A DNA stretch of 64,000 nucleotides from Clostridia bacterium (lineage in GTDB: Bacteria; Bacillota; Clostridia; Christensenellales; CAG-138): contig JAFRRO010000049.1 in the NCBI GenBank assembly GCA_017428025.1, positions 1 to 64,000 of the forward strand. The letters run 5' to 3'. Below the pieces are notes generated by a model. The model had not been told where the DNA came from. It saw only the letters and a program-made list of their open reading frames with translations, and did not search any database. The position numbers were made by a program, and so were the translations under genes. Shown here one piece after another: positions 1-64,000 of this stretch. Each line of letters begins with the position of its first letter. Position 1 is the stretch's first letter.

Positions 1-189
1 CCGACGGAGGACATGCTCGAGGTCGCGATCGCTTCGTTCGAGCTTGCGCTGCATCCGCCGAAGGGCGATCTCAGCTTCGATCCCGGGACGCCGCTTGCGA
101 CGGAAGGCGGGGAGCCGACGGAAGCGCAGGAAGCGCCGGACGAACCGAAGGAAGTACCGAACGAACCGCAGGAGGAGACAAAGGAATGA
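1..189 (+). CDS. C-terminal end of a DUF1385 (YqhQ-like) membrane protein, partial
   Basis: An open frame enters from the left edge and stops at 187-189. The first visible residues (DMLEVAIASFELAL) resemble the conserved end of DUF1385 proteins, which in many Firmicutes sit directly upstream of prmC. That link is recalled family knowledge plus synteny. The last 40 or so residues are a Pro/Glu/Thr-rich tail that looks disordered and is not part of the core family. The stop codon overlaps the prmC start (ATGA), so the two are probably translationally coupled. The function of DUF1385 proteins is unknown. Confidence 0.6.
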   Translation, partial: PTEDMLEVAIASFELALHPPKGDLSFDPGTPLATEGGEPTEAQEAPDEPKEVPNEPQEETKE

Positions 190-980
190 TCGTACGAAAA
201 GCGGAACAGGCTATTGCAAAGCGGCTCCGGGAGGTTGCCGGAGAGGACGCGCAGCTGGAAGCAACGTTTCTTCTGCGCGCAAGCGGGTTTCATTCGCCGT
301 ATCAGGAGCTGACCGAAACGGACGCAAAGGCGCTGGAACCGCTGATCGAACGGCGGCTTTCGGGCGAACCGCTTCCGTATGTCCTCGGCGAATGGGAGTT
401 CTACGGGCTTCCGTTCTATGTCGATCGGAACGTTCTGATCCCGAGACCGGACACCGAATGTCTCGTCGAGGCTGCGCTCAAAGAGCTTACGCCGGAGCGG
501 AACACAGTACTCGATCTTTGCTGCGGCAGCGGATGTATCGGCATCGCGCTTGCCGTGTGCGGCGGCGCAAAGGTGACGGCAGCGGACATCAGCGCCGACG
601 CGCTTGACTTTACGGAGCGCAACGCGCGCCGCAACGGCGTATCGGTCGAACTGATCCGAAGCGATTTTCTGGACGAGATCGAGGGACCGTTCGATCTCAT
701 CGCCTGCAATCCGCCGTATCTTTCGATGGAGGATATGGAAAACCGCGACGCAGCGCTGCGCTGTGAGCCGGAGCTTGCGCTCTACGGCGGGTTCGACGGA
801 CTGGCGTTCTATCACAGACTTGCGAAGGAATACAGGCGCGTGCTGAAACCCGGCGGCACGCTGCTGATGGAAATCGGCATGACGCAGCGGGAGGCGGTGG
901 AATCGCTGTTCCCGGGCGCGACGTGCATCATGGATTACGGCGGAAGACCGCGCGTGATCGTGGTAAAGGAACATGATTGA
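186..980 (+). CDS. prmC: Peptide chain release factor N5-glutamine methyltransferase PrmC
   Basis: Uses S-adenosylmethionine to methylate the glutamine of the GGQ motif in release factors RF1 and RF2, which raises termination efficiency. The 264-residue protein has the helical N-terminal substrate domain, then a Rossmann methyltransferase domain with the SAM loop [10 protein letters not shown] at about 110-119 and the diagnostic NPPY motif at about 175-178, whose Asn and Pro contact the target glutamine amide. It sits immediately before its own substrate gene prfA and overlaps it by 8 nt, a very common arrangement. The start follows AGGAGACAAAGGA and overlaps the upstream stop. Confidence 0.96.
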
Positions 981-2049
981 AAAGCTGAAAAAACTGAAGG
1001 AACGGTATCAGGTCCTGACCGAAGCACTGGCACAGCCGGAAGCGACGCAGGACCTTGCGGCGTTCAAAACGCTCGTGCGGGAACACGCGGAACTCGAAAC
1101 GATCGTCCGCGCGTTCGACCGCTACCTGCAGACGCAGAGTGAGTGCGAGGACTGCCGCGCCATGCTCGAGGAGCATCCGGATCCCGATATGAAATTGCTG
1201 GTCGAGGACGAGCTTGCTTCGCTGCAGGCGTCGCTTGCCGAGCAGGAAGCCGAACTCAGAACGCTGCTGCTGCCGAAGGACGAAAACGACGACCGCGATG
1301 TGATTCTGGAGATTCGCGCGGGCACCGGCGGCGAGGAGGCGTCGCTGTTCGGCGCGGACCTTCTGCGGATGTATCTGCGCTACGCCGAACGTCACGGCTA
1401 CAAGGTCGAAACGCTGTCCGAAAACACCACGGAGCTCGGCGGCGTCAAGGAGATCGTGCTTGCGATCGGCGGCAGACGCGGCGTGTATTCGCGCCTTAAG
1501 TATGAGGGCGGCGTGCACCGCGTGCAGCGCGTGCCGGAAACGGAATCGCAGGGAAGAATCCACACGAGCGCGGCGACGGTCGCGGTGATGCCGGAGGTCG
1601 ACGACATCCGCATCGAGATCAGGGATTCCGACCTTCGCATCGACACGTACCGTTCGAGCGGCGCGGGCGGACAGCACGTCAACAAGACGTCGTCGGCCAT
1701 CCGCATCACGCATCTGCCGACCGGTATCGTCGTCGCCTGCCAGAACGAGCGCAGTCAGCTGCAGAATAAGGAACAGGCGATGCGCCTTTTGAAGAGCCGT
1801 CTGTACGAATACTATGCATCGCAGCAGCATGCGGAGCTTGCCGACCGCAAGAAGAGCATGGTCGGCAGCGGGGACCGCAGCGAGCGCATCCGCACCTATA
1901 ATTTTCCGCAGAGCCGCGTCACCGATCACCGCATCGGACTGACACTGTACAAGCTCGAAGCGTTCCTCGACGGCGATATGGACGAAATGATCGACGCGCT
2001 GATCCTTGCGGAACGCACGGCGCGGCTTTCGGGGGAGACGGAAGACTGA
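973..2049 (+). CDS. prfA: Peptide chain release factor 1 (RF1)
   Basis: Recognises UAA and UAG in the ribosomal A site and triggers peptidyl-tRNA hydrolysis. The 358-residue length is normal. Visible hallmarks are the stop-codon-reading tripeptide PET at about 188-190 (the PxT class, which marks RF1 rather than RF2), followed by [10 protein letters not shown], and the catalytic GGQ at about 232-234 in [11 protein letters not shown]. The GGQ glutamine is the substrate of the neighbouring PrmC. The start lies inside the end of prmC, with TGGTAAAGGA upstream acting as ribosome binding site. The next gene begins 1 nt after the stop, so prmC, prfA and the tRNA-modification gene form one operon. 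Confidence 0.97.
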
Positions 2050-2050
2050 C

Positions 2051-3091
2051 ATGAAGACAGAAGTGATTTCCACGGTCAAAAGAGAGGATGCCGGAACGAC
2101 GATCGGCGCGGAACTGATCCAAAACGGCGAGCTTGTCGCGTTTCCGACGGAAACGGTGTACGGACTCGGTGCAAACGGGTTCGACGGCGAAGCGGTCAAC
2201 CGCATCTTCGAAGCAAAGGGACGTCCGAACGACAATCCGCTGATCCTGCACATCGCGAAGAAAAGCGACGTGAAGGATCTTTGGGCGCATGTGCCGAAGA
2301 TCGCGAACACGCTGATGGACACCTTCTGGCCGGGACCGCTGACGATGATCTTCAACAAGGCGGACGAGGTCCCGTACGAGGTCACCGCAGGGCTGGAAAC
2401 CGTCGCGGTGCGCATGCCGTCGGACAAGACCGCAAGGCTTCTGATCCAGAAATCCGGCGTGCCGATCGCGGCGCCGTCCGCAAACCGTTCCGGCAGACCG
2501 AGCCCGACGACGGCAAAGCACGTGCTCGACGACATGGACGGACGCATCCCGCTCATTCTGGACGGCGGTCCGTGCAAATACGGCGTCGAATCCACCGTGT
2601 TGTCGCTGGTCGGCGAACCGACGATCCTGCGTCCCGGCGCGATCACGCGCGAAATGCTTGAAGCGGTCATCGGTCCGGTGCGCCTTGCACCGAGCATCCT
2701 TGCGCCGCTCGGCGAGCGCGAAGTCGCCGCATCGCCCGGCATGAAGTACAAGCATTACGCGCCGGACGCGGAGGTGCGCGTCATCGAGGGCGAGCCGAAA
2801 CCCGCGGCAAAGCGCATCCGCGCGCTGTACTACGAGTACGAATCCGAGGGAAAGCGCGTCGCGATCCTCGGAACGGATCAGACCATGCCGAGCTATCGCA
2901 ATCTTTCCGCCTATTCGCTCGGCGACCGGTCGGAACCGGAAACGCTGTGCGCCAACCTGTTTACGCTTTTGCGCGACGTCGGCGCGCACAACGACGTGAT
3001 CCTTGCGGAAGGCGTCGATACGCGCGAAACGGGGCTTGCGTTTATGAACCGACTGCTGCGCGCGGCGGGATTTCAACGGGAGACGGTATAG
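2051..3091 (+). CDS. L-threonylcarbamoyladenylate synthase (Sua5/YwlC type)
   Basis: Makes threonylcarbamoyl-AMP from threonine, bicarbonate and ATP, the first step of the t6A37 modification of ANN-decoding tRNAs. The N-terminal YrdC domain is clear (GELVAFPTETVYGLGANG, the KGRPNDNPLILHI stretch, and SANRSGRPSPTTAKHV). The roughly 346-residue length and the C-terminal part from about residue 230 match the two-domain Sua5/YwlC form rather than short TsaC. I start at the ATG 1 nt after the prfA stop (MKTEVIST); a longer in-frame reading from 2006 would lie inside prfA. It is the usual neighbour of prfA in Firmicutes. Confidence 0.93.
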   Translation: MKTEVISTVKREDAGTTIGAELIQNGELVAFPTETVYGLGANGFDGEAVNRIFEAKGRPNDNPLILHIAKKSDVKDLWAHVPKIANTLMDTFWPGPLTMIFNKADEVPYEVTAGLETVAVRMPSDKTARLLIQKSGVPIAAPSANRSGRPSPTTAKHVLDDMDGRIPLILDGGPCKYGVESTVLSLVGEPTILRPGAITREMLEAVIGPVRLAPSILAPLGEREVAASPGMKYKHYAPDAEVRVIEGEPKPAAKRIRALYYEYESEGKRVAILGTDQTMPSYRNLSAYSLGDRSEPETLCANLFTLLRDVGAHNDVILAEGVDTRETGLAFMNRLLRAAGFQRETV

Positions 3092-3130
3092 ACGCTTTTC
3101 GACGAGCGAAAAAAAGAACGGCAATTACTC

Positions 3131-3159
3131 TGTACAAACGGCAATGAATTTGCTATAAT
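3131..3159 (+). promoter_or_regulatory. Sigma-A promoter of rpiB-upp (and perhaps the ATPase operon)
   Basis: A -35 TGTACA (3131-3136) lies 17 bp before a perfect -10 TATAAT (3154-3159) with an extended TGC. It lies about 35 bp upstream of the rpiB start. No clear terminator is seen between here and the V-ATPase genes, so transcripts from here could run into them. Confidence 0.7.
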
Positions 3160-3193
3160 AACTAAAATACGAGAATACCGAAAGGAGACTCCC

Positions 3194-3646
3194 ATGAAAC
3201 TTTCGATCGGATCGGATCACGGCGGCTATGCCTATAAGGAAGCTGTCAAGGAACACCTGATTTCACTCGGACATGAAGTGACGGACTGCGGATGCTTCGG
3301 CGTGGAGAGCGTCGATTATCCGGATTTCGGAATCGCGGCGGCAGAGCTTGTGCGCGACGGCAAGGTCGATCGCGGCATCGTCATCTGCACCACCGGTATC
3401 GGTATCTCCATCGCGGCGAACAAAGTCCGCGGCATTCGCTGCGCGCTTTGTTCCGATCTGAAGTCCGCGGAAATGACAAGACGTCACAACGACGCAAATA
3501 TGCTTGCAATGGGGGCGGGGATTATCCCGCTCTCTTTGGCATTGGAAATCACCGACGTATGGCTTACGACCGAGTTCGAAGGCGGACGCCATGCGCGGAG
3601 AATCGGAAAGATTACCGCCTATGAGGCAGGGAAGGAGCAATTATGA
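3194..3646 (+). CDS. rpiB: Ribose-5-phosphate isomerase B
   Basis: Interconverts ribulose-5-phosphate and ribose-5-phosphate in the non-oxidative pentose phosphate pathway. The 150-residue protein shows the RpiB/LacAB signatures: [10 protein letters not shown] near the N-terminus, DCGCFG, a catalytic cysteine in [15 protein letters not shown] and the [12 protein letters not shown] segment. The ribosome binding site is AAAGGAGA 6 nt before the ATG. Its stop overlaps the upp start by 4 nt, linking ribose phosphate supply to pyrimidine salvage. RpiB is known to act on allose phosphate in some bacteria; the context here favours ribose. Confidence 0.95.
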
Positions 3647-4269
3647 AAGTCATCGTAATCAATCATCCTCTGGTACAGCACAAACTGTCCATGCTGCGCG
3701 ACAAGAACACGAACAACAAACAGTTCCGTGAGCTCGTCGGCGAACTTGCCATGCTGATGTGCTATGAAGTCACGCGCGATCTGCCGCTCGTCGATGCGGA
3801 GATCGAAACGCCGATCTGCAAGAGCACGTTCAAGGTCCTTGCGAACGAGAAGATCGCGATCGTTCCGATCCTTCGCGCAGGGCTCGGCATGGCGGACGGT
3901 ATGATGAGCATGATTCCGAGCGCAAAGATGGGACACATCGGCATGTACAGAAACCCCGACACGCTGAAGCCCACGAGCTACTACTGCAAGCTGCCGGACG
4001 ACATCGAAGAACGCGACGTGATTCTGGTCGATCCGATGCTCGCAACGGGCAACTCCGCGATCGAGGGCATCCGCGTGCTGAAAGAGGGCGGCGCGAAAAG
4101 CATTCGTCTCGTCAACCTGCTTGCGGCGCCGGAGGGCATCGAAGCGGTGCGCAAGGCGTATAACGACGTGGATCTGTACGTCGCATGCATCGATGAAAAG
4201 CTGAACGATCACGGCTACATCGTGCCCGGTCTGGGCGACGCGGGAGACCGTTTGTTCGGCACCAAATAA
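3643..4269 (+). CDS. upp: Uracil phosphoribosyltransferase
   Basis: Salvages uracil to UMP using PRPP. The 208-residue length is standard for bacterial Upp. Visible motifs are the N-terminal [13 protein letters not shown], the flexible region with PILRAGLGM, the PRPP-binding loop [13 protein letters not shown] and the C-terminal uracil-binding region ending in [13 protein letters not shown]. It overlaps rpiB by ATGA. The first V-ATPase gene starts only 18 nt downstream with no terminator between, so upp could be the promoter-proximal part of the ATPase transcript. RpiB-Upp coupling is common in Clostridia. Confidence 0.97.
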
Positions 4270-4287
4270 ACTGCGGGAGATCACGGT

Positions 4288-4602
4288 ATGACAAGCATCA
4301 TGGAACGGATTGCCGATGCGGAAAAGCAGGCGGACGCCATTCTCGAAGAAGCGAACCGCACGGCAAGAGAGCGCGTGACGCAAGCCAAAAACGACGCGGA
4401 GGAAGCGCTTGCCGCTGCCGATGAATCGCAGCGCAGGCAGACCGCCGATGCGCTTTCGCGTGCACGCGAAGAAGGTGAAAGGATCGCCGAACAAGTAACC
4501 GCAAGAGCGAAAGCAGAAACGGACGCGCTGCACGAAACCGCCGTTTTGAACGTTGCCGAAGCGGTTGCATCTCTGATGGAAAGGATTGAAGCAGCGGTAT
4601 GA
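4288..4602 (+). CDS. V-type ATPase peripheral stalk subunit (G/H type)
   Basis: A 104-residue protein that is almost wholly Ala/Glu/Arg-rich heptads (NRTARERVTQAKNDAEEAL and onward), as expected for the coiled-coil partner of subunit E in the peripheral stalk of archaeal/V-type ATPases (AhaH, NtpF). Identity rests on composition, length and its position as first gene before subunit I. The stator resists rotation of the V1 head against the membrane ring. The stop overlaps the subunit I start by 4 nt. Sequence is poorly conserved in this family, so the letter name is uncertain but the role is well supported by context. Confidence 0.8.
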   Translation: MTSIMERIADAEKQADAILEEANRTARERVTQAKNDAEEALAAADESQRRQTADALSRAREEGERIAEQVTARAKAETDALHETAVLNVAEAVASLMERIEAAV

Positions 4603-6587
4603 TCGTAGCGATGAAGCGCCTCTCTCTGGTTGCGCTGAAATCGGAACAGGATACGATCCTGAAAGCTCTGCAGGAATGCGGAACGGTGCAGGTTCTGAAT
4701 ATCGCCGACGGCGAATCGGTCAACCCGGAAGCGGATGCGGTAAACGCGCGCATTCAGCGGCTTTCCGAGTCGATCAGCGCGGTCAAGCCGTACGCGAAAA
4801 AGCCCGGCTTTCTGAGCCCGCAGAAACGCGAGCTCACGCTTTCTGCCATCCGTGACGATGTGCCGAAGGCGGAGACCGCCGCCGGCGAGATCGAGGAACT
4901 TCTGCACACGCAGTCGCGCCTTCAGGCGGAGCGTGAAAAAGCGCTTGCCGCAAAGGAAGCGCTCGAACCGTGGGTACGTCTGTCCGTACCGATGTCGTCG
5001 ATCAGAAACACGGCGCGCGTGCATTACTTCATCGGGCTCTGCGCGTCGAAGGATCAGCCGAAGATCGACGAGCAGGACTATCTGGAAGCCGAGTACTATA
5101 ACGAGGCGACCACGATCCCGACGATTCTCGCCTGCAAGGAAGAGGACACGCGCAACGTGCAGAACTTCCTCAAGACGATCGACTGGCAGGACTATGTATT
5201 CCCCAAGATGGAAGGGACGCCCGGACAGGCGATCGAAGCGCTCGAACGGCGCATCGCGGAGATCGACAGCGAAGCGGAACAGGCGCAGACCGAGCTCGAA
5301 GGACACGGCGACGCCATCGAAGTGCTGCAGAACGCTTTCGACGCGGAAACGATCGATTACGACCGTCTGGCGGTGCGCGGCGACCTCGATTATACGGTCA
5401 GCACGTTCGTGCTCGAGGGCTGGATGCGTGAAGACGAGGTCGAAAAGACCGAGCGGGCGATCAAAGCCGTCACCGACGCGTACAGCTTCGAGGTGCGCGA
5501 TCCCGTCGAGGGCGAGGAACCGCCGTCCGTCGTTCGCAACAACAAGTTCGTCGAGCCGTTCGAGGAGGTCCAGACGCTCTATTCGCGTCCCGTCTACGGT
5601 TCGCTCGACGGCACGCCGTACATGACGCCGTTCTACATTCTGCTGTTCGGTCTCATGCTGTCCGACTCCGGCTACGGACTGCTGCTGATGCTCGGCTCGC
5701 TCATCTATCTCAAGGGCAAAAAGCCGACGGGCATGAGCAAGGGCATCGCAAAAGTCCTGTTCTGGGGCGGCATCTCCACGGTCGTCTGGGGCGTGCTGTG
5801 CGGCTCCTGCTTCGGCATCACACGGATGTCGTCCTCGTCGATCGAACTCGGCGGCGTGTTTGACAAAATCTCGCTGTTCTTCGAGAAACTGGCGATCTTC
5901 CCGGCATGGCTCGATCCGATGAAGAATTCGCTCGGCATGCTCGGGCTGTGCTTCGGACTCGGCGTTCTGCACATCGTCGCGGGCTACATCGTCGGCGCGA
6001 TCGACAAGTTCTCGAGAGGCGACTGGAAGGGCGCGATCTTCGACCAGATTTCCTGGGTGCTGATTACGCTCGGTCTGGTGATCGGCTTTTTGCCGGCAAT
6101 CACCGGAATGGCGGGCATGCCGGTGGCGCTTCCGGACATCGTCACCAAGATCGCTTTGGGCGCAGCGGCGCTCGGCGCGCTGTTCGTCGTGCTGTTCAAG
6201 GGACGCGAAAAACGCAATCCTCTGAAGCGTCTGACAAGCGGGCTCGGCGGTCTGTACGACGTCACGGGCGTGCTGTCCGATATCCTCTCGTACGCGAGAC
6301 TGTTCGCGCTCGGCATCGCGACCGGCGTCATCGGTCAGGTGTTCAACATGCTCTGCAGTATGCTGACCAACGCATCGAGTCCCGTCATGAAGATCGTCGG
6401 CGCGATCGGCAGCATCGTGCTGCTCGTGCTGCTGCACACGTTCAATGTCGCAATCAACGCGCTCGGCGCGTTCGTACACTGTGCGAGACTGCAGTATGTC
6501 GAGTTCTACGGCAAATTCTATGAATCCGGCGGCAGAGAGTTCTCGCCGCTGTCATACAAAACCAAACACGTTCAGGTATCTGAATAA
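4599..6587 (+). CDS. ntpI: V-type ATP synthase subunit I (a-subunit)
   Basis: Membrane stator subunit that carries the ion half-channels facing the c-ring. 662 residues: a hydrophilic, coiled-coil N-terminal half (MIVAMKRLSLVALKSEQD is the conserved family opening) attached to the peripheral stalks, and a C-terminal half from about residue 345 with seven or eight membrane segments. The region around LSYARLFALGIATGVIG is the conserved helix with the essential arginine opposite the c-ring carboxylate. It overlaps the stalk gene by 4 nt and is followed after 39 nt by the K subunit, which has its own strong AAAGGAG site. Confidence 0.94.
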   Translation: MIVAMKRLSLVALKSEQDTILKALQECGTVQVLNIADGESVNPEADAVNARIQRLSESISAVKPYAKKPGFLSPQKRELTLSAIRDDVPKAETAAGEIEELLHTQSRLQAEREKALAAKEALEPWVRLSVPMSSIRNTARVHYFIGLCASKDQPKIDEQDYLEAEYYNEATTIPTILACKEEDTRNVQNFLKTIDWQDYVFPKMEGTPGQAIEALERRIAEIDSEAEQAQTELEGHGDAIEVLQNAFDAETIDYDRLAVRGDLDYTVSTFVLEGWMREDEVEKTERAIKAVTDAYSFEVRDPVEGEEPPSVVRNNKFVEPFEEVQTLYSRPVYGSLDGTPYMTPFYILLFGLMLSDSGYGLLLMLGSLIYLKGKKPTGMSKGIAKVLFWGGISTVVWGVLCGSCFGITRMSSSSIELGGVFDKISLFFEKLAIFPAWLDPMKNSLGMLGLCFGLGVLHIVAGYIVGAIDKFSRGDWKGAIFDQISWVLITLGLVIGFLPAITGMAGMPVALPDIVTKIALGAAALGALFVVLFKGREKRNPLKRLTSGLGGLYDVTGVLSDILSYARLFALGIATGVIGQVFNMLCSMLTNASSPVMKIVGAIGSIVLLVLLHTFNVAINALGAFVHCARLQYVEFYGKFYESGGREFSPLSYKTKHVQVSE

Positions 6588-6605
6588 CCATTCAAAAACT
6601 ATTAA

Positions 6606-7097
<492 letters not shown>

Positions 7098-7111
7098 GCG
7101 CGAGGCACGGT

Positions 7112-7684
7112 ATGGGAAACGAGAGTGCAGTCAACCTCATCGACAGAATCATAGCGGACGCAAGGGAAGCGGCCGCGAAGGTGCTTGCCGACGCCGAGGC
7201 TTCCTGCAACAGCATCCGTGAAACGACAGACGCAGAGATCGCAAGAAAGGCGGAGCAGTTCGAAAAGGTCCGCGCGCAGCAGACGAAGGCCGTGATCGAC
7301 GGTTACAAGACGCGCGCGGAGCTGGACGGCAAGAAGGAAGCCCTGCGCGACAAGCGCGCGCTTCTCGACAGCGTGTTCGACGAGGCGTACCGAAAGCTTC
7401 TCGATCTGCCGGTCGAACGGCGCGAAAAGCTCTATCTGTCGATTCTGAAAACGGAAGCAAAGGAGAACGACGTCATCGCGCCCGCAAAGCCGGATCGCGA
7501 AGCGGTCACGCGCGCTGCAAAGCAGCTGCCGTTTCACGTGCGGATCGACGAGCGCGACGCGGATGCGGAAGCCGGCTTCATACTGTACGGCGGAAGCTAT
7601 GAAAAGGACTGCTCGATGAAGTCCGTTCTACGTGAACTGCGCGACGCGGAAGAAACGAACGTCGCGAAGATTCTGTTCCGGTAA
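7112..7684 (+). CDS. ntpE: V-type ATP synthase subunit E (peripheral stalk)
   Basis: Peripheral stalk subunit that forms a right-handed coiled coil with the G/H subunit and clamps the top of the A3B3 head. 190 residues: an N-terminal heptad-rich helix (about 1-95, many Ala, Glu, Lys and Arg) followed by a globular C-terminal domain. The GFILYGGSYEKDCSM segment near residue 150 matches the conserved turn (GGlil...g.i.id) of archaeal/bacterial E subunits. It lies 14 nt after the K gene and before subunit C, the standard order. The Shine-Dalgarno is modest (GAGG). Confidence 0.9.
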   Translation: MGNESAVNLIDRIIADAREAAAKVLADAEASCNSIRETTDAEIARKAEQFEKVRAQQTKAVIDGYKTRAELDGKKEALRDKRALLDSVFDEAYRKLLDLPVERREKLYLSILKTEAKENDVIAPAKPDREAVTRAAKQLPFHVRIDERDADAEAGFILYGGSYEKDCSMKSVLRELRDAEETNVAKILFR

Positions 7685-7698
7685 GGGAGGAGAGGCTT

Positions 7699-8688
7699 AT
7701 GCCGCAACCGAGTTACGCATATGCTTGCGCACGGCTGTCCGCGCTGAACAAACGGCTTCTGGAGCCGCAGACCGTTCAGCGAATGGCGGACGGTTCCTTA
7801 TCGGATGCGATGCGCGCGCTGTCCGACGTTCGCTACGGCAATCTGTCCGACGCGACCGAAACGGACACGGAACGCATGATCGAGCGCGAAATGACCGAAG
7901 CAATGCAGGAGGTCAGGGAGATCTCACCGAATCCGAAGATCACCGACCTGTTCCTGCTGCGCGCCGACGTGCAGAATCTCAAGGTCCTGATCAAAGCGCG
8001 GCTTTTGAATCAGCCGGAACCGGTGTTTACGCCCGGCGGTCTGTACGAAAAGGAAGTGCTGACCGAAATGGTCCAGACGCGTCAGTATCAGGCGCTGCCG
8101 CCGGTCTTTGCGGAGGCGCTCAACAAACTCGAAAAGCAGCTCGAAGTGCGCGTGGAGCCGCGCAACATCTCGATCACGCTGGATCGTGCGTATCTTGCGC
8201 ACGCGCTCAAAGAGACCGAGCATCAGCCCGTATTCTCGCACTATTTCAAGTCGCAGGCGGACTTCGACAACGTACTGACGTTCCTGCGGCTGCGCGCCAT
8301 GGGCGCCTCGATCGAAACGCTCGACGAGGTGATCCTGCCGGAAGGCGGCGTGAAGTATGTCGATCTTTACGGCGCGTATGAGCTTTCGTTCGATTCGCTC
8401 AACCGCGTGCTCGAAAAGAGCGTCTGCAAGGATGCGCTGCTGCAGGGACTCAACGCCATGCAGCGCACGGGCAACATTTCGGAGATCGAGAAGGCGCGCG
8501 ACAACTATCTGGTGTCGCTGCTTTCCGCACACAAATACGAAACCGAAACGATCTATCCGATCGTGGGGTATTATCTCGCAAAGGAACGCGAGGGCAAGGC
8601 GGTCCGCCTGATCATCACGGCGAAGCGCAACAACCTGCCCGAGAACGTAATCCGCGAAAGGCTGGTGATGCTGTATGGCGAACGGTAA
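7699..8688 (+). CDS. ntpC: V-type ATP synthase subunit C (rotor-stalk socket)
   Basis: Funnel-shaped subunit that seats the central shaft (D and F) on the membrane ring. 329 residues, mostly alpha-helical, soluble, with the typical three-fold repeat architecture of V-type C/d subunits. Recognisable pieces are YAYACARLSALNKRLL at the N-terminus, the DLFLLRADVQNLKVLIKA segment and the conserved IYPIVGYYLAKEREGK near the C-terminus. It begins after GGGAGGAGAGGC and overlaps the F subunit gene by 14 nt, so translation of C and F is probably coupled. Confidence 0.93.
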   Translation: MPQPSYAYACARLSALNKRLLEPQTVQRMADGSLSDAMRALSDVRYGNLSDATETDTERMIEREMTEAMQEVREISPNPKITDLFLLRADVQNLKVLIKARLLNQPEPVFTPGGLYEKEVLTEMVQTRQYQALPPVFAEALNKLEKQLEVRVEPRNISITLDRAYLAHALKETEHQPVFSHYFKSQADFDNVLTFLRLRAMGASIETLDEVILPEGGVKYVDLYGAYELSFDSLNRVLEKSVCKDALLQGLNAMQRTGNISEIEKARDNYLVSLLSAHKYETETIYPIVGYYLAKEREGKAVRLIITAKRNNLPENVIRERLVMLYGER

Positions 8689-8998
8689 ATGCGCGGTCAT
8701 CGGCGATCGGGACTCGATTCTGCTGTTCAAAGCGGTCGGCATCGAAGTCTATCCCGTCACGGACGGCGAGCAGGCGAACAAAATCCTGCACCGTCTGGCG
8801 CGCACGGGGTATGCGGTCGTATACGTCACCGAAGCGATGTATCCCGCTTGCGGAGAAACGATCCGCGAGTTTCAGGGCGAAGCGTATCCCGCGATCATTC
8901 CGATTCCGGATGCGTCCGGCACGCAGGGCATCGGCATGAACGCGATTCGGGAGAACGTCGAAAAGGCGGTCGGTTTGGACATTTTGAGCAATTCATAA
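8675..8998 (+). CDS. ntpG: V-type ATP synthase subunit F (central stalk)
   Basis: Small Rossmann-like subunit (107 residues) that binds the D shaft and modulates rotation. The N-terminal [22 protein letters not shown] and the later [14 protein letters not shown] are typical of the family, as is the C-terminal [20 protein letters not shown] helix. In Enterococcus the equivalent is called NtpG, elsewhere AtpF or AhaF. The start codon lies inside the end of subunit C. Subunit A follows after 13 nt with its own AGGAGAAAG site. Confidence 0.93.
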
Positions 8999-9011
8999 CA
9001 GGAGAAAGAGT

Positions 9012-10775
9012 ATGCAAGGTACTATCGTAAAGGTTTCGGGACCTTTGATCGTCGCAAGCGGCATGGCGGACGTACAGATGTTCGACGTCGTCCGTGTTTC
9101 GGACAAGCACCTGATCGGTGAAGTCATCGAACTGCGCGAGGACAAGGCGTCCATTCAGGTATACGAAGAAACCGGCGGCATCGGCCCCGGCGAACCGGTC
9201 GTTTCCACCGGCGCGCCGCTTTCGGTCGAGCTTGCGCCCGGTTTGATCGAATCGATCTACGACGGCATCCAGCGTCCCTTGAACAAGATCCGCGAGCAGG
9301 CGGGCGACCGCATCACCCGCGGCATCATGGTCGACGCGCTGGATCACGAAAAGCTTTGGAACTTCGTTCCGGTCGCAAAGGTCGGCGACGAGCTCAAAGG
9401 CGGCGACATCCTCGGCACGGTGCAGGAGACCGAAGCGGTCCTGCACAAGGTCATGGTCCCGCCGAACGTTTCCGGCACGCTCACTTGGATCTTTTCGGGC
9501 GAAGCGAACATCGTCACGCCGATCGCGCGCCTTGAGAAGGACGGCAAAACGGTCGAGCTGCCGATGCTGCAGAAATGGCCGGTCAGAAAGGGCAGACCGT
9601 ACGCCGAAAAGCTCGCGCCGAACGAGCCGATGGTCACCGGTCAGCGCGTCATCGATACGCTGTTCCCGGTCGCGAAGGGCGGCGTCGCCGCGGTTCCCGG
9701 TCCGTTCGGAAGCGGTAAGACGGTCGTGCAGCATCAGCTCGCGAAGTGGGCGGACGCGGACATCATCGTCTACGTCGGCTGCGGCGAGCGCGGCAACGAG
9801 ATGACCGACGTTCTGATGGAGTTCCCGGAACTGAAGGATCCGCGCACCGGACTGTCGCTGATGAAGCGCACCGTGCTGATCGCGAACACGTCCGACATGC
9901 CGGTTGCGGCGCGCGAAGCATCCATCTATACGGGCATCACGATCGCGGAGTATTTCCGCGACATGGGCTATAAGGTCGCGATCATGGCGGACTCCACGAG
10001 CCGCTGGGCGGAGGCGCTGCGCGAAATGTCCGGCCGCCTCGAAGAGATGCCCGGCGAAGAAGGCTATCCGGCGTATCTGTCCTCGCGTCTTGCGGAGTTC
10101 TACGAGCGCGCGGGCTGCGTCAAAACGCTCGGCAGCGAAGGCAGAACCGGCGCGGTCACGGCGATCGGCGCGGTTTCCCCTCCGGGCGGCGATATCTCCG
10201 AACCGGTCTCGCAGGCGACGCTGCGCATCGTCAAGGTGTACTGGGGACTTTCCTCCAAGCTCGCCTATGCGCGTCACTTCCCGGCGATCGACTGGCTGCA
10301 GTCCTATTCGCTGTATCAGGATCGCCTGTCTCCGTGGTTCAATCAGCAGGTGAACAGCGAGTGGTCGAGCCTCGTCTCCCGCACGATGCATCTGCTGCAG
10401 ATCGAGAGCGAACTCGACGAGATCGTTCGTCTGGTCGGTATCGACGCGCTGTCCTTCAAGGACCGTCTGACGCTCGAAGCCGCCAGAAGCATCCGCGAGG
10501 ACTATCTGCACCAGAACGCGTTCCACGAGGTCGACACCTATACTTCGCCGAAGAAGCAGTTCATGATGCTCAAGGCGATCATGACCAACTACGAAAAGAA
10601 TCTCGAAGCGCTGGAGCAGGACGCATCGTTCCGCGCGCTGCTTTCGCTTCCGGTGCGTGAGCGCATCGGTCGTCTGAAGTACGTTCCGGAAACCGAAGCG
10701 GAGACCGAATTCAATGCGATCATGAAGGATATGACCGAACAGATCACGACGCTGACGGAAGGAGGACAGTTCTGA
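9012..10775 (+). CDS. ntpA: V-type ATP synthase catalytic subunit A
   Basis: Catalytic subunit of the hexameric head; hydrolyses or makes ATP. 587 residues, usual length. Order of domains: N-terminal beta-barrel, the non-homologous insert characteristic of A subunits (about 110-190), the nucleotide-binding domain with Walker A GPFGSGKT at about 230-237 and the GERGNEM catalytic glutamate segment, then the [21 protein letters not shown] stretch and a helical C-terminus. Overlaps the B gene by one base (TGATG). Three copies alternate with subunit B. Confidence 0.98.
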
Positions 10776-12151
10776 TGCGTAAAGAATATCGAACCATTTC
10801 CGAGGTCGTCGGACCGCTGATGCTGGTCAAGGACGTCGAGGGCGTCAAGTATGACGAGCTCGTCGAGATCGAACAGGCGGACGGCGCGATCCGCCGCGGC
10901 AGAGTCCTCGAAATCAACGGCGACAAAGCCATGGTACAGCTGTTCGAAGGCTCGCAGGGACTGCGGATCTCCGACAGCAAAGCGCGGTTCCTCGGTCACT
11001 CCATCGAACTGGACGTTGCGCCGGACATGCTCGGCCGCGTCTTCGACGGCATGGGCAAGCCGAAGGACGGCGGTCCCGCGCTGATCGCGGAAAAGCATCT
11101 GGACATCAACGGCACGGCCATGAACCCCGCGGCGCGCGACTACCCGTCCGAGTTCATTCAGACCGGCATTTCCGCAATCGACGGTCTTAACACGCTCGTC
11201 CGCGGACAGAAGCTGCCCGTGTTCTCCGGCAGCGGTCTGCCGCACGCAAATCTTGCGGCGCAGATCGCGCGTCAGGCGCGCGTTCTTGGCAGCGATGAAA
11301 AGTTCGCGGTCGTGTTCGCCGCCGTCGGCATCACGTTTGAGGAAGCGGACTTCTTCATCAGCGACTTCCGTCAGACCGGCGCAATCGAGCGTACCGTTAC
11401 GTTCATCAACTTGGCGAACGATCCGGCGATCGAGCGTATTTCCACGCCGCGTATGGCGATCACCGCCGCCGAATATCTTGCGTACGATCTCGGCATGCAC
11501 GTGCTCGTCATCATCACGGACATCACGAACTACGCAGAGGCTTTGCGTGAGGTTTCCGCCGCGCGCAAAGAGGTCCCCGGACGCCGCGGCTATCCCGGCT
11601 ACATGTACACCGACCTTGCAACGATGTACGAACGCGCGGGCCGTATCCGCGGCAACAAGGGCTCGATCACGATGATCCCGATCCTGTCGATGCCGGAAGA
11701 CGACGTCACGCACCCGATCCCGGACCTGACCGGCTACATCACCGAAGGACAGATCATTCTGTCCCGCGATCTGTACCGCAAAGGTCTGACGCCGCCGATC
11801 AACGTTCTGCCGTCGCTGTCCCGTCTGAAGGACAAGGGTATCGGCAAGGGCAAGACGCGCGAGGACCATGCGGACACGATGAACCAGCTCTTCTCGGCTT
11901 ATTCCCGCGGCAAGGAAGCAAAGGAACTCGCGGTCATTCTCGGCGACGCGGCGCTGTCCGATACGGATAAGCTGTACGCGAAGTTTGCGGACGCGTTCGA
12001 AGCGGAGTATGTTTCGCAGGGCTATTACACCAACCGTTCGATCGAGGAGACGCTGAACCTCGGCTGGAAGCTGCTCGGCATCCTTCCGAAGTCGGAACTC
12101 AAACGTATCAGAGACGCATACATCGAAAAATACTATCCCGAGGAGGCTTAA
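10775..12151 (+). CDS. ntpB: V-type ATP synthase regulatory subunit B
   Basis: Non-catalytic nucleotide-binding subunit that alternates with A in the head. 458 residues, the standard length. The P-loop position reads [19 protein letters not shown], that is, without a canonical GxxxxGKT, which is the normal B-subunit state. Other family segments are [17 protein letters not shown], the [40 protein letters not shown] region (very highly conserved) and [12 protein letters not shown]. It shares one base with ntpA and is followed by ntpD after 3 nt. Confidence 0.98.
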
Positions 12152-12154
12152 TCC

Positions 12155-12781
12155 GTGGCGCTGCAGTATAAGCCCACGCGAATGGAGCTCAGCAACCTGA
12201 AGAAACGCAGGACGGTTGCCATTCGCGGACACAAAATGATGAAGGACAAACGCGACGAGCTGGTACGCCGCTTCATCATCCTTGCGCGCAAAAACAAATC
12301 GCTGCGGGTGGAAATGGAGAAGAAGCTCGGCGAGGCAATGCAGAACTTCGTCCTCGCCCGCGCGATGATGAGCGGCAACGAGGTCGAGGAAGCCCTGCTG
12401 TATCCGGCGCGCGCGATCGGCATCGAAATGGGAAAACAGAACATTCTATCGATTCCGGTGCCGAAGCTTTCGCTCGAAACGCAGGACGGATTCGTCTATC
12501 CCTACGGCTTTGCGACGACCGGCGCTGACCTCGACGGCGCGGTGCAGGCGCTTGCGGAGATTCTGCCGCTGATGCTTGAACTGGCCGAAGTCGAAAAGGC
12601 GACGAGCCGCCTTGCGGACGAGATCGAAAAGACGCGACGCCGCGTCAACGCGCTCGAATACGTCATGATCCCGCAGTTCGACGAAGCGATCCATGACATC
12701 CAGATGAAGCTCGAGGAGAACGAGCGCGGCAATACGTCGCGGCTCATGAAGACCAAGGAGATGCTCGCAAAGGAAGCATGA
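12155..12781 (+). CDS. ntpD: V-type ATP synthase subunit D (central rotor shaft)
   Basis: Forms the long coiled-coil axle that turns within the A3B3 head. 208 residues with heptad-rich N- and C-terminal helices and a short middle domain. The opening PTRMELSNLKKRRTVAIRGHKMMKDKRDEL is a well-known family signature, and the C-terminal RRVNALEYVMIPQFDEAIHDI matches the other long helix. The start is GTG at 12155, 5 nt after GAGGAGG overlapping the ntpB stop region. Last gene of the ATPase cluster; its stop overlaps the QueG-like gene by ATGA, so that gene is in the same operon. Confidence 0.95.
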   Translation: MALQYKPTRMELSNLKKRRTVAIRGHKMMKDKRDELVRRFIILARKNKSLRVEMEKKLGEAMQNFVLARAMMSGNEVEEALLYPARAIGIEMGKQNILSIPVPKLSLETQDGFVYPYGFATTGADLDGAVQALAEILPLMLELAEVEKATSRLADEIEKTRRRVNALEYVMIPQFDEAIHDIQMKLEENERGNTSRLMKTKEMLAKEA

Positions 12782-13830
12782 CGGACGTATTCGCGCTTGC
12801 AAAAGAAGCGGGCTTTCGGGAGAGCTTTCTGCTTCCCGTCAACCCCTATACGGACTGGACACGCCATCGCAACGATGGCGTGTTTCATCCGAACGCAAAT
12901 CCTTTGGCGGGCGATCCGCAGGAAGCGTACCCGTGGGCGAACGCCGTACTGATCTGCGTACTGCCGTATACGCCGTACACGGATGAAACGCTCGTCGCGT
13001 CCTACTATCCGGCGTCCAACCAAGGCTATCACGCGATGAAGCGCCTGCTGTCCCTGCTGAAGGAAGCGGGTATTCACGCCGAACGCGCCGAAACGCCGTA
13101 TCGCGAGCAGCTTGCGTCGTATGGCATCGGCTCGCGCATGGACAATCAGCTGCTGTATCTGGAACCGTACGGGACCTATCTCAATCTGCAGGGCGCCGTG
13201 CTGGCTTTGCCGGAGCCGGTTCCGTATACGCCGCGGCGCGAACCGCAGGAGGTCTGCGACCATTGCGGGCTGTGCAAAACGGTCTGCTTCGGCGCGATCC
13301 TCGGCGATTACGCGTTCGACTGGACGCGCTGCGTCCACACCTATCTCGAGGGCGATTCGATTCCCGAAGACGCGATGGCGTGGATGCCGTCGCTGCTCGG
13401 CTGTATGCGCTGTCAGGCGGTCTGTCCGAAGAATCCGAAAAACGCGGTCCCGATCCCCGAACACGTCAGAGAAACGCTCGATCCGGTTGCGATCCTGAAG
13501 GGCAACCGGCGGGAGGCGGGGGAGCTGATCGGCAAAAACCTTGCCGGTCCGAACCGGCTTTTGCGGCAGGCGATCGTGCTTGCGGCAAACCGCGGCAGAA
13601 CGGATGCGCTCCCGTATCTTCTGAAACTGCGCGAAACCGACGGCGAGCGATTTTCGGGCGAACTCGATTATGCAATTTCCCTCTTGCAAAATGAATCGAA
13701 TGCGGCTATAATGAATTGTCGCACTAAGCGGGGAGATAGCGGTGCCCTGAACTCGCAATCCGCTACAGCGAGGCTGAACTCCCGTCCCGAGGTCAATTGT
13801 TGTGAGGTCGGTCTCAATACGGAACGCTGA
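12778..13830 (+). CDS. QueG-like double 4Fe-4S protein; frame runs on into the SRP RNA gene
   Basis: Related to epoxyqueuosine reductase, with an N-terminal cobalamin-type fold and a ferredoxin-like segment: CDHCGLCKTVC at about 160-170 and CMRCQAVCP at about 205-213 bind two 4Fe-4S clusters. It is shorter and more divergent than true QueG, so the substrate is uncertain. The recognisable protein ends near residue 307 (AISLLQNE). After that the frame passes through the promoter and first 110 nt of the SRP RNA before stopping at 13830. The last 40 residues are therefore probably not a conserved domain; the natural stop may have been lost. Overlaps ntpD by 4 nt. Confidence 0.75.
   Translation: MTDVFALAKEAGFRESFLLPVNPYTDWTRHRNDGVFHPNANPLAGDPQEAYPWANAVLICVLPYTPYTDETLVASYYPASNQGYHAMKRLLSLLKEAGIHAERAETPYREQLASYGIGSRMDNQLLYLEPYGTYLNLQGAVLALPEPVPYTPRREPQEVCDHCGLCKTVCFGAILGDYAFDWTRCVHTYLEGDSIPEDAMAWMPSLLGCMRCQAVCPKNPKNAVPIPEHVRETLDPVAILKGNRREAGELIGKNLAGPNRLLRQAIVLAANRGRTDALPYLLKLRETDGERFSGELDYAISLLQNESNAAIMNCRTKRGDSGALNSQSATARLNSRPEVNCCEVGLNTER
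13684..13712 (+). promoter_or_regulatory. Promoter of the SRP RNA, embedded in the QueG-like frame
   Basis: TTGCAA (13684-13689), 17 bp, TATAAT (13707-13712). The predicted start at about 13718-13719 coincides with the first base of the closing helix of the RNA. The promoter is inside the upstream open frame. Confidence 0.85.
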
Positions 13831-13988
13831 TGTGCGGGTCCCGTGCAATCGCACGCCGTGAACCGTGTCAGGTCCTGACGGAAGCAGCACTAAGCGGAAT
13901 GTACGATGTGCCGCGGGGTTACCTGCGCGGAGTCACCGGTTGAGAGCCCACTCGGAGCAAGCGGTCGAAGGACGGGTGTGCGATCTTC
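13718..13988 (+). ncRNA. ffs: Signal recognition particle RNA, large Bacillus-type with Alu domain
   Basis: Scaffold of the signal recognition particle; binds Ffh and targets ribosomes making membrane proteins to FtsY. The Ffh-binding domain IV is explicit at 13867-13890 (GTCAGGTCC, apical loop, GGAAGCAGCAC with the asymmetric and symmetric loops). The 5' end GTCGCAC (13718-13724) pairs with GTGCGAT (13978-13984), closing a molecule of roughly 270 nt. The first 100 nt, starting GCACTAAGCGGGGAGATAGCGGTGCCC, form the Alu-like domain seen in large Firmicutes SRP RNAs. Followed within 10 nt by an intrinsic terminator. Confidence 0.93.
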
Positions 13989-13992
13989 AAAC

Positions 13993-14035
13993 AAAAAAAG
14001 GACTGTAAAGAACGAATCTTTACAGTCCTTTTTGC
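13993..14035. terminator. Bidirectional terminator between SRP RNA and tmk
   Basis: Perfect 13-bp stem AAGGACTGTAAAG / CTTTACAGTCCTT (13998-14010 and 14018-14030) with a 7-nt loop. It has a T run on the right for the SRP RNA and an A run on the left that becomes a T run for the minus-strand tmk transcript. Confidence 0.92.
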
Positions 14036-14040
14036 TTGCC

Positions 14041-14706
14041 TCAGAACAGCGTTTCGTCCACAACCTGAAGAACCCGTCCGGCGATCACGTCGATCGGCAG
14101 CAGCGCGCCGTGTTCCATGCAGTTGATCAGCCTGACGTTCGGGATGCGCTGCGCGTATTCGGCGTATTTTTTGCGGGCGCGCGCCTGGATCGAATCGATG
14201 CTCTCATAGACGTCGCGCGCATTGCCGATGTAGTCGCGAAAGCCCTTTTTGTCCACGTTGTTTGCGGCGTCCTCTGTGTCCATGTCAAGCACCAGATGCA
14301 GGTCTGGCACGGGGATGCCGAAGTGTTTGTGCTCGAGCTCCAGACAGAAATCGAGAATGTCCGGCTTGCCGAGATCGATGTCGCGGATGCTCTGATAGAC
14401 GGCGTTCGAAAGTACATAGCGGTTGATCAGCAGTACGTCATATCCGGAATAATCGAGGTTTCTGAACGCCTCGAACCGGTCGAGCGCAAACCACAGCGCC
14501 ATGCTCTTACCGTCGACGGTGTTCGCGGCAATGCCGTCCTTTGCGGACAGATACCGTCCCACGAGATCGCCGAAGAACGTATCGTACATGGGGAAGGAGA
14601 TCTCCCAAACGGAGAGACCACGCGCTTTCAATGCGTCGGAAAGCCGCTGCATCTGCACGCTTTTGCCGGTTCCGTCGATGCCCTCGAATGCGATGATCTT
14701 TGTCAT
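14041..14706 (-). CDS. tmk: Thymidylate kinase
   Basis: Phosphorylates dTMP to dTDP for DNA synthesis. The 221-residue protein begins with the P-loop EGIDGTGKS at about 8-16 and carries the conserved ALWFALDRFEAF helix (DR-type dTMP-binding motif) and LLINRYVLSNAVYQS, the equivalent of the DRYxxSxxAYQ motif. It starts inside the stop of dapL (ATGA) on the minus strand, so dapL and tmk form a two-gene operon that ends at the shared terminator. The sequence is somewhat divergent from E. coli Tmk but motif order and length agree. Confidence 0.9.
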   Translation of the reverse strand: MTKIIAFEGIDGTGKSVQMQRLSDALKARGLSVWEISFPMYDTFFGDLVGRYLSAKDGIAANTVDGKSMALWFALDRFEAFRNLDYSGYDVLLINRYVLSNAVYQSIRDIDLGKPDILDFCLELEHKHFGIPVPDLHLVLDMDTEDAANNVDKKGFRDYIGNARDVYESIDSIQARARKKYAEYAQRIPNVRLINCMEHGALLPIDVIAGRVLQVVDETLF

Positions 14707-15932
14707 GCCTTGCCTCCCTTGATGCGCTCCATCGCGCGGATCGTGTTCTCGCGCGTCGCAAACGCGGTCATGCGGAAGTATCCTTCGCCGGCCTTGCCGA
14801 AGCCCGCGCCCGGCGTGCCGATGATGTGGCAGCGATCGAGAAGCTCGTCATAGAATGCCCAGCTGTCGCCGCCGGGGACCTTGATCCATACGTACGGCGC
14901 GTTCTGTCCGCCGTAGACCGTGTAGCCCGCCGCTTCCAGAGACGTGCGGATGATGCGCGCGTTCTCCATGTAGTAATCCACGGTGTTCATGATTTCCGCA
15001 TACCCTTCGTTGTACGCCGCGGCGGCGCCGACCTGCGTGATGTAGGCAACGCCGTTGAACTTCGTCGAGATGCGTCTTGCCCAAAGATCCTTGAGATGTA
15101 CCTGTTCGCCGGTCTCGTCGCGGTAGACCAGATCCTTCGGCACCACGGTGTAGGCGCAGCGCGTGCCGGTGAAGCCTGCCGTCTTGCTCATCGAGCGAAA
15201 CTCGACCGCGCAGGTGCGCGCGCCGTCGATCTCGTAGATCGAATGCGGAAGCTTGGGATCGCGGATGTACGCCTCGTACGCGGAATCATAAAGCAGCAGC
15301 GTGCCGGTGCGGTTGCAGTAATCGACAAAGATCTTGAGCTGTTCATGGTTGAGCGTTGCGCCGGTCGGGTTGTTCGGGTAGCAGAGATAGATGACGTCGA
15401 CCGGCTCCTTCGGGAGCTCCGGCACAAAGTCGTTTTCCGCCGTCGCGGGCAGATACGTGATGTTTGCATAGCCGCCCTTCACGGGATCGAACGCGCCGCT
15501 TCTGCCGCCCATGACGTTCGTATCGACATAGACGGGGTAGACGGGATCGAGCACCGCGATCCGCGCGTTTCTCGAAAACAGCTCCTGGAAGTTGCCGACG
15601 TCGCACTTCGCACCGTCCGAAACGAAGATTTCGTCCTGCGAAACGGGAATACCGCGCAGCAGATAATCGCGGCGGTGAATCGCCTCGCGCAAAAACTCGT
15701 AGCCGAAGTCCGGCGCATAGCCGTGAAACGTCTCCGCATGTCCCATCTCCTCGACGGCGCGGTGCATGGCGGCGATGACGGCGGGCACGAGCGGCTGTGT
15801 GACGTCGCCAATGCCCATGCGGATGATGTCCGCATCCGGATGCGTTTCGGCATAGGCGCGGGCACGCTTGCCGACCTCATAGAACAGGTAATTTCCCTGC
15901 AGATTCCGATAATCCCCGTTTGCGATAAACAT
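14703..15932 (-). CDS. dapL: LL-diaminopimelate aminotransferase
   Basis: PLP enzyme that converts tetrahydrodipicolinate straight to LL-diaminopimelate using glutamate, giving precursor for lysine and peptidoglycan. About 409 residues. Family segments are INGDYRNLQGNYLFYEV-type opening (here ANGDYRNLQGNYLFYEVG), IRMGIGDVTQPL, the FVSDGAKCDVGN motif, CYPNNPTGATL, and the PLP lysine in MSKTAGFTGTR. I start at MFIANG (15932) because GGAGG lies 7 nt upstream; the in-frame ATG five codons earlier actually contains that GGAGG. It has its own promoter on the minus strand. Confidence 0.96.
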   Translation of the reverse strand: MFIANGDYRNLQGNYLFYEVGKRARAYAETHPDADIIRMGIGDVTQPLVPAVIAAMHRAVEEMGHAETFHGYAPDFGYEFLREAIHRRDYLLRGIPVSQDEIFVSDGAKCDVGNFQELFSRNARIAVLDPVYPVYVDTNVMGGRSGAFDPVKGGYANITYLPATAENDFVPELPKEPVDVIYLCYPNNPTGATLNHEQLKIFVDYCNRTGTLLLYDSAYEAYIRDPKLPHSIYEIDGARTCAVEFRSMSKTAGFTGTRCAYTVVPKDLVYRDETGEQVHLKDLWARRISTKFNGVAYITQVGAAAAYNEGYAEIMNTVDYYMENARIIRTSLEAAGYTVYGGQNAPYVWIKVPGGDSWAFYDELLDRCHIIGTPGAGFGKAGEGYFRMTAFATRENTIRAMERIKGGKA

Positions 15933-15960
15933 AGCGGTTCCTCCCATAAAAATTCAGTTT

Positions 15961-15989
15961 ATTATAGCATATCCCAAACGCATCGGCAA
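15961..15989 (-). promoter_or_regulatory. Sigma-A promoter of dapL-tmk
   Basis: On the minus strand: TTGCCG (15989-15984), 17 bp, TATAAT (15966-15961), about 28 bp before the dapL start. Confidence 0.8.
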
Positions 15990-16089
15990 GATGATTCTGT
16001 AAGATGCCGTCGGGACCGGACGAGACGCCGCAATCGGAATCGGATCGATTCGAATTCTGTTGGGAAAAACCGTCTGCGCTTCGTGCCGG

Positions 16090-16124
16090 TTCGCCGAACA
16101 TACACCGGTATATCCGAATACAAT
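16090..16124 (+). promoter_or_regulatory. Candidate Spo0A-activated promoter of the spoIIE operon
   Basis: A -10 like TACAAT (16119-16124) sits 6 nt before the spoIIE ATG. There is no good -35. Instead TTCGCCGAACA (16090-16100) overlaps that position and matches the 0A box TTTGTCGAAAA at 8 of 11 bases, as at known Spo0A-activated sigma-A promoters. The site is also a short palindrome. Prediction only. Confidence 0.4.
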
Positions 16125-16130
16125 ACGGGC

Positions 16131-18380
16131 ATGGCGATCAAAGAAGGGATCAAAAAGAGAATCAAACTTGATTTGTACGAGACGTGGACCGTCCTCGGCG
16201 GATTCTTGGGAGCGCTGCTTCTGACGCGTGTGCGCATCCACGGCGCGCACATGCCGCTTGCGCTCGGGATGCTGCTCGGGTGCGCGCTTGCGGGCGTCGA
16301 ACCGTATGCCGTGCTCGGCGGAATCGTGCTCGGCGCGATGATCGAATCGCCGCCGCTCTGGCAGACGATCTGCGCCGCAATCCTGTATGTCGTCGCGCTG
16401 CGGGCTGCCGAGTGGATGAAGAAAAAGACGCCGCTGCGCGTTTCGATCCTGCTGTTTTGCGCATCGTTCCTTGCCTCGATGCCGCTGCTTGTGCGAACCG
16501 GCGCGATCGAACTGCTGTACGGCGCGGCTTCGCTTGCGATTGCCGCCGCGTTCGGCATCTGCGTCAGGCGCGTGCTGCAGTCGGCAAGGCATCTGTCCGT
16601 CGAACGGGTTCTGACGGACGCGGAACAGACGATGTTCGCACTTGTGATCGGCGCGCTTCTGCTTGCGGTTTCCGAATTGCGGTTTCTCGGCTGGTCGGCG
16701 TCGGTTACGCTCCTTCTGCTGCTGACGCAGCTGTTTGTCACGGCGCGCGGACTGTTCGGCGCGGCGGCCGGTACGCTCTGGTCGTCGCTGCTCATCCTGT
16801 ACACGAACGGCGATCCGCTGTTGATCGGCGCGGTTGCGCTCGGCGCGCTCTCCGGTACCGCGGTGCGGCGCGAAGGCAGACCGCTGACGGCGCTGATGTT
16901 CTTCTGCGCAAGCCTGCTGTTTCATACGATCCTCTCCGATGCCGCATTTGCGATGAATCTCCAGAATCTGCTGTGCGGTTCGCTGCTCTTTCTGCTGATG
17001 CCGAAACGCTGGACGGATTGGCTGCAAAGCGTCACCGACGCGTCTGCGCTGTCCGAACAGTCGATGCGAAGTGCGATAGAACGCATCGAATACGGTGCGT
17101 CGAACGAACTGATGCGCATGGGCAGACTGCTGTCCGGCTTTTCGGGGATGTTCCGCACCGCGCTGCAGGAGGAGGACGCCGTGAAGCGCTGGACGATGCA
17201 GGGCGCGTTGACCGTCTGCCGCGGATGCAAGGCGAAGGAGATCTGCTGGAAGGACGCGTATGCGATGCAGGAGGCGATCATGCAGGTTGCCGACGATGCG
17301 GCGGAGGGACGGCACGCTGTGCTGCCCGATCCGATCGATCCGGACTGCAGAAGATTCGCCGATCTGCGCGCCGCGGTGCTTTTATCCTATCAGCAGGCGC
17401 AGAACCGAAACGCCGTCTGCGAACGGGTGCGCGAGCAGACCGGTCTCATTGACCGGCAGTTTGTAGGCGCGGGCGAAGCGCTCTGCGATTATGCAAAACG
17501 GATGCGCGGCAGGGACAGGGAAACCGACCTGATGTGCGGAAGGATCCGGACGGCGCTCAAGGAAAGCGGCGTGCGCGTCGTAGCGGTCGACCGGTACGAG
17601 CTTGGCGGCACGGAAATCCTGTCGGTCTGCGTGCGACGTCCGCTGCAGCTGAAACGGTCGATCCTGCTCGAAACCTTGCGCATTGCCTGCGGGTTTCGCC
17701 TGAGGATCGTCGAGAGCGAGATCGAGCGCGATACGGTCACGATGCTGTTCGAACGGGATGCGATTCTGCACGCCTCGATGCGCGTTTCGCGCACCTGCGA
17801 TCCGCTGTCGGTCAGCGGCGACGCGACGGGCGAATGCCGTCTGATCGGCGGGCATGTGTGCTTTGCCCTGTCCGACGGCATGGGCAGCGGTCAGAGCGCG
17901 CGAGAGGAGAGCGAAGCGGCGATCGATCTGCTGTTCCGGTTGTACCACGCGGGCATGCAGCGCGAACTGATCTATGAAAACGTCAACCGATTGCTGCTTG
18001 CGCGAAGCGACACCGAGATGTACGCGACGCTCGATGCGGTGTCGATCGACCTCAATACCGGCGAAGCCGAGCTGTTGAAATACGGCGCGCCGCCGTGTTA
18101 TCTCTTGCGCGAAGGCAAAGTCAAACCGATCTTCGGCGAGGCGCTGCCCTGCGGCATCCTTGCGGAAGCCAAGCCGAGCGTGATCCGCATGAAACTCAAA
18201 CCGAACGACCGGCTCGTTCTGTGTTCGGACGGCGTGCAGGATGCGCTCAGAGACGGACCGGAGAAGACCATCCGTTCCGCGTCCGGCGCATACGAAGCGA
18301 TGGGGGACCGCATTCTCAAAGCGGCGCAGAAAAGCGGCGGATCGGATGATATGACCGTTCTGGTCATACGCGTCGCATGA
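16131..18380 (+). CDS. spoIIE: Stage II sporulation protein E (SpoIIE)
   Basis: Polar-septum phosphatase that dephosphorylates SpoIIAA and so frees sigma-F in the forespore. About 749 residues: an N-terminal region with around ten membrane segments (roughly 15-300), a central oligomerisation region with a Cys-rich patch (CRGCKAKEICW), and a C-terminal PP2C phosphatase domain with FALSDGMGSGQSAREES (metal aspartate and the SpoIIE DGMGSG signature), LDAVSIDL and the closing GGSDDMTVLVIRV. I start at the ATG after GAATACAATACGGGC. No Shine-Dalgarno is visible; the frame is open further upstream but only through non-coding sequence. It is the first gene of an operon with spoIIGA and sigE. Confidence 0.92.
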   Translation: MAIKEGIKKRIKLDLYETWTVLGGFLGALLLTRVRIHGAHMPLALGMLLGCALAGVEPYAVLGGIVLGAMIESPPLWQTICAAILYVVALRAAEWMKKKTPLRVSILLFCASFLASMPLLVRTGAIELLYGAASLAIAAAFGICVRRVLQSARHLSVERVLTDAEQTMFALVIGALLLAVSELRFLGWSASVTLLLLLTQLFVTARGLFGAAAGTLWSSLLILYTNGDPLLIGAVALGALSGTAVRREGRPLTALMFFCASLLFHTILSDAAFAMNLQNLLCGSLLFLLMPKRWTDWLQSVTDASALSEQSMRSAIERIEYGASNELMRMGRLLSGFSGMFRTALQEEDAVKRWTMQGALTVCRGCKAKEICWKDAYAMQEAIMQVADDAAEGRHAVLPDPIDPDCRRFADLRAAVLLSYQQAQNRNAVCERVREQTGLIDRQFVGAGEALCDYAKRMRGRDRETDLMCGRIRTALKESGVRVVAVDRYELGGTEILSVCVRRPLQLKRSILLETLRIACGFRLRIVESEIERDTVTMLFERDAILHASMRVSRTCDPLSVSGDATGECRLIGGHVCFALSDGMGSGQSAREESEAAIDLLFRLYHAGMQRELIYENVNRLLLARSDTEMYATLDAVSIDLNTGEAELLKYGAPPCYLLREGKVKPIFGEALPCGILAEAKPSVIRMKLKPNDRLVLCSDGVQDALRDGPEKTIRSASGAYEAMGDRILKAAQKSGGSDDMTVLVIRVA

Positions 18381-19438
18381 AGCTGTCGGTCGAAGCGTTC
18401 CTGTTCGACAATGCGCTGATGAACTACTGCGTCTACGCACTGACCGGCGCTTGGATCGGCGTGCGGATCCGGCTGTTGCCGACGCTGACCGTCTCGCTGA
18501 TCGGCGCGGTCTACGCGCTGCTGTCGCTGTTTGTCGAACCGCTTCTGCGCGCGTGGTATTGCAGGGTTCCGTGCTTTCTGCTTTTCTCGCTGCCGCTGTT
18601 TCGAACGGCGGGCACGCCTCTGCGCACACTGCCGTTTCTGCTGCTGTCCGCAGCGACGGTCGGCGGCAGCGCGCTGATGCTGACACTGCTGCTCGGCGGA
18701 AGCATCACAAAGGACGGCACGATTTTAGGCACCGTACCGCTTCGCGCCGCACTCGTTTCCGCGGCGATCGCAAGCATGCTTCCGCGGCTGATGCGCGCGA
18801 TGCTTTTCAGAAGAAACCTGTCCGCGCTGTATACCTCGGTCGTCGTGCGGCTGAAAACGCATACCTACCGCATGACCGCACTGATCGACAGCGGGAATCT
18901 TTTGAAGGAACCGGCGACGGGGCTACCCGTTATGCTGATGGATCGCGCGCCGGACCGGCCGCTGCTGCCGGTGCCGTATGCGAACGCTTCCAAAAGCGGC
19001 GTTCTGTACGGCGAACGCGCGCGCTCGGTGATCCTTTCGGAATACGGCGTTGCCGTCGACTGCGTCTGCGCGCAGTCTCCGCTGCCGATCGCGCATGCGG
19101 AGGCGATTCTGCCGGAAGCCGTACTGCCGGTGAAATGGAGGACAAAACATGATCAAAAGGCTTTTGCGCATCTGGTCGCGCCTGCTTTTGCGGCTGCACG
19201 TTGGCAGACGCACTATCTGCTGGTACATTCACACAAACGAGGGCTTGCCCGCACCGCTCGATCCGGAGGAGGAGGCGCGCTGTATCGCGCTCGCGCCGAC
19301 CGACCGCGAAGCGAAGGACAAACTGATCGTGCACAATCTGCGGCTTGTCGTATATCTGGCGCGCAAGTTCGAGAACACCGGCGTGCAGACGGAGGATCTG
19401 ATCAGCATCGGTACGATCGGGCTCATCAAAGCGGTTGA
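18377..19438 (+). CDS. spoIIGA: Pro-sigma-E processing protease SpoIIGA; C-terminus uncertain
   Basis: Membrane-bound aspartic protease that cleaves the pro-sequence of sigma-E in the mother cell after a signal from the forespore. The N-terminal half holds five or so membrane segments (about 10-145), then the protease domain with the catalytic [12 protein letters not shown] (Asp171 by count). Recognisable sequence ends near residue 253 (ILPEAVLP). The frame does not stop there but continues 290 nt across sigE in another frame, giving an Arg/Ala-rich shadow tail. A shift into the neighbouring frame would end at TGA 19150-19152, exactly overlapping the sigE ATG. A frameshift or lost stop is likely. 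Overlaps spoIIE by 4 nt. Confidence 0.8.
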
Positions 19439-19862
19439 AACCTTCAAATCCGAAAAGAAGATCAAGCTTGCAACCTACGCGTCCCGCTGCATCGAAAACG
19501 AGATTCTGATGCATCTGCGCCGCACCACAAAGCTCAAGCTCGAAGTCAGCTTCGAAGAACCGCTGAACGTCGACTGGGACGGCAACGAACTGCTTCTGGA
19601 GGATATCCTCGGCACCGATCCGGACGTCGTAAGCCGCGATATGGAGGACGAGGCGGAGCGCGATCTGCTGAATCGGGCGTTGGAAAAACTTTCGGACCGC
19701 GAACGCGACATCATCGATCTCAGATTCGGTCTCCGCAACGGCGAGGCACAGACGCAAAAGCAGGTTGCCGACGCGATGGGCATTTCGCAAAGCTATATCA
19801 GCCGCCTGGAAAAGCGGATCATGAAACGACTCAAGCGCGATCTTCTGCGGATGCAGTCATGA
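19149..19862 (+). CDS. sigE: RNA polymerase sporulation sigma factor, pro-sigma-E
   Basis: Directs early mother-cell transcription. 237 residues. The first 27 or so ([15 protein letters not shown], basic and amphipathic, then [10 protein letters not shown]) match the pro-sequence of Bacillus pro-sigma-E that tethers it to the membrane until SpoIIGA cuts. Region 2 is clear ([46 protein letters not shown]), as is region 4 ([24 protein letters not shown]). GGAGG at 19138-19142 gives good spacing to the ATG. It ends tail to tail with sigG, with a 6-bp overlap and no terminator. Confidence 0.97.
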
Positions 19863-20636
19863 TTTGACGTACTTTTCAAGCTGCTTCAGCGCGCTCTTTT
19901 CAAGACGCGAGACCTGCGCCTGCGAAATGCCGATCTCCTTCGAGTCCTCCACCTGCGTCTTGCAGGCGTAATAGCGCAGCTTGAGTATTTTCTGGTCGCG
20001 TTCGGACAGGTGTGAAATGCCTTCCTTGAGCGCAATCGCGTTCAGCCGACGCGTCTCGGTATCCTTCGGATCGCGGATCTGGTCGAGAACGCACATGGCG
20101 TCGTCGTCGCTGTTGAATACGGGATCGTACAGACTCACCGGATCGCTGACGGCGTCGAGCGCAAAGACCACGTCCGGTTCGGGAATCCCGAGCTCCGCGG
20201 CGATCTCGGAAACGCTCGGCTCGCGCGAGAGCGACTCGGTCAGCTTGAGCTTTGCCTGCATCGCGCGGTATGCGGTATCGCGCATCGAACGCGGCACGCG
20301 CACGGCGCTGTAATCGCGCAGATGCCGCCGGATCTCGCCTGCGATCATCGGCACCGCGTAGGTCGAAAACCGTACGTCCTGACTGAGATCGAAGCCCGCG
20401 ACGGACTTCAGAAGCCCGATGCATCCGACCTGAAAGAGATCGTCGGCAAGCTCGCCGCGTCCGGAAAACCGCTGCACCACGGACAGAACGAGACGGAGGT
20501 TCGCGTAGATGAACTTCTCCCGTGCCTGCTCATCGCCGGATTTCGCCCGTATCAGCAATTCGCGCATCTCTTCCGGCTTCAGACGCGGCAGCTGCGATGT
20601 ATCGATGCTCGTGATTTCCACTTTCTGCAAGTGCAT
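19857..20636 (-). CDS. sigG: RNA polymerase sporulation sigma factor sigma-G
   Basis: Controls late forespore transcription after engulfment. The [24 protein letters not shown] opening is diagnostic for sigma-G, followed by region 2 ([52 protein letters not shown]), [14 protein letters not shown] and region 4 ([21 protein letters not shown]). GGAGG is at 20643-20639; ATG 20636 and GTG 20639 are too close to it, so initiation may really be at TTG 20630, 8 nt away. Unlike the usual spoIIGA-sigE-sigG order in one direction, here sigG is inverted and convergent with sigE. Confidence 0.96.
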
Positions 20637-20649
20637 CACCTCCGACCGA

Positions 20650-20679
20650 TAGTTTGTCCTTCCGGCGATTCGCGTAAAC
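20650..20679 (-). promoter_or_regulatory. Candidate sigma-F promoter of sigG
   Basis: On the minus strand, GTTTA (20679-20675), 15 bp, GGACAAACTA (20659-20650). This fits the sigma-F consensus GYWTA and GGnnAnAHTR, with a spacer one base short of the usual 16. In Bacillus sigG is transcribed by sigma-F, so the match makes biological sense. Confidence 0.45.
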
Positions 20680-20693
20680 CCGACCGATCGGAT

Positions 20694-20722
20694 TTGACAG
20701 ACTTTTCCAATCGTGGTAGGAT
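20694..20722 (+). promoter_or_regulatory. Promoter of the metallophosphoesterase lipoprotein gene
   Basis: Perfect TTGACA (20694-20699), 17 bp, TAGGAT (20717-20722), followed by GAGGTGA at 20743-20749 as ribosome binding site. Confidence 0.65.
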
Positions 20723-20755
20723 AGTATCGAACGATCGGAAGCGAGGTGACCGTAT

Positions 20756-21910
20756 ATCAAACGGATTGCGGCGGCAGTTCTGTCCGGCATCTTCTTGATG
20801 CTGTTTTTCGCCTGCGTCAAAGTGCCCGAAACGCCGCAGACAACGCCTGCGGCACAGGTGCAGACGGAGGACGTCACGATCGTTGCCGAGACCGACATCG
20901 TTCCCGCAGCGGCGGTTCAGACGCCGGTTCCGATGCCGACGCCCGACGCCACGGAGCCGCCGACACAGCAGCCGACCGATGCGCCGAGTCCTTCCGCACA
21001 GACCGGGACCTATGCGGCGGCGGAAGGCGTCTATACGATCGCATGGATCAGCGATCCGCAGCACTATTCAAAGAAGTTTCCGGAATACTACTATGCGATG
21101 ACCGGTTTTTTGCGCGACCATTGCGAGGAAATGCATCTCAAATACGTCATCAATACCGGCGATCTTGTGCACAACACCGATCTCGATTCGGAATGGCAGG
21201 TCGCTCTGACCGCGCAGTCCTATATCGACGACATCCCGAACGGCGTGCTTGCGGGCAATCATGACATTCTCGATCCGTACGGGTACAAGATCTTCACCAA
21301 GTATTTCGGCGAAAAGCATTATGCGGACAAGCCGTGGTACGGCGGTTCGTTCGAGGACAACCGCGGGCACTACGACCTTCTCACGATCGGCGAAACCGAC
21401 TACATCTTCGTCTATATGGGTTTTGCGCCGACCAAGAAGGCGTTTACATGGGTGTACGATACGTTCCGGGCATATCCGGACCGCGTCGGCGTGCTCTGCC
21501 TGCACGATTACTATACCAAGACGCAGACGCTCTCTGAGGACGGCAAGAAATGGTATGATCTCGTCGTCAAGCGGACGCCGAACGTCTATATGGTCCTGTG
21601 CGGACACAAGTACGGCGCGTACTGTTTCCCGGAATCGTTCGACGACGACGGAGACGGCAAGGCGGACCGCACGGTTTATCAGATGCTGTTCAACTATCAG
21701 GCGTCGCTGCACGACGGCGGCGGGGGATACCTCCGGCTGATCCAGATCGACGAAGCGGCGGGGACGATGCACAACATGACCTATTCGCCGGTGTTCGAGG
21801 ATTTCAACCGGTTCGATGATCCGAGCAACCGCGAGGAGTACTATCCGTTTGACGAACGGAACGAGGAATTCACGCTTCCGTTGCCGTGGCGGATCGATCA
21901 AGCATCTTAG
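20756..21910 (+). CDS. Exported lipoprotein with calcineurin-like metallophosphoesterase domain; probable AUC start
   Basis: Reading back from the conserved domain, the frame gives KRIAAAVLSGIFLMLFFAC, an ideal lipoprotein signal with Cys as the lipobox residue, followed by a Pro/Thr-rich linker to about residue 85. The phosphoesterase core has ISDPQH, NTGDLVHN, LAGNHD, LHDYY and LCGHKYG in order, the five metal-binding blocks of the family. No ATG, GTG or TTG precedes the signal peptide; the codon 6 nt after GAGGTGA is ATC at 20756. The TTG at 20795 or ATG at 20798 would cut the signal off. Substrate unknown; nucleotides or phospholipids are possible. Confidence 0.75.
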   Translation: MKRIAAAVLSGIFLMLFFACVKVPETPQTTPAAQVQTEDVTIVAETDIVPAAAVQTPVPMPTPDATEPPTQQPTDAPSPSAQTGTYAAAEGVYTIAWISDPQHYSKKFPEYYYAMTGFLRDHCEEMHLKYVINTGDLVHNTDLDSEWQVALTAQSYIDDIPNGVLAGNHDILDPYGYKIFTKYFGEKHYADKPWYGGSFEDNRGHYDLLTIGETDYIFVYMGFAPTKKAFTWVYDTFRAYPDRVGVLCLHDYYTKTQTLSEDGKKWYDLVVKRTPNVYMVLCGHKYGAYCFPESFDDDGDGKADRTVYQMLFNYQASLHDGGGGYLRLIQIDEAAGTMHNMTYSPVFEDFNRFDDPSNREEYYPFDERNEEFTLPLPWRIDQAS

Positions 21911-21931
21911 TTTATATGAGGAGGGGAGCAC

Positions 21932-23044
21932 ATGGAACAAGAAGCGAGACGGACGAAAACCATCAAAGAGACCGACAGAAAGTGCCCGAACTGCGGTGCG
22001 ACGCTGCAGTATGATCCGGTGAAGAACGGTCTGAGCTGCGCGTTCTGCGGTCACTGGGAGCAGATTCAGACCGAAAAGAACGAGGAAGGCGCGGACAGGA
22101 GTGCCGACGAGCTCGATCTGCTTTCCGAAACCAACACGGAAGGCTATGACTGGGGTGCGAAGAACAAGGTCATCATCTGCAAATCCTGCGGCGCGGAATC
22201 GATCTATGACGAGCTGCAGATCGCGGATGTCTGCCCGTACTGCGGCAGCAATCAGGTCATGCAGGCGAGCGAGGACGTCAAGACGCTCGCGCCGGGCGGC
22301 GTGGTGCCGTTCCGCATCGACGAAAAGAAAGCGGGCAGCCTCTTCACCAACTGGATCAAGGGCAAATTCTTCTGCCCGAAGCGCGCGAAGGAAAGCGCCA
22401 GACCGGATGCGTTCAAAGGCGTGTATCTGCCGTACTGGACCTATGACGCCAAGACGACCACCAGGTATACGGCGCGCTACGGCATTGACCGCGAGCGCGA
22501 GGGCAAGGACGGCAAAAAGGAAACCTATACCGACTGGTTCACGACCGGCGGCGTACAGAACGAGCAGTTTGATGATGTTCTGGTGTTCGGTTCCAAACGA
22601 TATGAAGCGGATCTGATGTCGCGCATCGAGCCGTTCGAAACCGCGGAGAACGTTCGTTACCAGCCGAAGTTCCTGCAGGGATTCACGGCGGAGCGCTATT
22701 CAATCGGCTTGAAGGACGGTTGGGAGAGCGCGAAAAAGAAGATGGAAGAGAAGATCGAGGAGGATATCAAGAGCGATATTTCGAATCGATACAACGCCGA
22801 TCACGTCGAGGATGTCAACGGCAAGACGACGTATGCCGAAACAACTTATAAATATCTTCTGCTGCCGGTGTGGATGAGTTCGTTCAAGTACAAGGACAAG
22901 CTCTATCGCTTCCTTGTCAACGGACAGAACGGCAAGGTCGGCGGCAAGACGCCGGTATCCGCGGTCCGCGTCATCCTGGTGATTGCGGCGGTCGTCGCGG
23001 TCATTGCGGGACTTGTGCTGCTGATGAAAACCTGCGGAAGATAA
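21932..23044 (+). CDS. Zinc-ribbon membrane protein of unknown function
   Basis: 370 residues with two zinc ribbons near the N-terminus (CPNCGATLQY...CAFCG at about 15-37, and CKSCGAESIYD...CPYCG at about 87-108), a soluble middle region with YLPYWTYDAKTTTRYTARYG, and one C-terminal membrane helix (about 344-365). Similar proteins are widespread in Firmicutes and usually called TFIIB-type zinc-ribbon or hypothetical; none has a known job that I can cite. Excellent ribosome binding site (GAGGAGGGGAG). It follows the phosphoesterase by 21 nt and is probably cotranscribed with it. Ends in a strong terminator. Confidence 0.75.
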   Translation: MEQEARRTKTIKETDRKCPNCGATLQYDPVKNGLSCAFCGHWEQIQTEKNEEGADRSADELDLLSETNTEGYDWGAKNKVIICKSCGAESIYDELQIADVCPYCGSNQVMQASEDVKTLAPGGVVPFRIDEKKAGSLFTNWIKGKFFCPKRAKESARPDAFKGVYLPYWTYDAKTTTRYTARYGIDREREGKDGKKETYTDWFTTGGVQNEQFDDVLVFGSKRYEADLMSRIEPFETAENVRYQPKFLQGFTAERYSIGLKDGWESAKKKMEEKIEEDIKSDISNRYNADHVEDVNGKTTYAETTYKYLLLPVWMSSFKYKDKLYRFLVNGQNGKVGGKTPVSAVRVILVIAAVVAVIAGLVLLMKTCGR

Positions 23045-23047
23045 ACG

Positions 23048-23092
23048 AACGCAAAAAAAGAAGCGGGGGAAAACCTCGCTTCTTTGCGTTTT
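23048..23092. terminator. Bidirectional terminator between the zinc-ribbon gene and the nitroreductase gene
   Basis: Stem AAAGAAGCG / CGCTTCTTT (23057-23065 and 23077-23085) extended by AACGCAAA / TTTGCGTT, with T-rich flanks on both strands. Serves the two convergent genes. Confidence 0.85.
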
Positions 23093-23096
23093 GGCA

Positions 23097-23615
23097 TTAT
23101 GCGCGAATGACGTAATTCGCTTTTCTGGGCGCGGGAGCGGACAGGGGAGCCGCTGCATAGCCGAGAATGCAGTTTCCGATGCCGACGCATCCTTCCGGAA
23201 CGCCCCACTCCTTCATCAGAGCCTTGCCTTCTTCGGTTTCGAACATCTGCTTCGCGCGGTGGATCCAGCAGGAGTCCACACCCGCGGCGAACGCGGCGTT
23301 CAAGAGATTGCCCATCACCAGACATCCGTCTTCAAACCAGGTCGAAGCGGCGTTCGGATTGCCGAATACAATCACGACGGTCGGTGCGCCGTAGAACGGA
23401 TCACCGTTGCTGCCCATCACTGCGGCATTCATACGGCTGAGCTTCTTCACAAGCTCCCTGTCCTGTACGACGACCATCGTCGGGCTCTGCTTTCCGTTGC
23501 CGGTGGGGGCAAAGGTGGCAGCTTCCAGGATCGCGTTCAGCTGATCCTCATGTACCTGTTCCTCACGGTACGCACGCACACTGCGGCGGTTCTTCAATGC
23601 AAACAAAGCATCCAT
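23097..23615 (-). CDS. Nitroreductase family protein
   Basis: FMN-dependent oxidoreductase of the NfsB/FRP superfamily, about 172 residues. The N-terminal MDALFALKNRRSVRAYREEQV carries the RRSVR motif that contacts FMN phosphate, followed by ATFAPTGNGKQSP and the C-terminal GIGNCILGYAA. The natural substrate cannot be told from sequence; such small members reduce nitroaromatics, quinones or flavins. I start at 23615 because AAGGAGGAACAAAC precedes it; the frame is open further upstream without a ribosome binding site. Transcribed alone, convergent with the zinc-ribbon gene. Confidence 0.9.
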   Translation of the reverse strand: MDALFALKNRRSVRAYREEQVHEDQLNAILEAATFAPTGNGKQSPTMVVVQDRELVKKLSRMNAAVMGSNGDPFYGAPTVVIVFGNPNAASTWFEDGCLVMGNLLNAAFAAGVDSCWIHRAKQMFETEEGKALMKEWGVPEGCVGIGNCILGYAAAPLSAPAPRKANYVIRA

Positions 23616-23694
23616 TGTTTGTTCCTCCTTTTTTGATGCAACCATTATAGCAGATTGCGGAGGAGGAAGCAAGCACGATTCTCGATGCCGGCGC

Positions 23695-23808
23695 TCAGAA
23701 GAAGATGCTGAGCAGGGAGGCGAGCTTCAGGTACCAGGGAGTCCGCAGCCGGGAGGCGCGTTCGATACGGCGATACAATTTCTTCAATTCCAATTCAGTC
23801 ATTTCCAT
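23695..23808 (-). CDS. Small hypothetical protein, about 37 residues
   Basis: A short frame reading MEMTELELKKLYRRIER then RTPWYLKLASLLSIFF. It has a good ribosome binding site (AAAGGAG, 4 nt before the ATG) and a TATAAT (23839-23834) upstream; the -35 is poor. The basic N-terminal helix and hydrophobic end suggest a membrane-associated peptide. I recognise no family. The frame stays open upstream, but that part has no start signal. Real expression is plausible, not shown. Confidence 0.45.
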   Translation of the reverse strand: MEMTELELKKLYRRIERASRLRTPWYLKLASLLSIFF

Positions 23809-23834
23809 TCGCTCCTTTCTTGTATCTGACTGCA

Positions 23835-24060
23835 TTATATCGGCTAATTGTGTCAAAATTGCTCTTATTTTGTGAAGGAATCGCCAAAAAACGACGATCA
23901 ATTTATGAATAAGACTTGAACAAATTATGAACACGTGGTAAATTATAATGGGTTATTTTATGTCCAAATGAATTTAGAACGCTAAATATGGATCGCATGA
24001 ACGATATATCGATCATTCGAAGGAAAAACGAGAAACGGACGCAACCGTGCAAAAACGCGC
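23835..24060. other. AT-rich intergenic region with an unassigned plus-strand promoter
   Basis: Between the small gene and PAP2 the base composition drops well below the rest of the window. On the plus strand TTGAAC (23916-23921) and TAAATT (23939-23944, 17 bp) or TATAAT (23944-23949) could make a promoter. Downstream there is no credible coding frame on that strand; the long plus-strand frame over PAP2 looks like a shadow. Confidence 0.4.
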
Positions 24061-24087
24061 AAAAAGAGAAGGAGGCGCGAAGCCTCC
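24061..24087 (-). terminator. Terminator of the PAP2 operon
   Basis: On the minus strand a GGAGGC / GCCTCC stem (24087-24082 and 24076-24071) with a 5-nt loop is followed by TTCTCTTTTT. Terminates the lipoprotein-PAP2 transcript. Confidence 0.8.
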
Positions 24088-24110
24088 CGAAAGGAGCGAT
24101 TTTGTTGCTT

Positions 24111-25085
24111 TTACTTGCCGCCGAGTTTGTTCAGGACCTTAAACAGCATGGGATAGACGCCGACGCAGACGACGGTCATGACGCAATACCGGACGCCGCG
24201 CAGCAATGCCGGTTCGTCCGAACCGCCGAATACCGCCTTGAGCCCGGCGCGAACGCCGAGCGCGACGATCAGACCGAGCGCAATCTTGATGAGCTGCACC
24301 CACCAGACCGCTTTCGTCTCGAAATGCACGAACGAATCGTCCATCAGCTTTCCGACGATCATCCCCAACGTAGCGCCGACGAGCACATACGCGTTTCCGA
24401 TGCTCTCCTTTGCCGTCGGAAGGTTTGCCGGATCGGCAGGCGGGGGGCTGGCAAGCAGAAATGCCAACAGACCGATGCTTGCGGCTGCGCCGATGACAAG
24501 GATCGCATTCAGCCTGCGGTTCTGTTCGCGTTCATCGCGGAACAGGACGGCAAAGAAGATCAATACGATCACGCCGAGAAGCAGACCGACGACGACGTCC
24601 AAGAGCGTATGTACGCCGAGATACATGCGCGAGAACGCAACGATCAGCGAAAGAACGATCGCCGCGGCATAAGCCCACTTCTTTTTGAGATACATTGCGA
24701 CGCCGCCGAGCGCGATGCATGCGGTCAAGGTGTGACCGCTCGGGAAGGAGTACCCGCTTGCCGCCGGGATTGCGCTTTCCACCGCCTGAAACGTCGGATC
24801 GATGATCCAGGGACGCGGGATCATGAAGATCGCCTTCAACGCCTGCTGCAGAAAGCTTCCGACCATGAACACGCCGAGGAACCGGTATCCGTACCGCTTA
24901 TCCACGCACCAGACGAGAATCATGGCGATCACAAGGAATACCATCTCATGCCCGAGATAGGTGACCGCGGACATGATTGCGGTCAAAAACGGCACGCGCA
25001 GCGCCGCAAGCGCGCGCAGCTGATCCATCAGCCATACGAAAATCGGAGCGTTTCCGATGGCTTCCGTCGTTTCCAAGAGTATCAT
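24111..25085 (-). CDS. PAP2-superfamily membrane phosphatase
   Basis: About 324 residues with seven or more membrane helices. The three PAP2 phosphatase blocks are intact: KAIFMIPRPW (KxxxxxxRP), YSFPSGHT (PSGH) and SRMYLGVHTLLDVVVG (SRxxxxxHxxxD). These act on lipid phosphates such as undecaprenyl diphosphate or phosphatidate on the outer face of the membrane. The C-terminal extension of about 130 residues adds more helices than in the minimal BcrC/PgpB type, so the substrate is open. AGGAGG lies 5 nt before the ATG; the lipoprotein gene ends 12 nt upstream, so they are one operon. Confidence 0.88.
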   Translation of the reverse strand: MILLETTEAIGNAPIFVWLMDQLRALAALRVPFLTAIMSAVTYLGHEMVFLVIAMILVWCVDKRYGYRFLGVFMVGSFLQQALKAIFMIPRPWIIDPTFQAVESAIPAASGYSFPSGHTLTACIALGGVAMYLKKKWAYAAAIVLSLIVAFSRMYLGVHTLLDVVVGLLLGVIVLIFFAVLFRDEREQNRRLNAILVIGAAASIGLLAFLLASPPPADPANLPTAKESIGNAYVLVGATLGMIVGKLMDDSFVHFETKAVWWVQLIKIALGLIVALGVRAGLKAVFGGSDEPALLRGVRYCVMTVVCVGVYPMLFKVLNKLGGK

Positions 25086-25097
25086 GAAGTCCTCCTA

Positions 25098-25844
25098 TCA
25101 GTTCCCAAGCAGCGCAAGCAGCGCCTTGCATTCGGTCAAGGTGTTGTATGGAGTGTGTTCCGCGCCGGAACGGTTCGATTGCCTGATCACGACGGTGTCG
25201 GTTCCGTTCGTGTAGGCGATCGCGTCGTTATTGGTATCATAGAGGTACGATTCTCCGTTTTCCATGCGGCTTTCAAAGGTGTCTTCGCAAAGCCGGTACT
25301 GCCTGCCGCCGTCGTTCGGGAAGATCGAGATCTCAAGGTTGCAGGCGTCAAGCCTTAGGTATGCGCTCCATTCTTCCGTCTGCAGGGTGAGTCCTTCGAT
25401 CTTCGCGTGCGGATCGCGAATCAGCGCGAACGCTTCCTCCGTCGAAAGCAGCGTCTGCATCATCAGACCGGATTGTTCGATGCCGATCGTATAGCGATAC
25501 GGTTCGCTATCGCAAGCGTAGTATGTAAAATCGGTCAGCGTGTCGTCGCTGTCTCTTTTGCTGCTTTCCAGCAAGTTCACGGTCAAACCGTTCTTCGTCA
25601 TCGAATCGAGCGGCTCCTTCGAAGCATCGGAGACCTTCTTGCCGCGCGCGATGCTGAGATAGAAGATTTGTCCGTTCCGTTCATAGGTATAGGCGTGACG
25701 GATCGTGCCGTAAGTGGACGGATAGCGCTTGGCAAGCTCCCATATGGGCGAGGATTCCGCAGCCGTTTGCTGCCGGTCGCCGCCGCAGCCGAAGGGCAGC
25801 AGGCAGGCAAGCAGCAACAGCAGGATGAAAAGCCGGTGCTTCAT
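25098..25844 (-). CDS. Lipoprotein of unknown function
   Basis: About 248 residues. The N-terminus is a lipoprotein signal (MKHRLF, hydrophobic core, LLPFGCGG with the lipid-modified Cys at about 20). The mature part is acidic and beta-rich by appearance, with no motif I recognise. I start at ATG 25844, 8 nt after GGAG; an upstream TTG in frame lies inside the ribosome binding site. It is the first gene before PAP2, so a role in the same envelope process is possible. An extended -10 (TGCTATGAT at 25885-25877, minus strand) is the likely promoter core. Confidence 0.7.
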   Translation of the reverse strand: MKHRLFILLLLLACLLPFGCGGDRQQTAAESSPIWELAKRYPSTYGTIRHAYTYERNGQIFYLSIARGKKVSDASKEPLDSMTKNGLTVNLLESSKRDSDDTLTDFTYYACDSEPYRYTIGIEQSGLMMQTLLSTEEAFALIRDPHAKIEGLTLQTEEWSAYLRLDACNLEISIFPNDGGRQYRLCEDTFESRMENGESYLYDTNNDAIAYTNGTDTVVIRQSNRSGAEHTPYNTLTECKALLALLGN

Positions 25845-25960
25845 ACGCGCATCTCCTTTCAAACATATGATGGACTATCATAGCATACTTCCCGAAAAAA
25901 GTCACGTAAAATGTCAAAACGCGTCTGCGAAAGATATATGAAAGTTTTTAAAATTCGTAC

Positions 25961-25989
25961 TTGACAGAACAACCTCTTTTGCCTATAAT
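25961..25989 (+). promoter_or_regulatory. Strong promoter of the tRNA-Thr/tRNA-Pro unit
   Basis: Perfect consensus TTGACA (25961-25966), 17 bp, TATAAT (25984-25989), the best in the window. Confidence 0.92.
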
Positions 25990-26000
25990 AGAAAAGGTCC

Positions 26001-26076
26001 GCCAAAGTAGCTCAGTCGGTAGAGCGACGCACTCGTAATGCGTAGGTCAGGGGTCCGAGTCCCCTCTTTGGCTCCA
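26001..26076 (+). tRNA. tRNA-Thr (anticodon CGU)
   Basis: Full cloverleaf: acceptor GCCAAAG / CTTTGGC, D arm with AGCTCAGTCGGTAGAGC, anticodon stem ACGCA / TGCGT around loop CTCGTAA (anticodon CGT, reads ACG), T arm GGGGTCCGAGTCCCC, encoded CCA. First gene of a two-tRNA transcript. Confidence 0.97.
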
Positions 26077-26080
26077 TTGT

Positions 26081-26157
26081 CGAGGCGTAGCGCAGTTTGG
26101 TAGCGCGTTTGGTTCGGGACCAAAAGGCCGCTGGTTCAAATCCAGTCGCCTCGACCA
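26081..26157 (+). tRNA. tRNA-Pro (anticodon CGG)
   Basis: Acceptor CGAGGCG / CGCCTCG, anticodon stem TTTGG / CCAAA with loop TTCGGGA (anticodon CGG, reads CCG), T loop GTTCAAATC, encoded CCA. Four nt after tRNA-Thr, ahead of a terminator. Confidence 0.97.
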
Positions 26158-26164
26158 CGAAATC

Positions 26165-26188
26165 AGCCCCTGATTCAGGGGCTTTTTT
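26165..26188 (+). terminator. Terminator of the tRNA-Thr/tRNA-Pro unit
   Basis: Eight-bp stem AGCCCCTG / CAGGGGCT with an ATT loop, then TTTTT. Confidence 0.93.
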
Positions 26189-26257
26189 CATACCCAAACA
26201 TTGCAAACAAGTCATTAAACAAATCAGTTTTGCCGATTGTGCCGTTTCAGATACCGG

Positions 26258-26286
26258 TTGCATTCCGGTTCGCCCTTTGCTATACT
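26258..26286 (+). promoter_or_regulatory. Promoter of the GNAT acetyltransferase pair
   Basis: TTGCAT (26258-26263), 17 bp, TATACT (26281-26286), 34 bp before the GTG start. Confidence 0.7.
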
Positions 26287-26320
26287 CATCATAACACAGC
26301 AGAAACGCGAGGATCGCACC

Positions 26321-26722
26321 GTGAAGATACGAACATACGAAACATATAAAGAAGCAGAAATCGCAGATTTGTACGCTTCCGTCGGCTGGACGGCGTATAC
26401 CGACAATCTGCCCGCATTGAAACGCGGCTTTGAAAAGTCGCTCCTTGTTCTTGCCGCATACGAGGGCGAGAGGCTCATCGGCATACTGCGCGCGGTCGGC
26501 GACGGAGAAACGATCGTGTTTGTGCAGGACCTGCTTGTGCATCCGGCGTATCAGCGCAGGGGCGTCGGAACCGCGCTGCTGAAACGTTTGCAGGAGCGCT
26601 ATGCGTCCGTACGTCAGACGGAGCTCGTCACCGACGATACGCAAAAGACCGCCGCGTTCTATCGCGACGCGGGGTTTCGTCCGCTGTCTGAGTTCGGCTG
26701 CTGCGGTTTTCTGCGCGGATAG
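26321..26722 (+). CDS. GNAT-family N-acetyltransferase (first of two)
   Basis: About 133 residues. Acetyl-CoA is bound by the motif VQDLLVHPAYQRRGVGTALLKRL (the R/QxxGxG/A loop at about 83-88), with the C-terminal TAAFYRDAGFRP strand typical of the fold. The acceptor is unknown; closest in style to the small YhdJ/AttT-like cytosolic acetyltransferases. I start at GTG 26321, after GAGGATC, rather than the longer open frame, which would begin before the promoter. A second GNAT gene follows 9 nt downstream. Confidence 0.87.
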   Translation: MKIRTYETYKEAEIADLYASVGWTAYTDNLPALKRGFEKSLLVLAAYEGERLIGILRAVGDGETIVFVQDLLVHPAYQRRGVGTALLKRLQERYASVRQTELVTDDTQKTAAFYRDAGFRPLSEFGCCGFLRG

Positions 26723-26731
26723 GAGGGCTTT

Positions 26732-27199
26732 ATGGCGGTACGTTTTGCAAAGGAATCGGAACTGGATCGCGTCAATGCGCTTCGAAAACAGGTCAACGAT
26801 CTGCACGCTGCGGGCAGACCGGACATCTTCAAGCCCGGGTTTTCGAAGGAACTGCAGGACCACATCCGCACGATATGGAACGATCCGAGACAGCGCATCG
26901 TCGTCGACGAACGCGACGGCGTGCTCTGCGGGTTTGCGGTGCTCAATCATATCACAAGGCCGGAAAACCCGTTTATGCGGGTGCGCGACTATCTCGATAT
27001 CGACGAATTCTGTGTGGATAAAACATGCCGCAGAACGGGCGTCGGCACAGAGCTGATGACGTTTATCCGCGTTTATGCAAGGGAACAGGGCTTTTCCAAG
27101 GTCGAACTCAATATGTGGGAGTTCAACCGAGACGCGCTGCAATTCTATGAAGCGATCGGGTTTTCCACCTATCGCCGGTATATGGAACTGGAACTTTGA
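26732..27199 (+). CDS. GNAT-family N-acetyltransferase (second of two)
   Basis: 155 residues. The acetyl-CoA loop is CRRTGVGTELMTFIRVYARE and the C-terminal half has the LNMWEFNRDALQFYEAIGFSTYRRYMEL signature of the RimI-like group. AGGAGG lies 7 nt before the ATG, which begins 9 nt after the first acetyltransferase. The two proteins are not close copies of each other, so this looks like an operon of distinct enzymes rather than a recent duplication. Target unknown. Confidence 0.88.
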   Translation: MAVRFAKESELDRVNALRKQVNDLHAAGRPDIFKPGFSKELQDHIRTIWNDPRQRIVVDERDGVLCGFAVLNHITRPENPFMRVRDYLDIDEFCVDKTCRRTGVGTELMTFIRVYAREQGFSKVELNMWEFNRDALQFYEAIGFSTYRRYMELEL

Positions 27200-27204
27200 A
27201 AAAA

Positions 27205-27232
27205 CCGCCTCACAGGTTTTCCTGCGAGGCGG
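27205..27232. terminator. Bidirectional terminator between the GNAT genes and the glycosidase genes
   Basis: CCGCCTCACAGG / CCTGCGAGGCGG with one mismatch and a TTTT loop; A-rich on the left and CTTTC on the right. Confidence 0.82.
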
Positions 27233-27239
27233 CTTTCGT

Positions 27240-28265
27240 TCAGGATTCTTCGGCGCGGATCAGGATGATATCCGAGATCGAGCGTCCGCCGTTGTACGGT
27301 GAGTTGTAGATCCGTCCGTTCCAGTACAGCGACGCGGATTCGCCGCCGTCCAGATTGAACGCAAGCTTGCAGCCGAGCGATTCCATCAGCTGCGCGAGTT
27401 CGGTCAGCGTCATGCCGCCGGAATAGCTGCCCTGTCTGCCGTCGACGGTGACGAAGCAGTAATGTCCCGGCTCGTAATAGCCCATGACCGTGCGCGGATT
27501 CTGCGTCTTGATGTTCGATTTCGGGAAGCTTTCGATCGCATGACCGTCCGCATCCAGGAGCGACGGTCCGAACTGCCAGGCCTGCCAGATGTCGTCGCGC
27601 AGATTCTTCGGCCGGTAGTCGCTTGCCGCCATGGTTTCCATCGTACCGTCCAGATACAGGAAACAGAGATCCCAGTTGCTGTACAGCTTTTTATCGTATA
27701 CGACGCCGTTGCGGATGACGAGCGAGTGCGCGTGGTGTCCGTAATAGTCGCCGGTGATGGCGAAGATCGCGTTTTCGCGCTCCGCCATGCGATCCACGCG
27801 CATTTCGGAATGCTTCTTGAATCCGCCCGCCGCGGCGGTTTCGATGCGTCTGACGTCGCGCACATAGACGTCCGTGACAAAATACGTCACATTCTTTTTC
27901 TCGTAGGTCTCCTCGTCGAAGACTTTGCGGACCGTGATATGGATCTGATCGCTTACATAGGCGTCTTCGGTCATCGTCGTCTCTTCCTTCGGTACGAACC
28001 CGCCGACGCTCCAACCGATCAGCCCCTCCGGTTCCGGCGTCGGGGACGGCGTCGGCGAAGGCGTGGGCGTGGGAGACGGGACGGGTGTCGGCGCGGGCGT
28101 TGGCACAGCGGTCGGCGCGGACGTGATGTCAACGACGATGTCGGGCGTATCCGACGGTTCCGGCGTCGGGGACGGCGTTGCGGCTGCCTCCTGATGCATG
28201 AAGGAACAGCCGATCAGCAGCAGAACCAAGCCTGCGCCGATGATCGCTTTCAACATATGGTTCAT
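27240..28265 (-). CDS. Phosphodiester glycosidase-domain lipoprotein
   Basis: 341 residues. Lipoprotein signal with LLLIGC as lipobox, then a 60-residue linker of Pro-Thr-Ser repeats typical of surface tethering, then a NAGPA/DUF2233-type phosphodiester glycosidase domain with [19 protein letters not shown], the TVDGRQG segment and the near-terminal [16 protein letters not shown]. Family members remove sugars attached through phosphodiesters; the substrate on the cell surface is unknown. Overlaps the upstream paralogue by ATGA. A second in-frame ATG three codons in is possible. Confidence 0.82.
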
Positions 28266-29329
28266 TTGTCTGTGCCGTCCTTTCCGCGGAAGTAGAAGGA
28301 ATCCGGATAGTCTTCCTTCGCAACATAGATGATATCGGAGATCTGACGTCCGCCCTTGCTCGGCTTGTTGAAGATCGTATCGTGCCAGAAGAAGTGCGCG
28401 GAAGCGCCGCCGTCAAGATTGAACGCCTGACGGCAGCCGAGCGTTTCCATCAGCGAGGCAAGCTCGGTCAGCGTCAGACCGCGAGAATGCTTCTGCCGTC
28501 CGTCGACCACGACGAACACATAGTGCCCCGGATCGACATAGCCGATACAGCTGCGCGGGTTGCGCGGGCTGATCGAAGTCGAAGAAAACGACGTCCGCGC
28601 GTCGCCTTCCTCGTTCAAAAGCGCGGGACCGAACTGCCACGCCTGCCACGGATCCTTGTCGAGAATCTCCTTCAGCGTGATCGTTCCGCTCCGGTACGTT
28701 TCCATCGTGCCGTCGCGCAAAAGCAGGCAGACGTCCATATTGGTGCGCATGCTCTTGCGGTAAACCTCGCCGTTGCGGATGACCAGAGAATCGCGGTGGA
28801 ATCCGCAGTAGTCGCCGGAGATCGCTACGAGCGCGTTCACCTGCTTTGCGGTGCGTTCCACACTGCCGTGTCCGGTTCGCTGAAAATCGCCGCTGCAGCT
28901 TGCGGCGCGAAGCTGCATAACGTCTCGCACATAAACGTCCGCGACATAATAGGTCACACGCCGTCCGTACGTGCTGTTGTCGACCACGGTTCTGACGTTC
29001 ACGGAAAGCGTCGGGCTGCGGTAACTGCCGGACAGCCGGAGCGCGCCTTCCGTCCAGAACTTGACGTCGTCCTCGCGGAACGGATAATCCGGCTCCTGCG
29101 TCGCTTTCGCTGCCGGAACCGGCGTTGCTGTCGGTTCGGGAACGGCGGTCGTATGCGGCGTCGCGCTCGGCTCCGCGGTCGGCTCAGACGTGGCTTTGAC
29201 GGGAACCGGCTGCGGCGCGGGCGCATGGATATGCAGATAAACAATGTATCCGACGATTGCCGCAAGGATCAGGCATAGGAGAATGAACAGAACCAGCGGC
29301 AAAGCGATCGATTTCTTTTCGGAACTCAT
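28262..29329 (-). CDS. Phosphodiester glycosidase-domain protein with N-terminal membrane anchor
   Basis: 355 residues, paralogous to the next gene: [41 protein letters not shown] and [16 protein letters not shown] align with it block for block. Here anchoring is by a non-cleaved membrane helix (about 10-32) instead of a lipid, again followed by a Pro/Thr/Glu linker to about 80. It starts inside the stop of mntP (ATGA) and ends inside the start of the lipoprotein, so the three genes are tightly coupled. Function as for its neighbour. Confidence 0.82.
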
Positions 29330-29973
29330 AACCGGAGTATATGCAGCGCCGCATCGCGCAATGCGGAGCCGTCACAGCGCAGAAATGCGGGCAGAATGCC
29401 GAGCGCTTCCAAAACCATTTTGATGCCGATTGCGATCAGCACGATGCCGCCGATCATCGTAGCGAGGCGGTGATATCTGAGCCCGAACCGGTTGCCCACC
29501 CATACGCCGAACAGCGAGAGGACGAAGGTCGTGCAGCCGATCAGAGCGACGGCAAAGAAGATGCTGATGCCGCCGTACAGCCAGACGATGCCTTCCTGCA
29601 TGGAGAAGCCGACGCCGACGGCAAACGCGTCAATGCTCGTCGCGATCGCAAGCAGCACCAGCTTGCCGAGAGAAGCGAGCTCGTTGGTCGGTTCATCCTG
29701 TTTGTCGCGGATGCCGTCGATCAGCATCTTTCCGCCGATGATCAGCAGCATCGCCGCGGCGATCCACGGGCCGATCGTGACAAACGAAGCAAACGTCGAA
29801 CCGAGCGCAAAACCGGCAAGCGGCATCAGCGCCTGAAAGCCGCCGAAAAACAGCGCCACGCGCAGCGCGCCGCCGATGTGCAGTTTTTTCATGGAAACGC
29901 CTTGGCACATCGCAACCGCCAGCGCGTCCATCGAAAGGCCTACGCCGATGAAAAAGATATCGGAAACGGTCAT
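29326..29973 (-). CDS. mntP: Manganese efflux pump MntP-like
   Basis: About 215 residues with six membrane helices. The two repeated half-motifs are visible: GVGLSMDALAVAMCQGV in helix 1 and IATSIDAFAVGVGFSM in helix 4, with the aspartates known to be needed for Mn2+ export in MntP. Start after CGGAGGTTTCC. The upstream intergenic space is about 160 bp and shared with a divergent gene; I see no yybP-ykoY riboswitch fold in it. First gene of an operon with the two glycosidase-type proteins. Confidence 0.92.
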   Translation of the reverse strand: MTVSDIFFIGVGLSMDALAVAMCQGVSMKKLHIGGALRVALFFGGFQALMPLAGFALGSTFASFVTIGPWIAAAMLLIIGGKMLIDGIRDKQDEPTNELASLGKLVLLAIATSIDAFAVGVGFSMQEGIVWLYGGISIFFAVALIGCTTFVLSLFGVWVGNRFGLRYHRLATMIGGIVLIAIGIKMVLEALGILPAFLRCDGSALRDAALHILRL

Positions 29974-30002
29974 GGAAACCTCCGTTGTTTCTGAACGCCG
30001 TC

Positions 30003-30031
30003 ATTATAACAAAGAACTGCATAATCCGCAA
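30003..30031 (-). promoter_or_regulatory. Promoter of mntP
   Basis: Minus strand TTGCGG (30031-30026), 17 bp, TATAAT (30008-30003). Confidence 0.75.
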
Positions 30032-30082
30032 CGATTCCGAAAGAATTTTATCGTTCTTTTACATTTTACGGAGTTCCGATTC

Positions 30083-30111
30083 TTTACAGACGCCGCGCAA
30101 GAAGGTATACT
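30083..30111 (+). promoter_or_regulatory. Promoter of the TtcA-like gene
   Basis: TTTACA (30083-30088), 17 bp, TATACT (30106-30111), 22 bp before the ATG. Confidence 0.75.
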
Positions 30112-30132
30112 GGAACGGAAAGGTTGGTTTCT

Positions 30133-30894
30133 ATGAAACGGATATTGGGCAGCATCCGTCGCGCGGACGAGAAATTCCGAATGATCGAGGACGGAGACAA
30201 GATTTGCATCGGCGTGTCCGGCGGCAAGGACTCGCTGCTGCTGATGCAGGCGATGAAGCTGTATCAGCGCTTTTCCTATACGAAGTTCGACGTCATTGCG
30301 ATCATGCTGGATCTCGGACTACGGTATCAGAACACCGCGCCGATCCGCGCGTATGCGGAGAAGATCGGCATTCCGTTCGAAGTCATTCCGACGGAGATCG
30401 GCAAGGTCGTGTTCGAATACCGCGCGGAGCGTTCGCCCTGCGCGCTGTGCGCAAAGCTCCGTAGAGGCGCGCTGAACAACGCGGCAAAGCAGCGCGGCTG
30501 CAACAAGGTCGCGCTCGGGCACAACCGTGAAGACGTACTGGAAACGTTTCTGATGTCGATGCTCTACGAGGGGCGCATGAACACCTTTGCGCCGATCACG
30601 TATCTGTCCAGAAGCGATATCACCGTGATCCGACCGATGATCTACGTGCCGGAGAAATACTGTCTGTCCGTCGCAAAGCAGCTGGAGCTGCCGGTTCTGC
30701 CGCCCAACTGTGAGATCGCGGGAAAGACGAAGCGCGAGGAAGCAAAGGAGCTGATCAAGTATCTTTGCACGATCGTTCCGGATGCGGACGTCAAAATGAT
30801 GCATGCGATCACCAACACCGACAAGTACGGGCTCTGGGATCGCATGCGCCTGAAACAGTCGCGCGGGGAAACGGTCGAGCCGGAAGAGGACTAA
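30133..30894 (+). CDS. TtcA-family tRNA thiolation protein
   Basis: 253 residues of the PP-loop ATP pyrophosphatase superfamily, with the SGGKDSLLLMQ loop at about 30-40. The PCALCAKLRRGAL motif matches the two cluster-binding cysteines of TtcA (PCxLCxxLRRG), and LPPNCEIAGKTKREEA supplies the likely third cysteine. TtcA makes 2-thiocytidine at position 32 of some tRNAs using a 4Fe-4S cluster. Short Firmicutes members could have another tRNA or substrate. Start ATG 30133, after AAAGG. Ends tail to tail with the NTPase gene, 4-nt overlap. Confidence 0.82.
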   Translation: MKRILGSIRRADEKFRMIEDGDKICIGVSGGKDSLLLMQAMKLYQRFSYTKFDVIAIMLDLGLRYQNTAPIRAYAEKIGIPFEVIPTEIGKVVFEYRAERSPCALCAKLRRGALNNAAKQRGCNKVALGHNREDVLETFLMSMLYEGRMNTFAPITYLSRSDITVIRPMIYVPEKYCLSVAKQLELPVLPPNCEIAGKTKREEAKELIKYLCTIVPDADVKMMHAITNTDKYGLWDRMRLKQSRGETVEPEED

Positions 30895-31406
30895 TCCCGC
30901 ATCAAATCGGGGAGAAGCGCAAGCAGCCGTTCACGCAGCGCATCTCGGTTTTCCTCCGTGATCGGAAACACGCGTGCGCGCGGATGCGTGCAAACGGCGT
31001 CCAAAAATGCGGTATGCTTGTCGCGCACGGCGCAGATGCAAAACGGCGCGGCGTCAAGCGTATGCAGCACCGCATCGGTGAAGCGCGGGGCGGCGCTCTC
31101 TAAAAAGCCGAGCTCGTCAAACACGATCACGCCGTCGTTCGGAAACTGCATGCGGTCCGTGAACCGTTCAAACGCTTCCGGATGCGCGACGCTCTTTCCG
31201 TCGCTGCATTCGCCGATGCAGTTTTCGGCGGCATATCGCCGTTCTTCGCCGTAAAGGTGAATGTAAACGGGAGAAAACCCGTTCGCAGCGGGGGCTTCCT
31301 TTTTGGTGATGACGCCGGATACCGGCAGGGGAATCGCGTCAAGCAGGGCGCGTATCAGGGTGGATTTGCCGACACCGTTGCGTCCGACGATCAGAATGTG
31401 CTGCAT
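30891..31406 (-). CDS. THEP1-type nucleoside-triphosphatase
   Basis: 171 residues. P-loop LIVGRNGVGKST at about 5-15, the GVITKKEA segment where family members have GFxTxE, and Walker B VIVFDELGFLES. These small NTPases hydrolyse NTPs in vitro with low specificity; their cell role is unclear, though many lie beside cofactor or redox genes. The start follows CGGAGGTTTCCC. The much longer upstream frame crosses the divergent methyltransferase gene and is not coding. It has its own promoter. Confidence 0.82.
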   Translation of the reverse strand: MQHILIVGRNGVGKSTLIRALLDAIPLPVSGVITKKEAPAANGFSPVYIHLYGEERRYAAENCIGECSDGKSVAHPEAFERFTDRMQFPNDGVIVFDELGFLESAAPRFTDAVLHTLDAAPFCICAVRDKHTAFLDAVCTHPRARVFPITEENRDALRERLLALLPDLMRD

Positions 31407-31427
31407 GGGAAACCTCCGTTTTTTGAC

Positions 31428-31456
31428 AGTATACCGCAAACGCGGGTTCGATGCAA
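31428..31456 (-). promoter_or_regulatory. Promoter of the NTPase gene
   Basis: Minus strand TTGCAT (31456-31451), 17 bp, TATACT (31433-31428). TTGACA occurs at 31423-31428 on the plus strand without a good -10, so the divergent gene's promoter is unclear. Confidence 0.7.
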
Positions 31457-31478
31457 GACGGACGAAAGGAGACGGACC

Positions 31479-32186
31479 GTGAATAAACGCTTTTTCTGGG
31501 ATGACGAGCGCATCCGCTTCTTTCGCGACGCGGCGGAACACACCGGCTTTCACCGTACGCTTGCATCGCTTTTGGCGCCGGAACTTCAAGCGTCGGATCG
31601 CGTGCTGGACGCGGGATGCGGGCTCGGGTATCTTTCGACGGCGCTTCTGCCGTACTGCAAAACCGTGACGGCAATCGATTGCGACCGCGCTGCGATCGAA
31701 GCGCTGACCGCCCGCACACAGGGCGTTGCTGGTATCGACGTGCGCCTTGCGGATGTGCATGCGATCCGCGAACCGTTCGACGCGATCGTCTGCTGCTATT
31801 TCGGCTCGACCGAAGAATCCGTCAAGCTGTTCGAACAAACGCGATCCGGAAAGCTGATCCTGATCAAGCGCAGACAAGCGGGACACCGGTTTTCCGAAGG
31901 GCAGCCGCGCCATGAGCGAACCGCTGCCGATGCGGAAGCGTATCTTCAGAATCGGGGGTACGCGTTTCGAACGCTCGACGCATCCGTTCCGTTCGATCAG
32001 CCGTTTCGTTCGTTTGACGACGCCGTGCGGTTCTTCGAGCACTACCGCGGCGGCATCGGACAACCGACGCGCGGGGACGATGTGCAAAACAAACTCGTCG
32101 AGACGCAGGATCCGGAGTTTCCGTACCGCCTGCCGGTCACAAACGAAATGCGCATCTTTGTAATAGAATCGAAAAAGCAGCCGTGA
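31479..32186 (+). CDS. Class I SAM-dependent methyltransferase of unknown substrate
   Basis: About 235 residues. VLDAGCGLGYLSTALL (about 36-51) is the SAM-binding motif I, with the acidic TAIDCDRAAIEAL motif II and the DAIVCCYFG strand. The rest resembles no specific family that I know. GTG start at 31479 after AAAGGAGACGG. The upstream open frame would begin inside the divergent NTPase gene, so it is not used. A stem-loop overlaps the stop codon. Confidence 0.78.
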   Translation: MNKRFFWDDERIRFFRDAAEHTGFHRTLASLLAPELQASDRVLDAGCGLGYLSTALLPYCKTVTAIDCDRAAIEALTARTQGVAGIDVRLADVHAIREPFDAIVCCYFGSTEESVKLFEQTRSGKLILIKRRQAGHRFSEGQPRHERTAADAEAYLQNRGYAFRTLDASVPFDQPFRSFDDAVRFFEHYRGGIGQPTRGDDVQNKLVETQDPEFPYRLPVTNEMRIFVIESKKQP

Positions 32187-32204
32187 ATCCGGCTGCTTGT
32201 TTGT
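32175..32204 (+). terminator. Terminator overlapping the methyltransferase stop
   Basis: AAGCAGCCG / CGGCTGCTT stem (32175-32183 and 32190-32198) followed by GTTTGT; the stop codon is in the loop. The T tract is weak. Confidence 0.65.
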
Positions 32205-32217
32205 ATTGATTTGTCGC

Positions 32218-32853
32218 TCATTTGTCGCGCATCAGCGTAATGCTGACGGTCTGCGGGATCGCGTCCGGATCGGACAGGATGCGAACGGAATAGTCGCCGA
32301 GGCGTTTCGCATACGAATTGCCCTTCTCTACGACCTTCGCGCATTGCTGCACGATCGTTTCGCCGTCGCTCATGGGACGCCGGAACACCGGCATGATACA
32401 GTCGAACAGCTCCCGCAGCGCATCGACCGTTCTGCGGTTTTCCCGGCGCAGTGCGTCGTAAACCGCGCCTTCCTCCTCCGGATCGGGGCAGCAGGGCGTC
32501 TCAAACGACAGCGTCATAATGCCCTTGTCGTCCGACTGCATCCGCATCGTGAAGACGACCTCGTTCGGCGCTGTGACGGTGTAGGAATCGCCCTGCAAGG
32601 TCACGGTGAATCCGTTCGCCTCTAAAGCGGAGAACACGTTCATGCCGCGAATCGAAGGATCGTCGGTCGGGACGGGGGAGGCGGTCGCTTCGACGTCCGC
32701 ATACCTGCCTTTGCGCGAACAGCCGTTGCCGTAATACAACGCCATCGCGCAGAACAGCAAAATCACCAGTCCGATAAAGACGTACTCGATGATTTTGATG
32801 CGCTCGATGCGGACGATCGCGCGTTTCTTTTTTCTCTTGCGGTCAGTCGACAT
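32218..32853 (-). CDS. Membrane-anchored hypothetical protein
   Basis: 211 residues: a strongly basic N-terminus (DRKRKKKRAIVRIERIK), one membrane helix at about 22-42, then an extracellular domain starting GNGCSRKGRYADVEATA. A cysteine right after the helix is not in a lipobox. No family recognised. It overlaps the end of the acyltransferase-like gene by 11 nt, so both are one transcript and may act together at the membrane. Confidence 0.65.
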   Translation of the reverse strand: MSTDRKRKKKRAIVRIERIKIIEYVFIGLVILLFCAMALYYGNGCSRKGRYADVEATASPVPTDDPSIRGMNVFSALEANGFTVTLQGDSYTVTAPNEVVFTMRMQSDDKGIMTLSFETPCCPDPEEEGAVYDALRRENRRTVDALRELFDCIMPVFRRPMSDGETIVQQCAKVVEKGNSYAKRLGDYSVRILSDPDAIPQTVSITLMRDK

Positions 32854-33787
32854 CGTGATACACGACCTGCGGCTTTTCGTCGAGCACGTGCGGATTCTTC
32901 AGATAGGACTTCATCAGCTTGAAACCGGAAGCCAGATTGAATCCGTCGCAGATGCGCTCGTCGCAGACGACTTTGTAATCGATATACTTGCGCTGCACGA
33001 CCGTGCCGTCGTCCTTGAGCTCGTTTCGCTTGTACTTCGCGCCGAAGGAGAAGAACACGGGAATGTTGCCGAAATTGTACAGATGATGATACACCGGCGG
33101 GACACCCAGGGAACCCATCGAGGTGATGAACATCGAACCGTGGAACGGGCTGATTTCGATCAGGCTCTTGGGCAGCAGCCCGAAATAGTCGAGCAGCTTC
33201 AAAAACCAGACCGCGTTCTTCAAAAGAAGACCGGGGATATAGTTGAAGATCTTCGCCGTGCTGTCAAAGTCGCTGTCCGGATTCGTCTGACGGTTCTCCT
33301 CGATCAGCTTGGTGATCTTCCTATATACGTCGTCCGCCGTATCGGTCGGCGTGAAATGCATCTTGATGATGGTCTCCTCGGCTTCGAGCGTCATTTCACG
33401 CTTGATGGTCAGATTGATCACGATATCATCGCCGTGCGAATATACGCGCTGCCCCGACAGAAAGCGGTTCACGGCCGGGCGCTGCGAGATGATGCGGACG
33501 TAGCTTGCGATCAGCACATGCATGACGCCGAAGCCCTTCAGGCCCTGATTGCGCTTTTTGCGGATATAGTTTTCGACCTCGGTCACTTCGAACGAGTCGT
33601 GAAAATAGACGCTTGCGCCGGAACGGTCCGGCATGATGTACGGCGAAACCTTGGACATCGGCTGCAGAGAGCGCAGACGGTATCCGTCCGGACGGTCGCC
33701 GAAACGGCGTTTTCTCTTCGGCGCGGGTGAGGATTCTTTTTGCTGTTCAACGGTCTCCGCTTCGGGACGCTGCGATTCTTGATCCAT
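32843..33787 (-). CDS. Stand-alone 2-oxoacid dehydrogenase E2-like acyltransferase fold, catalytic His missing
   Basis: About 314 residues. After a Lys/Arg/Gln-rich tail, the sequence follows the E2/chloramphenicol acetyltransferase fold (SPYIMPDRSGASVYFHDSFEVTEVENYI, then GFGVMHVLIASYVRIISQRPAVNRFL, a known E2-like segment). The active-site motif normally HxxxDG reads E277-RIC-DG, so the base is replaced by Glu. No lipoyl domain and no E1/E3 genes nearby. It is probably a binding or scaffold protein rather than a transferase. Start at 33787, 7 nt after GGGGG; the upstream ATG lacks a ribosome binding site. Confidence 0.72.
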   Translation of the reverse strand: MDQESQRPEAETVEQQKESSPAPKRKRRFGDRPDGYRLRSLQPMSKVSPYIMPDRSGASVYFHDSFEVTEVENYIRKKRNQGLKGFGVMHVLIASYVRIISQRPAVNRFLSGQRVYSHGDDIVINLTIKREMTLEAEETIIKMHFTPTDTADDVYRKITKLIEENRQTNPDSDFDSTAKIFNYIPGLLLKNAVWFLKLLDYFGLLPKSLIEISPFHGSMFITSMGSLGVPPVYHHLYNFGNIPVFFSFGAKYKRNELKDDGTVVQRKYIDYKVVCDERICDGFNLASGFKLMKSYLKNPHVLDEKPQVVYHDVD

Positions 33788-33814
33788 GGAATTACCCCCA
33801 AAATATCTCTGCAT

Positions 33815-33843
33815 ATCATATCAAATTCCGTTCCGGTTGACAA
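33815..33843 (-). promoter_or_regulatory. Promoter of the acyltransferase-like gene
   Basis: Minus strand TTGTCA (33843-33838), 17 bp, TATGAT (33820-33815). Confidence 0.65.
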
Positions 33844-33856
33844 GAGGAATTTGCGG

Positions 33857-33885
33857 TTGCATTTGCAGGCTCCGACCGGTATAAT
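33857..33885 (+). promoter_or_regulatory. Promoter of the U32 gene, predicted leaderless
   Basis: TTGCAT (33857-33862), 17 bp, perfect TATAAT (33880-33885). Only six bases separate the -10 from the ATG at 33892, so transcription should begin at the start codon itself. Confidence 0.75.
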
Positions 33886-33891
33886 AAGGGC

Positions 33892-35940
33892 ATGACAGAT
33901 GCAGTCGACAAGAGAAATCCGGAGATTCTGGCGCCGGTCGGCACGGAAGGATCGCTCGAAGCCGCCGTATATGCGGGGGCGGACGCGGTCTATTTCGGCG
34001 CGGGCGCATGCAACGCGCGCCGAAACGCCGGACAGTTTACGGGACAAAAGCTGATCGACGCCGTACGGTTCTGCCACGCGCACGGCGTCAAGGTGCATGT
34101 GACCGTCAACACGCTTGTGCGCGACGAGGAACGCAAAGCCGTCGCGGACACGCTCGCGGAAATCGCGCAGAGCGGGGCGGATGCGATCATCGTGCAGGAT
34201 CTGACCGTCATGCGCCTTGCAAAAGCGATCTGTCCGGAACTTGCGCTGCACGGTTCGACGCAGATGGCGGTGCACAACGCGGCGGGCGTTCTGCAGCTTG
34301 AGGACCTCGGCTTTTTGCGCGTCGTGCTTGCGCGCGAACTGTCGCTTTCGGAGATCCGCAGGATTCGCGAGCAAACGCATGCGGAGCTCGAATGCTTTGT
34401 ACACGGTGCGCTGTGCATGAGCGCGTCCGGCATGTGCTATCTTTCCGCCATGCTCGGCGAGCGCAGCGGAAACCGCGGTCTCTGCGCGCAGCCGTGCCGC
34501 CTGCCGTTCGTCTGCAACGGCGCAGAATACGCGCTTTCATTAAAGGACATGTCGCATATCGCGTACTGCGCACAGTACCGCGAGATCGGCGTTTCGTCGC
34601 TCAAGATCGAAGGCCGTCTGAAATCGCCGGAATATGTGGCTGCGGCGGTCGATGCGGTGCGCCGCGCGCGCGACGGCGAACCGTATTCGGAGGAAACGCT
34701 TCGGAACGTGTTTTCCCGCGGCGGATTCACAGAAGGATACCTGACCGGCAAACGGAACCATACCATGTTCGGCGTGCGTACGCAGGAGGATGCAAAGCGC
34801 GCGCAGCCGGTGCTTGCCGGCATACGCGAGCTTTATCGCGCACCGCGAAAGAACGTGCCGGTTTCCTTTGAAATCACGGTAAAATCTAATCAGCCGTCGA
34901 CGCTGACGGCAAGCGACGGCGCGCACACGGTCCGAGCGCTCGGCACGGTGCCGGAACGCGCGCAGAAGGTTGCGCTGACGGAAGAATCCGTATCGAAATA
35001 TCTGTCCAAGACGGGCGGGACGCCGTTCGACCCGAAACGCATTTCCTGCACGATAGATGAGGGACTGATGCTTCCGGCGTCCGCGCTGAACGCACTGCGC
35101 AGAGACGCGCTCGATGCGCTGTATCAAGCGCGCGCGGATGCGGTGCATTATACGGTCAACGAACCGGATCTTACGATTCCGGGAGCGCCGCGGCAGGCAA
35201 AGCCGCGTCTTTGCGTACGGTTCGCAAACGATGCGCAATGGACGGACGAACCGGAGATCGCGTATTACAGTTTGCCGGTCAAAGCGCTGCTTGCGCATCC
35301 GGAGCGGATCACCGCACGGGCAGCCGTCGAGATTCCGGCACTCGTCTATCCGAACGACGAAGCAGGAATATCGGAACAGCTGCGCGATCTGAACGCGCGC
35401 GGCGTACGGTATGCGCTCTGCGAGAACATCGGCGCCGTTCGCCTGGCAAAGGAAGCGGGGCTTGTTCCGGTCGGCGGGTACGGGCTCAACGTCACCAACA
35501 GCGACGCGATCGCCGCGTATCGGGACATGGGCATTGCGGCGCAGTTCGCGTCGTTCGAACTGTCCGTTCCGAAACTGCGCGACCTGAAAAGCGAAATCCC
35601 GCTCGGCTTGATCGTTGCGGGACGGCTTCCGCTGATGCAGCTTCGCTCGTGCCCTGCGCGGTCCGATCGCGGCTGCGGCGCCTGCGACGGACATCCTGCA
35701 CTGACCGACCGGAAGAATGCGGTGTTTCCGCTGGTCTGCAGCGACCGCGGGTATTCGACGATGCTTAACAGCGTTCCGCTGTATATCGCGGACAAACAGC
35801 TGCCGCCGGTTGATTTCTTTGCGGTGTATCTCACAAACGAATCCCGCGGGGAAGCGGCGGATTTGATCCGGTCCGTACTTGAAAAAGCGCCCTGCAGCGG
35901 TCCGCATACGACCGGCCTTGCGTTCAGAACCCTGCTTTGA
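33892..35940 (+). CDS. U32 family protein with DUF3656-like domain (RlhA/TrhP type)
   Basis: 682 residues. N-terminal U32 domain with EILAPVGTEGSLEAAVYAGADAVYFG and the Cys-rich block FVHGALCMSASGMCYLS...GLCAQPCRLP, whose four cysteines bind an iron-sulfur cluster in studied members. The middle and C-terminal regions match the longer RlhA layout (with DUF3656). RlhA and TrhP use prephenate to hydroxylate a 23S rRNA cytidine or tRNA wobble uridine, so RNA hydroxylation is more likely than peptidase activity. No Shine-Dalgarno; the promoter position predicts a leaderless mRNA. Followed by a terminator. Confidence 0.85.
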   Translation: MTDAVDKRNPEILAPVGTEGSLEAAVYAGADAVYFGAGACNARRNAGQFTGQKLIDAVRFCHAHGVKVHVTVNTLVRDEERKAVADTLAEIAQSGADAIIVQDLTVMRLAKAICPELALHGSTQMAVHNAAGVLQLEDLGFLRVVLARELSLSEIRRIREQTHAELECFVHGALCMSASGMCYLSAMLGERSGNRGLCAQPCRLPFVCNGAEYALSLKDMSHIAYCAQYREIGVSSLKIEGRLKSPEYVAAAVDAVRRARDGEPYSEETLRNVFSRGGFTEGYLTGKRNHTMFGVRTQEDAKRAQPVLAGIRELYRAPRKNVPVSFEITVKSNQPSTLTASDGAHTVRALGTVPERAQKVALTEESVSKYLSKTGGTPFDPKRISCTIDEGLMLPASALNALRRDALDALYQARADAVHYTVNEPDLTIPGAPRQAKPRLCVRFANDAQWTDEPEIAYYSLPVKALLAHPERITARAAVEIPALVYPNDEAGISEQLRDLNARGVRYALCENIGAVRLAKEAGLVPVGGYGLNVTNSDAIAAYRDMGIAAQFASFELSVPKLRDLKSEIPLGLIVAGRLPLMQLRSCPARSDRGCGACDGHPALTDRKNAVFPLVCSDRGYSTMLNSVPLYIADKQLPPVDFFAVYLTNESRGEAADLIRSVLEKAPCSGPHTTGLAFRTLL

Positions 35941-35954
35941 CAACAATCTCCTAT

Positions 35955-35987
35955 GCCGTTTGACGCAATCCGTCGAACGGCTTTTTT
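35955..35987 (+). terminator. Terminator after the U32 gene
   Basis: GCCGTTTGACG / CGTCGAACGGC stem with a 5-nt loop and TTTTTT. Confidence 0.9.
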
Positions 35988-36015
35988 CATATGCAACAGA
36001 ATCCATGCATAGGGT
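35987..36015 (+). promoter_or_regulatory. Candidate sigma-E promoter of the spoIIIA operon
   Basis: TCATATG (35987-35993), 14 bp, CATAGGGT (36008-36015), against the sigma-E consensus KMATATT-N14-CATACAMT (6 of 7 and 5 of 8). The operon is known to be sigma-E dependent in Bacillus. It begins within the preceding terminator's T run. Confidence 0.4.
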
Positions 36016-36034
36016 GAAAGCGGGAGGGACGAGC

Positions 36035-36955
36035 ATGGAACACTGGAAGGAACAATGGTGTGCGCTTCTGCCTCCGAATGTCGGTGAAGTGCTGAAACGG
36101 CTGGATGACGATGCGCCGCTGCTCGAAATCCGGCTGAGGCGGGATGCGCCGATGGAACTGGTGTTCGACCGTGCCGACCGGATCGTTTACGGCAACAACG
36201 CCGCGCCGATGACGTCCGGCGACGATCTGCGCGAACTCTGCGCAAGGCTGCAGGAGTTTTCCGCGTATGCGTGGGAGAACGAACGCCGCGACGGCTTTCT
36301 GACCGTACATGGATGCCGCGTCGGACTGTCCGGCAGAATGGTGCGCACCGAACGCGGCGTGCTCGGATTCTCCAACGTGTCGGGGGTGAACATTCGCATC
36401 GTGCGCGAAGTGATCGATTGCGCAAAACCGCTGCTTCCCGTGCTTTCGGACGGCGGCGAACTGCTCTCCGCGCTGCTGATATCTCCGCCCGGATGCGGAA
36501 AGACGACGCTGCTGCGCGATCTCGTGCGCATAGCTTCCGACGGACGGCACGGCATAAAGACGAAGCGCGTCAGCGTTGCGGATGAGCGGTTCGAGCTTTG
36601 CGGCGCATCGGACGGTTCGATTCCGTTCGACCTCGGCGCGCGCACCGATGTGCTTTCCGGCATCACCAAATCGGACGCCGCGCTGCGCATCGTCGCAACG
36701 CTGTCGCCGCAGGTTCTGGCGATGGATGAGCTGAACACAGTTGCGGATGCCGCCGCCGTCACGGAAGCCGCGGGGAAGGGCGTCACCGTGCTGGCAACCG
36801 CGCACGGACGCTCATGGGAGAGCGCGCGCAAACGACCGTTTCTGCGAAGGCTGTTTCAGGACCGCATCTTTGACCGGTATGTGATCCTGAGCGGCATCGG
36901 CACCTACGCAGAAGTTCTGGATGCGGACGGTCGCCGCATCGATCGAACGGTATGA
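36035..36955 (+). CDS. spoIIIAA: Stage III sporulation protein AA, secretion-type ATPase
   Basis: About 306 residues, mother-cell ATPase that powers the SpoIIIA-SpoIIQ channel joining mother cell and forespore; related to type II/IV secretion ATPases. Walker A ISPPGCGKTTLLRDLVR, the VADERFELCG segment, the DVLSGITKSDA region and Walker B-like VLAMDELNT are present. ATG at 36035 after GGGAGGG; the longer open frame upstream is not coding. Starts an eight-gene operon with overlapping or near-abutting genes. Confidence 0.95.
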   Translation: MEHWKEQWCALLPPNVGEVLKRLDDDAPLLEIRLRRDAPMELVFDRADRIVYGNNAAPMTSGDDLRELCARLQEFSAYAWENERRDGFLTVHGCRVGLSGRMVRTERGVLGFSNVSGVNIRIVREVIDCAKPLLPVLSDGGELLSALLISPPGCGKTTLLRDLVRIASDGRHGIKTKRVSVADERFELCGASDGSIPFDLGARTDVLSGITKSDAALRIVATLSPQVLAMDELNTVADAAAVTEAAGKGVTVLATAHGRSWESARKRPFLRRLFQDRIFDRYVILSGIGTYAEVLDADGRRIDRTV

Positions 36956-37431
36956 AGACGGCGGGGATTCTGTTGCTGTTCGCGCTGTGCACGGCGATCG
37001 GCATGCGCGCTGCGTCGCGCAAGACGGAGCGTTACCGGCGAATCGGCGCGCTGATCCGGAATCTGCGTCTGTTCTCCGAAGCGGCGGACGCGGAGATCTC
37101 GCTGCAAGGCATCGAGAAGCAGTACGACGGAGAGCTGTTTTCCATGCTGCAGACGTATCTCAACGCCCGATCCGCCGCCGCGCGCGAAGCGGACGCCGCA
37201 TCTGCGGCAGCGGAGGCGTGGAAGCCGTTCGACTTCGAATACGCAGCGCTGTTGTCCTTCTTCACAGGCCTGTCGACCACCGGTTCGGAACGCCTGCACG
37301 AGCGCATCCGGTCGCTCGAACGCGCGCTGTCGGAAGCGGAACAGGCGGCGGCGGAGACCGCTAAACAGGCAAAGACCATCCGCGCGGTCGGCGTCCTTGC
37401 GGGCGTCGGGCTGTGCATCTTATTGCTGTAG
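36952..37431 (+). CDS. spoIIIAB: Stage III sporulation protein AB
   Basis: 159 residues with one N-terminal and one C-terminal membrane helix enclosing a helical cytoplasmic domain, resembling type II secretion GspF. RKTERYRRIGALIRNLRLFSEAADAEISL is the family signature, and the end QAKTIRAVGVLAGVGLCILLL gives the second helix. Overlaps spoIIIAA by 4 nt. Works with AA in the assembly of the channel. Confidence 0.9.
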   Translation: MKTAGILLLFALCTAIGMRAASRKTERYRRIGALIRNLRLFSEAADAEISLQGIEKQYDGELFSMLQTYLNARSAAAREADAASAAAEAWKPFDFEYAALLSFFTGLSTTGSERLHERIRSLERALSEAEQAAAETAKQAKTIRAVGVLAGVGLCILLL

Positions 37432-37438
37432 GAGTGCT

Positions 37439-37636
37439 ATGGATATCAATTTGCTGTTCAAAATCGCAGGCATCGGGATCCTCGTCGCCGTCATCGTACA
37501 GCTGCTCCGCCAGAACGGACGCGAGGAGCTTGCGACGGTCGCGGCGATCGCCGGTCTGATTCTTGCGACGATGCTGGTGCTGTCGATGATATCCTCGCTG
37601 TTCGATACGGTCAGACGCACATTCTCGCTCTACTGA
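37439..37636 (+). CDS. spoIIIAC: Stage III sporulation protein AC
   Basis: 65 residues, two membrane helices, standard length. MDINLLFKIAGIGILVAVI and the C-terminal ISSLFDTVRRTFSLY match the family. I start at ATG 37439, 4 nt after the GGAG at 37431-37434; the in-frame ATG 14 codons upstream lies in spoIIIAB. One base before spoIIIAD. Confidence 0.92.
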   Translation: MDINLLFKIAGIGILVAVIVQLLRQNGREELATVAAIAGLILATMLVLSMISSLFDTVRRTFSLY

Positions 37637-37637
37637 C

Positions 37638-38030
37638 ATGGAACGTATGCTGCTGATCGCCGCCGTCGGATCGGTTACGGCGCTGCTGTTTCGCAACGAG
37701 CATCGGGGCTTTGCCGTCGCCGTCGGCGCGGTCACGGCGCTGTTGCTGCTGCTGACCGGTCTGACTTCGTTTTCGGGCATTGCCAAGACGTTCGAAAAGG
37801 TTTGCGCATCCTACGGCGTTTCGACCGCCGTGCTGTCCGCGGTCCTCAAGATCATCGGGCTGTCGTATCTCACGGACTTCGGCGTCGGGCTTGCGCGCGA
37901 CGCGGGACAGAATGCGATCGCGTCGAATCTCGAGCTCGGCGGGCGCGTCCTGATCCTGTCCTGCACGCTGCCGTCGGCGATTGCGCTGCTGGAAACCGGC
38001 ATGACGCTGCTGAAGGAGGCGATTCCGTGA
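37638..38030 (+). CDS. spoIIIAD: Stage III sporulation protein AD
   Basis: 130 residues with four membrane helices. The segment KIIGLSYLTDFGVGLARDAGQNAIASNLELGGRVLIL is the most conserved part of the AC/AD family. It abuts spoIIIAC (1-nt gap) and overlaps the spoIIIAE start by GTGA. Membrane component of the feeding-tube channel. Confidence 0.93.
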   Translation: MERMLLIAAVGSVTALLFRNEHRGFAVAVGAVTALLLLLTGLTSFSGIAKTFEKVCASYGVSTAVLSAVLKIIGLSYLTDFGVGLARDAGQNAIASNLELGGRVLILSCTLPSAIALLETGMTLLKEAIP

Positions 38031-39145
38031 AGCGAATCGTTGCACAGACGCTGCTGTTGCTGCTGCCGTTCTGTCTTCTGTTCGAAGCGGAGGAGGCAAG
38101 GGACGGGGTGGACGCGCTGCTCGGGACGGTCGATCTGTCCGAATGGGATGCGTGGTTTTCGAAGGAAGCGCCGGACGTGCCGTTCCGACCGTCCGATTTC
38201 GTCCGTACGCTTGCCGGGATGGAGGACGAACCGGACGGCGAACGCTTTTTCGAACGCGCGCTCGCCTTTGCGTTGCCGTCTGTGAAAGCCGCCTCTGCGA
38301 AGCTGATCCTTTATCTGGGGCTTGCCGTTCTCGCTTCGATCCTGCACGGCGTGCATGCGCCGCTCTCGGGCTCGGAAACGGCGGAGACGGCGTTCCGCTT
38401 TGCCGTTTCCTGCCTCGTGCTGACGTCGATCGTCTCCGAAATTACAACCGTCTACCGGCTGCTCGGACGGATCCGGACGCTGTCGGAATGGATGCTGCCG
38501 GTGCTGCTGGGATTTCTGACGCTCGGGGGGATGGAACACACCGCGGGGGCGCTGACCTCTGCATTCACGCTGCTGTCCGGCGGGGCAATCCGATTGCTGC
38601 GCGATGCGGCAGCGCCGCTTTGCTGCATCGGCGGCGTACTGCTTTCGTTCGACGCCTGCGCCGCGGGACGTCTTGCGTCGATCGGCAGGCTGTTTCTGCG
38701 CGCTGCAAAGTGGATGCTTGCGATGATCTCCGGCGGGTACGGTCTTCTGAACGCGGTGCGCGGCGCCGCTGCAGCGAGCGCTGACGGGTTGCTGCTGCGC
38801 ACGACCAGATTTGCGCTCGGCAGTTTTCCGGTTGTCGGCGGCGTCGTATCCGATTCAGTCGATACGGCGCTTCAATGTCTGCTGTTTGTCAAGAACACGC
38901 TCGGCGTCGGCGGCGCGGTTCTGATTCTGCTTCTGTGCGCAAAACCGGTACTGACGGTGTTTCTGACGCGATGCGCGCTTCGGATCGCATCGGCGGTCGG
39001 CGAACCGCTCTCCGGAAAACCGTACGCGGATCTTTTGCGCGGGCTCGGCGACGCGCTGCATGTGCTGATGCTGACGGAGGTTGCGGCGGTATCGATGGCG
39101 CTGATTGCGGTTTCGCCGGTGTTTCTGACGGGCGGGCTCGCATGA
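38027..39145 (+). CDS. spoIIIAE: Stage III sporulation protein AE
   Basis: About 372 residues: an N-terminal signal-like helix, an extracellular region to about 85, then seven or eight membrane helices (from LILYLGLAVLASILHGV). The DALHVLMLTEVAAVSMALIAVSP end is typical. GTG start at 38027 overlapping the stop of AD; AAGGAGG lies 7 nt upstream. Likely polytopic core of the channel, by homology to flagellar or secretion export proteins. Confidence 0.92.
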   Translation: MKRIVAQTLLLLLPFCLLFEAEEARDGVDALLGTVDLSEWDAWFSKEAPDVPFRPSDFVRTLAGMEDEPDGERFFERALAFALPSVKAASAKLILYLGLAVLASILHGVHAPLSGSETAETAFRFAVSCLVLTSIVSEITTVYRLLGRIRTLSEWMLPVLLGFLTLGGMEHTAGALTSAFTLLSGGAIRLLRDAAAPLCCIGGVLLSFDACAAGRLASIGRLFLRAAKWMLAMISGGYGLLNAVRGAAAASADGLLLRTTRFALGSFPVVGGVVSDSVDTALQCLLFVKNTLGVGGAVLILLLCAKPVLTVFLTRCALRIASAVGEPLSGKPYADLLRGLGDALHVLMLTEVAAVSMALIAVSPVFLTGGLA

Positions 39146-39309
39146 ACGCGCTGATCGGAAGCATCGGTACCGTAGCGGCGGGGGGGCTGATGCTCGCGCT
39201 GGCCGAAACGCTGCTTCCGCGATCCGGCGTGCGGAATACGGCGCGCATCGCAATCGGCTTTCTGTTCCTGACGCTTCTGACGGAACAGATTCTCGGCATA
39301 ATTCCGTAG
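39142..39309 (+). CDS. spoIIIAF: Stage III sporulation protein AF, shortened to the membrane hairpin
   Basis: Only 55 residues, two membrane helices (about 8-26 and 34-52). It lies exactly where spoIIIAF belongs and matches the start of that protein (SIGTVAAGGLMLALAETLLP...FLFLTLLTEQI), but the usual soluble domain of about 150 residues is absent. The stop is followed directly by the ribosome binding site of spoIIIAG, so there is no leftover broken sequence. Overlaps AE by ATGA. Confidence 0.78.
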   Translation: MNALIGSIGTVAAGGLMLALAETLLPRSGVRNTARIAIGFLFLTLLTEQILGIIP

Positions 39310-39319
39310 AGGAGGGACT

Positions 39320-39907
39320 ATGATGCAGAAGAAGGACGTCGAATCCGTCGCAGCGCGATGGAAGGCGCGTGTCAAAAAGAACCCCGGACTCGTCTATCTC
39401 ATGTATGCCGCTGTCGGAGGGATCGCCGTTCTTCTGTATCTTTTGGGCAGCAGGATCGATTGCGCAAAGAAGGAGCCGGCGAAAGAGATCGCCGCGGCAG
39501 CCGTTCCCGACACGCGAGACGCGCTGGAACGGCGTCTGATCGAGGTGCTTTCCAAAATCCGCGGAGCGGGAAAGGTGGATGTGCTCGTCACGTATGAGAC
39601 GAACGGAGAGATCGTCACGGCGACCGTACGGCAGACCGATGAGGACGTAAAGGACGCAAGCGGAACGAGCGGCAGTCAGACCTCGCGTACGGTGCGCGAG
39701 GTCACCGAACCCGCGACCGTCGAAACGGAGAACGGACACGCACCGATCGTCCTGTACGAGAAGGAGCCGACCGTGCGCGGCGTGGTGGTCGTCGCGGAAG
39801 GCGCAGCCGATTTTTCGGTTCGCGAGAAACTGCAGGCTGCCGTGCAGGCCGCGACCGGCATTCCGGTCTCGCGGATCGAAGTGTTTGAAATGTCATTCGG
39901 ATCATAA
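39320..39907 (+). CDS. spoIIIAG: Stage III sporulation protein AG
   Basis: 195 residues: short cytoplasmic tail, one membrane helix (about 24-44), then an extracellular ring-building domain (RRLIEVLSKIRGAGKVDVLVTYET, and REKLQAAVQAATGIPVSRIEVFEM). AG forms a large ring in the intermembrane space of the channel. The first two codons are both ATG; GGAGGGACT precedes them. Next gene begins 25 nt on. Confidence 0.93.
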   Translation: MMQKKDVESVAARWKARVKKNPGLVYLMYAAVGGIAVLLYLLGSRIDCAKKEPAKEIAAAAVPDTRDALERRLIEVLSKIRGAGKVDVLVTYETNGEIVTATVRQTDEDVKDASGTSGSQTSRTVREVTEPATVETENGHAPIVLYEKEPTVRGVVVVAEGAADFSVREKLQAAVQAATGIPVSRIEVFEMSFGS

Positions 39908-39932
39908 ATACTGTTTACAGGAGGAAACGAAC

Positions 39933-40469
39933 ATGCTGAAGGAAACGATGAGCCGGTATAAGAAGTATCTGAACAAGCGGGTGCTGACGGCGGCGGGACT
40001 CTGTCTGCTGGTTGCCGCGGCGGTGATCACCAATGTCGTGATCAACCGGTCGAAGACGGAGGAAACGGGAACGAAGCGCAATACGGAAGTGACCGCAGTC
40101 TCGGCGCAGAGCGCGTCCGTCGATACGAATTTCTTCGCCGCATACCGCGAGGAGCGGGACAACGTGCGGACGCAGGAGCTTGCGTATCTTGACGCGATCG
40201 TTGCGCAGGGCGCCGATCAGGAAACGCTGTCCGACGCGCAGCGGCAGAAGCTCGATCTTGTCCACGCGATGGAAACGGAACTGACCGTGGAGAATCTGGT
40301 TCGCGCAAAGGGCTTTTCGGACGTGATCGTTTCGATCCATGAAGGCAACGTCAACGTCGTCGTCGGCGCGAACCGGCTCAGCGACGAACAGGTTGCGCAG
40401 ATTCTCGATATCGTCCTGCGCGAGACCGGAAAAACCGCCGAAAACGTCAAGATCAGCACGACGCTTTGA
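39933..40469 (+). CDS. spoIIIAH: Stage III sporulation protein AH
   Basis: 178 residues: cytoplasmic tail, membrane helix (about 20-37), a linker and a YscJ/FliF-like domain that binds SpoIIQ from the forespore across the gap. FFAAYREERDNVRTQELAYLDAI is the family hallmark. ATG 39933, 6 nt after AGGAGGAAACG. Last gene of the spoIIIA operon; I see no strong terminator before the next promoter. Confidence 0.94.
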   Translation: MLKETMSRYKKYLNKRVLTAAGLCLLVAAAVITNVVINRSKTEETGTKRNTEVTAVSAQSASVDTNFFAAYREERDNVRTQELAYLDAIVAQGADQETLSDAQRQKLDLVHAMETELTVENLVRAKGFSDVIVSIHEGNVNVVVGANRLSDEQVAQILDIVLRETGKTAENVKISTTL

Positions 40470-40492
40470 GCACCGGAGTTTGCAAGGAAGGG

Positions 40493-40521
40493 TTTACTTT
40501 TTCGAAGGAAGATGGTATACT
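40493..40521 (+). promoter_or_regulatory. Promoter of the asp23-nusB group
   Basis: TTTACT (40493-40498), 17 bp, TATACT (40516-40521), 41 bp upstream of the Asp23-type gene. Confidence 0.7.
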
Positions 40522-40562
40522 AACCGTGTATCATGAATTTCCGTACGGAAAAGGAGGCACTT

Positions 40563-40976
40563 ATGAGCGAGTATAAGGATATCACCGTTGAATCCGAGGA
40601 TAACGGCGGCAAAATCGTCTTTGCGGAAGACGTAGTCGCAACGATCGCGACGTTGGCGGCCGCCGAGGTCGAAGGCGTTTACGGCATGAGCGGCACTGCG
40701 TTCGAAGGACTGGGCGAAAAGCTCGGCAAAAAGAATTACACCAAGGGCATCAAGGTCGAAGTCGGCATGGTCGAATGCGCAGTCGATATGACGATCATCG
40801 TCAAGTACGGCTACAAGATCCAGGACGTCTGCCGCACGGTGCAGGAATCGGTCAAGAACGCGATCGAAACCATGACCGGCCTCAAGGTCGTGCAGGTCAA
40901 CATCGCAGTCAATTCGATTGCGTTTGCCAAGGAACCGGCGCCCGAACCGCCGAAGCCCGAAGCACGCGTCAAATAA
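40563..40976 (+). CDS. Asp23/Gls24 family envelope stress protein
   Basis: 137 residues. GGKIVFAEDVVATIATLAAAEVEGVYGMSG and the KVEVGMVECAVDMTIIVKYGYKIQDVCRTVQ region are the core of the alkaline shock family, which sits on the membrane through the AmaP anchor and contributes to envelope homeostasis. A Pro/Glu-rich tail follows. Start ATG 40563 after AAAAGGAGGCAC. In Staphylococcus asp23 is next to amaP and DUF2273, as here. Confidence 0.92.
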   Translation: MSEYKDITVESEDNGGKIVFAEDVVATIATLAAAEVEGVYGMSGTAFEGLGEKLGKKNYTKGIKVEVGMVECAVDMTIIVKYGYKIQDVCRTVQESVKNAIETMTGLKVVQVNIAVNSIAFAKEPAPEPPKPEARVK

Positions 40977-41046
40977 TCCGGATTGCCGGAGGATTGCCCT
41001 TCGGCAATTCGCAAACGGACAAGCATTCACACCATTGGAGATCACT

Positions 41047-41601
41047 ATGAAGCGAACCGTCAAGATCCTGTGCGGACTTCTTGCCGTGCTGGCAGTCGCG
41101 CTCGCGGTTTGCGTTCTTCTGGTTGTCATCGGATGGCCGGTCCGGGAAGCGCGCATGACGGAGATTCTCGCATCGATCCGCCGGTTCCCGGCGGCGCTGC
41201 TGACGATTCTCGCCGGTCTGCTTCTCGGTGCGCTCGGCGTATTTGCGCTGTACGGACTGTTCACGGAACATTTCCAGAAGCCGACATCCGCCACGATCGA
41301 CCGGAACGCGCTCGGCGAGACGTCTGTTTCCTTTGCTGCGCTTGCGGATCTTGCAAATCAGACCGTGCGTTCGCACGAAGAAGTGAAGAACAGCAAAACG
41401 AGAGTGAGGGCGAGCGGCGACAAGGTCAAGATCGCGGTCAACGTCACGACGTCGCCCGCCGTGTCGCTTCTGACCTTCACGCATACGCTGCAGGATGAGA
41501 TCGCCTCGCGTATTCTCGCCGTATGCGGTGTGCCGATCGGAAGCGTGGACGTCACGGTCGATCAAACGGACGAGTCGGAAAAACCGTCGCGTATCAACTG
41601 A
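41047..41601 (+). CDS. amaP: Alkaline shock membrane anchor protein AmaP
   Basis: 184 residues: two N-terminal membrane helices (about 8-28 and 48-70) followed by a soluble domain with VRASGDKVKIAVNVTTSPAVSL. In Staphylococcus AmaP recruits Asp23 to the membrane; the arrangement is the same. A 70-nt gap to asp23 contains three short complementary repeats able to form alternative hairpins. TTGGAG lies 7 nt before the ATG. Confidence 0.87.
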   Translation: MKRTVKILCGLLAVLAVALAVCVLLVVIGWPVREARMTEILASIRRFPAALLTILAGLLLGALGVFALYGLFTEHFQKPTSATIDRNALGETSVSFAALADLANQTVRSHEEVKNSKTRVRASGDKVKIAVNVTTSPAVSLLTFTHTLQDEIASRILAVCGVPIGSVDVTVDQTDESEKPSRIN

Positions 41602-41618
41602 ACGGAGGTTCTGGAATC

Positions 41619-41831
41619 ATGAAAGAATTCTGTCTGAAACACAAATGGGCGATTGCGCTGAGCGTGGTTGCCGTCGTCACGGTTCTTCTGATCTATCTGA
41701 TCGGCTGGTGGACGCTCCTTGCGGCGGCGCTTGTCGGCGTGGCGATCTTCTTCGGAAAGCTGCTGGACAACGGCGGCACCGAAGCGGTGCGCGACTTTTT
41801 CAATCGCCTGTTTAAGGGGAAGAACGCATGA
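41619..41831 (+). CDS. DUF2273 small membrane protein
   Basis: 70 residues with two membrane helices (LSVVAVVTVLLIYLIGWW then LLAAALVGVAIFFGKLLDN). DUF2273 proteins regularly sit between amaP and asp23 or nusB; their precise job is unknown. CGGAGG precedes the ATG by 9 nt. Overlaps nusB by ATGA. Confidence 0.85.
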   Translation: MKEFCLKHKWAIALSVVAVVTVLLIYLIGWWTLLAAALVGVAIFFGKLLDNGGTEAVRDFFNRLFKGKNA

Positions 41832-42223
41832 AACACACGTTATCCAGAGAGATCGCCATGAAGCGCCTCTATGCGGAGACGGTCGGCGGATCGGATACCT
41901 TGGAAGACGCGCTCGAACAGACCGAACGCGGCATGTCGGACGAGGACATGCTGTTTTCGGACCGGCTCTACGAGGGCGTTCACGCACATCTCGAGAAGAT
42001 CGACGAAACCATCGAAGCGCACGCAAAGGACTGGTCGATTTCGCGCATCGCGAAGGTCGATCTTTCCATTATGCGCATCGCGGTCTACGAACTGCTCTTT
42101 GAACCGAACATTCCGGAAGGCGCGTCGGTCAACGAAGCGGTGGAACTTGCAAAACTGTTCGGCGGGGAAAAATCGCCGGGCTTTATCAACGGCATCCTGG
42201 GCGCAATCGCAAAGGAACTCTGA
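41828..42223 (+). CDS. nusB: Transcription antitermination protein NusB
   Basis: 131 residues, all helical. It binds boxA RNA with S10/NusE and supports rRNA transcription. The N-terminal SREIAMKRLYAETVGG and C-terminal GASVNEAVELAKLFGGEKSPGFINGILGAIAKE are conserved family blocks. Overlaps DUF2273 by 4 nt and abuts the TsaD-like gene (its ATG follows the stop directly). Confidence 0.93.
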   Translation: MKHTLSREIAMKRLYAETVGGSDTLEDALEQTERGMSDEDMLFSDRLYEGVHAHLEKIDETIEAHAKDWSISRIAKVDLSIMRIAVYELLFEPNIPEGASVNEAVELAKLFGGEKSPGFINGILGAIAKEL

Positions 42224-43168
42224 ATGCAGGGGCGCGTCTCTTTGGGGATCGATACGAGCTGCTACACCACCTCGGTTGCATGTACGGACAAACGGAGCAT
42301 CGTCTTTGAAAAACGGACGATGCTTTCGGTGCCTTTTGGCAACCGCGGACTGCGGCAGTCGGAGGGGCTTTTTCAGCATGTGAAGCAGCTTTCTCCGCTG
42401 CTCTGCGAGCTGTTCGAAACCGTGGACGCATCGCGCGTCGCCGCAGTTGCGGTCAGCGCGTCGCCGACCTCGCGTAAAGACAGCTATATGCCGGTGTTCC
42501 TTGCCGGATTGAAACAGGCCGAAACGCTTGCCGCGGCGCTGCACGTTCCGCTGTATCGCGTCGATCATCAGAGCGGGCATATCCGCGCCGCGCTGTACGG
42601 AAACGAAACGCTGCTGGAACGCGAACGCTTACTTGCGGCGCATATCAGCGGCGGAACGACGGACGTTTTGCTTGTGGAGCCGCACCGGGACGCGCCGTAT
42701 CGGATTGAGCAGGTCGGCACGTCGACCGATCTGCACGCCGGTCAGTTCGTGGATCGCGTCGGCGTCGCGCTCGGTCTGCCGTTTCCCGCGGGAAAGCATC
42801 TGGAAGCGCTTGCAAAGAGGGCGCAGAACAAGGATATCAAGCTGGCCGGTACGGTCAGAAACGGCAGCTGTTCCTTCTCCGGCGCGGAATCCGCTGCACA
42901 GCGGCTGCTGCATACGGTGCCGGACGAGGAGCTTGCCTACGGCGTGTACGACTGCCTCGCAAGAACGCTGTCCAAGATGTTTGCGGCGGCGACGGAGCAA
43001 TACGGCGATCTGCCGATCCTGATCTGCGGCGGCGTCGCATCGTCCGAACTGCTGCGCACGCTGCTCAAAAAGCGCTGCCGCGAAACGCTGTACTTCGGCG
43101 AACCGGCGTATTCGTCGGACAACGCGGTCGGCGCGGCGCTGCTCGGCGCGGATCGGGGGCAGCTATGA
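42224..43168 (+). CDS. Kae1/TsaD-like ASKHA protein
   Basis: 314 residues of the ASKHA fold. GIDTSCYTTSVA opens the first nucleotide-binding lobe, VDHQSGH matches the metal-binding HxxGH of TsaD, and ISGGTTDVLL and CGGVASSELL follow. It is shorter and more divergent than TsaD, and lies between nusB and xseA, a place where Clostridia often carry a second TsaD-like gene. True t6A synthesis needs TsaD itself, perhaps encoded elsewhere. Its role is thus open. Overlaps xseA by ATGA. Confidence 0.8.
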   Translation: MQGRVSLGIDTSCYTTSVACTDKRSIVFEKRTMLSVPFGNRGLRQSEGLFQHVKQLSPLLCELFETVDASRVAAVAVSASPTSRKDSYMPVFLAGLKQAETLAAALHVPLYRVDHQSGHIRAALYGNETLLERERLLAAHISGGTTDVLLVEPHRDAPYRIEQVGTSTDLHAGQFVDRVGVALGLPFPAGKHLEALAKRAQNKDIKLAGTVRNGSCSFSGAESAAQRLLHTVPDEELAYGVYDCLARTLSKMFAAATEQYGDLPILICGGVASSELLRTLLKKRCRETLYFGEPAYSSDNAVGAALLGADRGQL

Positions 43169-44373
43169 GCGAACTGAAGCCCGTATTTACGGTACACGAA
43201 CTCAATGAATATATCGATCTGATGCTCGGTTTCGATCCGAACCTCAAGGATCTCGCCGTCGAGGGCGAACTAGAGGCGGTCAAGCGGCATTCCTCCGGGC
43301 ATCTGTACTTTACGCTCAAAGACGAGCAGGCGTCCGTCAACTGCGTCATGTTCCGCCAGTATGTGATGGGACTGCGCTTTCTGCCGAAGGACGGGCAGCG
43401 CGTGCGGCTCGTCGGCAGAGCGAGCCTCTATCAGCGCGACGGACGGTTTCAGCTGATGGCGACCGGACTGATGCCGAAGGGCGACGGTTCGCTGTACGCC
43501 GCGTTCGCCGCATACAAGGAAGAATTGAAGAACCGCGGATGGTTCGACGAATCGCTGAAAAAGCCGATCCCGTTTCTGCCGAAAGCCGTCGGCATGGTCA
43601 CAAGCGCAAACGGTGCCGCGTGGCGCGACGTGCAGAACGTGATCGCGCGCCGGTTCCCCCAGATGCCGCTTCTGCTGTATCCGACGGCGGTGCAGGGCGA
43701 GGACGCGGCGGAGGAGATCGCAAAAGCGATCGACCTTGCGGATTCGGAACGGCGCTGCGACGTGCTGATCGTCGGTCGCGGCGGCGGAAGCATGGAGGAC
43801 CTGTGGGCATTCAACGAGCCGCCGGTCGCCGATGCGATTCACCGCTGTACGATTCCGGTGATCTCCGCGGTCGGGCACGAAACGGACGTTTCGATCAGCG
43901 ATTTTATCGCGGACCTTCGCGCGCCGACGCCGTCGGCAGCCGCCGAGCTTGCCGTACCGCAGTGGGATGCGCTCACGGCGTCCCTGCAAACGACCGGTGA
44001 ACGGCTTAAAAACGCGCTGCAAAACGGCATCAGGCGCAAGCGGGACCGGCTCGATATCCTGTTCGGCGACTCCGTTCTGCTGAAGCTGCATCGCGCGATC
44101 GACCAGAGAAGGCAGACTGCTGACGAACTGCACACCGCAATGCAGCGGTCGGCGGAGCGCTCTCTTGAAGCGCAAAAACACAATCTCGAACGCGAGCACG
44201 AACGCCTGCGCGCGTACAGCCCGCAGCAGACTTTGAAGCGCGGCTTCGCGCTTGTCGCAAAGAACCGTACCGTCGTATCGCGCGCAGAGGATCTCGCCTT
44301 GAACGACGGCGTCACGATCCGATTCTATGACGGAACGGTCCGCGCAACCGTGACCGGAAAGGAAGAAGCATGA
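43165..44373 (+). CDS. xseA: Exodeoxyribonuclease VII large subunit
   Basis: 402 residues. Degrades single-stranded DNA to oligonucleotides with XseB. The N-terminal OB domain (LKDLAVEGELEAVKRHSSGHLYFTLKD), the catalytic part with MVTSANGAAWRDVQNVI, VGRGGGSMEDLWAFN and SAVGHETDVSISDFIADLRAPTPSAAAEL, and a coiled-coil C-terminus are all present. Overlaps both neighbours by ATGA, so xseA and xseB are translationally coupled. Confidence 0.97.
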   Translation: MSELKPVFTVHELNEYIDLMLGFDPNLKDLAVEGELEAVKRHSSGHLYFTLKDEQASVNCVMFRQYVMGLRFLPKDGQRVRLVGRASLYQRDGRFQLMATGLMPKGDGSLYAAFAAYKEELKNRGWFDESLKKPIPFLPKAVGMVTSANGAAWRDVQNVIARRFPQMPLLLYPTAVQGEDAAEEIAKAIDLADSERRCDVLIVGRGGGSMEDLWAFNEPPVADAIHRCTIPVISAVGHETDVSISDFIADLRAPTPSAAAELAVPQWDALTASLQTTGERLKNALQNGIRRKRDRLDILFGDSVLLKLHRAIDQRRQTADELHTAMQRSAERSLEAQKHNLEREHERLRAYSPQQTLKRGFALVAKNRTVVSRAEDLALNDGVTIRFYDGTVRATVTGKEEA

Positions 44374-44567
44374 GCAAAACCAAGACGTACGAACAGAAAC
44401 AGGACGAACTCGAAGCGATCGTCGCAAAGCTCGAAAGCGGCAACGTTCCGCTCGACGAGATGATCGCACTCTACGAACAGGGCGAAGCGCTCTATCGCGA
44501 ATGCGCCGAAACGCTCGACGCGTACGAAAAGCGTCTCGAGAGCTTCGCAAAGAAGGAGAACGACTGA
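44370..44567 (+). CDS. xseB: Exodeoxyribonuclease VII small subunit
   Basis: 65 residues, normal size. YEQKQDELEAIVAKLESGNVPLDEMIALYEQGEAL is the whole conserved core. It forms the helical hairpins that wrap the XseA coiled coil. Start overlaps xseA, stop overlaps the ispA start by one base (TGATG). Confidence 0.95.
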   Translation: MSKTKTYEQKQDELEAIVAKLESGNVPLDEMIALYEQGEALYRECAETLDAYEKRLESFAKKEND

Positions 44568-45367
44568 TGCTGGAACGCGAACGCGAACGGGTGGAACGCG
44601 CGCTCGACGCATACATGGCTGCAGATCCCTCCGCGCCGCTTCTCCTGAAGAGCATGGAATACAGCCTGCTGGACGGCGGGAAACGGATTCGGCCGTGCCT
44701 TCTGCTGCTCGTTTCCGAAATGCTCGGCGGCGAGGAAGCGACGGCGATGCCGTTTGCCTGCGCATTGGAGATGGTCCATTGCTATTCGCTGATCCACGAC
44801 GATCTGCCAGCAATGGACAACGATTCGATGCGGCGCGGCAGACCGAGCAACCATGTCCGGTTCGGCGAGGACAACGCGATCCTGGCGGGCGACGGACTTC
44901 TGACAAAGGCGGGGCTTCTGCTGATGCGGCAAAACGGCTTTGATCCGGCGAAGCAGGCGATCTTCGAAGGCGCGTATGCAATGGTCAGCGGACAGAGCGA
45001 CGATCTGAATCTCAACGAACGCAGCGCGGAAACGCTTGAGCGGATTCACCGACGCAAAACCGGCGCGCTGTTTCGCGCGGCGTGCAGAGCGGGTGCGTTC
45101 GTTTCGGATCCGGCTCGCGCAGATGAGATGGGAACGCTCGGCGATACGCTCGGACTGCTCTTTCAGATGACGGACGATCTTCTGGACGCAGAGAAGGACC
45201 GCGAAGAGGACAAACTCACCTATCTGACGTTTTACGGCGAGGCGGAGACCAAACGGTTTATCGAGGAAGCGGCGCAGCAGGCGCAAATGATTTTGCAGGC
45301 ATACCGCGGCGAAGCGGCGGACAAGCTTCGCGCGCTGGTATCGGCACTACGGAGCAGAACGGAATAA
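44567..45367 (+). CDS. ispA: Polyprenyl (farnesyl/geranylgeranyl) diphosphate synthase
   Basis: 266 residues. Condenses IPP with allylic diphosphates. First Asp-rich motif DDLPAMDND, second DDLLD, plus GGKRIRP and the KTGALFRAA segment. The residue pattern before the first motif (CYSLIHDD) suggests a C15 product, but product length is inference. Start ATG 44567, overlapping the xseB stop; AAGGAG is 7 nt upstream. Sits directly before dxs, so the two form an isoprenoid unit. Confidence 0.93.
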   Translation: MLERERERVERALDAYMAADPSAPLLLKSMEYSLLDGGKRIRPCLLLLVSEMLGGEEATAMPFACALEMVHCYSLIHDDLPAMDNDSMRRGRPSNHVRFGEDNAILAGDGLLTKAGLLLMRQNGFDPAKQAIFEGAYAMVSGQSDDLNLNERSAETLERIHRRKTGALFRAACRAGAFVSDPARADEMGTLGDTLGLLFQMTDDLLDAEKDREEDKLTYLTFYGEAETKRFIEEAAQQAQMILQAYRGEAADKLRALVSALRSRTE

Positions 45368-45368
45368 T

Positions 45369-47198
45369 ATGAACTATCCGATCCTGGATACCATCAACAA
45401 TATTCAAGACTTCAAAGCGCTGAAGGAAGAACAGCTTCCCGCGCTTTGCGAGGAACTGCGCGCGTTTATGATCGAACACGTGTCCAAAACGGGCGGACAC
45501 CTTGCGTCGAGCCTCGGCGCGGTCGAGCTGATCGTTGCCATGCATTACGTGTTCGACAGTCCGAAGGACAAGCTGGTGTTCGACGTCGGACATCAGGCGT
45601 ACGTGCATAAGATCCTGACCGGACGCAAGGATGCGTTCGACACCCTGCGGCAGGAGAACGGCATATCCGGATTCCCGAAGCACAGCGAAAGCGAGCACGA
45701 CGTATTCAATACCGGTCACGCCAGCACGGCGATTTCCGCCGCGCTCGGTCTTGCACGCGCCATGAAGCACAACGGCGAAACCGGCAAGGCGGTCGCGCTC
45801 GTCGGCGACGGCGCCATGACCGGTGGATTGTCGTTCGAAGCGCTCGACGACGCGGGGCAGGAGAAGATACCGATGCTCGTCATCCTGAACGACAATCAGA
45901 TGTCGATCAGCAAGAACGTCGGCGGCATCAACAACTCCCTGACGATGATGCGCACCAACCGCGCATACAACGCGTTCAAACGCTGGCTGAACGGCATCCT
46001 TGAGACGAGCAGCTTCGGCAAAAAGCTCGGGAAGCGCATGGAACGGTTCAAGAACCGCATCAAGCAGTTCTTTGCGCCGAATCTGCCGTTTGAGGAATTC
46101 GGGATCCTCTATCTCGGACCGATCGACGGACACGACGTGCGAAAGGTCATCAAGTACCTCCGCCGCTGCCGCGAGCTCAACAAACCGATCATCCTGCACG
46201 CTTTCACCACCAAGGGCAAGGGCTATCCGTTTGCGGTTGAGAACCCAGAAAAGTTCCACGGCATCGCGCCGTTCGAAGTGATGACCGGCGAGGTCAGCCC
46301 GCAGCGACAGAAGACCTGCTCCGAAGTGTTCGGCGAAACGATGATTCGCCTTGCAAAGGAAAACGATCGCATCGTCGCAATCACGGCGGCGATGTCCGCA
46401 GGAACCGGACTGCAGCCGTTTGCGGAACAGTTTCCGAACCGCTTCTATGACGTCGGCATCGCCGAGGGGCATGCGGTCACGATGGCGGCAGGACTTGCGC
46501 GCGGCGGAATGCGTCCGGTCGTTGCGGTCTATTCCTCGTTCCTGCAGCGCGCGTACGACTCGCTGCTGCACGATGTGTGCCTGCAAAAGCTGCCGGTCGT
46601 GATTGCGCTCGATCGCGCGGGGCTTGTCGGCGCCGACGGCGAAACGCATCAGGGCATGTTCGATCCCGCGTTTTTGTCGTCGATGCCGTATCTTGCGGTA
46701 TACGCGCCTTCGACGCAGCGGGAGCTGGTCGCCATGCTCGAAATGGCGGTTTCGCGTACGGAACCCGCCGTGGTGCGCTATCCGAGAGGTTCGCTGCCGG
46801 ATACGCCGATGCAGAACCCTGTCGAATTCGGCAAGTGGGAAATCCTCGAACCGATCCGCGACGTGACCGTTGTCACGCACGGAACGCTCGTACCCTTGGC
46901 GCAGCGGATCGCAAAGGAGAACAACGCAGGTCTTGTGAACGCGCGGTTTTTGCAGCCGATGGATGCGGACCTGATTGCGTATTTCAAAGCGCATCAAACG
47001 CGTCTCCTGGTACTCGAGGAGAACACCGTTTCGCTCGGAGAAAAGCTCGCGCTTGCGGCGAATCCCTGCAAAGTCCGTTCGATCGCGCTGCCGACCGAGC
47101 CGATTCCGCATGCGTCGGTGTCGCGACAACGTGAACGGTACGGTCTGTCGGAAGCGCATGTGACGGAAGCGCTGCGCGCGCTCAAGGAGGAAACATGA
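45369..47198 (+). CDS. dxs: 1-deoxy-D-xylulose-5-phosphate synthase
   Basis: 609 residues. Thiamine-diphosphate enzyme that joins pyruvate and glyceraldehyde-3-phosphate, the entry step of the MEP isoprenoid pathway. The TPP domain has GGHLASSLGAVEL, FDVGHQAYVHKILTGR and GDGAMTGG followed by the NDNQMSIS; the pyrimidine domain has YDVGIAEGHAVTMAAG and DRAGLVGADGETHQG. Starts 1 nt after ispA. No break seen. Confidence 0.97.
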   Translation: MNYPILDTINNIQDFKALKEEQLPALCEELRAFMIEHVSKTGGHLASSLGAVELIVAMHYVFDSPKDKLVFDVGHQAYVHKILTGRKDAFDTLRQENGISGFPKHSESEHDVFNTGHASTAISAALGLARAMKHNGETGKAVALVGDGAMTGGLSFEALDDAGQEKIPMLVILNDNQMSISKNVGGINNSLTMMRTNRAYNAFKRWLNGILETSSFGKKLGKRMERFKNRIKQFFAPNLPFEEFGILYLGPIDGHDVRKVIKYLRRCRELNKPIILHAFTTKGKGYPFAVENPEKFHGIAPFEVMTGEVSPQRQKTCSEVFGETMIRLAKENDRIVAITAAMSAGTGLQPFAEQFPNRFYDVGIAEGHAVTMAAGLARGGMRPVVAVYSSFLQRAYDSLLHDVCLQKLPVVIALDRAGLVGADGETHQGMFDPAFLSSMPYLAVYAPSTQRELVAMLEMAVSRTEPAVVRYPRGSLPDTPMQNPVEFGKWEILEPIRDVTVVTHGTLVPLAQRIAKENNAGLVNARFLQPMDADLIAYFKAHQTRLLVLEENTVSLGEKLALAANPCKVRSIALPTEPIPHASVSRQRERYGLSEAHVTEALRALKEET

Positions 47199-48016
47199 CA
47201 AAGGTACGTCTGGACGTCGAAATGGTGACGCGTGGGCTTTGCCCCACGCGCGAAAAAGCACGTGCGCTGATCCTTGCGGGAGAGGTGCGCGTCAACGGCG
47301 TGCGTGCCGATAAGGCGGGGCAGGAGATCGCACAGGAAGCGGAGATCACGGTCGTCGAGGACGCGATCCCCTTTGTGAGCCGCGGCGGTCTGAAACTCGA
47401 TAAAGCGATCCGTGTGTTCCCGATCGATCTATGCGATCGCGTCTGTGCGGACATCGGCGCGTCCACCGGCGGTTTCACGGACGTGATGCTGAAAAACGGC
47501 GCAAAGCATGTGTATTCGATCGACGTCGGCTATGGGCAGCTCGACTGGACGCTGCGCAACGATCCGCGCGTGACGGTGATGGAGCGCACCAACGCGCGCT
47601 TCATGGAACCGGACTGGTTTCCCGAACCGATCTCGTTTGCATCGATCGACGTGTCCTTCATTTCGCTTCGCCTGATCCTGCCGCCGCTGTTTGCATGCCT
47701 GCCGGAAGGCGGGGAGACGGTCGCGCTCATCAAGCCGCAGTTCGAAGCGGGCAGAAGCGAGATCGGCAAGAACGGCGTCGTGCGTGACGCGGCGGTGCAC
47801 GAACGCGTCATTCGCGATATGGTCGCGTTTGCGGAATCGATCGGTTTTACCGTAAAAGGGCTTTCCTATTCGCCGATCACGGGACCGAAGGGGAATGTCG
47901 AGTTCCTTTTATACATTTTTAAAGGATGTACCAAAAACGTCCCAGAACTGCATAAAATTACGGATACAATTCCCGAAATCGTGAAAAATGCCCATTTATT
48001 GGGCAAATCCTGTTAA
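47195..48016 (+). CDS. tlyA: TlyA-family rRNA 2'-O-methyltransferase / hemolysin-like protein
   Basis: 273 residues. S4 RNA-binding domain first (RLDVEMVTRGLCPTREKARALILAGEVRVNG), then an FtsJ-like Rossmann domain with the SAM motif DIGASTGGFTDVML, DVGYGQLDW and SFISLRLILPPL. In Mycobacterium TlyA methylates 16S and 23S rRNA cytidines. Overlaps dxs by 4 nt and lies in the conserved dxs-tlyA-nadK-argR-recN order. Confidence 0.95.
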   Translation: MTKVRLDVEMVTRGLCPTREKARALILAGEVRVNGVRADKAGQEIAQEAEITVVEDAIPFVSRGGLKLDKAIRVFPIDLCDRVCADIGASTGGFTDVMLKNGAKHVYSIDVGYGQLDWTLRNDPRVTVMERTNARFMEPDWFPEPISFASIDVSFISLRLILPPLFACLPEGGETVALIKPQFEAGRSEIGKNGVVRDAAVHERVIRDMVAFAESIGFTVKGLSYSPITGPKGNVEFLLYIFKGCTKNVPELHKITDTIPEIVKNAHLLGKSC

Positions 48017-48034
48017 AATTTATTCATAATTTAC

Positions 48035-48063
48035 TTGCCATTTTGAAAAATGGTATGTATAAT
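48035..48063 (+). promoter_or_regulatory. Promoter of nadK-argR-recN with an operator-like palindrome
   Basis: TTGCCA (48035-48040), 17 bp, TATAAT (48058-48063). The spacer holds the inverted repeat CCATTTT-GA-AAAATGG (48038-48053), well placed for a repressor. The regulator is unknown. Confidence 0.7.
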
Positions 48064-48097
48064 GGTACCGAAATATTCAAGAGTGGGAGGTTGCGCC

Positions 48098-48883
48098 ATG
48101 CACCTTGTGTTTGCAGCGCATGCCGATAAAGCGGCGCCGAAAGCAGCCTGCCGACGATTGATGAAGATTTCGGAAGAGGCAGGGTTCACCTGTGAACTCC
48201 TGTCGGACGAACTGCAGATTCCCGAAGACGCGGAAGCTGTGATCGTTGCCGTCGGTGGCGACGGAAACTTCATTCGCACGGCGCACCGCGCATGCGAACG
48301 GAATCTGCCGCTGTTCGGCGTCAACTGCGGACACGTCGGATTTCTGACGGAGTGGACCGAAAATGCGTTCCCGAACGCGCTGGAAGCGCTGAAGACCGGC
48401 GACTACCGCGTGAAGGATGTGCCGATGCTTTCCGCAAAGGTCAACGATGCGACCGCGCGCGATTGTTTCAACGACCTGCTGGTGTATAAACAATCGTTTT
48501 CGGGCGTCGCGAAGATCTCGCTTGCGATCGACGGACAGTCGGTCGGCGCGCTGAACGGCGACGGTCTCATCATCGCAACCGCGATCGGATCGACGGGGTA
48601 TTCGCTCTCGGCGGGCGGACCGATCGTGGCGGACGGTCTGGACGCAATGTTGATCACGCCGATCTGCGCGCACACGTTGCATTTCCGTCCGGTAGTCGCA
48701 TCCGTCGATTCCGTGCTGACGATGACGATGGAGGACGGCGGGTTCCTCGCTTCGGACGGCGACCGGTTCTGTTCGGTGCAGAGCGGCGATCGCATCACGG
48801 TGACGCGTTCCGCGCAGACCGTACGGCTGCTCACCTTCCGAAAACGGAATCTCTTTCGGCTGATTTCCGAGAAACTGATTTAA
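48098..48883 (+). CDS. nadK: NAD kinase
   Basis: 261 residues. Phosphorylates NAD to NADP. GGDGNFIRTAHRA is the nucleotide-binding GGDGN motif; NCGHVGFLTEW, FNDLLVYK, TAIGSTGYSLSAGGPIV and TPICAHTLHFRPVV are further family segments. ATG at 48098 after GGGAGGTTGC; the open frame upstream runs into the promoter. First gene of the nadK-argR-recN transcript. Confidence 0.95.
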   Translation: MHLVFAAHADKAAPKAACRRLMKISEEAGFTCELLSDELQIPEDAEAVIVAVGGDGNFIRTAHRACERNLPLFGVNCGHVGFLTEWTENAFPNALEALKTGDYRVKDVPMLSAKVNDATARDCFNDLLVYKQSFSGVAKISLAIDGQSVGALNGDGLIIATAIGSTGYSLSAGGPIVADGLDAMLITPICAHTLHFRPVVASVDSVLTMTMEDGGFLASDGDRFCSVQSGDRITVTRSAQTVRLLTFRKRNLFRLISEKLI

Positions 48884-48910
48884 CTTTTAGAATAAACAGG
48901 GGTATTACGT

Positions 48911-49360
48911 ATGAAAACCAAGAGACATGCCATGATCCTGAAGCTGATCGCATCCGAAGATATCGACACGCAGGAGGAGCTTGCGCGGCTTCTGTCCGCA
49001 CAGGGGTTCACCGTCACGCAGGCGACCGTTTCCCGCGACATCAAGGAACTGCGCCTGATCAAGGTTCTGACCGGCGACGGACACTATAAATATGCAACGG
49101 TGGAGAAAGCGGAGACCGATCTGCAGGAACGCTTCATTCGCCTGTTCAGCAACTGCGTGGTTTCCATCACATCTTCGGGAAATCTGATCGTTCTCAAGAC
49201 CATGGCTGGCAGCGCCGCCGTTGCGGCGGAAGCGATCGACTCGCTCAAGTGGCCGGAGATCGCCGGTTCGATCGCGGGCGACAACACGATCTTTGTCGCC
49301 GTGCGCGAAGGCAAGAACGTTTCCGATCTCATCAAGAAGTTTCAGAAGATGATGAAGTAA
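48911..49360 (+). CDS. argR: Arginine repressor ArgR/AhrC
   Basis: 149 residues. N-terminal winged helix (ILKLIASEDIDTQEELARLLSAQGFTVTQATVSRDIKELRL) with the SRD recognition helix, and the C-terminal hexamerisation domain with GSAAVAAEAIDSL and the arginine-binding AGDNTIFVAV (GDDT-type motif). Represses arginine synthesis genes and activates catabolism in Bacillus. Starts 27 nt after nadK, weak GGGG ribosome binding site. Confidence 0.95.
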   Translation: MKTKRHAMILKLIASEDIDTQEELARLLSAQGFTVTQATVSRDIKELRLIKVLTGDGHYKYATVEKAETDLQERFIRLFSNCVVSITSSGNLIVLKTMAGSAAVAAEAIDSLKWPEIAGSIAGDNTIFVAVREGKNVSDLIKKFQKMMK

Positions 49361-49370
49361 CGGAGGACAC

Positions 49371-51044
49371 GTGCTCACACGCCTGAAAATTGCGAATATT
49401 GCTTTAATCGATAAGTCCGACATTGTTTTCGATGCGGGCTTTTCTGCACTGACGGGCGAAACCGGCGCGGGCAAATCGATCCTCATCGAGTCGGTCGGTT
49501 TCGTGCTCGGCGAGCGCGCAAGCCGCGAAAGCATCCGCACCGGTGCGGACAGAGCCGCCGTGGAAGCGACGTTCCTGCTTGCAAAGCAATCGCCTGCGCG
49601 CGCGTTTTTGGAGGAGCATCAGCTCGACAACGGCGACGAGCTCGTTCTGTACCGCGAACTTTCGACCGCGGGGCGCAACGTCTGCCGCGTCAACGGAACG
49701 CTGGTCAACACTGCGGAGCTCAAGCAGCTCGGCGATCTATTGGTCGACCTGCACGGACAGCATGCGCATCAGTCGCTTCTGAACGTCGAAACGCATCTCG
49801 GACTCATCGACGCGTATGCAAAAAGCAACGCCGATCATCTCTCGGATCGTGTGGAGGAGGCGCGTCAGCATGCGCTGAAGGTCGGTCACGATCTTCATGT
49901 TTTGAAAAACAATCTGCAGGAGCGCGAACGCCGCATCGATACGATCCGCTATCAGCTCAAGGAGATCGACGCGGTTGCGCCGGTCGACGGAGAGGAGGAA
50001 CAGCTCGAATCGGATCGCAGCAAGATGCGGAATGCGGAAACGATCGTCGAGGGACTGAACGCCGCCTATGAAGCGCTGTTTTCCGATTCCGGCGCGCTCT
50101 CGACGCTCAGCGAAGCGCGGGACGCGCTGAACCGGATCGGCGAATACGATCCTGCGTATCGCGCCATGTCGGAGCGTACGGACGATGCGTACTATGCGAT
50201 CGAGGACGTCGCATACGAACTGCGCGACGGTCGCGAAGCGTTCCGGTTCGATCCCGACCTTCTGGAGCAGACCGAAAGCCGCCTTGCCGCGCTGATGAAT
50301 CTCAAGCGCAAGTACGGCGCGACGCTTGCGGAGGTCCTTGCGTATCGCGACCGGCTGGATTCCGAACTGCGCATCCTGACCGACGGCGACAACCAGGTGG
50401 ATTCGCTCGAAGCCGCGTACCGCGATGCGGTGCAGTCGTTCGGAACGCTTGCGGAAACGCTCTCCGCCCGACGCAAAGCGGCCGCGCGCGTACTCTGCAG
50501 CGAAGCGGTCAAGCAGCTGAACGACATGGGCATGCCTCACGCAAAGCTTGAAGCCGCCTTTACGCATATCCCAGCGGAACAGCTTTCGGAAACCGGCGTC
50601 GACACCGTCGAGTTTCTGCTGTCCGCAAACCGCGGCGAGCCGGTCAAACCGCTTACGAAGGTCGCGAGCGGCGGCGAGATGTCGCGCATCATGCTTGCCA
50701 TGAAAGCCGCGCTGTCCGATGCGGACAGCATCGAAACGCTGGTCTTTGATGAGATCGACACCGGCATTTCCGGCATGGTCGCCAATACCGTCGCAAAGAA
50801 GATGCGCGCACTCGGCGAAAAGCATCAGGTGCTATGCGTGACGCATCTGCCGCAGATCGCCGCATATGCCGACGCGCAGTACGTCGCCTATAAGTATTCG
50901 GACGCGGAAAAGACACACAGCGTCACGCGGCGGCTGACCGAAAGCGAGCGTCCGAAGGAGCTTGCCCGCATCATGGGCGGCGAGGAAACCGATCAAAAAG
51001 CGATGGAGCACGCAAAAGCGCTGCTGCTTGCGGCAAAGCAATAA
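49371..51044 (+). CDS. recN: DNA repair protein RecN
   Basis: 557 residues, SMC-like. Walker A TGETGAGKS at about 28-36, coiled coils in the middle (about 150-350), and the C-terminal signature PLTKVASGGEMSRIMLAMKAAL followed by Walker B TLVFDEIDTGISG. It acts in double-strand break repair. GTG start at 49371, 3 nt after CGGAGGA-type sequence. Ends at a strong terminator that isolates it from spoIVB. Confidence 0.96.
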   Translation: MLTRLKIANIALIDKSDIVFDAGFSALTGETGAGKSILIESVGFVLGERASRESIRTGADRAAVEATFLLAKQSPARAFLEEHQLDNGDELVLYRELSTAGRNVCRVNGTLVNTAELKQLGDLLVDLHGQHAHQSLLNVETHLGLIDAYAKSNADHLSDRVEEARQHALKVGHDLHVLKNNLQERERRIDTIRYQLKEIDAVAPVDGEEEQLESDRSKMRNAETIVEGLNAAYEALFSDSGALSTLSEARDALNRIGEYDPAYRAMSERTDDAYYAIEDVAYELRDGREAFRFDPDLLEQTESRLAALMNLKRKYGATLAEVLAYRDRLDSELRILTDGDNQVDSLEAAYRDAVQSFGTLAETLSARRKAAARVLCSEAVKQLNDMGMPHAKLEAAFTHIPAEQLSETGVDTVEFLLSANRGEPVKPLTKVASGGEMSRIMLAMKAALSDADSIETLVFDEIDTGISGMVANTVAKKMRALGEKHQVLCVTHLPQIAAYADAQYVAYKYSDAEKTHSVTRRLTESERPKELARIMGGEETDQKAMEHAKALLLAAKQ

Positions 51045-51056
51045 CCGTTGATTTGT

Positions 51057-51081
51057 AAGAACCTCTGCGGAGGTTCTTTTT
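51057..51081 (+). terminator. Terminator after recN
   Basis: AAGAACCTC / GAGGTTCTT perfect 9-bp stem with TGCG loop, then TTT. Confidence 0.92.
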
Positions 51082-51110
51082 GTATGCTTTTTTGCAACCT
51101 GCGCACGATA
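51082..51110 (+). promoter_or_regulatory. Candidate forespore (sigma-F/G) promoter of spoIVB
   Basis: GTATG (51082-51086), 17 bp, CACGATA (51104-51110), a partial match to sigma-G GHATR-N18-CATWHTA. SpoIVB is forespore-expressed in Bacillus, and no sigma-A promoter is apparent. Confidence 0.3.
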
Positions 51111-51129
51111 TCGGCAAAGGAGAATGCTC

Positions 51130-52338
51130 ATGAAACGACTGATTCGCGCGTTTACGGCGCTGTTCGCTTTGATTTCACTTGCCTGGTACTGTCTGCCGTC
51201 GGTTTACCGAACGCTGCATGCGCCGGATTGCACGGAACGATCCGCAGTCCGATCGGCGCCCGCTTTGCGCGTTGCGGAACCGGAACTGCTGTTTGTCCGC
51301 TCGGGAAGCGACGAACGCCTGTCCTCGGTGCAGCAGACGGAGACGACCGTGCGCCTGTTCGGCGTGCTTCCGGTCCGGACGTTTCATTCGCCCGCAAAGC
51401 GCAGAAGTGTTTCGCTCGGCGGAAGAACGGTCGGCGTAATCCTGAAAACGCAGGGCGTTCAGATCGTCGGACTCGGCGATGTCGATACCGAAGACGGACG
51501 CAGAAGCCCCGCGGCGGACGCGGGACTCCACGCAGGCGATATGATCCTTGCGGTCAACGGCAGCGCCGTTTCGGATACCGCTTCCTTTATGCGTCTTTGC
51601 GAAGCCTCGGGCGGTTCCTGTACGCTGTCATGCCTGAGACAGGGTGAACCGTTTACTGTGACGCTGAGACCGGAGCGCGACAGCGACGGCGCCCTGCGCA
51701 TCGGGGCGTGGGTGCGTGACAGCACATCAGGTATCGGCACGCTGTCGTTCTTCGATCCGGATACCGGCGCGTATGCGGCGCTCGGACACGGCGTGACGGA
51801 CGTCGACACCGGCAAGCTTCTTTCACCCGCAACCGGATATCTGACCGAGGCGACCGTGACTGGCATCCGCAGAGGCGACGGAACGGAGGCGGGCGAGCTG
51901 ATCGGCACGTTTTCCGCAAAGGAAAGCGACGCGATCGCGACAGTTGTGCAGAATACGGAGTTTGGCATTGCAGGCAGCCTCCGTACGCAGGCGGGCATCT
52001 TAGGGAATCGGATAGAGATCGCGCCGTCGGATGCGGCGCATCTCGGCGATGCATACATCTGTTCCACGGTCGAAGGGACCGACGTGCAAACGTATCGTGT
52101 CCGTGTGATACGCGTGGATGTGCAGTCCGCGCCGAGCGTGCAGGGACTGATGATCGAAATTGTCGACGAAGCGCTTCTCGACCGAACCGGCGGGATCGTG
52201 CAGGGCATGAGCGGCAGTCCGCTTGTGCAGGACGGGCGGCTGATCGGCGTCGTCACGCACGTGTTTGTCAGCCATCCGACGCGCGGATACTGTCTGTATG
52301 CGGCATGGATGTCGGAAAAACTGCTTCCTTCGACATAG
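51130..52338 (+). CDS. spoIVB: SpoIVB serine peptidase (signals pro-sigma-K or sigma-G checkpoint)
   Basis: 402 residues. N-terminal membrane anchor/signal (about 5-22), a PDZ domain (DAGLHAGDMILAVNGSAV) and the S55 peptidase domain with the catalytic His in YAALGHGVTD and the catalytic Ser in QGMSGSPLVQ. Secreted by the forespore into the gap; in Bacillus it triggers sigma-K processing. ATG 51130, 7 nt after AAAGGAG; ATG 51124 is too near the site. Its position right before a Spo0A-type gene is universal in Firmicutes. Confidence 0.95.
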   Translation: MKRLIRAFTALFALISLAWYCLPSVYRTLHAPDCTERSAVRSAPALRVAEPELLFVRSGSDERLSSVQQTETTVRLFGVLPVRTFHSPAKRRSVSLGGRTVGVILKTQGVQIVGLGDVDTEDGRRSPAADAGLHAGDMILAVNGSAVSDTASFMRLCEASGGSCTLSCLRQGEPFTVTLRPERDSDGALRIGAWVRDSTSGIGTLSFFDPDTGAYAALGHGVTDVDTGKLLSPATGYLTEATVTGIRRGDGTEAGELIGTFSAKESDAIATVVQNTEFGIAGSLRTQAGILGNRIEIAPSDAAHLGDAYICSTVEGTDVQTYRVRVIRVDVQSAPSVQGLMIEIVDEALLDRTGGIVQGMSGSPLVQDGRLIGVVTHVFVSHPTRGYCLYAAWMSEKLLPST

Positions 52339-52408
52339 ATTGTTTACAAGCGCACCGCTTTTCGCCAATGTTTCACGGTTGTTTCCCGGCGGTTTTCCGC
52401 GATACAAT
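52329..52408 (+). promoter_or_regulatory. Promoter of the Spo0A-like pair, with two 0A-box-like sites
   Basis: TTGTTT (52379-52384), 18 bp, TACAAT (52403-52408). Upstream, on the reverse strand, are TGTCGAA (52335-52329, exact core, in the last codons of spoIVB) and ATTGGCGAAAA (52369-52359, 9 of 11 to TTTGTCGAAAA). This resembles the autoregulated spo0A promoter. Confidence 0.5.
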
Positions 52409-52431
52409 ACGGTCGGAGGCGGGAAAAGACC

Positions 52432-53142
52432 ATGCGCATTCTTCTCGAAACAAAGGATCCGCAGACGGAACGGAACTATCTGCAGGCGGCGGACATGCGA
52501 AACCGTCAGCGGCTGATCGTGCTGCACAGCGAAGCGCAGGTTTCGGAGCGACTGTTCCGGGATCCCTTCGATACGCTGATCCTCGACGACGCGGACGCGC
52601 AAAGCCCGTGGCTTTCCGTATGCAGAAGAACGCACGCCGGCAACCTTGTCCTGCTGTTCACCGATTCGGTCGAGACCGCGCATTTACCGGACGGCGTCAC
52701 ATACGCATTTCTGCGCTCCTATGAACCGGCGGAAGTGCTGCGCCGCATCGAATCCTTTCCGAAACACAAAGACAGACCGGAGCGAACGGAAGCGCTGATC
52801 TCCGCGTCGCTGCAGCGTACCGGCATACCGGTGCATCTCAAAGGCTTTTCCCTGCTGAAAAACTCAATCCGGCTCATGCTGTCCGTCGACCGTCCGACGG
52901 AGATTCGTCTCATTGACGGCATTTATGAGGCATTGGCGCTCTCCGAGGGCTGCAGCGTGACGCAGATCGAGCATGCAATGCGGCACGCGATCGAATCGGC
53001 ATGGCTTCGCGCGGACGTGCGCGAACTCGAAGCCCTGTTCGGATACACGGTCAGTCCGGACCGCGCTGCGCCGTCGAACGCCGGATTTCTCTTTACCGTT
53101 ACGGACCGCATCAAAGCGATACACAGGAGGAACGCATCATGA
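52432..53142 (+). CDS. Spo0A-like sporulation regulator with a degenerate receiver domain
   Basis: 236 residues. The C-terminal half is a clear Spo0A_C domain: IPVHLKGFSLLKNSIRL, the recognition helix VTQIEHAMRHAIESAW and LFGYTVSPDRAAPSNAGFLF. The N-terminal half follows the CheY fold poorly: the phosphoacceptor aspartate is plausible (D52 in LILDDAD), but the two acidic residues near the N-terminus (DD in Spo0A) read T7 and K8, and the beta5 lysine is replaced by Arg in FLRSYE. Phosphorylation control is therefore unlikely in the ordinary way. It occupies the spo0A locus after spoIVB. GGAGG upstream; overlaps the next gene by ATGA. Confidence 0.85.
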   Translation: MRILLETKDPQTERNYLQAADMRNRQRLIVLHSEAQVSERLFRDPFDTLILDDADAQSPWLSVCRRTHAGNLVLLFTDSVETAHLPDGVTYAFLRSYEPAEVLRRIESFPKHKDRPERTEALISASLQRTGIPVHLKGFSLLKNSIRLMLSVDRPTEIRLIDGIYEALALSEGCSVTQIEHAMRHAIESAWLRADVRELEALFGYTVSPDRAAPSNAGFLFTVTDRIKAIHRRNAS

Positions 53143-53624
53143 CAGACGAAGAACGGGAAGCCGTATATGCACAGTTTGCGGATTTGCAAGACGACCGCGA
53201 GGCGCTTCTCGACGCCGTGACGGACGCAACGCTGCACGCGCTGCGCGTTCCGGTCAAGCTGCTCGGATACCAGTACATTTTTCTCGGCGCGAGATACATT
53301 CTTTCGCGTCCGTCCAACGAACATCCGACAATGCTCAAGGAGATCTATCCGTATGTCGCGGTGCGCGTCAGCTCGAACCGCGTGATGGTGGAACGCGCGA
53401 TGCACTACGCCATCTGCTGCGCATGGAAGCGCGCCGACCCGGACATCATGTATTCCTATCTCGGGTTGCGCGGGCGCGATCTCAAGAATCCGCCGACCAA
53501 TGTGGAATTCCTGTATCTGATCGCGGAGCGCGTGCGGCTCATCGTCGGCGATCCGGAGGGCGAGGAACGGTATCAGCGCATGAAACGGGAAGCCGAACGT
53601 CGTTTCGGACTCGTTTTCCGTTGA
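53139..53624 (+). CDS. Stand-alone Spo0A_C DNA-binding domain protein
   Basis: 161 residues, all one Spo0A_C domain with no receiver. VPVKLLGYQYIFLGARYIL aligns with VPAHIKGYLYLREAI of Spo0A, the recognition helix is SSNRVMVERAMHYAICCAWKR and the terminal part PPTNVEFLYLIAERV matches PTNSEFIAMVADKL. The N-terminal 35 residues are acidic and helical. It starts inside the stop of the previous gene, so both are produced together. It could bind the same sites as a partner, an antagonist or an independent regulator. Its stop overlaps the deoB -35. Confidence 0.83.
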   Translation: MTDEEREAVYAQFADLQDDREALLDAVTDATLHALRVPVKLLGYQYIFLGARYILSRPSNEHPTMLKEIYPYVAVRVSSNRVMVERAMHYAICCAWKRADPDIMYSYLGLRGRDLKNPPTNVEFLYLIAERVRLIVGDPEGEERYQRMKREAERRFGLVFR

Positions 53625-53650
53625 CGAATCCGGTCGGTATATGGTAAACT
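53621..53650 (+). promoter_or_regulatory. Promoter of deoB-punA
   Basis: TTGACG (53621-53626), 18 bp, TAAACT (53645-53650), overlapping the stop of the upstream gene. Confidence 0.65.
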
Positions 53651-53679
53651 ATATACAAATTCAGGAATGAGGTAACGGT

Positions 53680-54855
53680 ATGAAAAAAAGAGCAATTCTG
53701 ATCGTACTTGACAGCGCCGGAATCGGAGAGCTGCCCGATGCGGCGGACTTCGGCGACGTCGGAACAAACACCATCTGCAATATCTGGAAGAAACGCGGCA
53801 AGCTCGATGTGCCGAACATGAAACGGCTCGGTCTTGCGCATATCAACGGCTGTCTGCTTCCGAAGGACGGGGAAGAACCGACCGGCTGCTACTGTAAATG
53901 CGCGGAACAGACGCATGCGAAAGACACCACCTGCGGTCACTGGGAGATGGCGGGGCTTGCGCTCGACGAAGCGTTCAAAACGTATCCGAACGGCTTCCCA
54001 AAGGAATTCATGGACGCGTTCGAAGCGCGCATCGGCCGCGGTACGCTCGGCAACGTCGTGGCAAGCGGAACGCAGATCATTCAGGAACTCGGCGACGAGC
54101 ATGTGCGCACCGGCAAACCGATCGTCTATACCAGCGCGGACAGCGTGTTCCAGATCGCCGCGCACGAGGAGATCATTCCGCTACAAGAGCTCTATCGCAT
54201 CTGCGAGATCGCGCGCGAAATGCTTGTCGGCGAATACCTCGTCGGCCGCGTGATTGCACGTCCGTTTGTCGGCGGCAACGGCGATTACAAGCGCACCGAA
54301 AACCGCAAGGACTATGCCGTTGCGCCGTTCAAGGACACAATCCTCGACGGGCTGACGCAAAAGGGCATGGACGTGGTGGCGATCGGCAAGATCGAGGACA
54401 TCTTCTGCCACAGGGGCATCACGACCGTCGACCACACAAAGAACAATCCGGACGGCATTGCGGCGACGCAGCGCTTCATCGACGCGGGGACAGGGGACTT
54501 CGTGTTTACGAATCTTGTCGATACCGACATGCTCTACGGACACCGAAACGACTATGAAGGCTACGGCAAGGCGCTCGAATACTTTGACGCGCACCTGCCG
54601 CAGATGATTTCCGGTCTGCGCGAAGGCGACATCCTCATGGTGACTGCGGACCACGGCTGCGATCCGACGACGCCGGGCACCGATCACACGCGCGAGTATA
54701 TCCCGCTTCTGATCACGGGACCGCATATGAAACACGGCGTCAATCTCGGCGTACGCAGGCAGTTTTCGGATATCGGCGCAACGATCTACGAATACCTGAC
54801 CGGCGAGACGTGGCGCGAAGGCGAATCATTCCTGAAGGACATCTGGGAGGACTGA
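53680..54855 (+). CDS. deoB: Phosphopentomutase
   Basis: 391 residues of the alkaline phosphatase superfamily. Interconverts (deoxy)ribose-1- and -5-phosphate in nucleoside salvage. Metal and phosphate residues show in ILIVLDSAGIGELPDA, THAKDTTCGHWEMAG, NLVDTDMLYGHRND and VTADHGCDPTTPGTDHTREYIPLL. GAGG precedes the ATG by 8 nt. punA starts 1 nt after its stop; together with the distant rpiB and upp it supports pentose and base recycling. Confidence 0.97.
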   Translation: MKKRAILIVLDSAGIGELPDAADFGDVGTNTICNIWKKRGKLDVPNMKRLGLAHINGCLLPKDGEEPTGCYCKCAEQTHAKDTTCGHWEMAGLALDEAFKTYPNGFPKEFMDAFEARIGRGTLGNVVASGTQIIQELGDEHVRTGKPIVYTSADSVFQIAAHEEIIPLQELYRICEIAREMLVGEYLVGRVIARPFVGGNGDYKRTENRKDYAVAPFKDTILDGLTQKGMDVVAIGKIEDIFCHRGITTVDHTKNNPDGIAATQRFIDAGTGDFVFTNLVDTDMLYGHRNDYEGYGKALEYFDAHLPQMISGLREGDILMVTADHGCDPTTPGTDHTREYIPLLITGPHMKHGVNLGVRRQFSDIGATIYEYLTGETWREGESFLKDIWED

Positions 54856-54856
54856 C

Positions 54857-55681
54857 ATGGAAAACATCTTGGAAACCATCAACAACGCGGTCGCGCTTCT
54901 GAAAGAGCAGGGCGCGGACAAGGCAACGATCGGACTGATCCTCGGTTCGGGACTCGGCGATTACGCGGAGACGCTTGAGAACAAGCGCTTCGTCAACTAT
55001 GCGGACATCAAGGGGTATCCGGTCTCCGGCGTCGTCGGACATAAGAACCGCTTCGTCATCGGCGAGAAGTACGGCAAGACGATCATTGCCATGCAGGGAC
55101 GCTTTCACTATTACGAGGGCTATCCGCAATCGCTTCTGACGCTCGGCGTACGCACGATGAAGAAGCTCGGCGTCGAAAAACTGCTCGTCACCAACGCAGC
55201 GGGCGGCGTCAATATGAACTTCCACGCGGGCGATCTCATGATGATCACCGACCATATCAATCTCTCCGGCAGCAATCCGCTGATCGGAAAGAACCTCGAT
55301 GAATTCGGACCGCGATTCCCGGATCAGAGCAACGTCTACGACAAGGACCTGCGCGCAAAGCTCGTTGACCTGTCGCGCCGTCACAGCATTCCGATGCAGG
55401 AAGGCGTGTATCTGATGATGTCCGGCCCGTGCTATGAAACGCCGGCGGAGATTCGCATGGCGCGCATCATCGGCGCGGATGCGGTCGGCATGTCCACCGT
55501 GCCGGAAACCATGTGCGCGGCGCACTGCGGCATGAAGGTGCTCGGCATCAGCCTTATCACCAACATGGCGGCGGGCGTGCTCGATCAGCCGCTTTCCCAT
55601 GCGGAGGTCACCGAAACGGCGGCAAAGGCGGCGGTGCATTTCGCCGCGCTCGTCGATCTGATCCTCAAAGAGATCTTCTGA
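54857..55681 (+). CDS. punA: Purine nucleoside phosphorylase (type I, trimeric)
   Basis: 274 residues. Splits guanosine or inosine with phosphate to the base and ribose-1-phosphate, which DeoB then converts. GLILGSGLGDYA, the phosphate-binding GRFHYYEGY, LLVTNAAGGVN, SGPCYETPAEIRMAR and GMSTVPE are the family motifs. One transcript with deoB, ended by the following terminator. Confidence 0.96.
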   Translation: MENILETINNAVALLKEQGADKATIGLILGSGLGDYAETLENKRFVNYADIKGYPVSGVVGHKNRFVIGEKYGKTIIAMQGRFHYYEGYPQSLLTLGVRTMKKLGVEKLLVTNAAGGVNMNFHAGDLMMITDHINLSGSNPLIGKNLDEFGPRFPDQSNVYDKDLRAKLVDLSRRHSIPMQEGVYLMMSGPCYETPAEIRMARIIGADAVGMSTVPETMCAAHCGMKVLGISLITNMAAGVLDQPLSHAEVTETAAKAAVHFAALVDLILKEIF

Positions 55682-55698
55682 GATCAAGCAAAAAAGAA

Positions 55699-55737
55699 GG
55701 GGCTGCTTCCGTAAGGAAACGGCCCTGTTTTATTTTT
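55699..55737 (+). terminator. Terminator after punA
   Basis: GGGC ... GCCC stem (55699-55725) with inner TTCC-GTAA-GGAA, followed by TGTTTTATTTTT. Confidence 0.7.
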
Positions 55738-55817
55738 CGCTGTCGCGAAAAACGATATAGTATTCGCCTTTTAACTGCGCGAAGTGCAGTATCGCTCGCC
55801 GAAGGCGAATATCATTG
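55733..55817. repeat. Cluster of palindromes (REP-like)
   Basis: TTTTTCGC-TGTC-GCGAAAAA (55733-55752), then ATTCGCCTT (55762-55770) pairing with AAGGCGAAT (55802-55810) around an inner ACTGCGC-GAA-GTGCAGT hairpin (55774-55790). No coding frame. Resembles extragenic palindromes seen in other Clostridia; copy number cannot be judged from one window. Confidence 0.6.
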
Positions 55818-55847
55818 AAAAAGGACTTGCAAAAGCAAGTCCTTTTT
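55818..55847. terminator. Bidirectional terminator of tRNA-Ala
   Basis: AAAAAGGACTTGC / GCAAGTCCTTTTT, 13-bp stem with an AAAA loop, T-rich on both strands; directly behind the tRNA on the minus strand. Confidence 0.9.
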
Positions 55848-55849
55848 CC

Positions 55850-55925
55850 TGGTGGAGCATAGGAGATTCGAACTCCTGACCTCAACATTGCGAACGTTGC
55901 GCGCTACCAACTGTGCTAATGCCCC
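55850..55925 (-). tRNA. tRNA-Ala (anticodon CGC)
   Basis: Acceptor GGGGCAT / ATGCTCC, D arm AGCACAGTTGGTAGCGC, anticodon loop TTCGCAA (CGC, reads GCG), T arm GGAGTTCGAATCTCC, encoded CCA. Confidence 0.95.
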
Positions 55926-55938
55926 GCGAACAGAAAAC

Positions 55939-55966
55939 ATTATACACGGTTTTCATAAAAAAGCAA
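55939..55966 (-). promoter_or_regulatory. Promoter of tRNA-Ala
   Basis: Minus strand TTGCTT (55966-55961), 16 bp, TATAAT (55944-55939). Confidence 0.75.
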
Positions 55967-56006
55967 GGGGTTTTTTGAAATATTTTTACGGGATCGAAAA
56001 TATATC

Positions 56007-56035
56007 TTGCTTTTTTGATCGGATTGTTGTAAGAT
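56007..56035 (+). promoter_or_regulatory. Promoter of tRNA-Ser
   Basis: TTGCTT (56007-56012), 17 bp, TAAGAT (56030-56035). Confidence 0.65.
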
Positions 56036-56058
56036 AGCAAAGGTCCACAAAATGCCTT

Positions 56059-56150
56059 GCAGAGATGGCTGAGCTTGGTCTAAGGCGCACGACTGGAAAT
56101 CGTGTATACGAGGAATCGTATCGAGGGTTCGAATCCCTCTCTCTGCGCCA
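56059..56150 (+). tRNA. tRNA-Ser (anticodon GGA)
   Basis: Acceptor GCAGAGA / TCTCTGC, anticodon stem CACGA / TCGTG around loop CTGGAAA (GGA, reads TCC and TCT), a long variable arm (TATACGAGGAATCGTATC), and encoded CCA. The 92-nt length fits a class II tRNA. Confidence 0.97.
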
Positions 56151-56153
56151 GCG

Positions 56154-56180
56154 AAAAAGCCACGGAAATCGTGGCTTTTT
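56154..56180 (+). terminator. Terminator after tRNA-Ser
   Basis: AGCCACG / CGTGGCT stem extended by A-T pairs, then TTTT. Confidence 0.88.
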
Positions 56181-56202
56181 CCATTTTGTAAAGGAGTATC
56201 GT

Positions 56203-56745
56203 ATGGAGCAAACGGCAAACAAACCGAAATTCCGCACCGTCGAGCTTGCGTATATCGCGCTCGGCGCGGCGCTGATTGCAGTCTGCGCATGGATCACGAT
56301 TCCGTTCACCGTCCCTTTCACAATGCAGCTGTTTGCGGTCTTCTTTGTGCTGACCGTTCTCGGCGGACGCAACGGAACGATCGCGATTGCGGTCTATCTG
56401 CTGCTCGGCTCGATCGGGATTCCGGTCTTCTCGGGATTCAAAGGCGGTTTCGGCGTACTGATCGGCATGACCGGCGGGTATCTGGTCGGCATGCTTTTGA
56501 TCGGACTGGTCTATTGGCTGATGACAAAGCTTCTGAAGCCGTCCGTATGGACGGAGCTGATCGCGTTCGCGATCGGTCTTCTTCTGTGCTACGCGTTCGG
56601 TACGCTGTGGTTTTCGACGCTCAACGGCGAGAAGAGCTTTTATGCGTCGCTTGCGGTCTGCGTCGTGCCGTTCATCCTGCCGGATATTCTGAAGCTTGCG
56701 CTTGCGTATTTTGTCGGCAGAAAGCTGCGTCCGCTGATTCCGTAA
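56203..56745 (+). CDS. bioY: Biotin transporter S-component BioY
   Basis: 180 residues, six membrane helices. Substrate-binding unit of an ECF importer; EcfA/EcfT would come from elsewhere. The family pattern is plain: TVPFTMQLFAVFFVLTVLGGRNG, LLLGSIGIPVFSGFKGG (GxxGxPVFaG type) and a C-terminal FILPDILKLALAYFVGRKLR. AAAGGAG lies 7 nt before the ATG. It starts 22 nt after the tRNA-Ser terminator without a promoter of its own that I can see. Confidence 0.92.
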   Translation: MEQTANKPKFRTVELAYIALGAALIAVCAWITIPFTVPFTMQLFAVFFVLTVLGGRNGTIAIAVYLLLGSIGIPVFSGFKGGFGVLIGMTGGYLVGMLLIGLVYWLMTKLLKPSVWTELIAFAIGLLLCYAFGTLWFSTLNGEKSFYASLAVCVVPFILPDILKLALAYFVGRKLRPLIP

Positions 56746-56768
56746 CCGCTATTTCATATAATGTTCAT

Positions 56769-56797
56769 TTGCATTTCCGCACCGTTCGCTTTACAAT
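56769..56797 (+). promoter_or_regulatory. Promoter of the D-hydroxyacid dehydrogenase gene
   Basis: TTGCAT (56769-56774), 17 bp, TACAAT (56792-56797). Confidence 0.7.
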
Positions 56798-56817
56798 AAA
56801 GACGGAGGGATGGGGAG

Positions 56818-57765
56818 ATGCAAATTGTTGTTTTGGACGGATACTGCGTCAATCCGGGCGATGTGGACTGGAGTCCGCTGAAAGCGTTCGGTACGTTGTC
56901 GGTATATGACCGTACGCACCCCGATATGGTGGCGCAGCGGCTTCGCGGCGCGGATATCGCATTTGTCAACAAGGTCAAACTGAATCGCGACGTTCTGTAC
57001 GGCGCGCGCAATCTCAAGTTCATCGGCGTGCTTGCGACCGGTTACGATGTCATCGACGTTGCGGCTGCGCGTGAACGCGGCATTCTCGTCACGAACGTTC
57101 CGGCGTACGGCACCGAAGCCGTCGCGCAGCACACGATCGCGCTGCTTTTGGCGCTTTGTCAGCACGTCGAACATCATGCGGCGCTTGTCAAAAACGGCGC
57201 ATGGACGGCGCAGCCGGATTTTGCCTGGTTTCAGATTGCGCCGACGCTGCTTGCGGGCAAAACGATGGGAATCATCGGCTGCGGAAGGATCGGCGCGCGC
57301 GTCGCAAAGATCGCCGATGCGCTCGGCATGCGTGTGATCGGTGTGAATCCGAGCGAGAATCCGGATTTTTGCGGCGAACTTGTGTCGCTGGATAAGCTGA
57401 TTGCGGAAGCGGACGTGATCAGTCTGCACTGTCCTTCCAAGGCGGATACGGTCGGACTGATCCGCAAAGAAACGATCGACCGGATGAAGGACGGCGTGAT
57501 TCTTTTAAACACGGCACGGGGAAGTCTCGTTTCGGAAGCGGATGTGCGCGACGCGCTTGTCTCCGGAAAAATCGCCGGTTACGGCGCGGACGTCGTGAGC
57601 GAGGAGCCGATCAAACGCTTCAATCCGCTGCTGAAAGCGCCGAACTGTCTCATTACATCGCATTATGCATGGACGCCGAAACCGATGCGCCAACGCATCA
57701 TCGACGTCTCGGCGGACAATCTCAAAGCATTTCTTGACGGAAAACCGAAAAATGTCGTATCATAA
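56818..57765 (+). CDS. D-2-hydroxyacid dehydrogenase (hydroxypyruvate reductase-like)
   Basis: 315 residues. NAD-dependent oxidoreductase. The Rossmann motif is GIIGCGRIGARVAKIADALGM, with the catalytic Arg in LLNTARGSLV, Glu in DVVSEEP and His in ITSHYAWTP (the usual PH is SH here, the His kept). The N-terminal half resembles glycerate dehydrogenases acting on hydroxypyruvate or glyoxylate. Two purine-rich stretches precede the ATG. Single-gene transcript ending in a terminator. Confidence 0.88.
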   Translation: MQIVVLDGYCVNPGDVDWSPLKAFGTLSVYDRTHPDMVAQRLRGADIAFVNKVKLNRDVLYGARNLKFIGVLATGYDVIDVAAARERGILVTNVPAYGTEAVAQHTIALLLALCQHVEHHAALVKNGAWTAQPDFAWFQIAPTLLAGKTMGIIGCGRIGARVAKIADALGMRVIGVNPSENPDFCGELVSLDKLIAEADVISLHCPSKADTVGLIRKETIDRMKDGVILLNTARGSLVSEADVRDALVSGKIAGYGADVVSEEPIKRFNPLLKAPNCLITSHYAWTPKPMRQRIIDVSADNLKAFLDGKPKNVVS

Positions 57766-57773
57766 CGAACCCG

Positions 57774-57798
57774 AAAGCTCCGAAGCCGGGGCTTTTTT
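57774..57798 (+). terminator. Terminator after the dehydrogenase
   Basis: AAAGCTCC / GGGGCTTT stem, 6-nt loop, T run. Confidence 0.85.
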
Positions 57799-57841
57799 CA
57801 TTTCCTTTACGGAATTGACATGCTGAATTTGCATTTGCCAC

Positions 57842-57870
57842 TTGCAAAAAATGCGATTTCGGGGTAAACT
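57842..57870 (+). promoter_or_regulatory. Promoter of tilS-hpt-ftsH
   Basis: TTGCAA (57842-57847), 17 bp, TAAACT (57865-57870). Confidence 0.7.
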
Positions 57871-57899
57871 AATCTCATCTATTCTCGGAGTTGCGAATC

Positions 57900-59210
57900 A
57901 TGTTTGTTTGGACCGATTCGACATGGGCGGCATGCGGCGTTTCCGAATCGAACGGCGTGCTCGCCGCACTATCGGGCGGCGCTGACTCCGTGGCGTTGCT
58001 GCTGGGGCTATATGAGCTTCAAAAGAACGGCAGGATCGCGCGTCTTGAGGCGGCGCATCTGCATCACGGCATCCGCGAAGCGGAAGCGGACGAAGACGAA
58101 GCGTTTGCAAAAGCGCTGTGCGGTTCGCTCGGCATTCCGTTTCGGTCGGAGCGCATCGATGTGCCTGCGCTTGCCGCAAGGGACGGCATTTCCGTGGAGC
58201 TTGCGGCGCGAAACGCCCGATATGCGTTTCTGGAACGCGTCCGGTGTGAAAGAGGACTCGATGTGATTGCGCTCGGGCATCACAGGGACGATCAGGCGGA
58301 AACGCTGCTGATGCACCTTCTGCGCGGGAGCGGTACGGACGGACTCGGCGGGATGCGCCTGCGCACCGGAAACCGCATCCGACCGCTGCTCAGAACGGGG
58401 AAGGACGAGATCCTTGCGTATCTAAATGAGCGCGGACAGCCGTATCGAACGGATTCCACCAATTTTGTTCGGGATGCAACGCGGAATATGATCCGTCTGT
58501 CTGTGATGCCTGCGCTCGAAACCGTCAATCCGTCAGCAAAAAAGGCGCTTGCCGGTGCGGCGGAACGCATTGCGGAGGACGCGGATTTCTTCGCACGCCT
58601 TGCGGATGCGGCGTACGCGGAATGCGGAACGAACCGCGAACGGCTCTGCGCGCTGGATCGTCCGATCCGGTTGCGCGTGCTCAAGCGAATTCTGAACAGC
58701 GCAGATTATACGAGCAGCGATCTGAACCGTATGGACGCGCTGCTGAACGGACAGACCGGCGATATGGCGACGCTTTCAAACGGCATGACGGTATGGCTCG
58801 ACGCAGAGTGCTTGCGCATCGGACTGCCGGAACAAAAACGCTGCCGAATCCCGCTGCCGGAATGCGGAAGCGTACGGATTCCCGGCGGAACGCTCACGGC
58901 TATTGAGGTGCAGCACGCATCGATTCCGTGCGGACCGAACGACGCCTATGCGGATGCGGACCGGATCGAAGGACAGACGTTCGTCCGTACGCCCGAGCCG
59001 GGCGACCGGTTCACGCCGCTCGGGATGCAGAACAGCCGGCTTTTGAGCGATTGTCTGACCGACCGCAAGGTTCCGCGTTTTTTGCGGAACATGCCGGTCA
59101 TCTGCGACGAACGGGGCATCCTGTTCGTTGCGGGATACACCATCGATGAACGGGTGCGCGTTACGTCGCAAACGAAACGGATTCGACATTATCATTATGA
59201 GGAGGATTGA
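57900..59210 (+). CDS. tilS: tRNA(Ile)-lysidine synthase
   Basis: 436 residues. Converts the wobble C34 of tRNA-Ile(CAU) to lysidine so that it reads AUA; essential. PP-loop LSGGADSVALL at about 24-34, AHLHHGIR, the GHHRDDQAETLLMHLLRGSGTDGLGGM block and the C-terminal substrate-binding domain (TPLGMQNSRLLSDCLTDRKVPRFLR) are present. ATG 57900 rather than TTG 57891, which is only 1 nt from CGGAG. It begins the tilS-hpt-ftsH operon known from Bacillus; spoIIE, next to it there, is elsewhere here. Confidence 0.95.
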   Translation: MFVWTDSTWAACGVSESNGVLAALSGGADSVALLLGLYELQKNGRIARLEAAHLHHGIREAEADEDEAFAKALCGSLGIPFRSERIDVPALAARDGISVELAARNARYAFLERVRCERGLDVIALGHHRDDQAETLLMHLLRGSGTDGLGGMRLRTGNRIRPLLRTGKDEILAYLNERGQPYRTDSTNFVRDATRNMIRLSVMPALETVNPSAKKALAGAAERIAEDADFFARLADAAYAECGTNRERLCALDRPIRLRVLKRILNSADYTSSDLNRMDALLNGQTGDMATLSNGMTVWLDAECLRIGLPEQKRCRIPLPECGSVRIPGGTLTAIEVQHASIPCGPNDAYADADRIEGQTFVRTPEPGDRFTPLGMQNSRLLSDCLTDRKVPRFLRNMPVICDERGILFVAGYTIDERVRVTSQTKRIRHYHYEED

Positions 59211-59212
59211 CT

Positions 59213-59767
59213 ATGTGGGGAAAAGCGTTCATGGCACAGGGCATTGAAGAGGTCCTGCTTTCGGAAGAACAGATCAAAAAACGGGTACAGGAGCTCGGCG
59301 ATCAAATCTCCAAGGATTACGAGGGCGAGGAAATCATCGTGCTGTGCGTCCTGAAGGGCGCAAGCGTATTCTTCGCGGATCTCTGCCGCGCAATCACCGT
59401 CCATCTCAAGATGGACTTCATGTCGATTTCCAGCTACGGCGACGCGCAGAAAACAAGCGGCATCGTCCGTATCACCAAGGATATGGACACAAGCATCACC
59501 GGCAAGCATGTTCTCATCGCGGAGGACATCATGGACAGCGGTCTCACGCTTTCCTATCTCACGCGCATGCTGTATGAGAGAAAACCCGCGTCGATTCGCA
59601 CCTGCTGCTTCCTCGACAAGCCGGAGCGCAGAGAATGCGAGATCACGCCGGATTACTGCGGATTCGTCATCCCGAACAAGTTCGTGGTCGGCTACGGTCT
59701 CGACTACAAACAATTGTATCGCAACCTGCCCTATCTCGGCGTGCTGAAACCCGAGGTGTACAGTTAA
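59213..59767 (+). CDS. hpt: Hypoxanthine-guanine phosphoribosyltransferase
   Basis: 184 residues. Salvages hypoxanthine and guanine with PRPP. VLCVLKGASVFFADLCRAI, the acidic PRPP motif VLIAEDIMDSGLTLSYL and FVVGYGLDYKQLYRNLPYLGVLKPEVY are textbook. ATG 59213, 8 nt after GGAGG; the TTG two codons earlier overlaps the tilS stop. Commonly fused or paired with tilS and ftsH. Confidence 0.96.
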   Translation: MWGKAFMAQGIEEVLLSEEQIKKRVQELGDQISKDYEGEEIIVLCVLKGASVFFADLCRAITVHLKMDFMSISSYGDAQKTSGIVRITKDMDTSITGKHVLIAEDIMDSGLTLSYLTRMLYERKPASIRTCCFLDKPERRECEITPDYCGFVIPNKFVVGYGLDYKQLYRNLPYLGVLKPEVYS

Positions 59768-59806
59768 GAAACGAAAACGGGCATCTGTCCGTAAACGGAG
59801 GATAAT

Positions 59807-61825
59807 TTGGAAAACAATCCGAACCAGAATACACAGAACGACAAAAAGGGCTTTGATCCGCGTCGGTTGATCCCGCTCCTGTTTTGGGGGCTGGTTCTTG
59901 CGATGCTGGTCTTTATGGTCACGAACGGTTGTTCCTCGAACGAAGTCAAAGAGATCAAGTTCGCGGAATACGCCAAGAGCTACCGTGACGGAGAGATCAA
60001 AGCGGTCTACGAGGTCCTCGGCGGCGGTACGTTCTACGGTCTCTATCAGTCGAGCGAAGCGGAGGCGAAGAATCTGCCCGACAAGGCGGACTTCATCCTC
60101 TATATCGACAACGACCAGTTCTATGAGAATATGAAGGTCCTCGTCGCCGAAAAGAAGGACGTCGAGGCGGACAAGGTCACGCCGAGCGATTACGATTTCG
60201 TGCTCGAGAGCGCGCTGCCGAAGAGCAATACCTGGTGGCTGTATCTATTGCAGATCGTTCTTCCGATCGGCATGCTCGTCGCGATCATGTTCTTCTTCTA
60301 CCGTCAGCAGGGCGGCGGCAGACAGATGATGAACTTCACAAAATCGCGCGCGAAGCTCAACGATCCGAGCAAGGGGAAGGTCACGTTCAAGGACGTTGCC
60401 GGACTTGTGGAGGAAAAAGAAGAGCTTCAGGAGGTCGTGGACTTTCTGCGCGACCACAAGCGCTATACCGCAAACGGCGCGCGCATTCCGAAGGGCGTCA
60501 TTCTCGTCGGACCTCCGGGCACCGGCAAAACCCTGATGGCGCGAGCCGTAGCGGGCGAAGCGGGCGTCCCGTTCTTCTCGATCTCGGGTTCCGACTTTCT
60601 GGAACTCTACGTCGGCGTCGGCGCATCGCGCGTCAGAGACCTGTTCGAGACCGCAAAGCGCAGCGCTCCGGCGATCGTCTTTATCGATGAGATCGACGCG
60701 GTCGGACGTCAGCGCGGCGCAGGTCTTGGCGGCGGACACGACGAGCGCGAACAGACGCTCAACCAGCTGCTTGTGGAAATGGACGGCTTTGCGGCGAACG
60801 AGGGCGTTATCGTGATGGCGGCGACCAACCGTGCCGACATCCTCGATCCCGCGCTTCTGCGTCCCGGCCGCTTCGACAGACAGATCACCGTCGGCTATCC
60901 CGACGTGCGCGGCAGAGAAGAGATCCTCAAGGTCCATGCGCGCAACAAGCGCTTCGCAAAAGACGTCAGCCTGAAGACGCTTGCAAGACGCACGCCGTAC
61001 TTCACCGGCGCGGACCTCGAGAACATCCTCAACGAGGCGGCGATTCTCTGCACGCGCAACAAGCGCAGCGAGATCACGCAGAACGACCTTGAAGAAGCGG
61101 TTACGCGCGTCCAGCTCGGACCGGAAAAGAAGAGCCGCGTCGTCACCGAAAAGGACAATCGTCTGACCGCATATCACGAATGCGGACACGCGATCCTGGC
61201 GCACGAACTCGAAAGCTGCGACGACCTGCACGAGATCTCGATCATCTCGCGCGGCTGGGCGGGCGGATATACGATGATGCTCCCGAAGGAGGACATCCAC
61301 TATACGCTCCGATCCCACATGCTCGACGAGATCTGCATGGGACTCGGCGGACGCGTTGCCGAAAAGCTCGTCTTCACCGACGTTTCGACCGGCGCACTTT
61401 CGGACCTCAAGCACGCAACGGAAACGGCGCGCAAGATGGTCGAGGAATACGGTATGTCCGATGCGGTCGGTCCGGTGTTCCTGGGCGGCGACACCGAGGT
61501 GTTTATCGCCAAGGACTGGGGACACGCAAAGAACTATTCCGAAGCGCTGTCGGCAAAGATCGACGCGGAGATCCGCAGGATCCTCGAAGAACAGTTCGAA
61601 CGCGCCGAAACGATCCTGACCGAGCATCGCGGCGCGCTCGACGCGTGCGCGGCGCTGCTTCTCAAGTATGAACGCGTGACCGGCGAAGAGTTCATTGCGG
61701 TCTACAACGGACAGGACATGGACGAAGTCATGCAGCGCGGCGCTGCGGAAGAAGCAAAGCACGTCGAAGAAACGGAACAACCGACGGTCGGGGAACAACC
61801 GAAACCCGAATCTGAACAGGAATAA
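59807..61825 (+). CDS. ftsH: ATP-dependent zinc metalloprotease FtsH
   Basis: 672 residues. Membrane-bound AAA+ protease for misfolded membrane proteins and regulators. Membrane helices at about 21-39 and 142-165 flank an extracellular domain; Walker A GPPGTGKT at about 235-242, Walker [10 protein letters not shown], the second region of homology [18 protein letters not shown] and the zinc motif HECGH at about 457-461. Start is TTG at 59807 with GGAG 6 nt upstream. A charged Gln/Glu/Pro tail ends it. Confidence 0.97.
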
Positions 61826-61831
61826 GGCATT

Positions 61832-62662
61832 ATGAGCGAAAACCGGTTTGATCTGCATACGCACAGCAACGTCTCCGACGGCACGGCGACTCCGAGAGAA
61901 GTCGTTGCGCATGCTGCGCGCGAAAACCTCAAACTGGTTGCGCTCACCGATCACGACAGCATCATGGGCGTGACCGAAGCGCTCGAAGCGGGGAAGGAGT
62001 TCGGGATCCCGGTACTGCCCGCCGTAGAGATGGACAACGAGTGGCGTCACGAGCTGCATATCATCGGGCTTGACGTCGATCCGAACAACCCGACGCTGAT
62101 CCGCGCGCTCGAGATTGCGCGGGACCGCCGCGAACGGCGCAACAGGATCATTTACAGTCGACTGAAGGAAGCCGGATACGACGTTCAGCCGCTGGTCGGA
62201 CGCCCCGAATCGACGACGACCAAACTGCACATTGCCCATGCGCTGATCAAAGCCGGTTTTGCGAACGACGTGCGCGACGCGTTTGCACGCTATCTCCGTC
62301 CGGGACAGGTCGGGTACTATACGGAACCGCGGTTCACGCCGCAGCAGGTGATCGACATCATCCATATTGCGGACGGGCTCCCGATCCTGGCGCATCCGTG
62401 CCATATCCGCGACAATCCGCACGGACTGATCCGGTACCTGTACGACATCGGACTGATGGGACTGGAAGCCTATTATCCGTCCTCGACGCCGCGGCAGACC
62501 GAGATGTACGTTTCGATCGCAAGGCAATATCACCTGCTCGTCACATGCGGCAGCGACTTTCACGGCGACAACCGTCCGGGCGTTGAGGTAGGCTGCGCAT
62601 GGCAGCCGGTTCCCGCACTCGAACAGACCTATGAAACGCTGTTCAAACGCATGAACACCTGA
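61832..62662 (+). CDS. PHP-domain phosphoesterase
   Basis: 276 residues. Metal-dependent phosphoesterase with the four PHP motifs: DLHTHSNVSDG, LTDHDSI, ILAHPCH and CGSDFHGDN. Its relatives include RNase AM/3',5'-nucleoside bisphosphate phosphatase (YciV type), which recycles short RNA and pAp; that is the most probable role. Starts 6 nt after ftsH, which has no separate terminator. Confidence 0.9.
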   Translation: MSENRFDLHTHSNVSDGTATPREVVAHAARENLKLVALTDHDSIMGVTEALEAGKEFGIPVLPAVEMDNEWRHELHIIGLDVDPNNPTLIRALEIARDRRERRNRIIYSRLKEAGYDVQPLVGRPESTTTKLHIAHALIKAGFANDVRDAFARYLRPGQVGYYTEPRFTPQQVIDIIHIADGLPILAHPCHIRDNPHGLIRYLYDIGLMGLEAYYPSSTPRQTEMYVSIARQYHLLVTCGSDFHGDNRPGVEVGCAWQPVPALEQTYETLFKRMNT

Positions 62663-62671
62663 ATACATCGA

Positions 62672-62698
62672 AGAGCGCTCCGGACGGCGGAGCGCTTT
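62672..62698 (+). terminator. Terminator after the PHP gene
   Basis: AGCGCTCCG / CGGAGCGCT, 9-bp perfect stem, TTTTC. Confidence 0.88.
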
Positions 62699-62742
62699 TC
62701 CCTGTTTTTGCATGCATAACGGACGTTTTTTTCGTTCGGGGG

Positions 62743-62771
62743 TTGCAAAATAACCGTCTATCGGGTATAAT
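62743..62771 (+). promoter_or_regulatory. Promoter of pepP-efp
   Basis: TTGCAA (62743-62748), 17 bp, TATAAT (62766-62771). Confidence 0.85.
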
Positions 62772-62803
62772 GCTTTTGTTATTGTGCAGCATGGAGGCAT
62801 AGA

Positions 62804-63868
62804 ATGAACGATCGTATTTTGCGGCTTCGTACCGCGATGGAACAGAACGGACTGGATGCGGTTCTTTTGAAATCCGTCACCGCAATCCGCTATTTTTCGG
62901 GGTTTACCAGTGAGGACGCATCGGTTTTGATTACCAAGAACCGCAGCGTACTGCTGACCGACTTCCGTTACACGATTCAGGCAAAGGCGCAGGCGGGCGA
63001 AAACTGCGAGATCATCGAGGTCGGCGCAAAGCACAACGAGCTTTTGGGCAGCATCGTCAGGGAAGAAAACGTCGGACGCCTCGGCTTCGAAGAGGATTAT
63101 GTCAGCTTTGCGGGCTATGAAGCGTTCTCGAAGTTCGGCGCAGAGATGGTTCCGTTTGCGAAGGAACTGCATCATCTCCGCATCGTCAAGACGCAGGATG
63201 AGATCGAGAATCTGCAGAAGGCGCAGTCCATGGCGGACGCCGCGTTTATGGAGCTTCTCAAGGTCGTCCGTCCCGGCATGACCGAACGTCGCGTTGCGGC
63301 GGAGCTCGAATACATCTGCGCGAAGCTCGGTAGCGAAGGTCCTTCCTTCGATACGATCATCGGCTCCGGCCCGAACGGCGCCATGTGCCACGCGGTGCCC
63401 GGCGAGCGTCAGCTGCAGGAGGGCGATCTTGTCGTATGCGACTTCGGCTGTCTCTACAACGGCTATCATTCCGACATGACGCGTACCTTTGCGGTCGGCA
63501 AGGTCGATCCGTTCGCGGAGGAGATCTACAACATCGTTCTAGAAGCGCAAACCCGCGCGCTCGACGCCCTGAAACCCGGCATCACCGGCAAGGAGCTTGA
63601 CGCGATCGCGCGTGACTACATCACCGAAAAGGGCTACGGCGAGTGCTTCGGCCATTCGCTCGGTCACGGTTTCGGTCTTCTGATCCACGAGGAGCCGCGC
63701 GCTTCCGTCACGGGAGAGACCGTATTTGAAGAGGGCATGACCATCACGGTCGAGCCCGGCATTTACATCGAAGACAAGTTCGGCGTTCGAATCGAGGATT
63801 GCTGCGTCGTCACCAAGGACGGCAAACTCAACCTTGCGCATGCGCCCAAAGAACTGTTGCATATCTGA
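62804..63868 (+). CDS. pepP: Xaa-Pro aminopeptidase (M24B)
   Basis: 354 residues. Removes N-terminal residues before proline. The creatinase-like N-domain is followed by the pita-bread fold; the metal ligands are visible as D in [12 protein letters not shown] in HSDMTRTF, H in [10 protein letters not shown] in TVEPGIY and E in GVRIEDC. GGAGGC precedes the ATG. It precedes efp, as in Bacillus yqhT-efp, and may act on the Pro-rich peptides whose synthesis EF-P eases. Confidence 0.94.
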
Positions 63869-63900
63869 AGACAAAATCATACAATTGGGAGGACTTACTT

Positions 63901-64000
63901 ATGATCATGGCAGGCGATTTCCGCAAAGGCGTTACGGTTGAGATCGACGGCGTCGTTTGGTCGATTTCCGACTTTCAGCATGTCAAACCGGGCAAAGGCG
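63901..64000 (+). CDS. efp: Elongation factor P, N-terminal part (cut by the window edge)
   Basis: The first 33 residues match [19 protein letters not shown] then [10 protein letters not shown], where the last Lys lies at the tip loop (modified in many bacteria). It relieves ribosome stalling at polyproline. GGGAGGAC is 8 nt upstream. Runs off the right edge. Confidence 0.95.

Follow-up and report, generated by a model that had tools for sequence, protein, structure and literature searches.

A probable AUC start codon behind an extended Shine–Dalgarno sequence in a metallophosphoesterase lipoprotein gene of a Clostridia bacterium

We analyzed a window of 64,000 nucleotides (positions 1 to 64,000 of contig JAFRRO010000049.1) from a Clostridia bacterium. 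Within it, a gene of 384 codons plus a stop (20756–21910, + strand) was assigned to a metallophosphoesterase lipoprotein from its PF00149 match, its fold match, and its motif residues. The gene is divergent from sigG (19857–20630, − strand), which matches NF006071 SigG with 373.8 bits (cut-off 372) and likely starts at TTG 20630–20628 (−) behind GGAGGTGAT. When the sigG start of the window (20628–20643, −) was compared with the aligned sites of L007–L017 and L019–L021, 13 of the 15 genomes had TTG at the aligned place, the exceptions being L008 with GTG and L009 with CTG. A long Shine–Dalgarno (SD) sequence, GGAGGTG, precedes the codon. L009 also has an in-frame GTG as an alternative to the CTG, and in L015, L016, L017, and L021, a TGA overlaps the SD. 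The ORF at 19149–19862 looks like that of a putative sporulation sigma factor, and the ORF at 18377 scores 62.6 bits against SpoIIGA, short of the family cut-off of 209.55.

The product of the lipoprotein gene is, from its sequence and a structure model, a predicted exported lipoprotein of the calcineurin-like metallophosphoesterase superfamily. It matches Metallophos PF00149 with 33.2 bits (cut-off 21.5, E 8.9e-8); no NCBIfam family matched at E 0.001, and no PDB sequence matched at E 0.01. Calcineurin-like phosphoesterases carry metal-binding motifs of the pattern D, GD, GNHD, H, and GH. Across seven sequences, D100, D136, N168-H169-D170, H205, H250, and H284 are invariant; at the first-motif position H103, the most distant of the seven (P0007) has Trp instead. 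The structure model built from these seven sequences has a mean pLDDT of 71 and a pTM of 0.71, with a helix at residues 2–19 and very low confidence in the linker (20–83). The best Foldseek match was chain B of the integrative model 9a6c (YYDD-YYDB), followed by a purple acid phosphatase and Lmo2642, with TM-scores of ~0.45. The purple acid phosphatase (1ute) and Lmo2642 (2xmo) resemble the product in predicted fold (Foldseek E of about 1e-8) and share its metal-binding motifs, but the sequence identity is only 13–14% and the TM-score is about 0.45 of the query.

The lipoprotein signal, IKRIAAAVLSGIFLMLFFAC, occupies 20 codons up to the lipobox Cys (20756–20815, +). It was predicted from a charged n-region (KR), a hydrophobic stretch, and a lipobox Cys in FFAC, which is codon 20 (TGC, 20813–20815) and is followed by a proline/threonine linker. 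Following the lipobox rule, cleavage would occur before C20.

The preliminary description of this locus had placed an ATC in frame directly before the signal, 6 nt after GAGGTGA, with no ATG, GTG, or TTG between the upstream in-frame TGA and the signal. Both points were confirmed in the sequence. Read directly, the start site is ...GCGAGGTGACCGTAT, ATC, AAACGGATT..., with the ATC at 20756–20758 (+); GAGGTGACCGTATATCAAACGG is the site as assembled in the window. The in-frame stop TGA (20747–20749) lies 9 nt upstream of the ATC and is followed by CCG TAT ATC, after which the frame continues AAA CGG ATT GCG ... TTC GCC TGC. The open frame spans 20750–21910, and its translation begins PYIKRIAAAVLSGIFLMLFFAC. 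An extended SD, GAGGTGA (20743–20749, +), overlaps the TGA and is complementary to the 3′ tail of 16S rRNA, which we take to be the standard one in this genus. The gap to the ATC is 6 nt from GAGGTGA and 9 nt from GAGG, that is, initiation spacing. A GTG at 20746, within the SD, is out of frame, with no sign of a frameshift from it, and no ATG, GTG, or TTG stands in frame between the TGA and TTG 20795; TTG 20795 and ATG 20798 are the only such codons before the Cys.

Could translation begin at this TTG or ATG (20795–20800, +)? No other canonical codon comes earlier in the frame, and initiation at either would give a cytoplasmic or inefficiently exported protein. Counted from the ATC, they are codons 14 and 15, both within the hydrophobic stretch of the signal. 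As had been anticipated in the earlier description, a start here would delete the signal and leave the Cys: K-R and most of the hydrophobic stretch would be lost, and the lipobox Cys and the proline/threonine linker would remain. Codons 2–19 have kept K-R and their hydrophobicity even though 10 of these 18 residues differ between the window and its congener L007. Initiation at 20795 or 20798 is disfavored because no SD match of 4 or more nt precedes either codon, no orthologue has a conserved Met at that position, and the signal would be lost; we regard it as very improbable.

How often would an SD and a non-canonical codon be found together upstream of a gene? Using simple gene calls of our own, we observed an SD match of 6 or more nt with a non-canonical codon upstream of all canonical starts in 18 of 235 genes on the window's 247-kb contig and in 17 of 173 predicted genes on a 191-kb stretch of one congener. 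Among these 35, ATC occurs in the window gene alone, and the only other ATN is one ATT, directly before an SD-served ATG. The fold of the RNA leader at the start showed nothing special (z −0.04). A terminator-like hairpin in the signal region (20785–20803) was considered and rejected, one being found against a shuffle mean of 0.4, with no matching stem by eye in L007.

The gene was compared across 23 genomes of the genus, counting that of the window, with one genome per species. All 23 gave some match. A close orthologue was found in 20 of them, namely the window and 19 others at 53–73% identity (L001, L007–L025); in G003, G010, and G016, long stretches matched only at about 31% identity or lower. 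According to the search tables, L012 (G009) and L023 (G006) have one stop within the matched stretch.

Upstream of the window gene lies a sigma-70-type promoter, TTGACA-N17-TAGGAT (20694–20722, +), found once compared with a mean of 0.1 in shuffled sequences. From its position we infer that the transcript starts at about 20729–20731, which leaves a leader of some 26 nt. With slight variation, the element TTGACAGACTTTTCCAATCGTGrTAcGATA is common to 15 of the 20 genus orthologues, at most 62 nt from the start; a 16th match of the pattern, in L025, is unrelated sequence and was left out of the 15. Allowing for up to three mismatches, the 22-nt core of the element has a single occurrence in the genome, and an operator shared with other genes was rejected on this count. 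The 17-nt spacer is nearly invariant in the 15 species, and its 3′ part and the −10 make up a short palindromic stretch, ATCGT-GrT-ACGAT, which is possibly an operator; the copy in the window is imperfect. In genus g20 of the same family (L043, L044, L045, L048, and L050), the ATG of the orthologue follows 6 nt after a −10-like hexamer (TACTAT, TAGGAT, or TACCAT), with no SD by eye, resembling a leaderless transcript; the window genus, in contrast, has a leader with an SD.

Aligning the orthologues was a check that the preliminary description had proposed for its probable AUC start. The results support that start: the ATC sits at the predicted start position of the orthologues in the 14 promoter-sharing congeners, where the aligned codon is GTG, ATG, TTG, or ATC with the same signal behind it. 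Across the 15 promoter-sharing orthologues, window included, the starts, which are predictions assigned from SD spacing and signal, are GTG in eight, ATG in three, TTG in two, and ATC in two. K-R follows the aligned start codon in 13 of the 15 and R-H in the other two, and in 12, the window among them, the lipobox Cys falls at codon 20; one of these 12, L021, has a second Cys candidate at codon 16. Canonical codons also occur 18 nt upstream of the starts assigned to L012 and L013, and 15 nt upstream of that of L008, there ahead of its in-frame stop. All five orthologues without the promoter element (L018, L022–L025) have ATG. A mechanical count on the window contig found SDs of at least 5 nt before the canonical starts of 147 of 237 predicted genes (ATG 128, TTG 12, and GTG 7). 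Non-ATG starts are therefore found in 12 of the 15 promoter-sharing orthologues compared with 19 of these 147 genes (Fisher p about 1e-7, which overstates the excess, as the 15 orthologues are mutually related).

In the protein tree, the window groups with L007 and L008 (94/91), L007 and L008 are sisters (96/90), and L019, with ATG, comes next (86/87). The leaders of the three are GAGGTGACCGTAT before ATC in the window, GAGGTGATCGTC before ATC in L007, and GAGGTGACGAAAC before TTG in L008. L008 places its TTG at exactly the SD spacing of the window (a 6-nt gap), likewise with a TGA overlapping the SD. L007, the closest relative, is the only one of the 14 other promoter-sharing orthologues with ATC at the aligned position. 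It differs from the window by 1 nt in length between SD and ATC, and the alignment from the ATC to the Cys is gap-free. The support from L007 is ambiguous because its 1-nt shorter gap, compared with both the window and L008, puts a GTG within its SD in frame, 9 nt before the ATC; another in-frame GTG stands 36 nt before it. Consequently, L007 supports an ATC start without proving it, and the codon may instead encode an internal Ile.

It is plausible, at somewhat less than even chances, that the AUC start is specific to the window species, with L007 starting at its in-frame GUG, so that there would be neither a conserved AUC nor selection for one. This reading is compatible with an AUC start in the window itself and is a rival to any conserved role. 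It draws on the in-frame GTG of L007 and the TTG of L008, and on the fact that ATC codons of the window are also ATC in L007 about half the time (8 of 15, the start ATC counted). On the other hand, the GTG of L007 lies within the SD, no SD was seen before it, the 9-nt SD of L007, GAGGTGATC, is better placed for the ATC, and the shorter gap is limited to L007 within the group of three.

The same comparison bears on an assembly or base-calling error, by which 20756–20758 would be a canonical codon in reality, or the sequence 1 nt shorter, so that GTG 20746 would come into frame as the corresponding GTG is in L007. The window genome is a draft assembly in 95 contigs. However, ATC is also read in L007, and the SD-to-start distance of the window is shared by L008, so the window spacing is not the odd one out. 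We consider an error improbable.

A third possibility is that the start codon was lost recently, leaving the gene silenced or nearly so in the window species and bound to decay. One substitution turns ATG into ATC, and it would normally reduce expression strongly. Against this, the frame of 384 codons is intact, the promoter and SD are retained, and ATC is present in L007 too. Decay is unlikely, indeed very much so, because the window branch in the protein tree is not long (0.28 compared with 0.27 and 0.22) and the active-site residues are intact and invariant. The comparison with L007, at 73% amino-acid identity with 68 of 127 fourfold sites identical, likewise speaks against decay.

Does a weaker codon go with a stronger SD? 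The contiguous SD match is 7 nt in the window, 9 nt in L007, and 7 nt in L008; elsewhere it is 5 nt in all eight GTG orthologues, 5 nt in L020 (TTG), and 5–6 nt in the three ATG orthologues. The duplex energies are −17.2 for the window, −15.3 for L007, −11.4 for L008, and −11.6 for the TTG of L020, compared with −9.3 to −9.5 for the eight GTG orthologues and −9.5 to −15.4 for the ATG orthologues. Only the lengths of the contiguous match were used because the duplex energies include pairs outside the SD core. Any link between SD and codon would come from one group of three species, and the weak TTG of L020 has no more than a 5-nt SD before it. A search for 16S rRNA in the 23 genomes gave pieces in three only, none reaching the 3′ end, and the 16S 3′-end patterns were unmatched; the common AGGAGG and GGAGGTG leaders argue for a standard 16S tail, as opposed to an altered anti-SD.

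The genus also appears to use an ATC start in infC. This gene was matched in 20 of the 23 genomes, and in all 19 that cover its 5′ end the apparent start is ATC: a short spacer separates GGAGGTG from ATC GCT ACG CA(G/A) GA(T/C/A) ATG CAG ATC AA(T/C). The loci counted were L051 (G000:C61:9745), L052–L067, L070, and L071, the last standing for G011; L068, L069, and L072 were left out, as their 5′ end is absent. In L064, a TGA 6 nt upstream of the ATC overlaps the SD, so only the ATC or the later ATG could serve, and no well-spaced SD was seen by eye before that ATG. An altered initiator tRNA reading AUC was rejected, since the initiator anticodon-arm pattern gave a single match, a tRNA-Met with a CAT anticodon.

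Taken together, we consider it probable, with good confidence, that 20756–20758 is a true AUC start, directed by the SD and read with fMet, giving low and probably IF3-sensitive output. The conserved sigma-70-type promoter would produce the short leader, in which the extended SD GAGGUGA would place the AUC in the ribosomal P site. The initiator tRNA, with its CAU anticodon and a third-base mismatch, would then pair with the AUC so that the protein begins with fMet, the strong SD partly offsetting the weak codon. Expression would be low, and it would probably depend on IF3 and the initiation machinery more than that of other genes, as for infC and other genes without AUG, GUG, or UUG; by this analogy, the window gene should be weakly translated and sensitive to IF3.

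A practical consequence is that gene finders limited to ATG, GTG, and TTG would drop the signal peptide, and a surface lipoprotein would be seen as an apparent cytoplasmic enzyme. In addition, relatives with ATG, GTG, TTG, and ATC at one site would offer a natural series on how an extended SD offsets a weak start. The ATC is not uniformly kept, as L008, nested with L007, has TTG; by parsimony, the ATC may have arisen once in the ancestor of the group and then changed to TTG in L008, or it may have arisen twice. More doubtful is the broader idea that weak initiation of this phosphoesterase lipoprotein is under selection across the genus, with the window lineage reaching AUC and a co-evolved extended SD that are retained in at least two species. 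If true, this would be an IF3-tuned surface lipoprotein, whose steps ATG, GTG, TTG, and ATC could be traced at a single position among species of the same genus.

The window gene would add one more case to the AUC starts already on record. Myxococcus dsg has an AUC start, a case that our literature search did not recover. By title, nearly all literature on ATC start codons was mitochondrial, the prokaryotic items being an archaeal L12ae gene and a mutated start codon in a disrupted Neisseria gene whose function is doubtful; titles on AUC initiation codons held no bacterial case. The preliminary description was right to call AUC starts very rare, yet documented cases exist, such as infC in Streptomyces and rnhC in Listeria. 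In Staphylothermus marinus, an ATC start of the L12ae gene was inferred by orthologue alignment (PMC2678158), the same route as here, but in an archaeon and for a ribosomal protein gene. When an AUC start mutation was engineered in a B. subtilis rny fusion, expression was reported to be much lower (PMC10303841).

Like the window gene, infC, which encodes IF3 and has AUU, AUC, or AUA starts, places an AUN codon behind a strong SD; in Streptomyces, its start is ATC (PMC5472188). The rare codon of infC closes a feedback loop through IF3, whereas the lipoprotein gene has no such loop and its ATC varies within the genus. Fixed non-canonical starts are reported for six conserved genes of Listeria, with rnhC (ATC) and infC (ATT) given as confirmed and with ATA and ATT lowering a reporter (PMC13068326). 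The rnhC of Listeria monocytogenes thus resembles the window gene in being a non-infC gene of Firmicutes with an AUC start, but it is an unrelated gene and its ATC is described as fixed in the species; in the window genome, rnhC gave a weak match below the cut-off only. Streptomyces sigR, with a GTC start repressed by IF3 (PMC5472188), shows how discrimination by IF3 against a non-canonical start keeps expression low, as we propose for the window gene, although sigR encodes a sigma factor and its IF3 dependence comes from genetic evidence, whereas that of the window gene is suggested by analogy. In S. aureus, cvfC1 (AUU) and ccpN (AUA) are reported to combine conserved non-canonical starts with extended SDs, and their reporters reach about 10% of AUG in poor medium (PMC13009471). 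These are other codons in other genes, shown by ribosome profiling and reporters, whereas the window start is predicted from sequence; the two elements, a non-canonical start and an extended SD, are the same as in the window gene.
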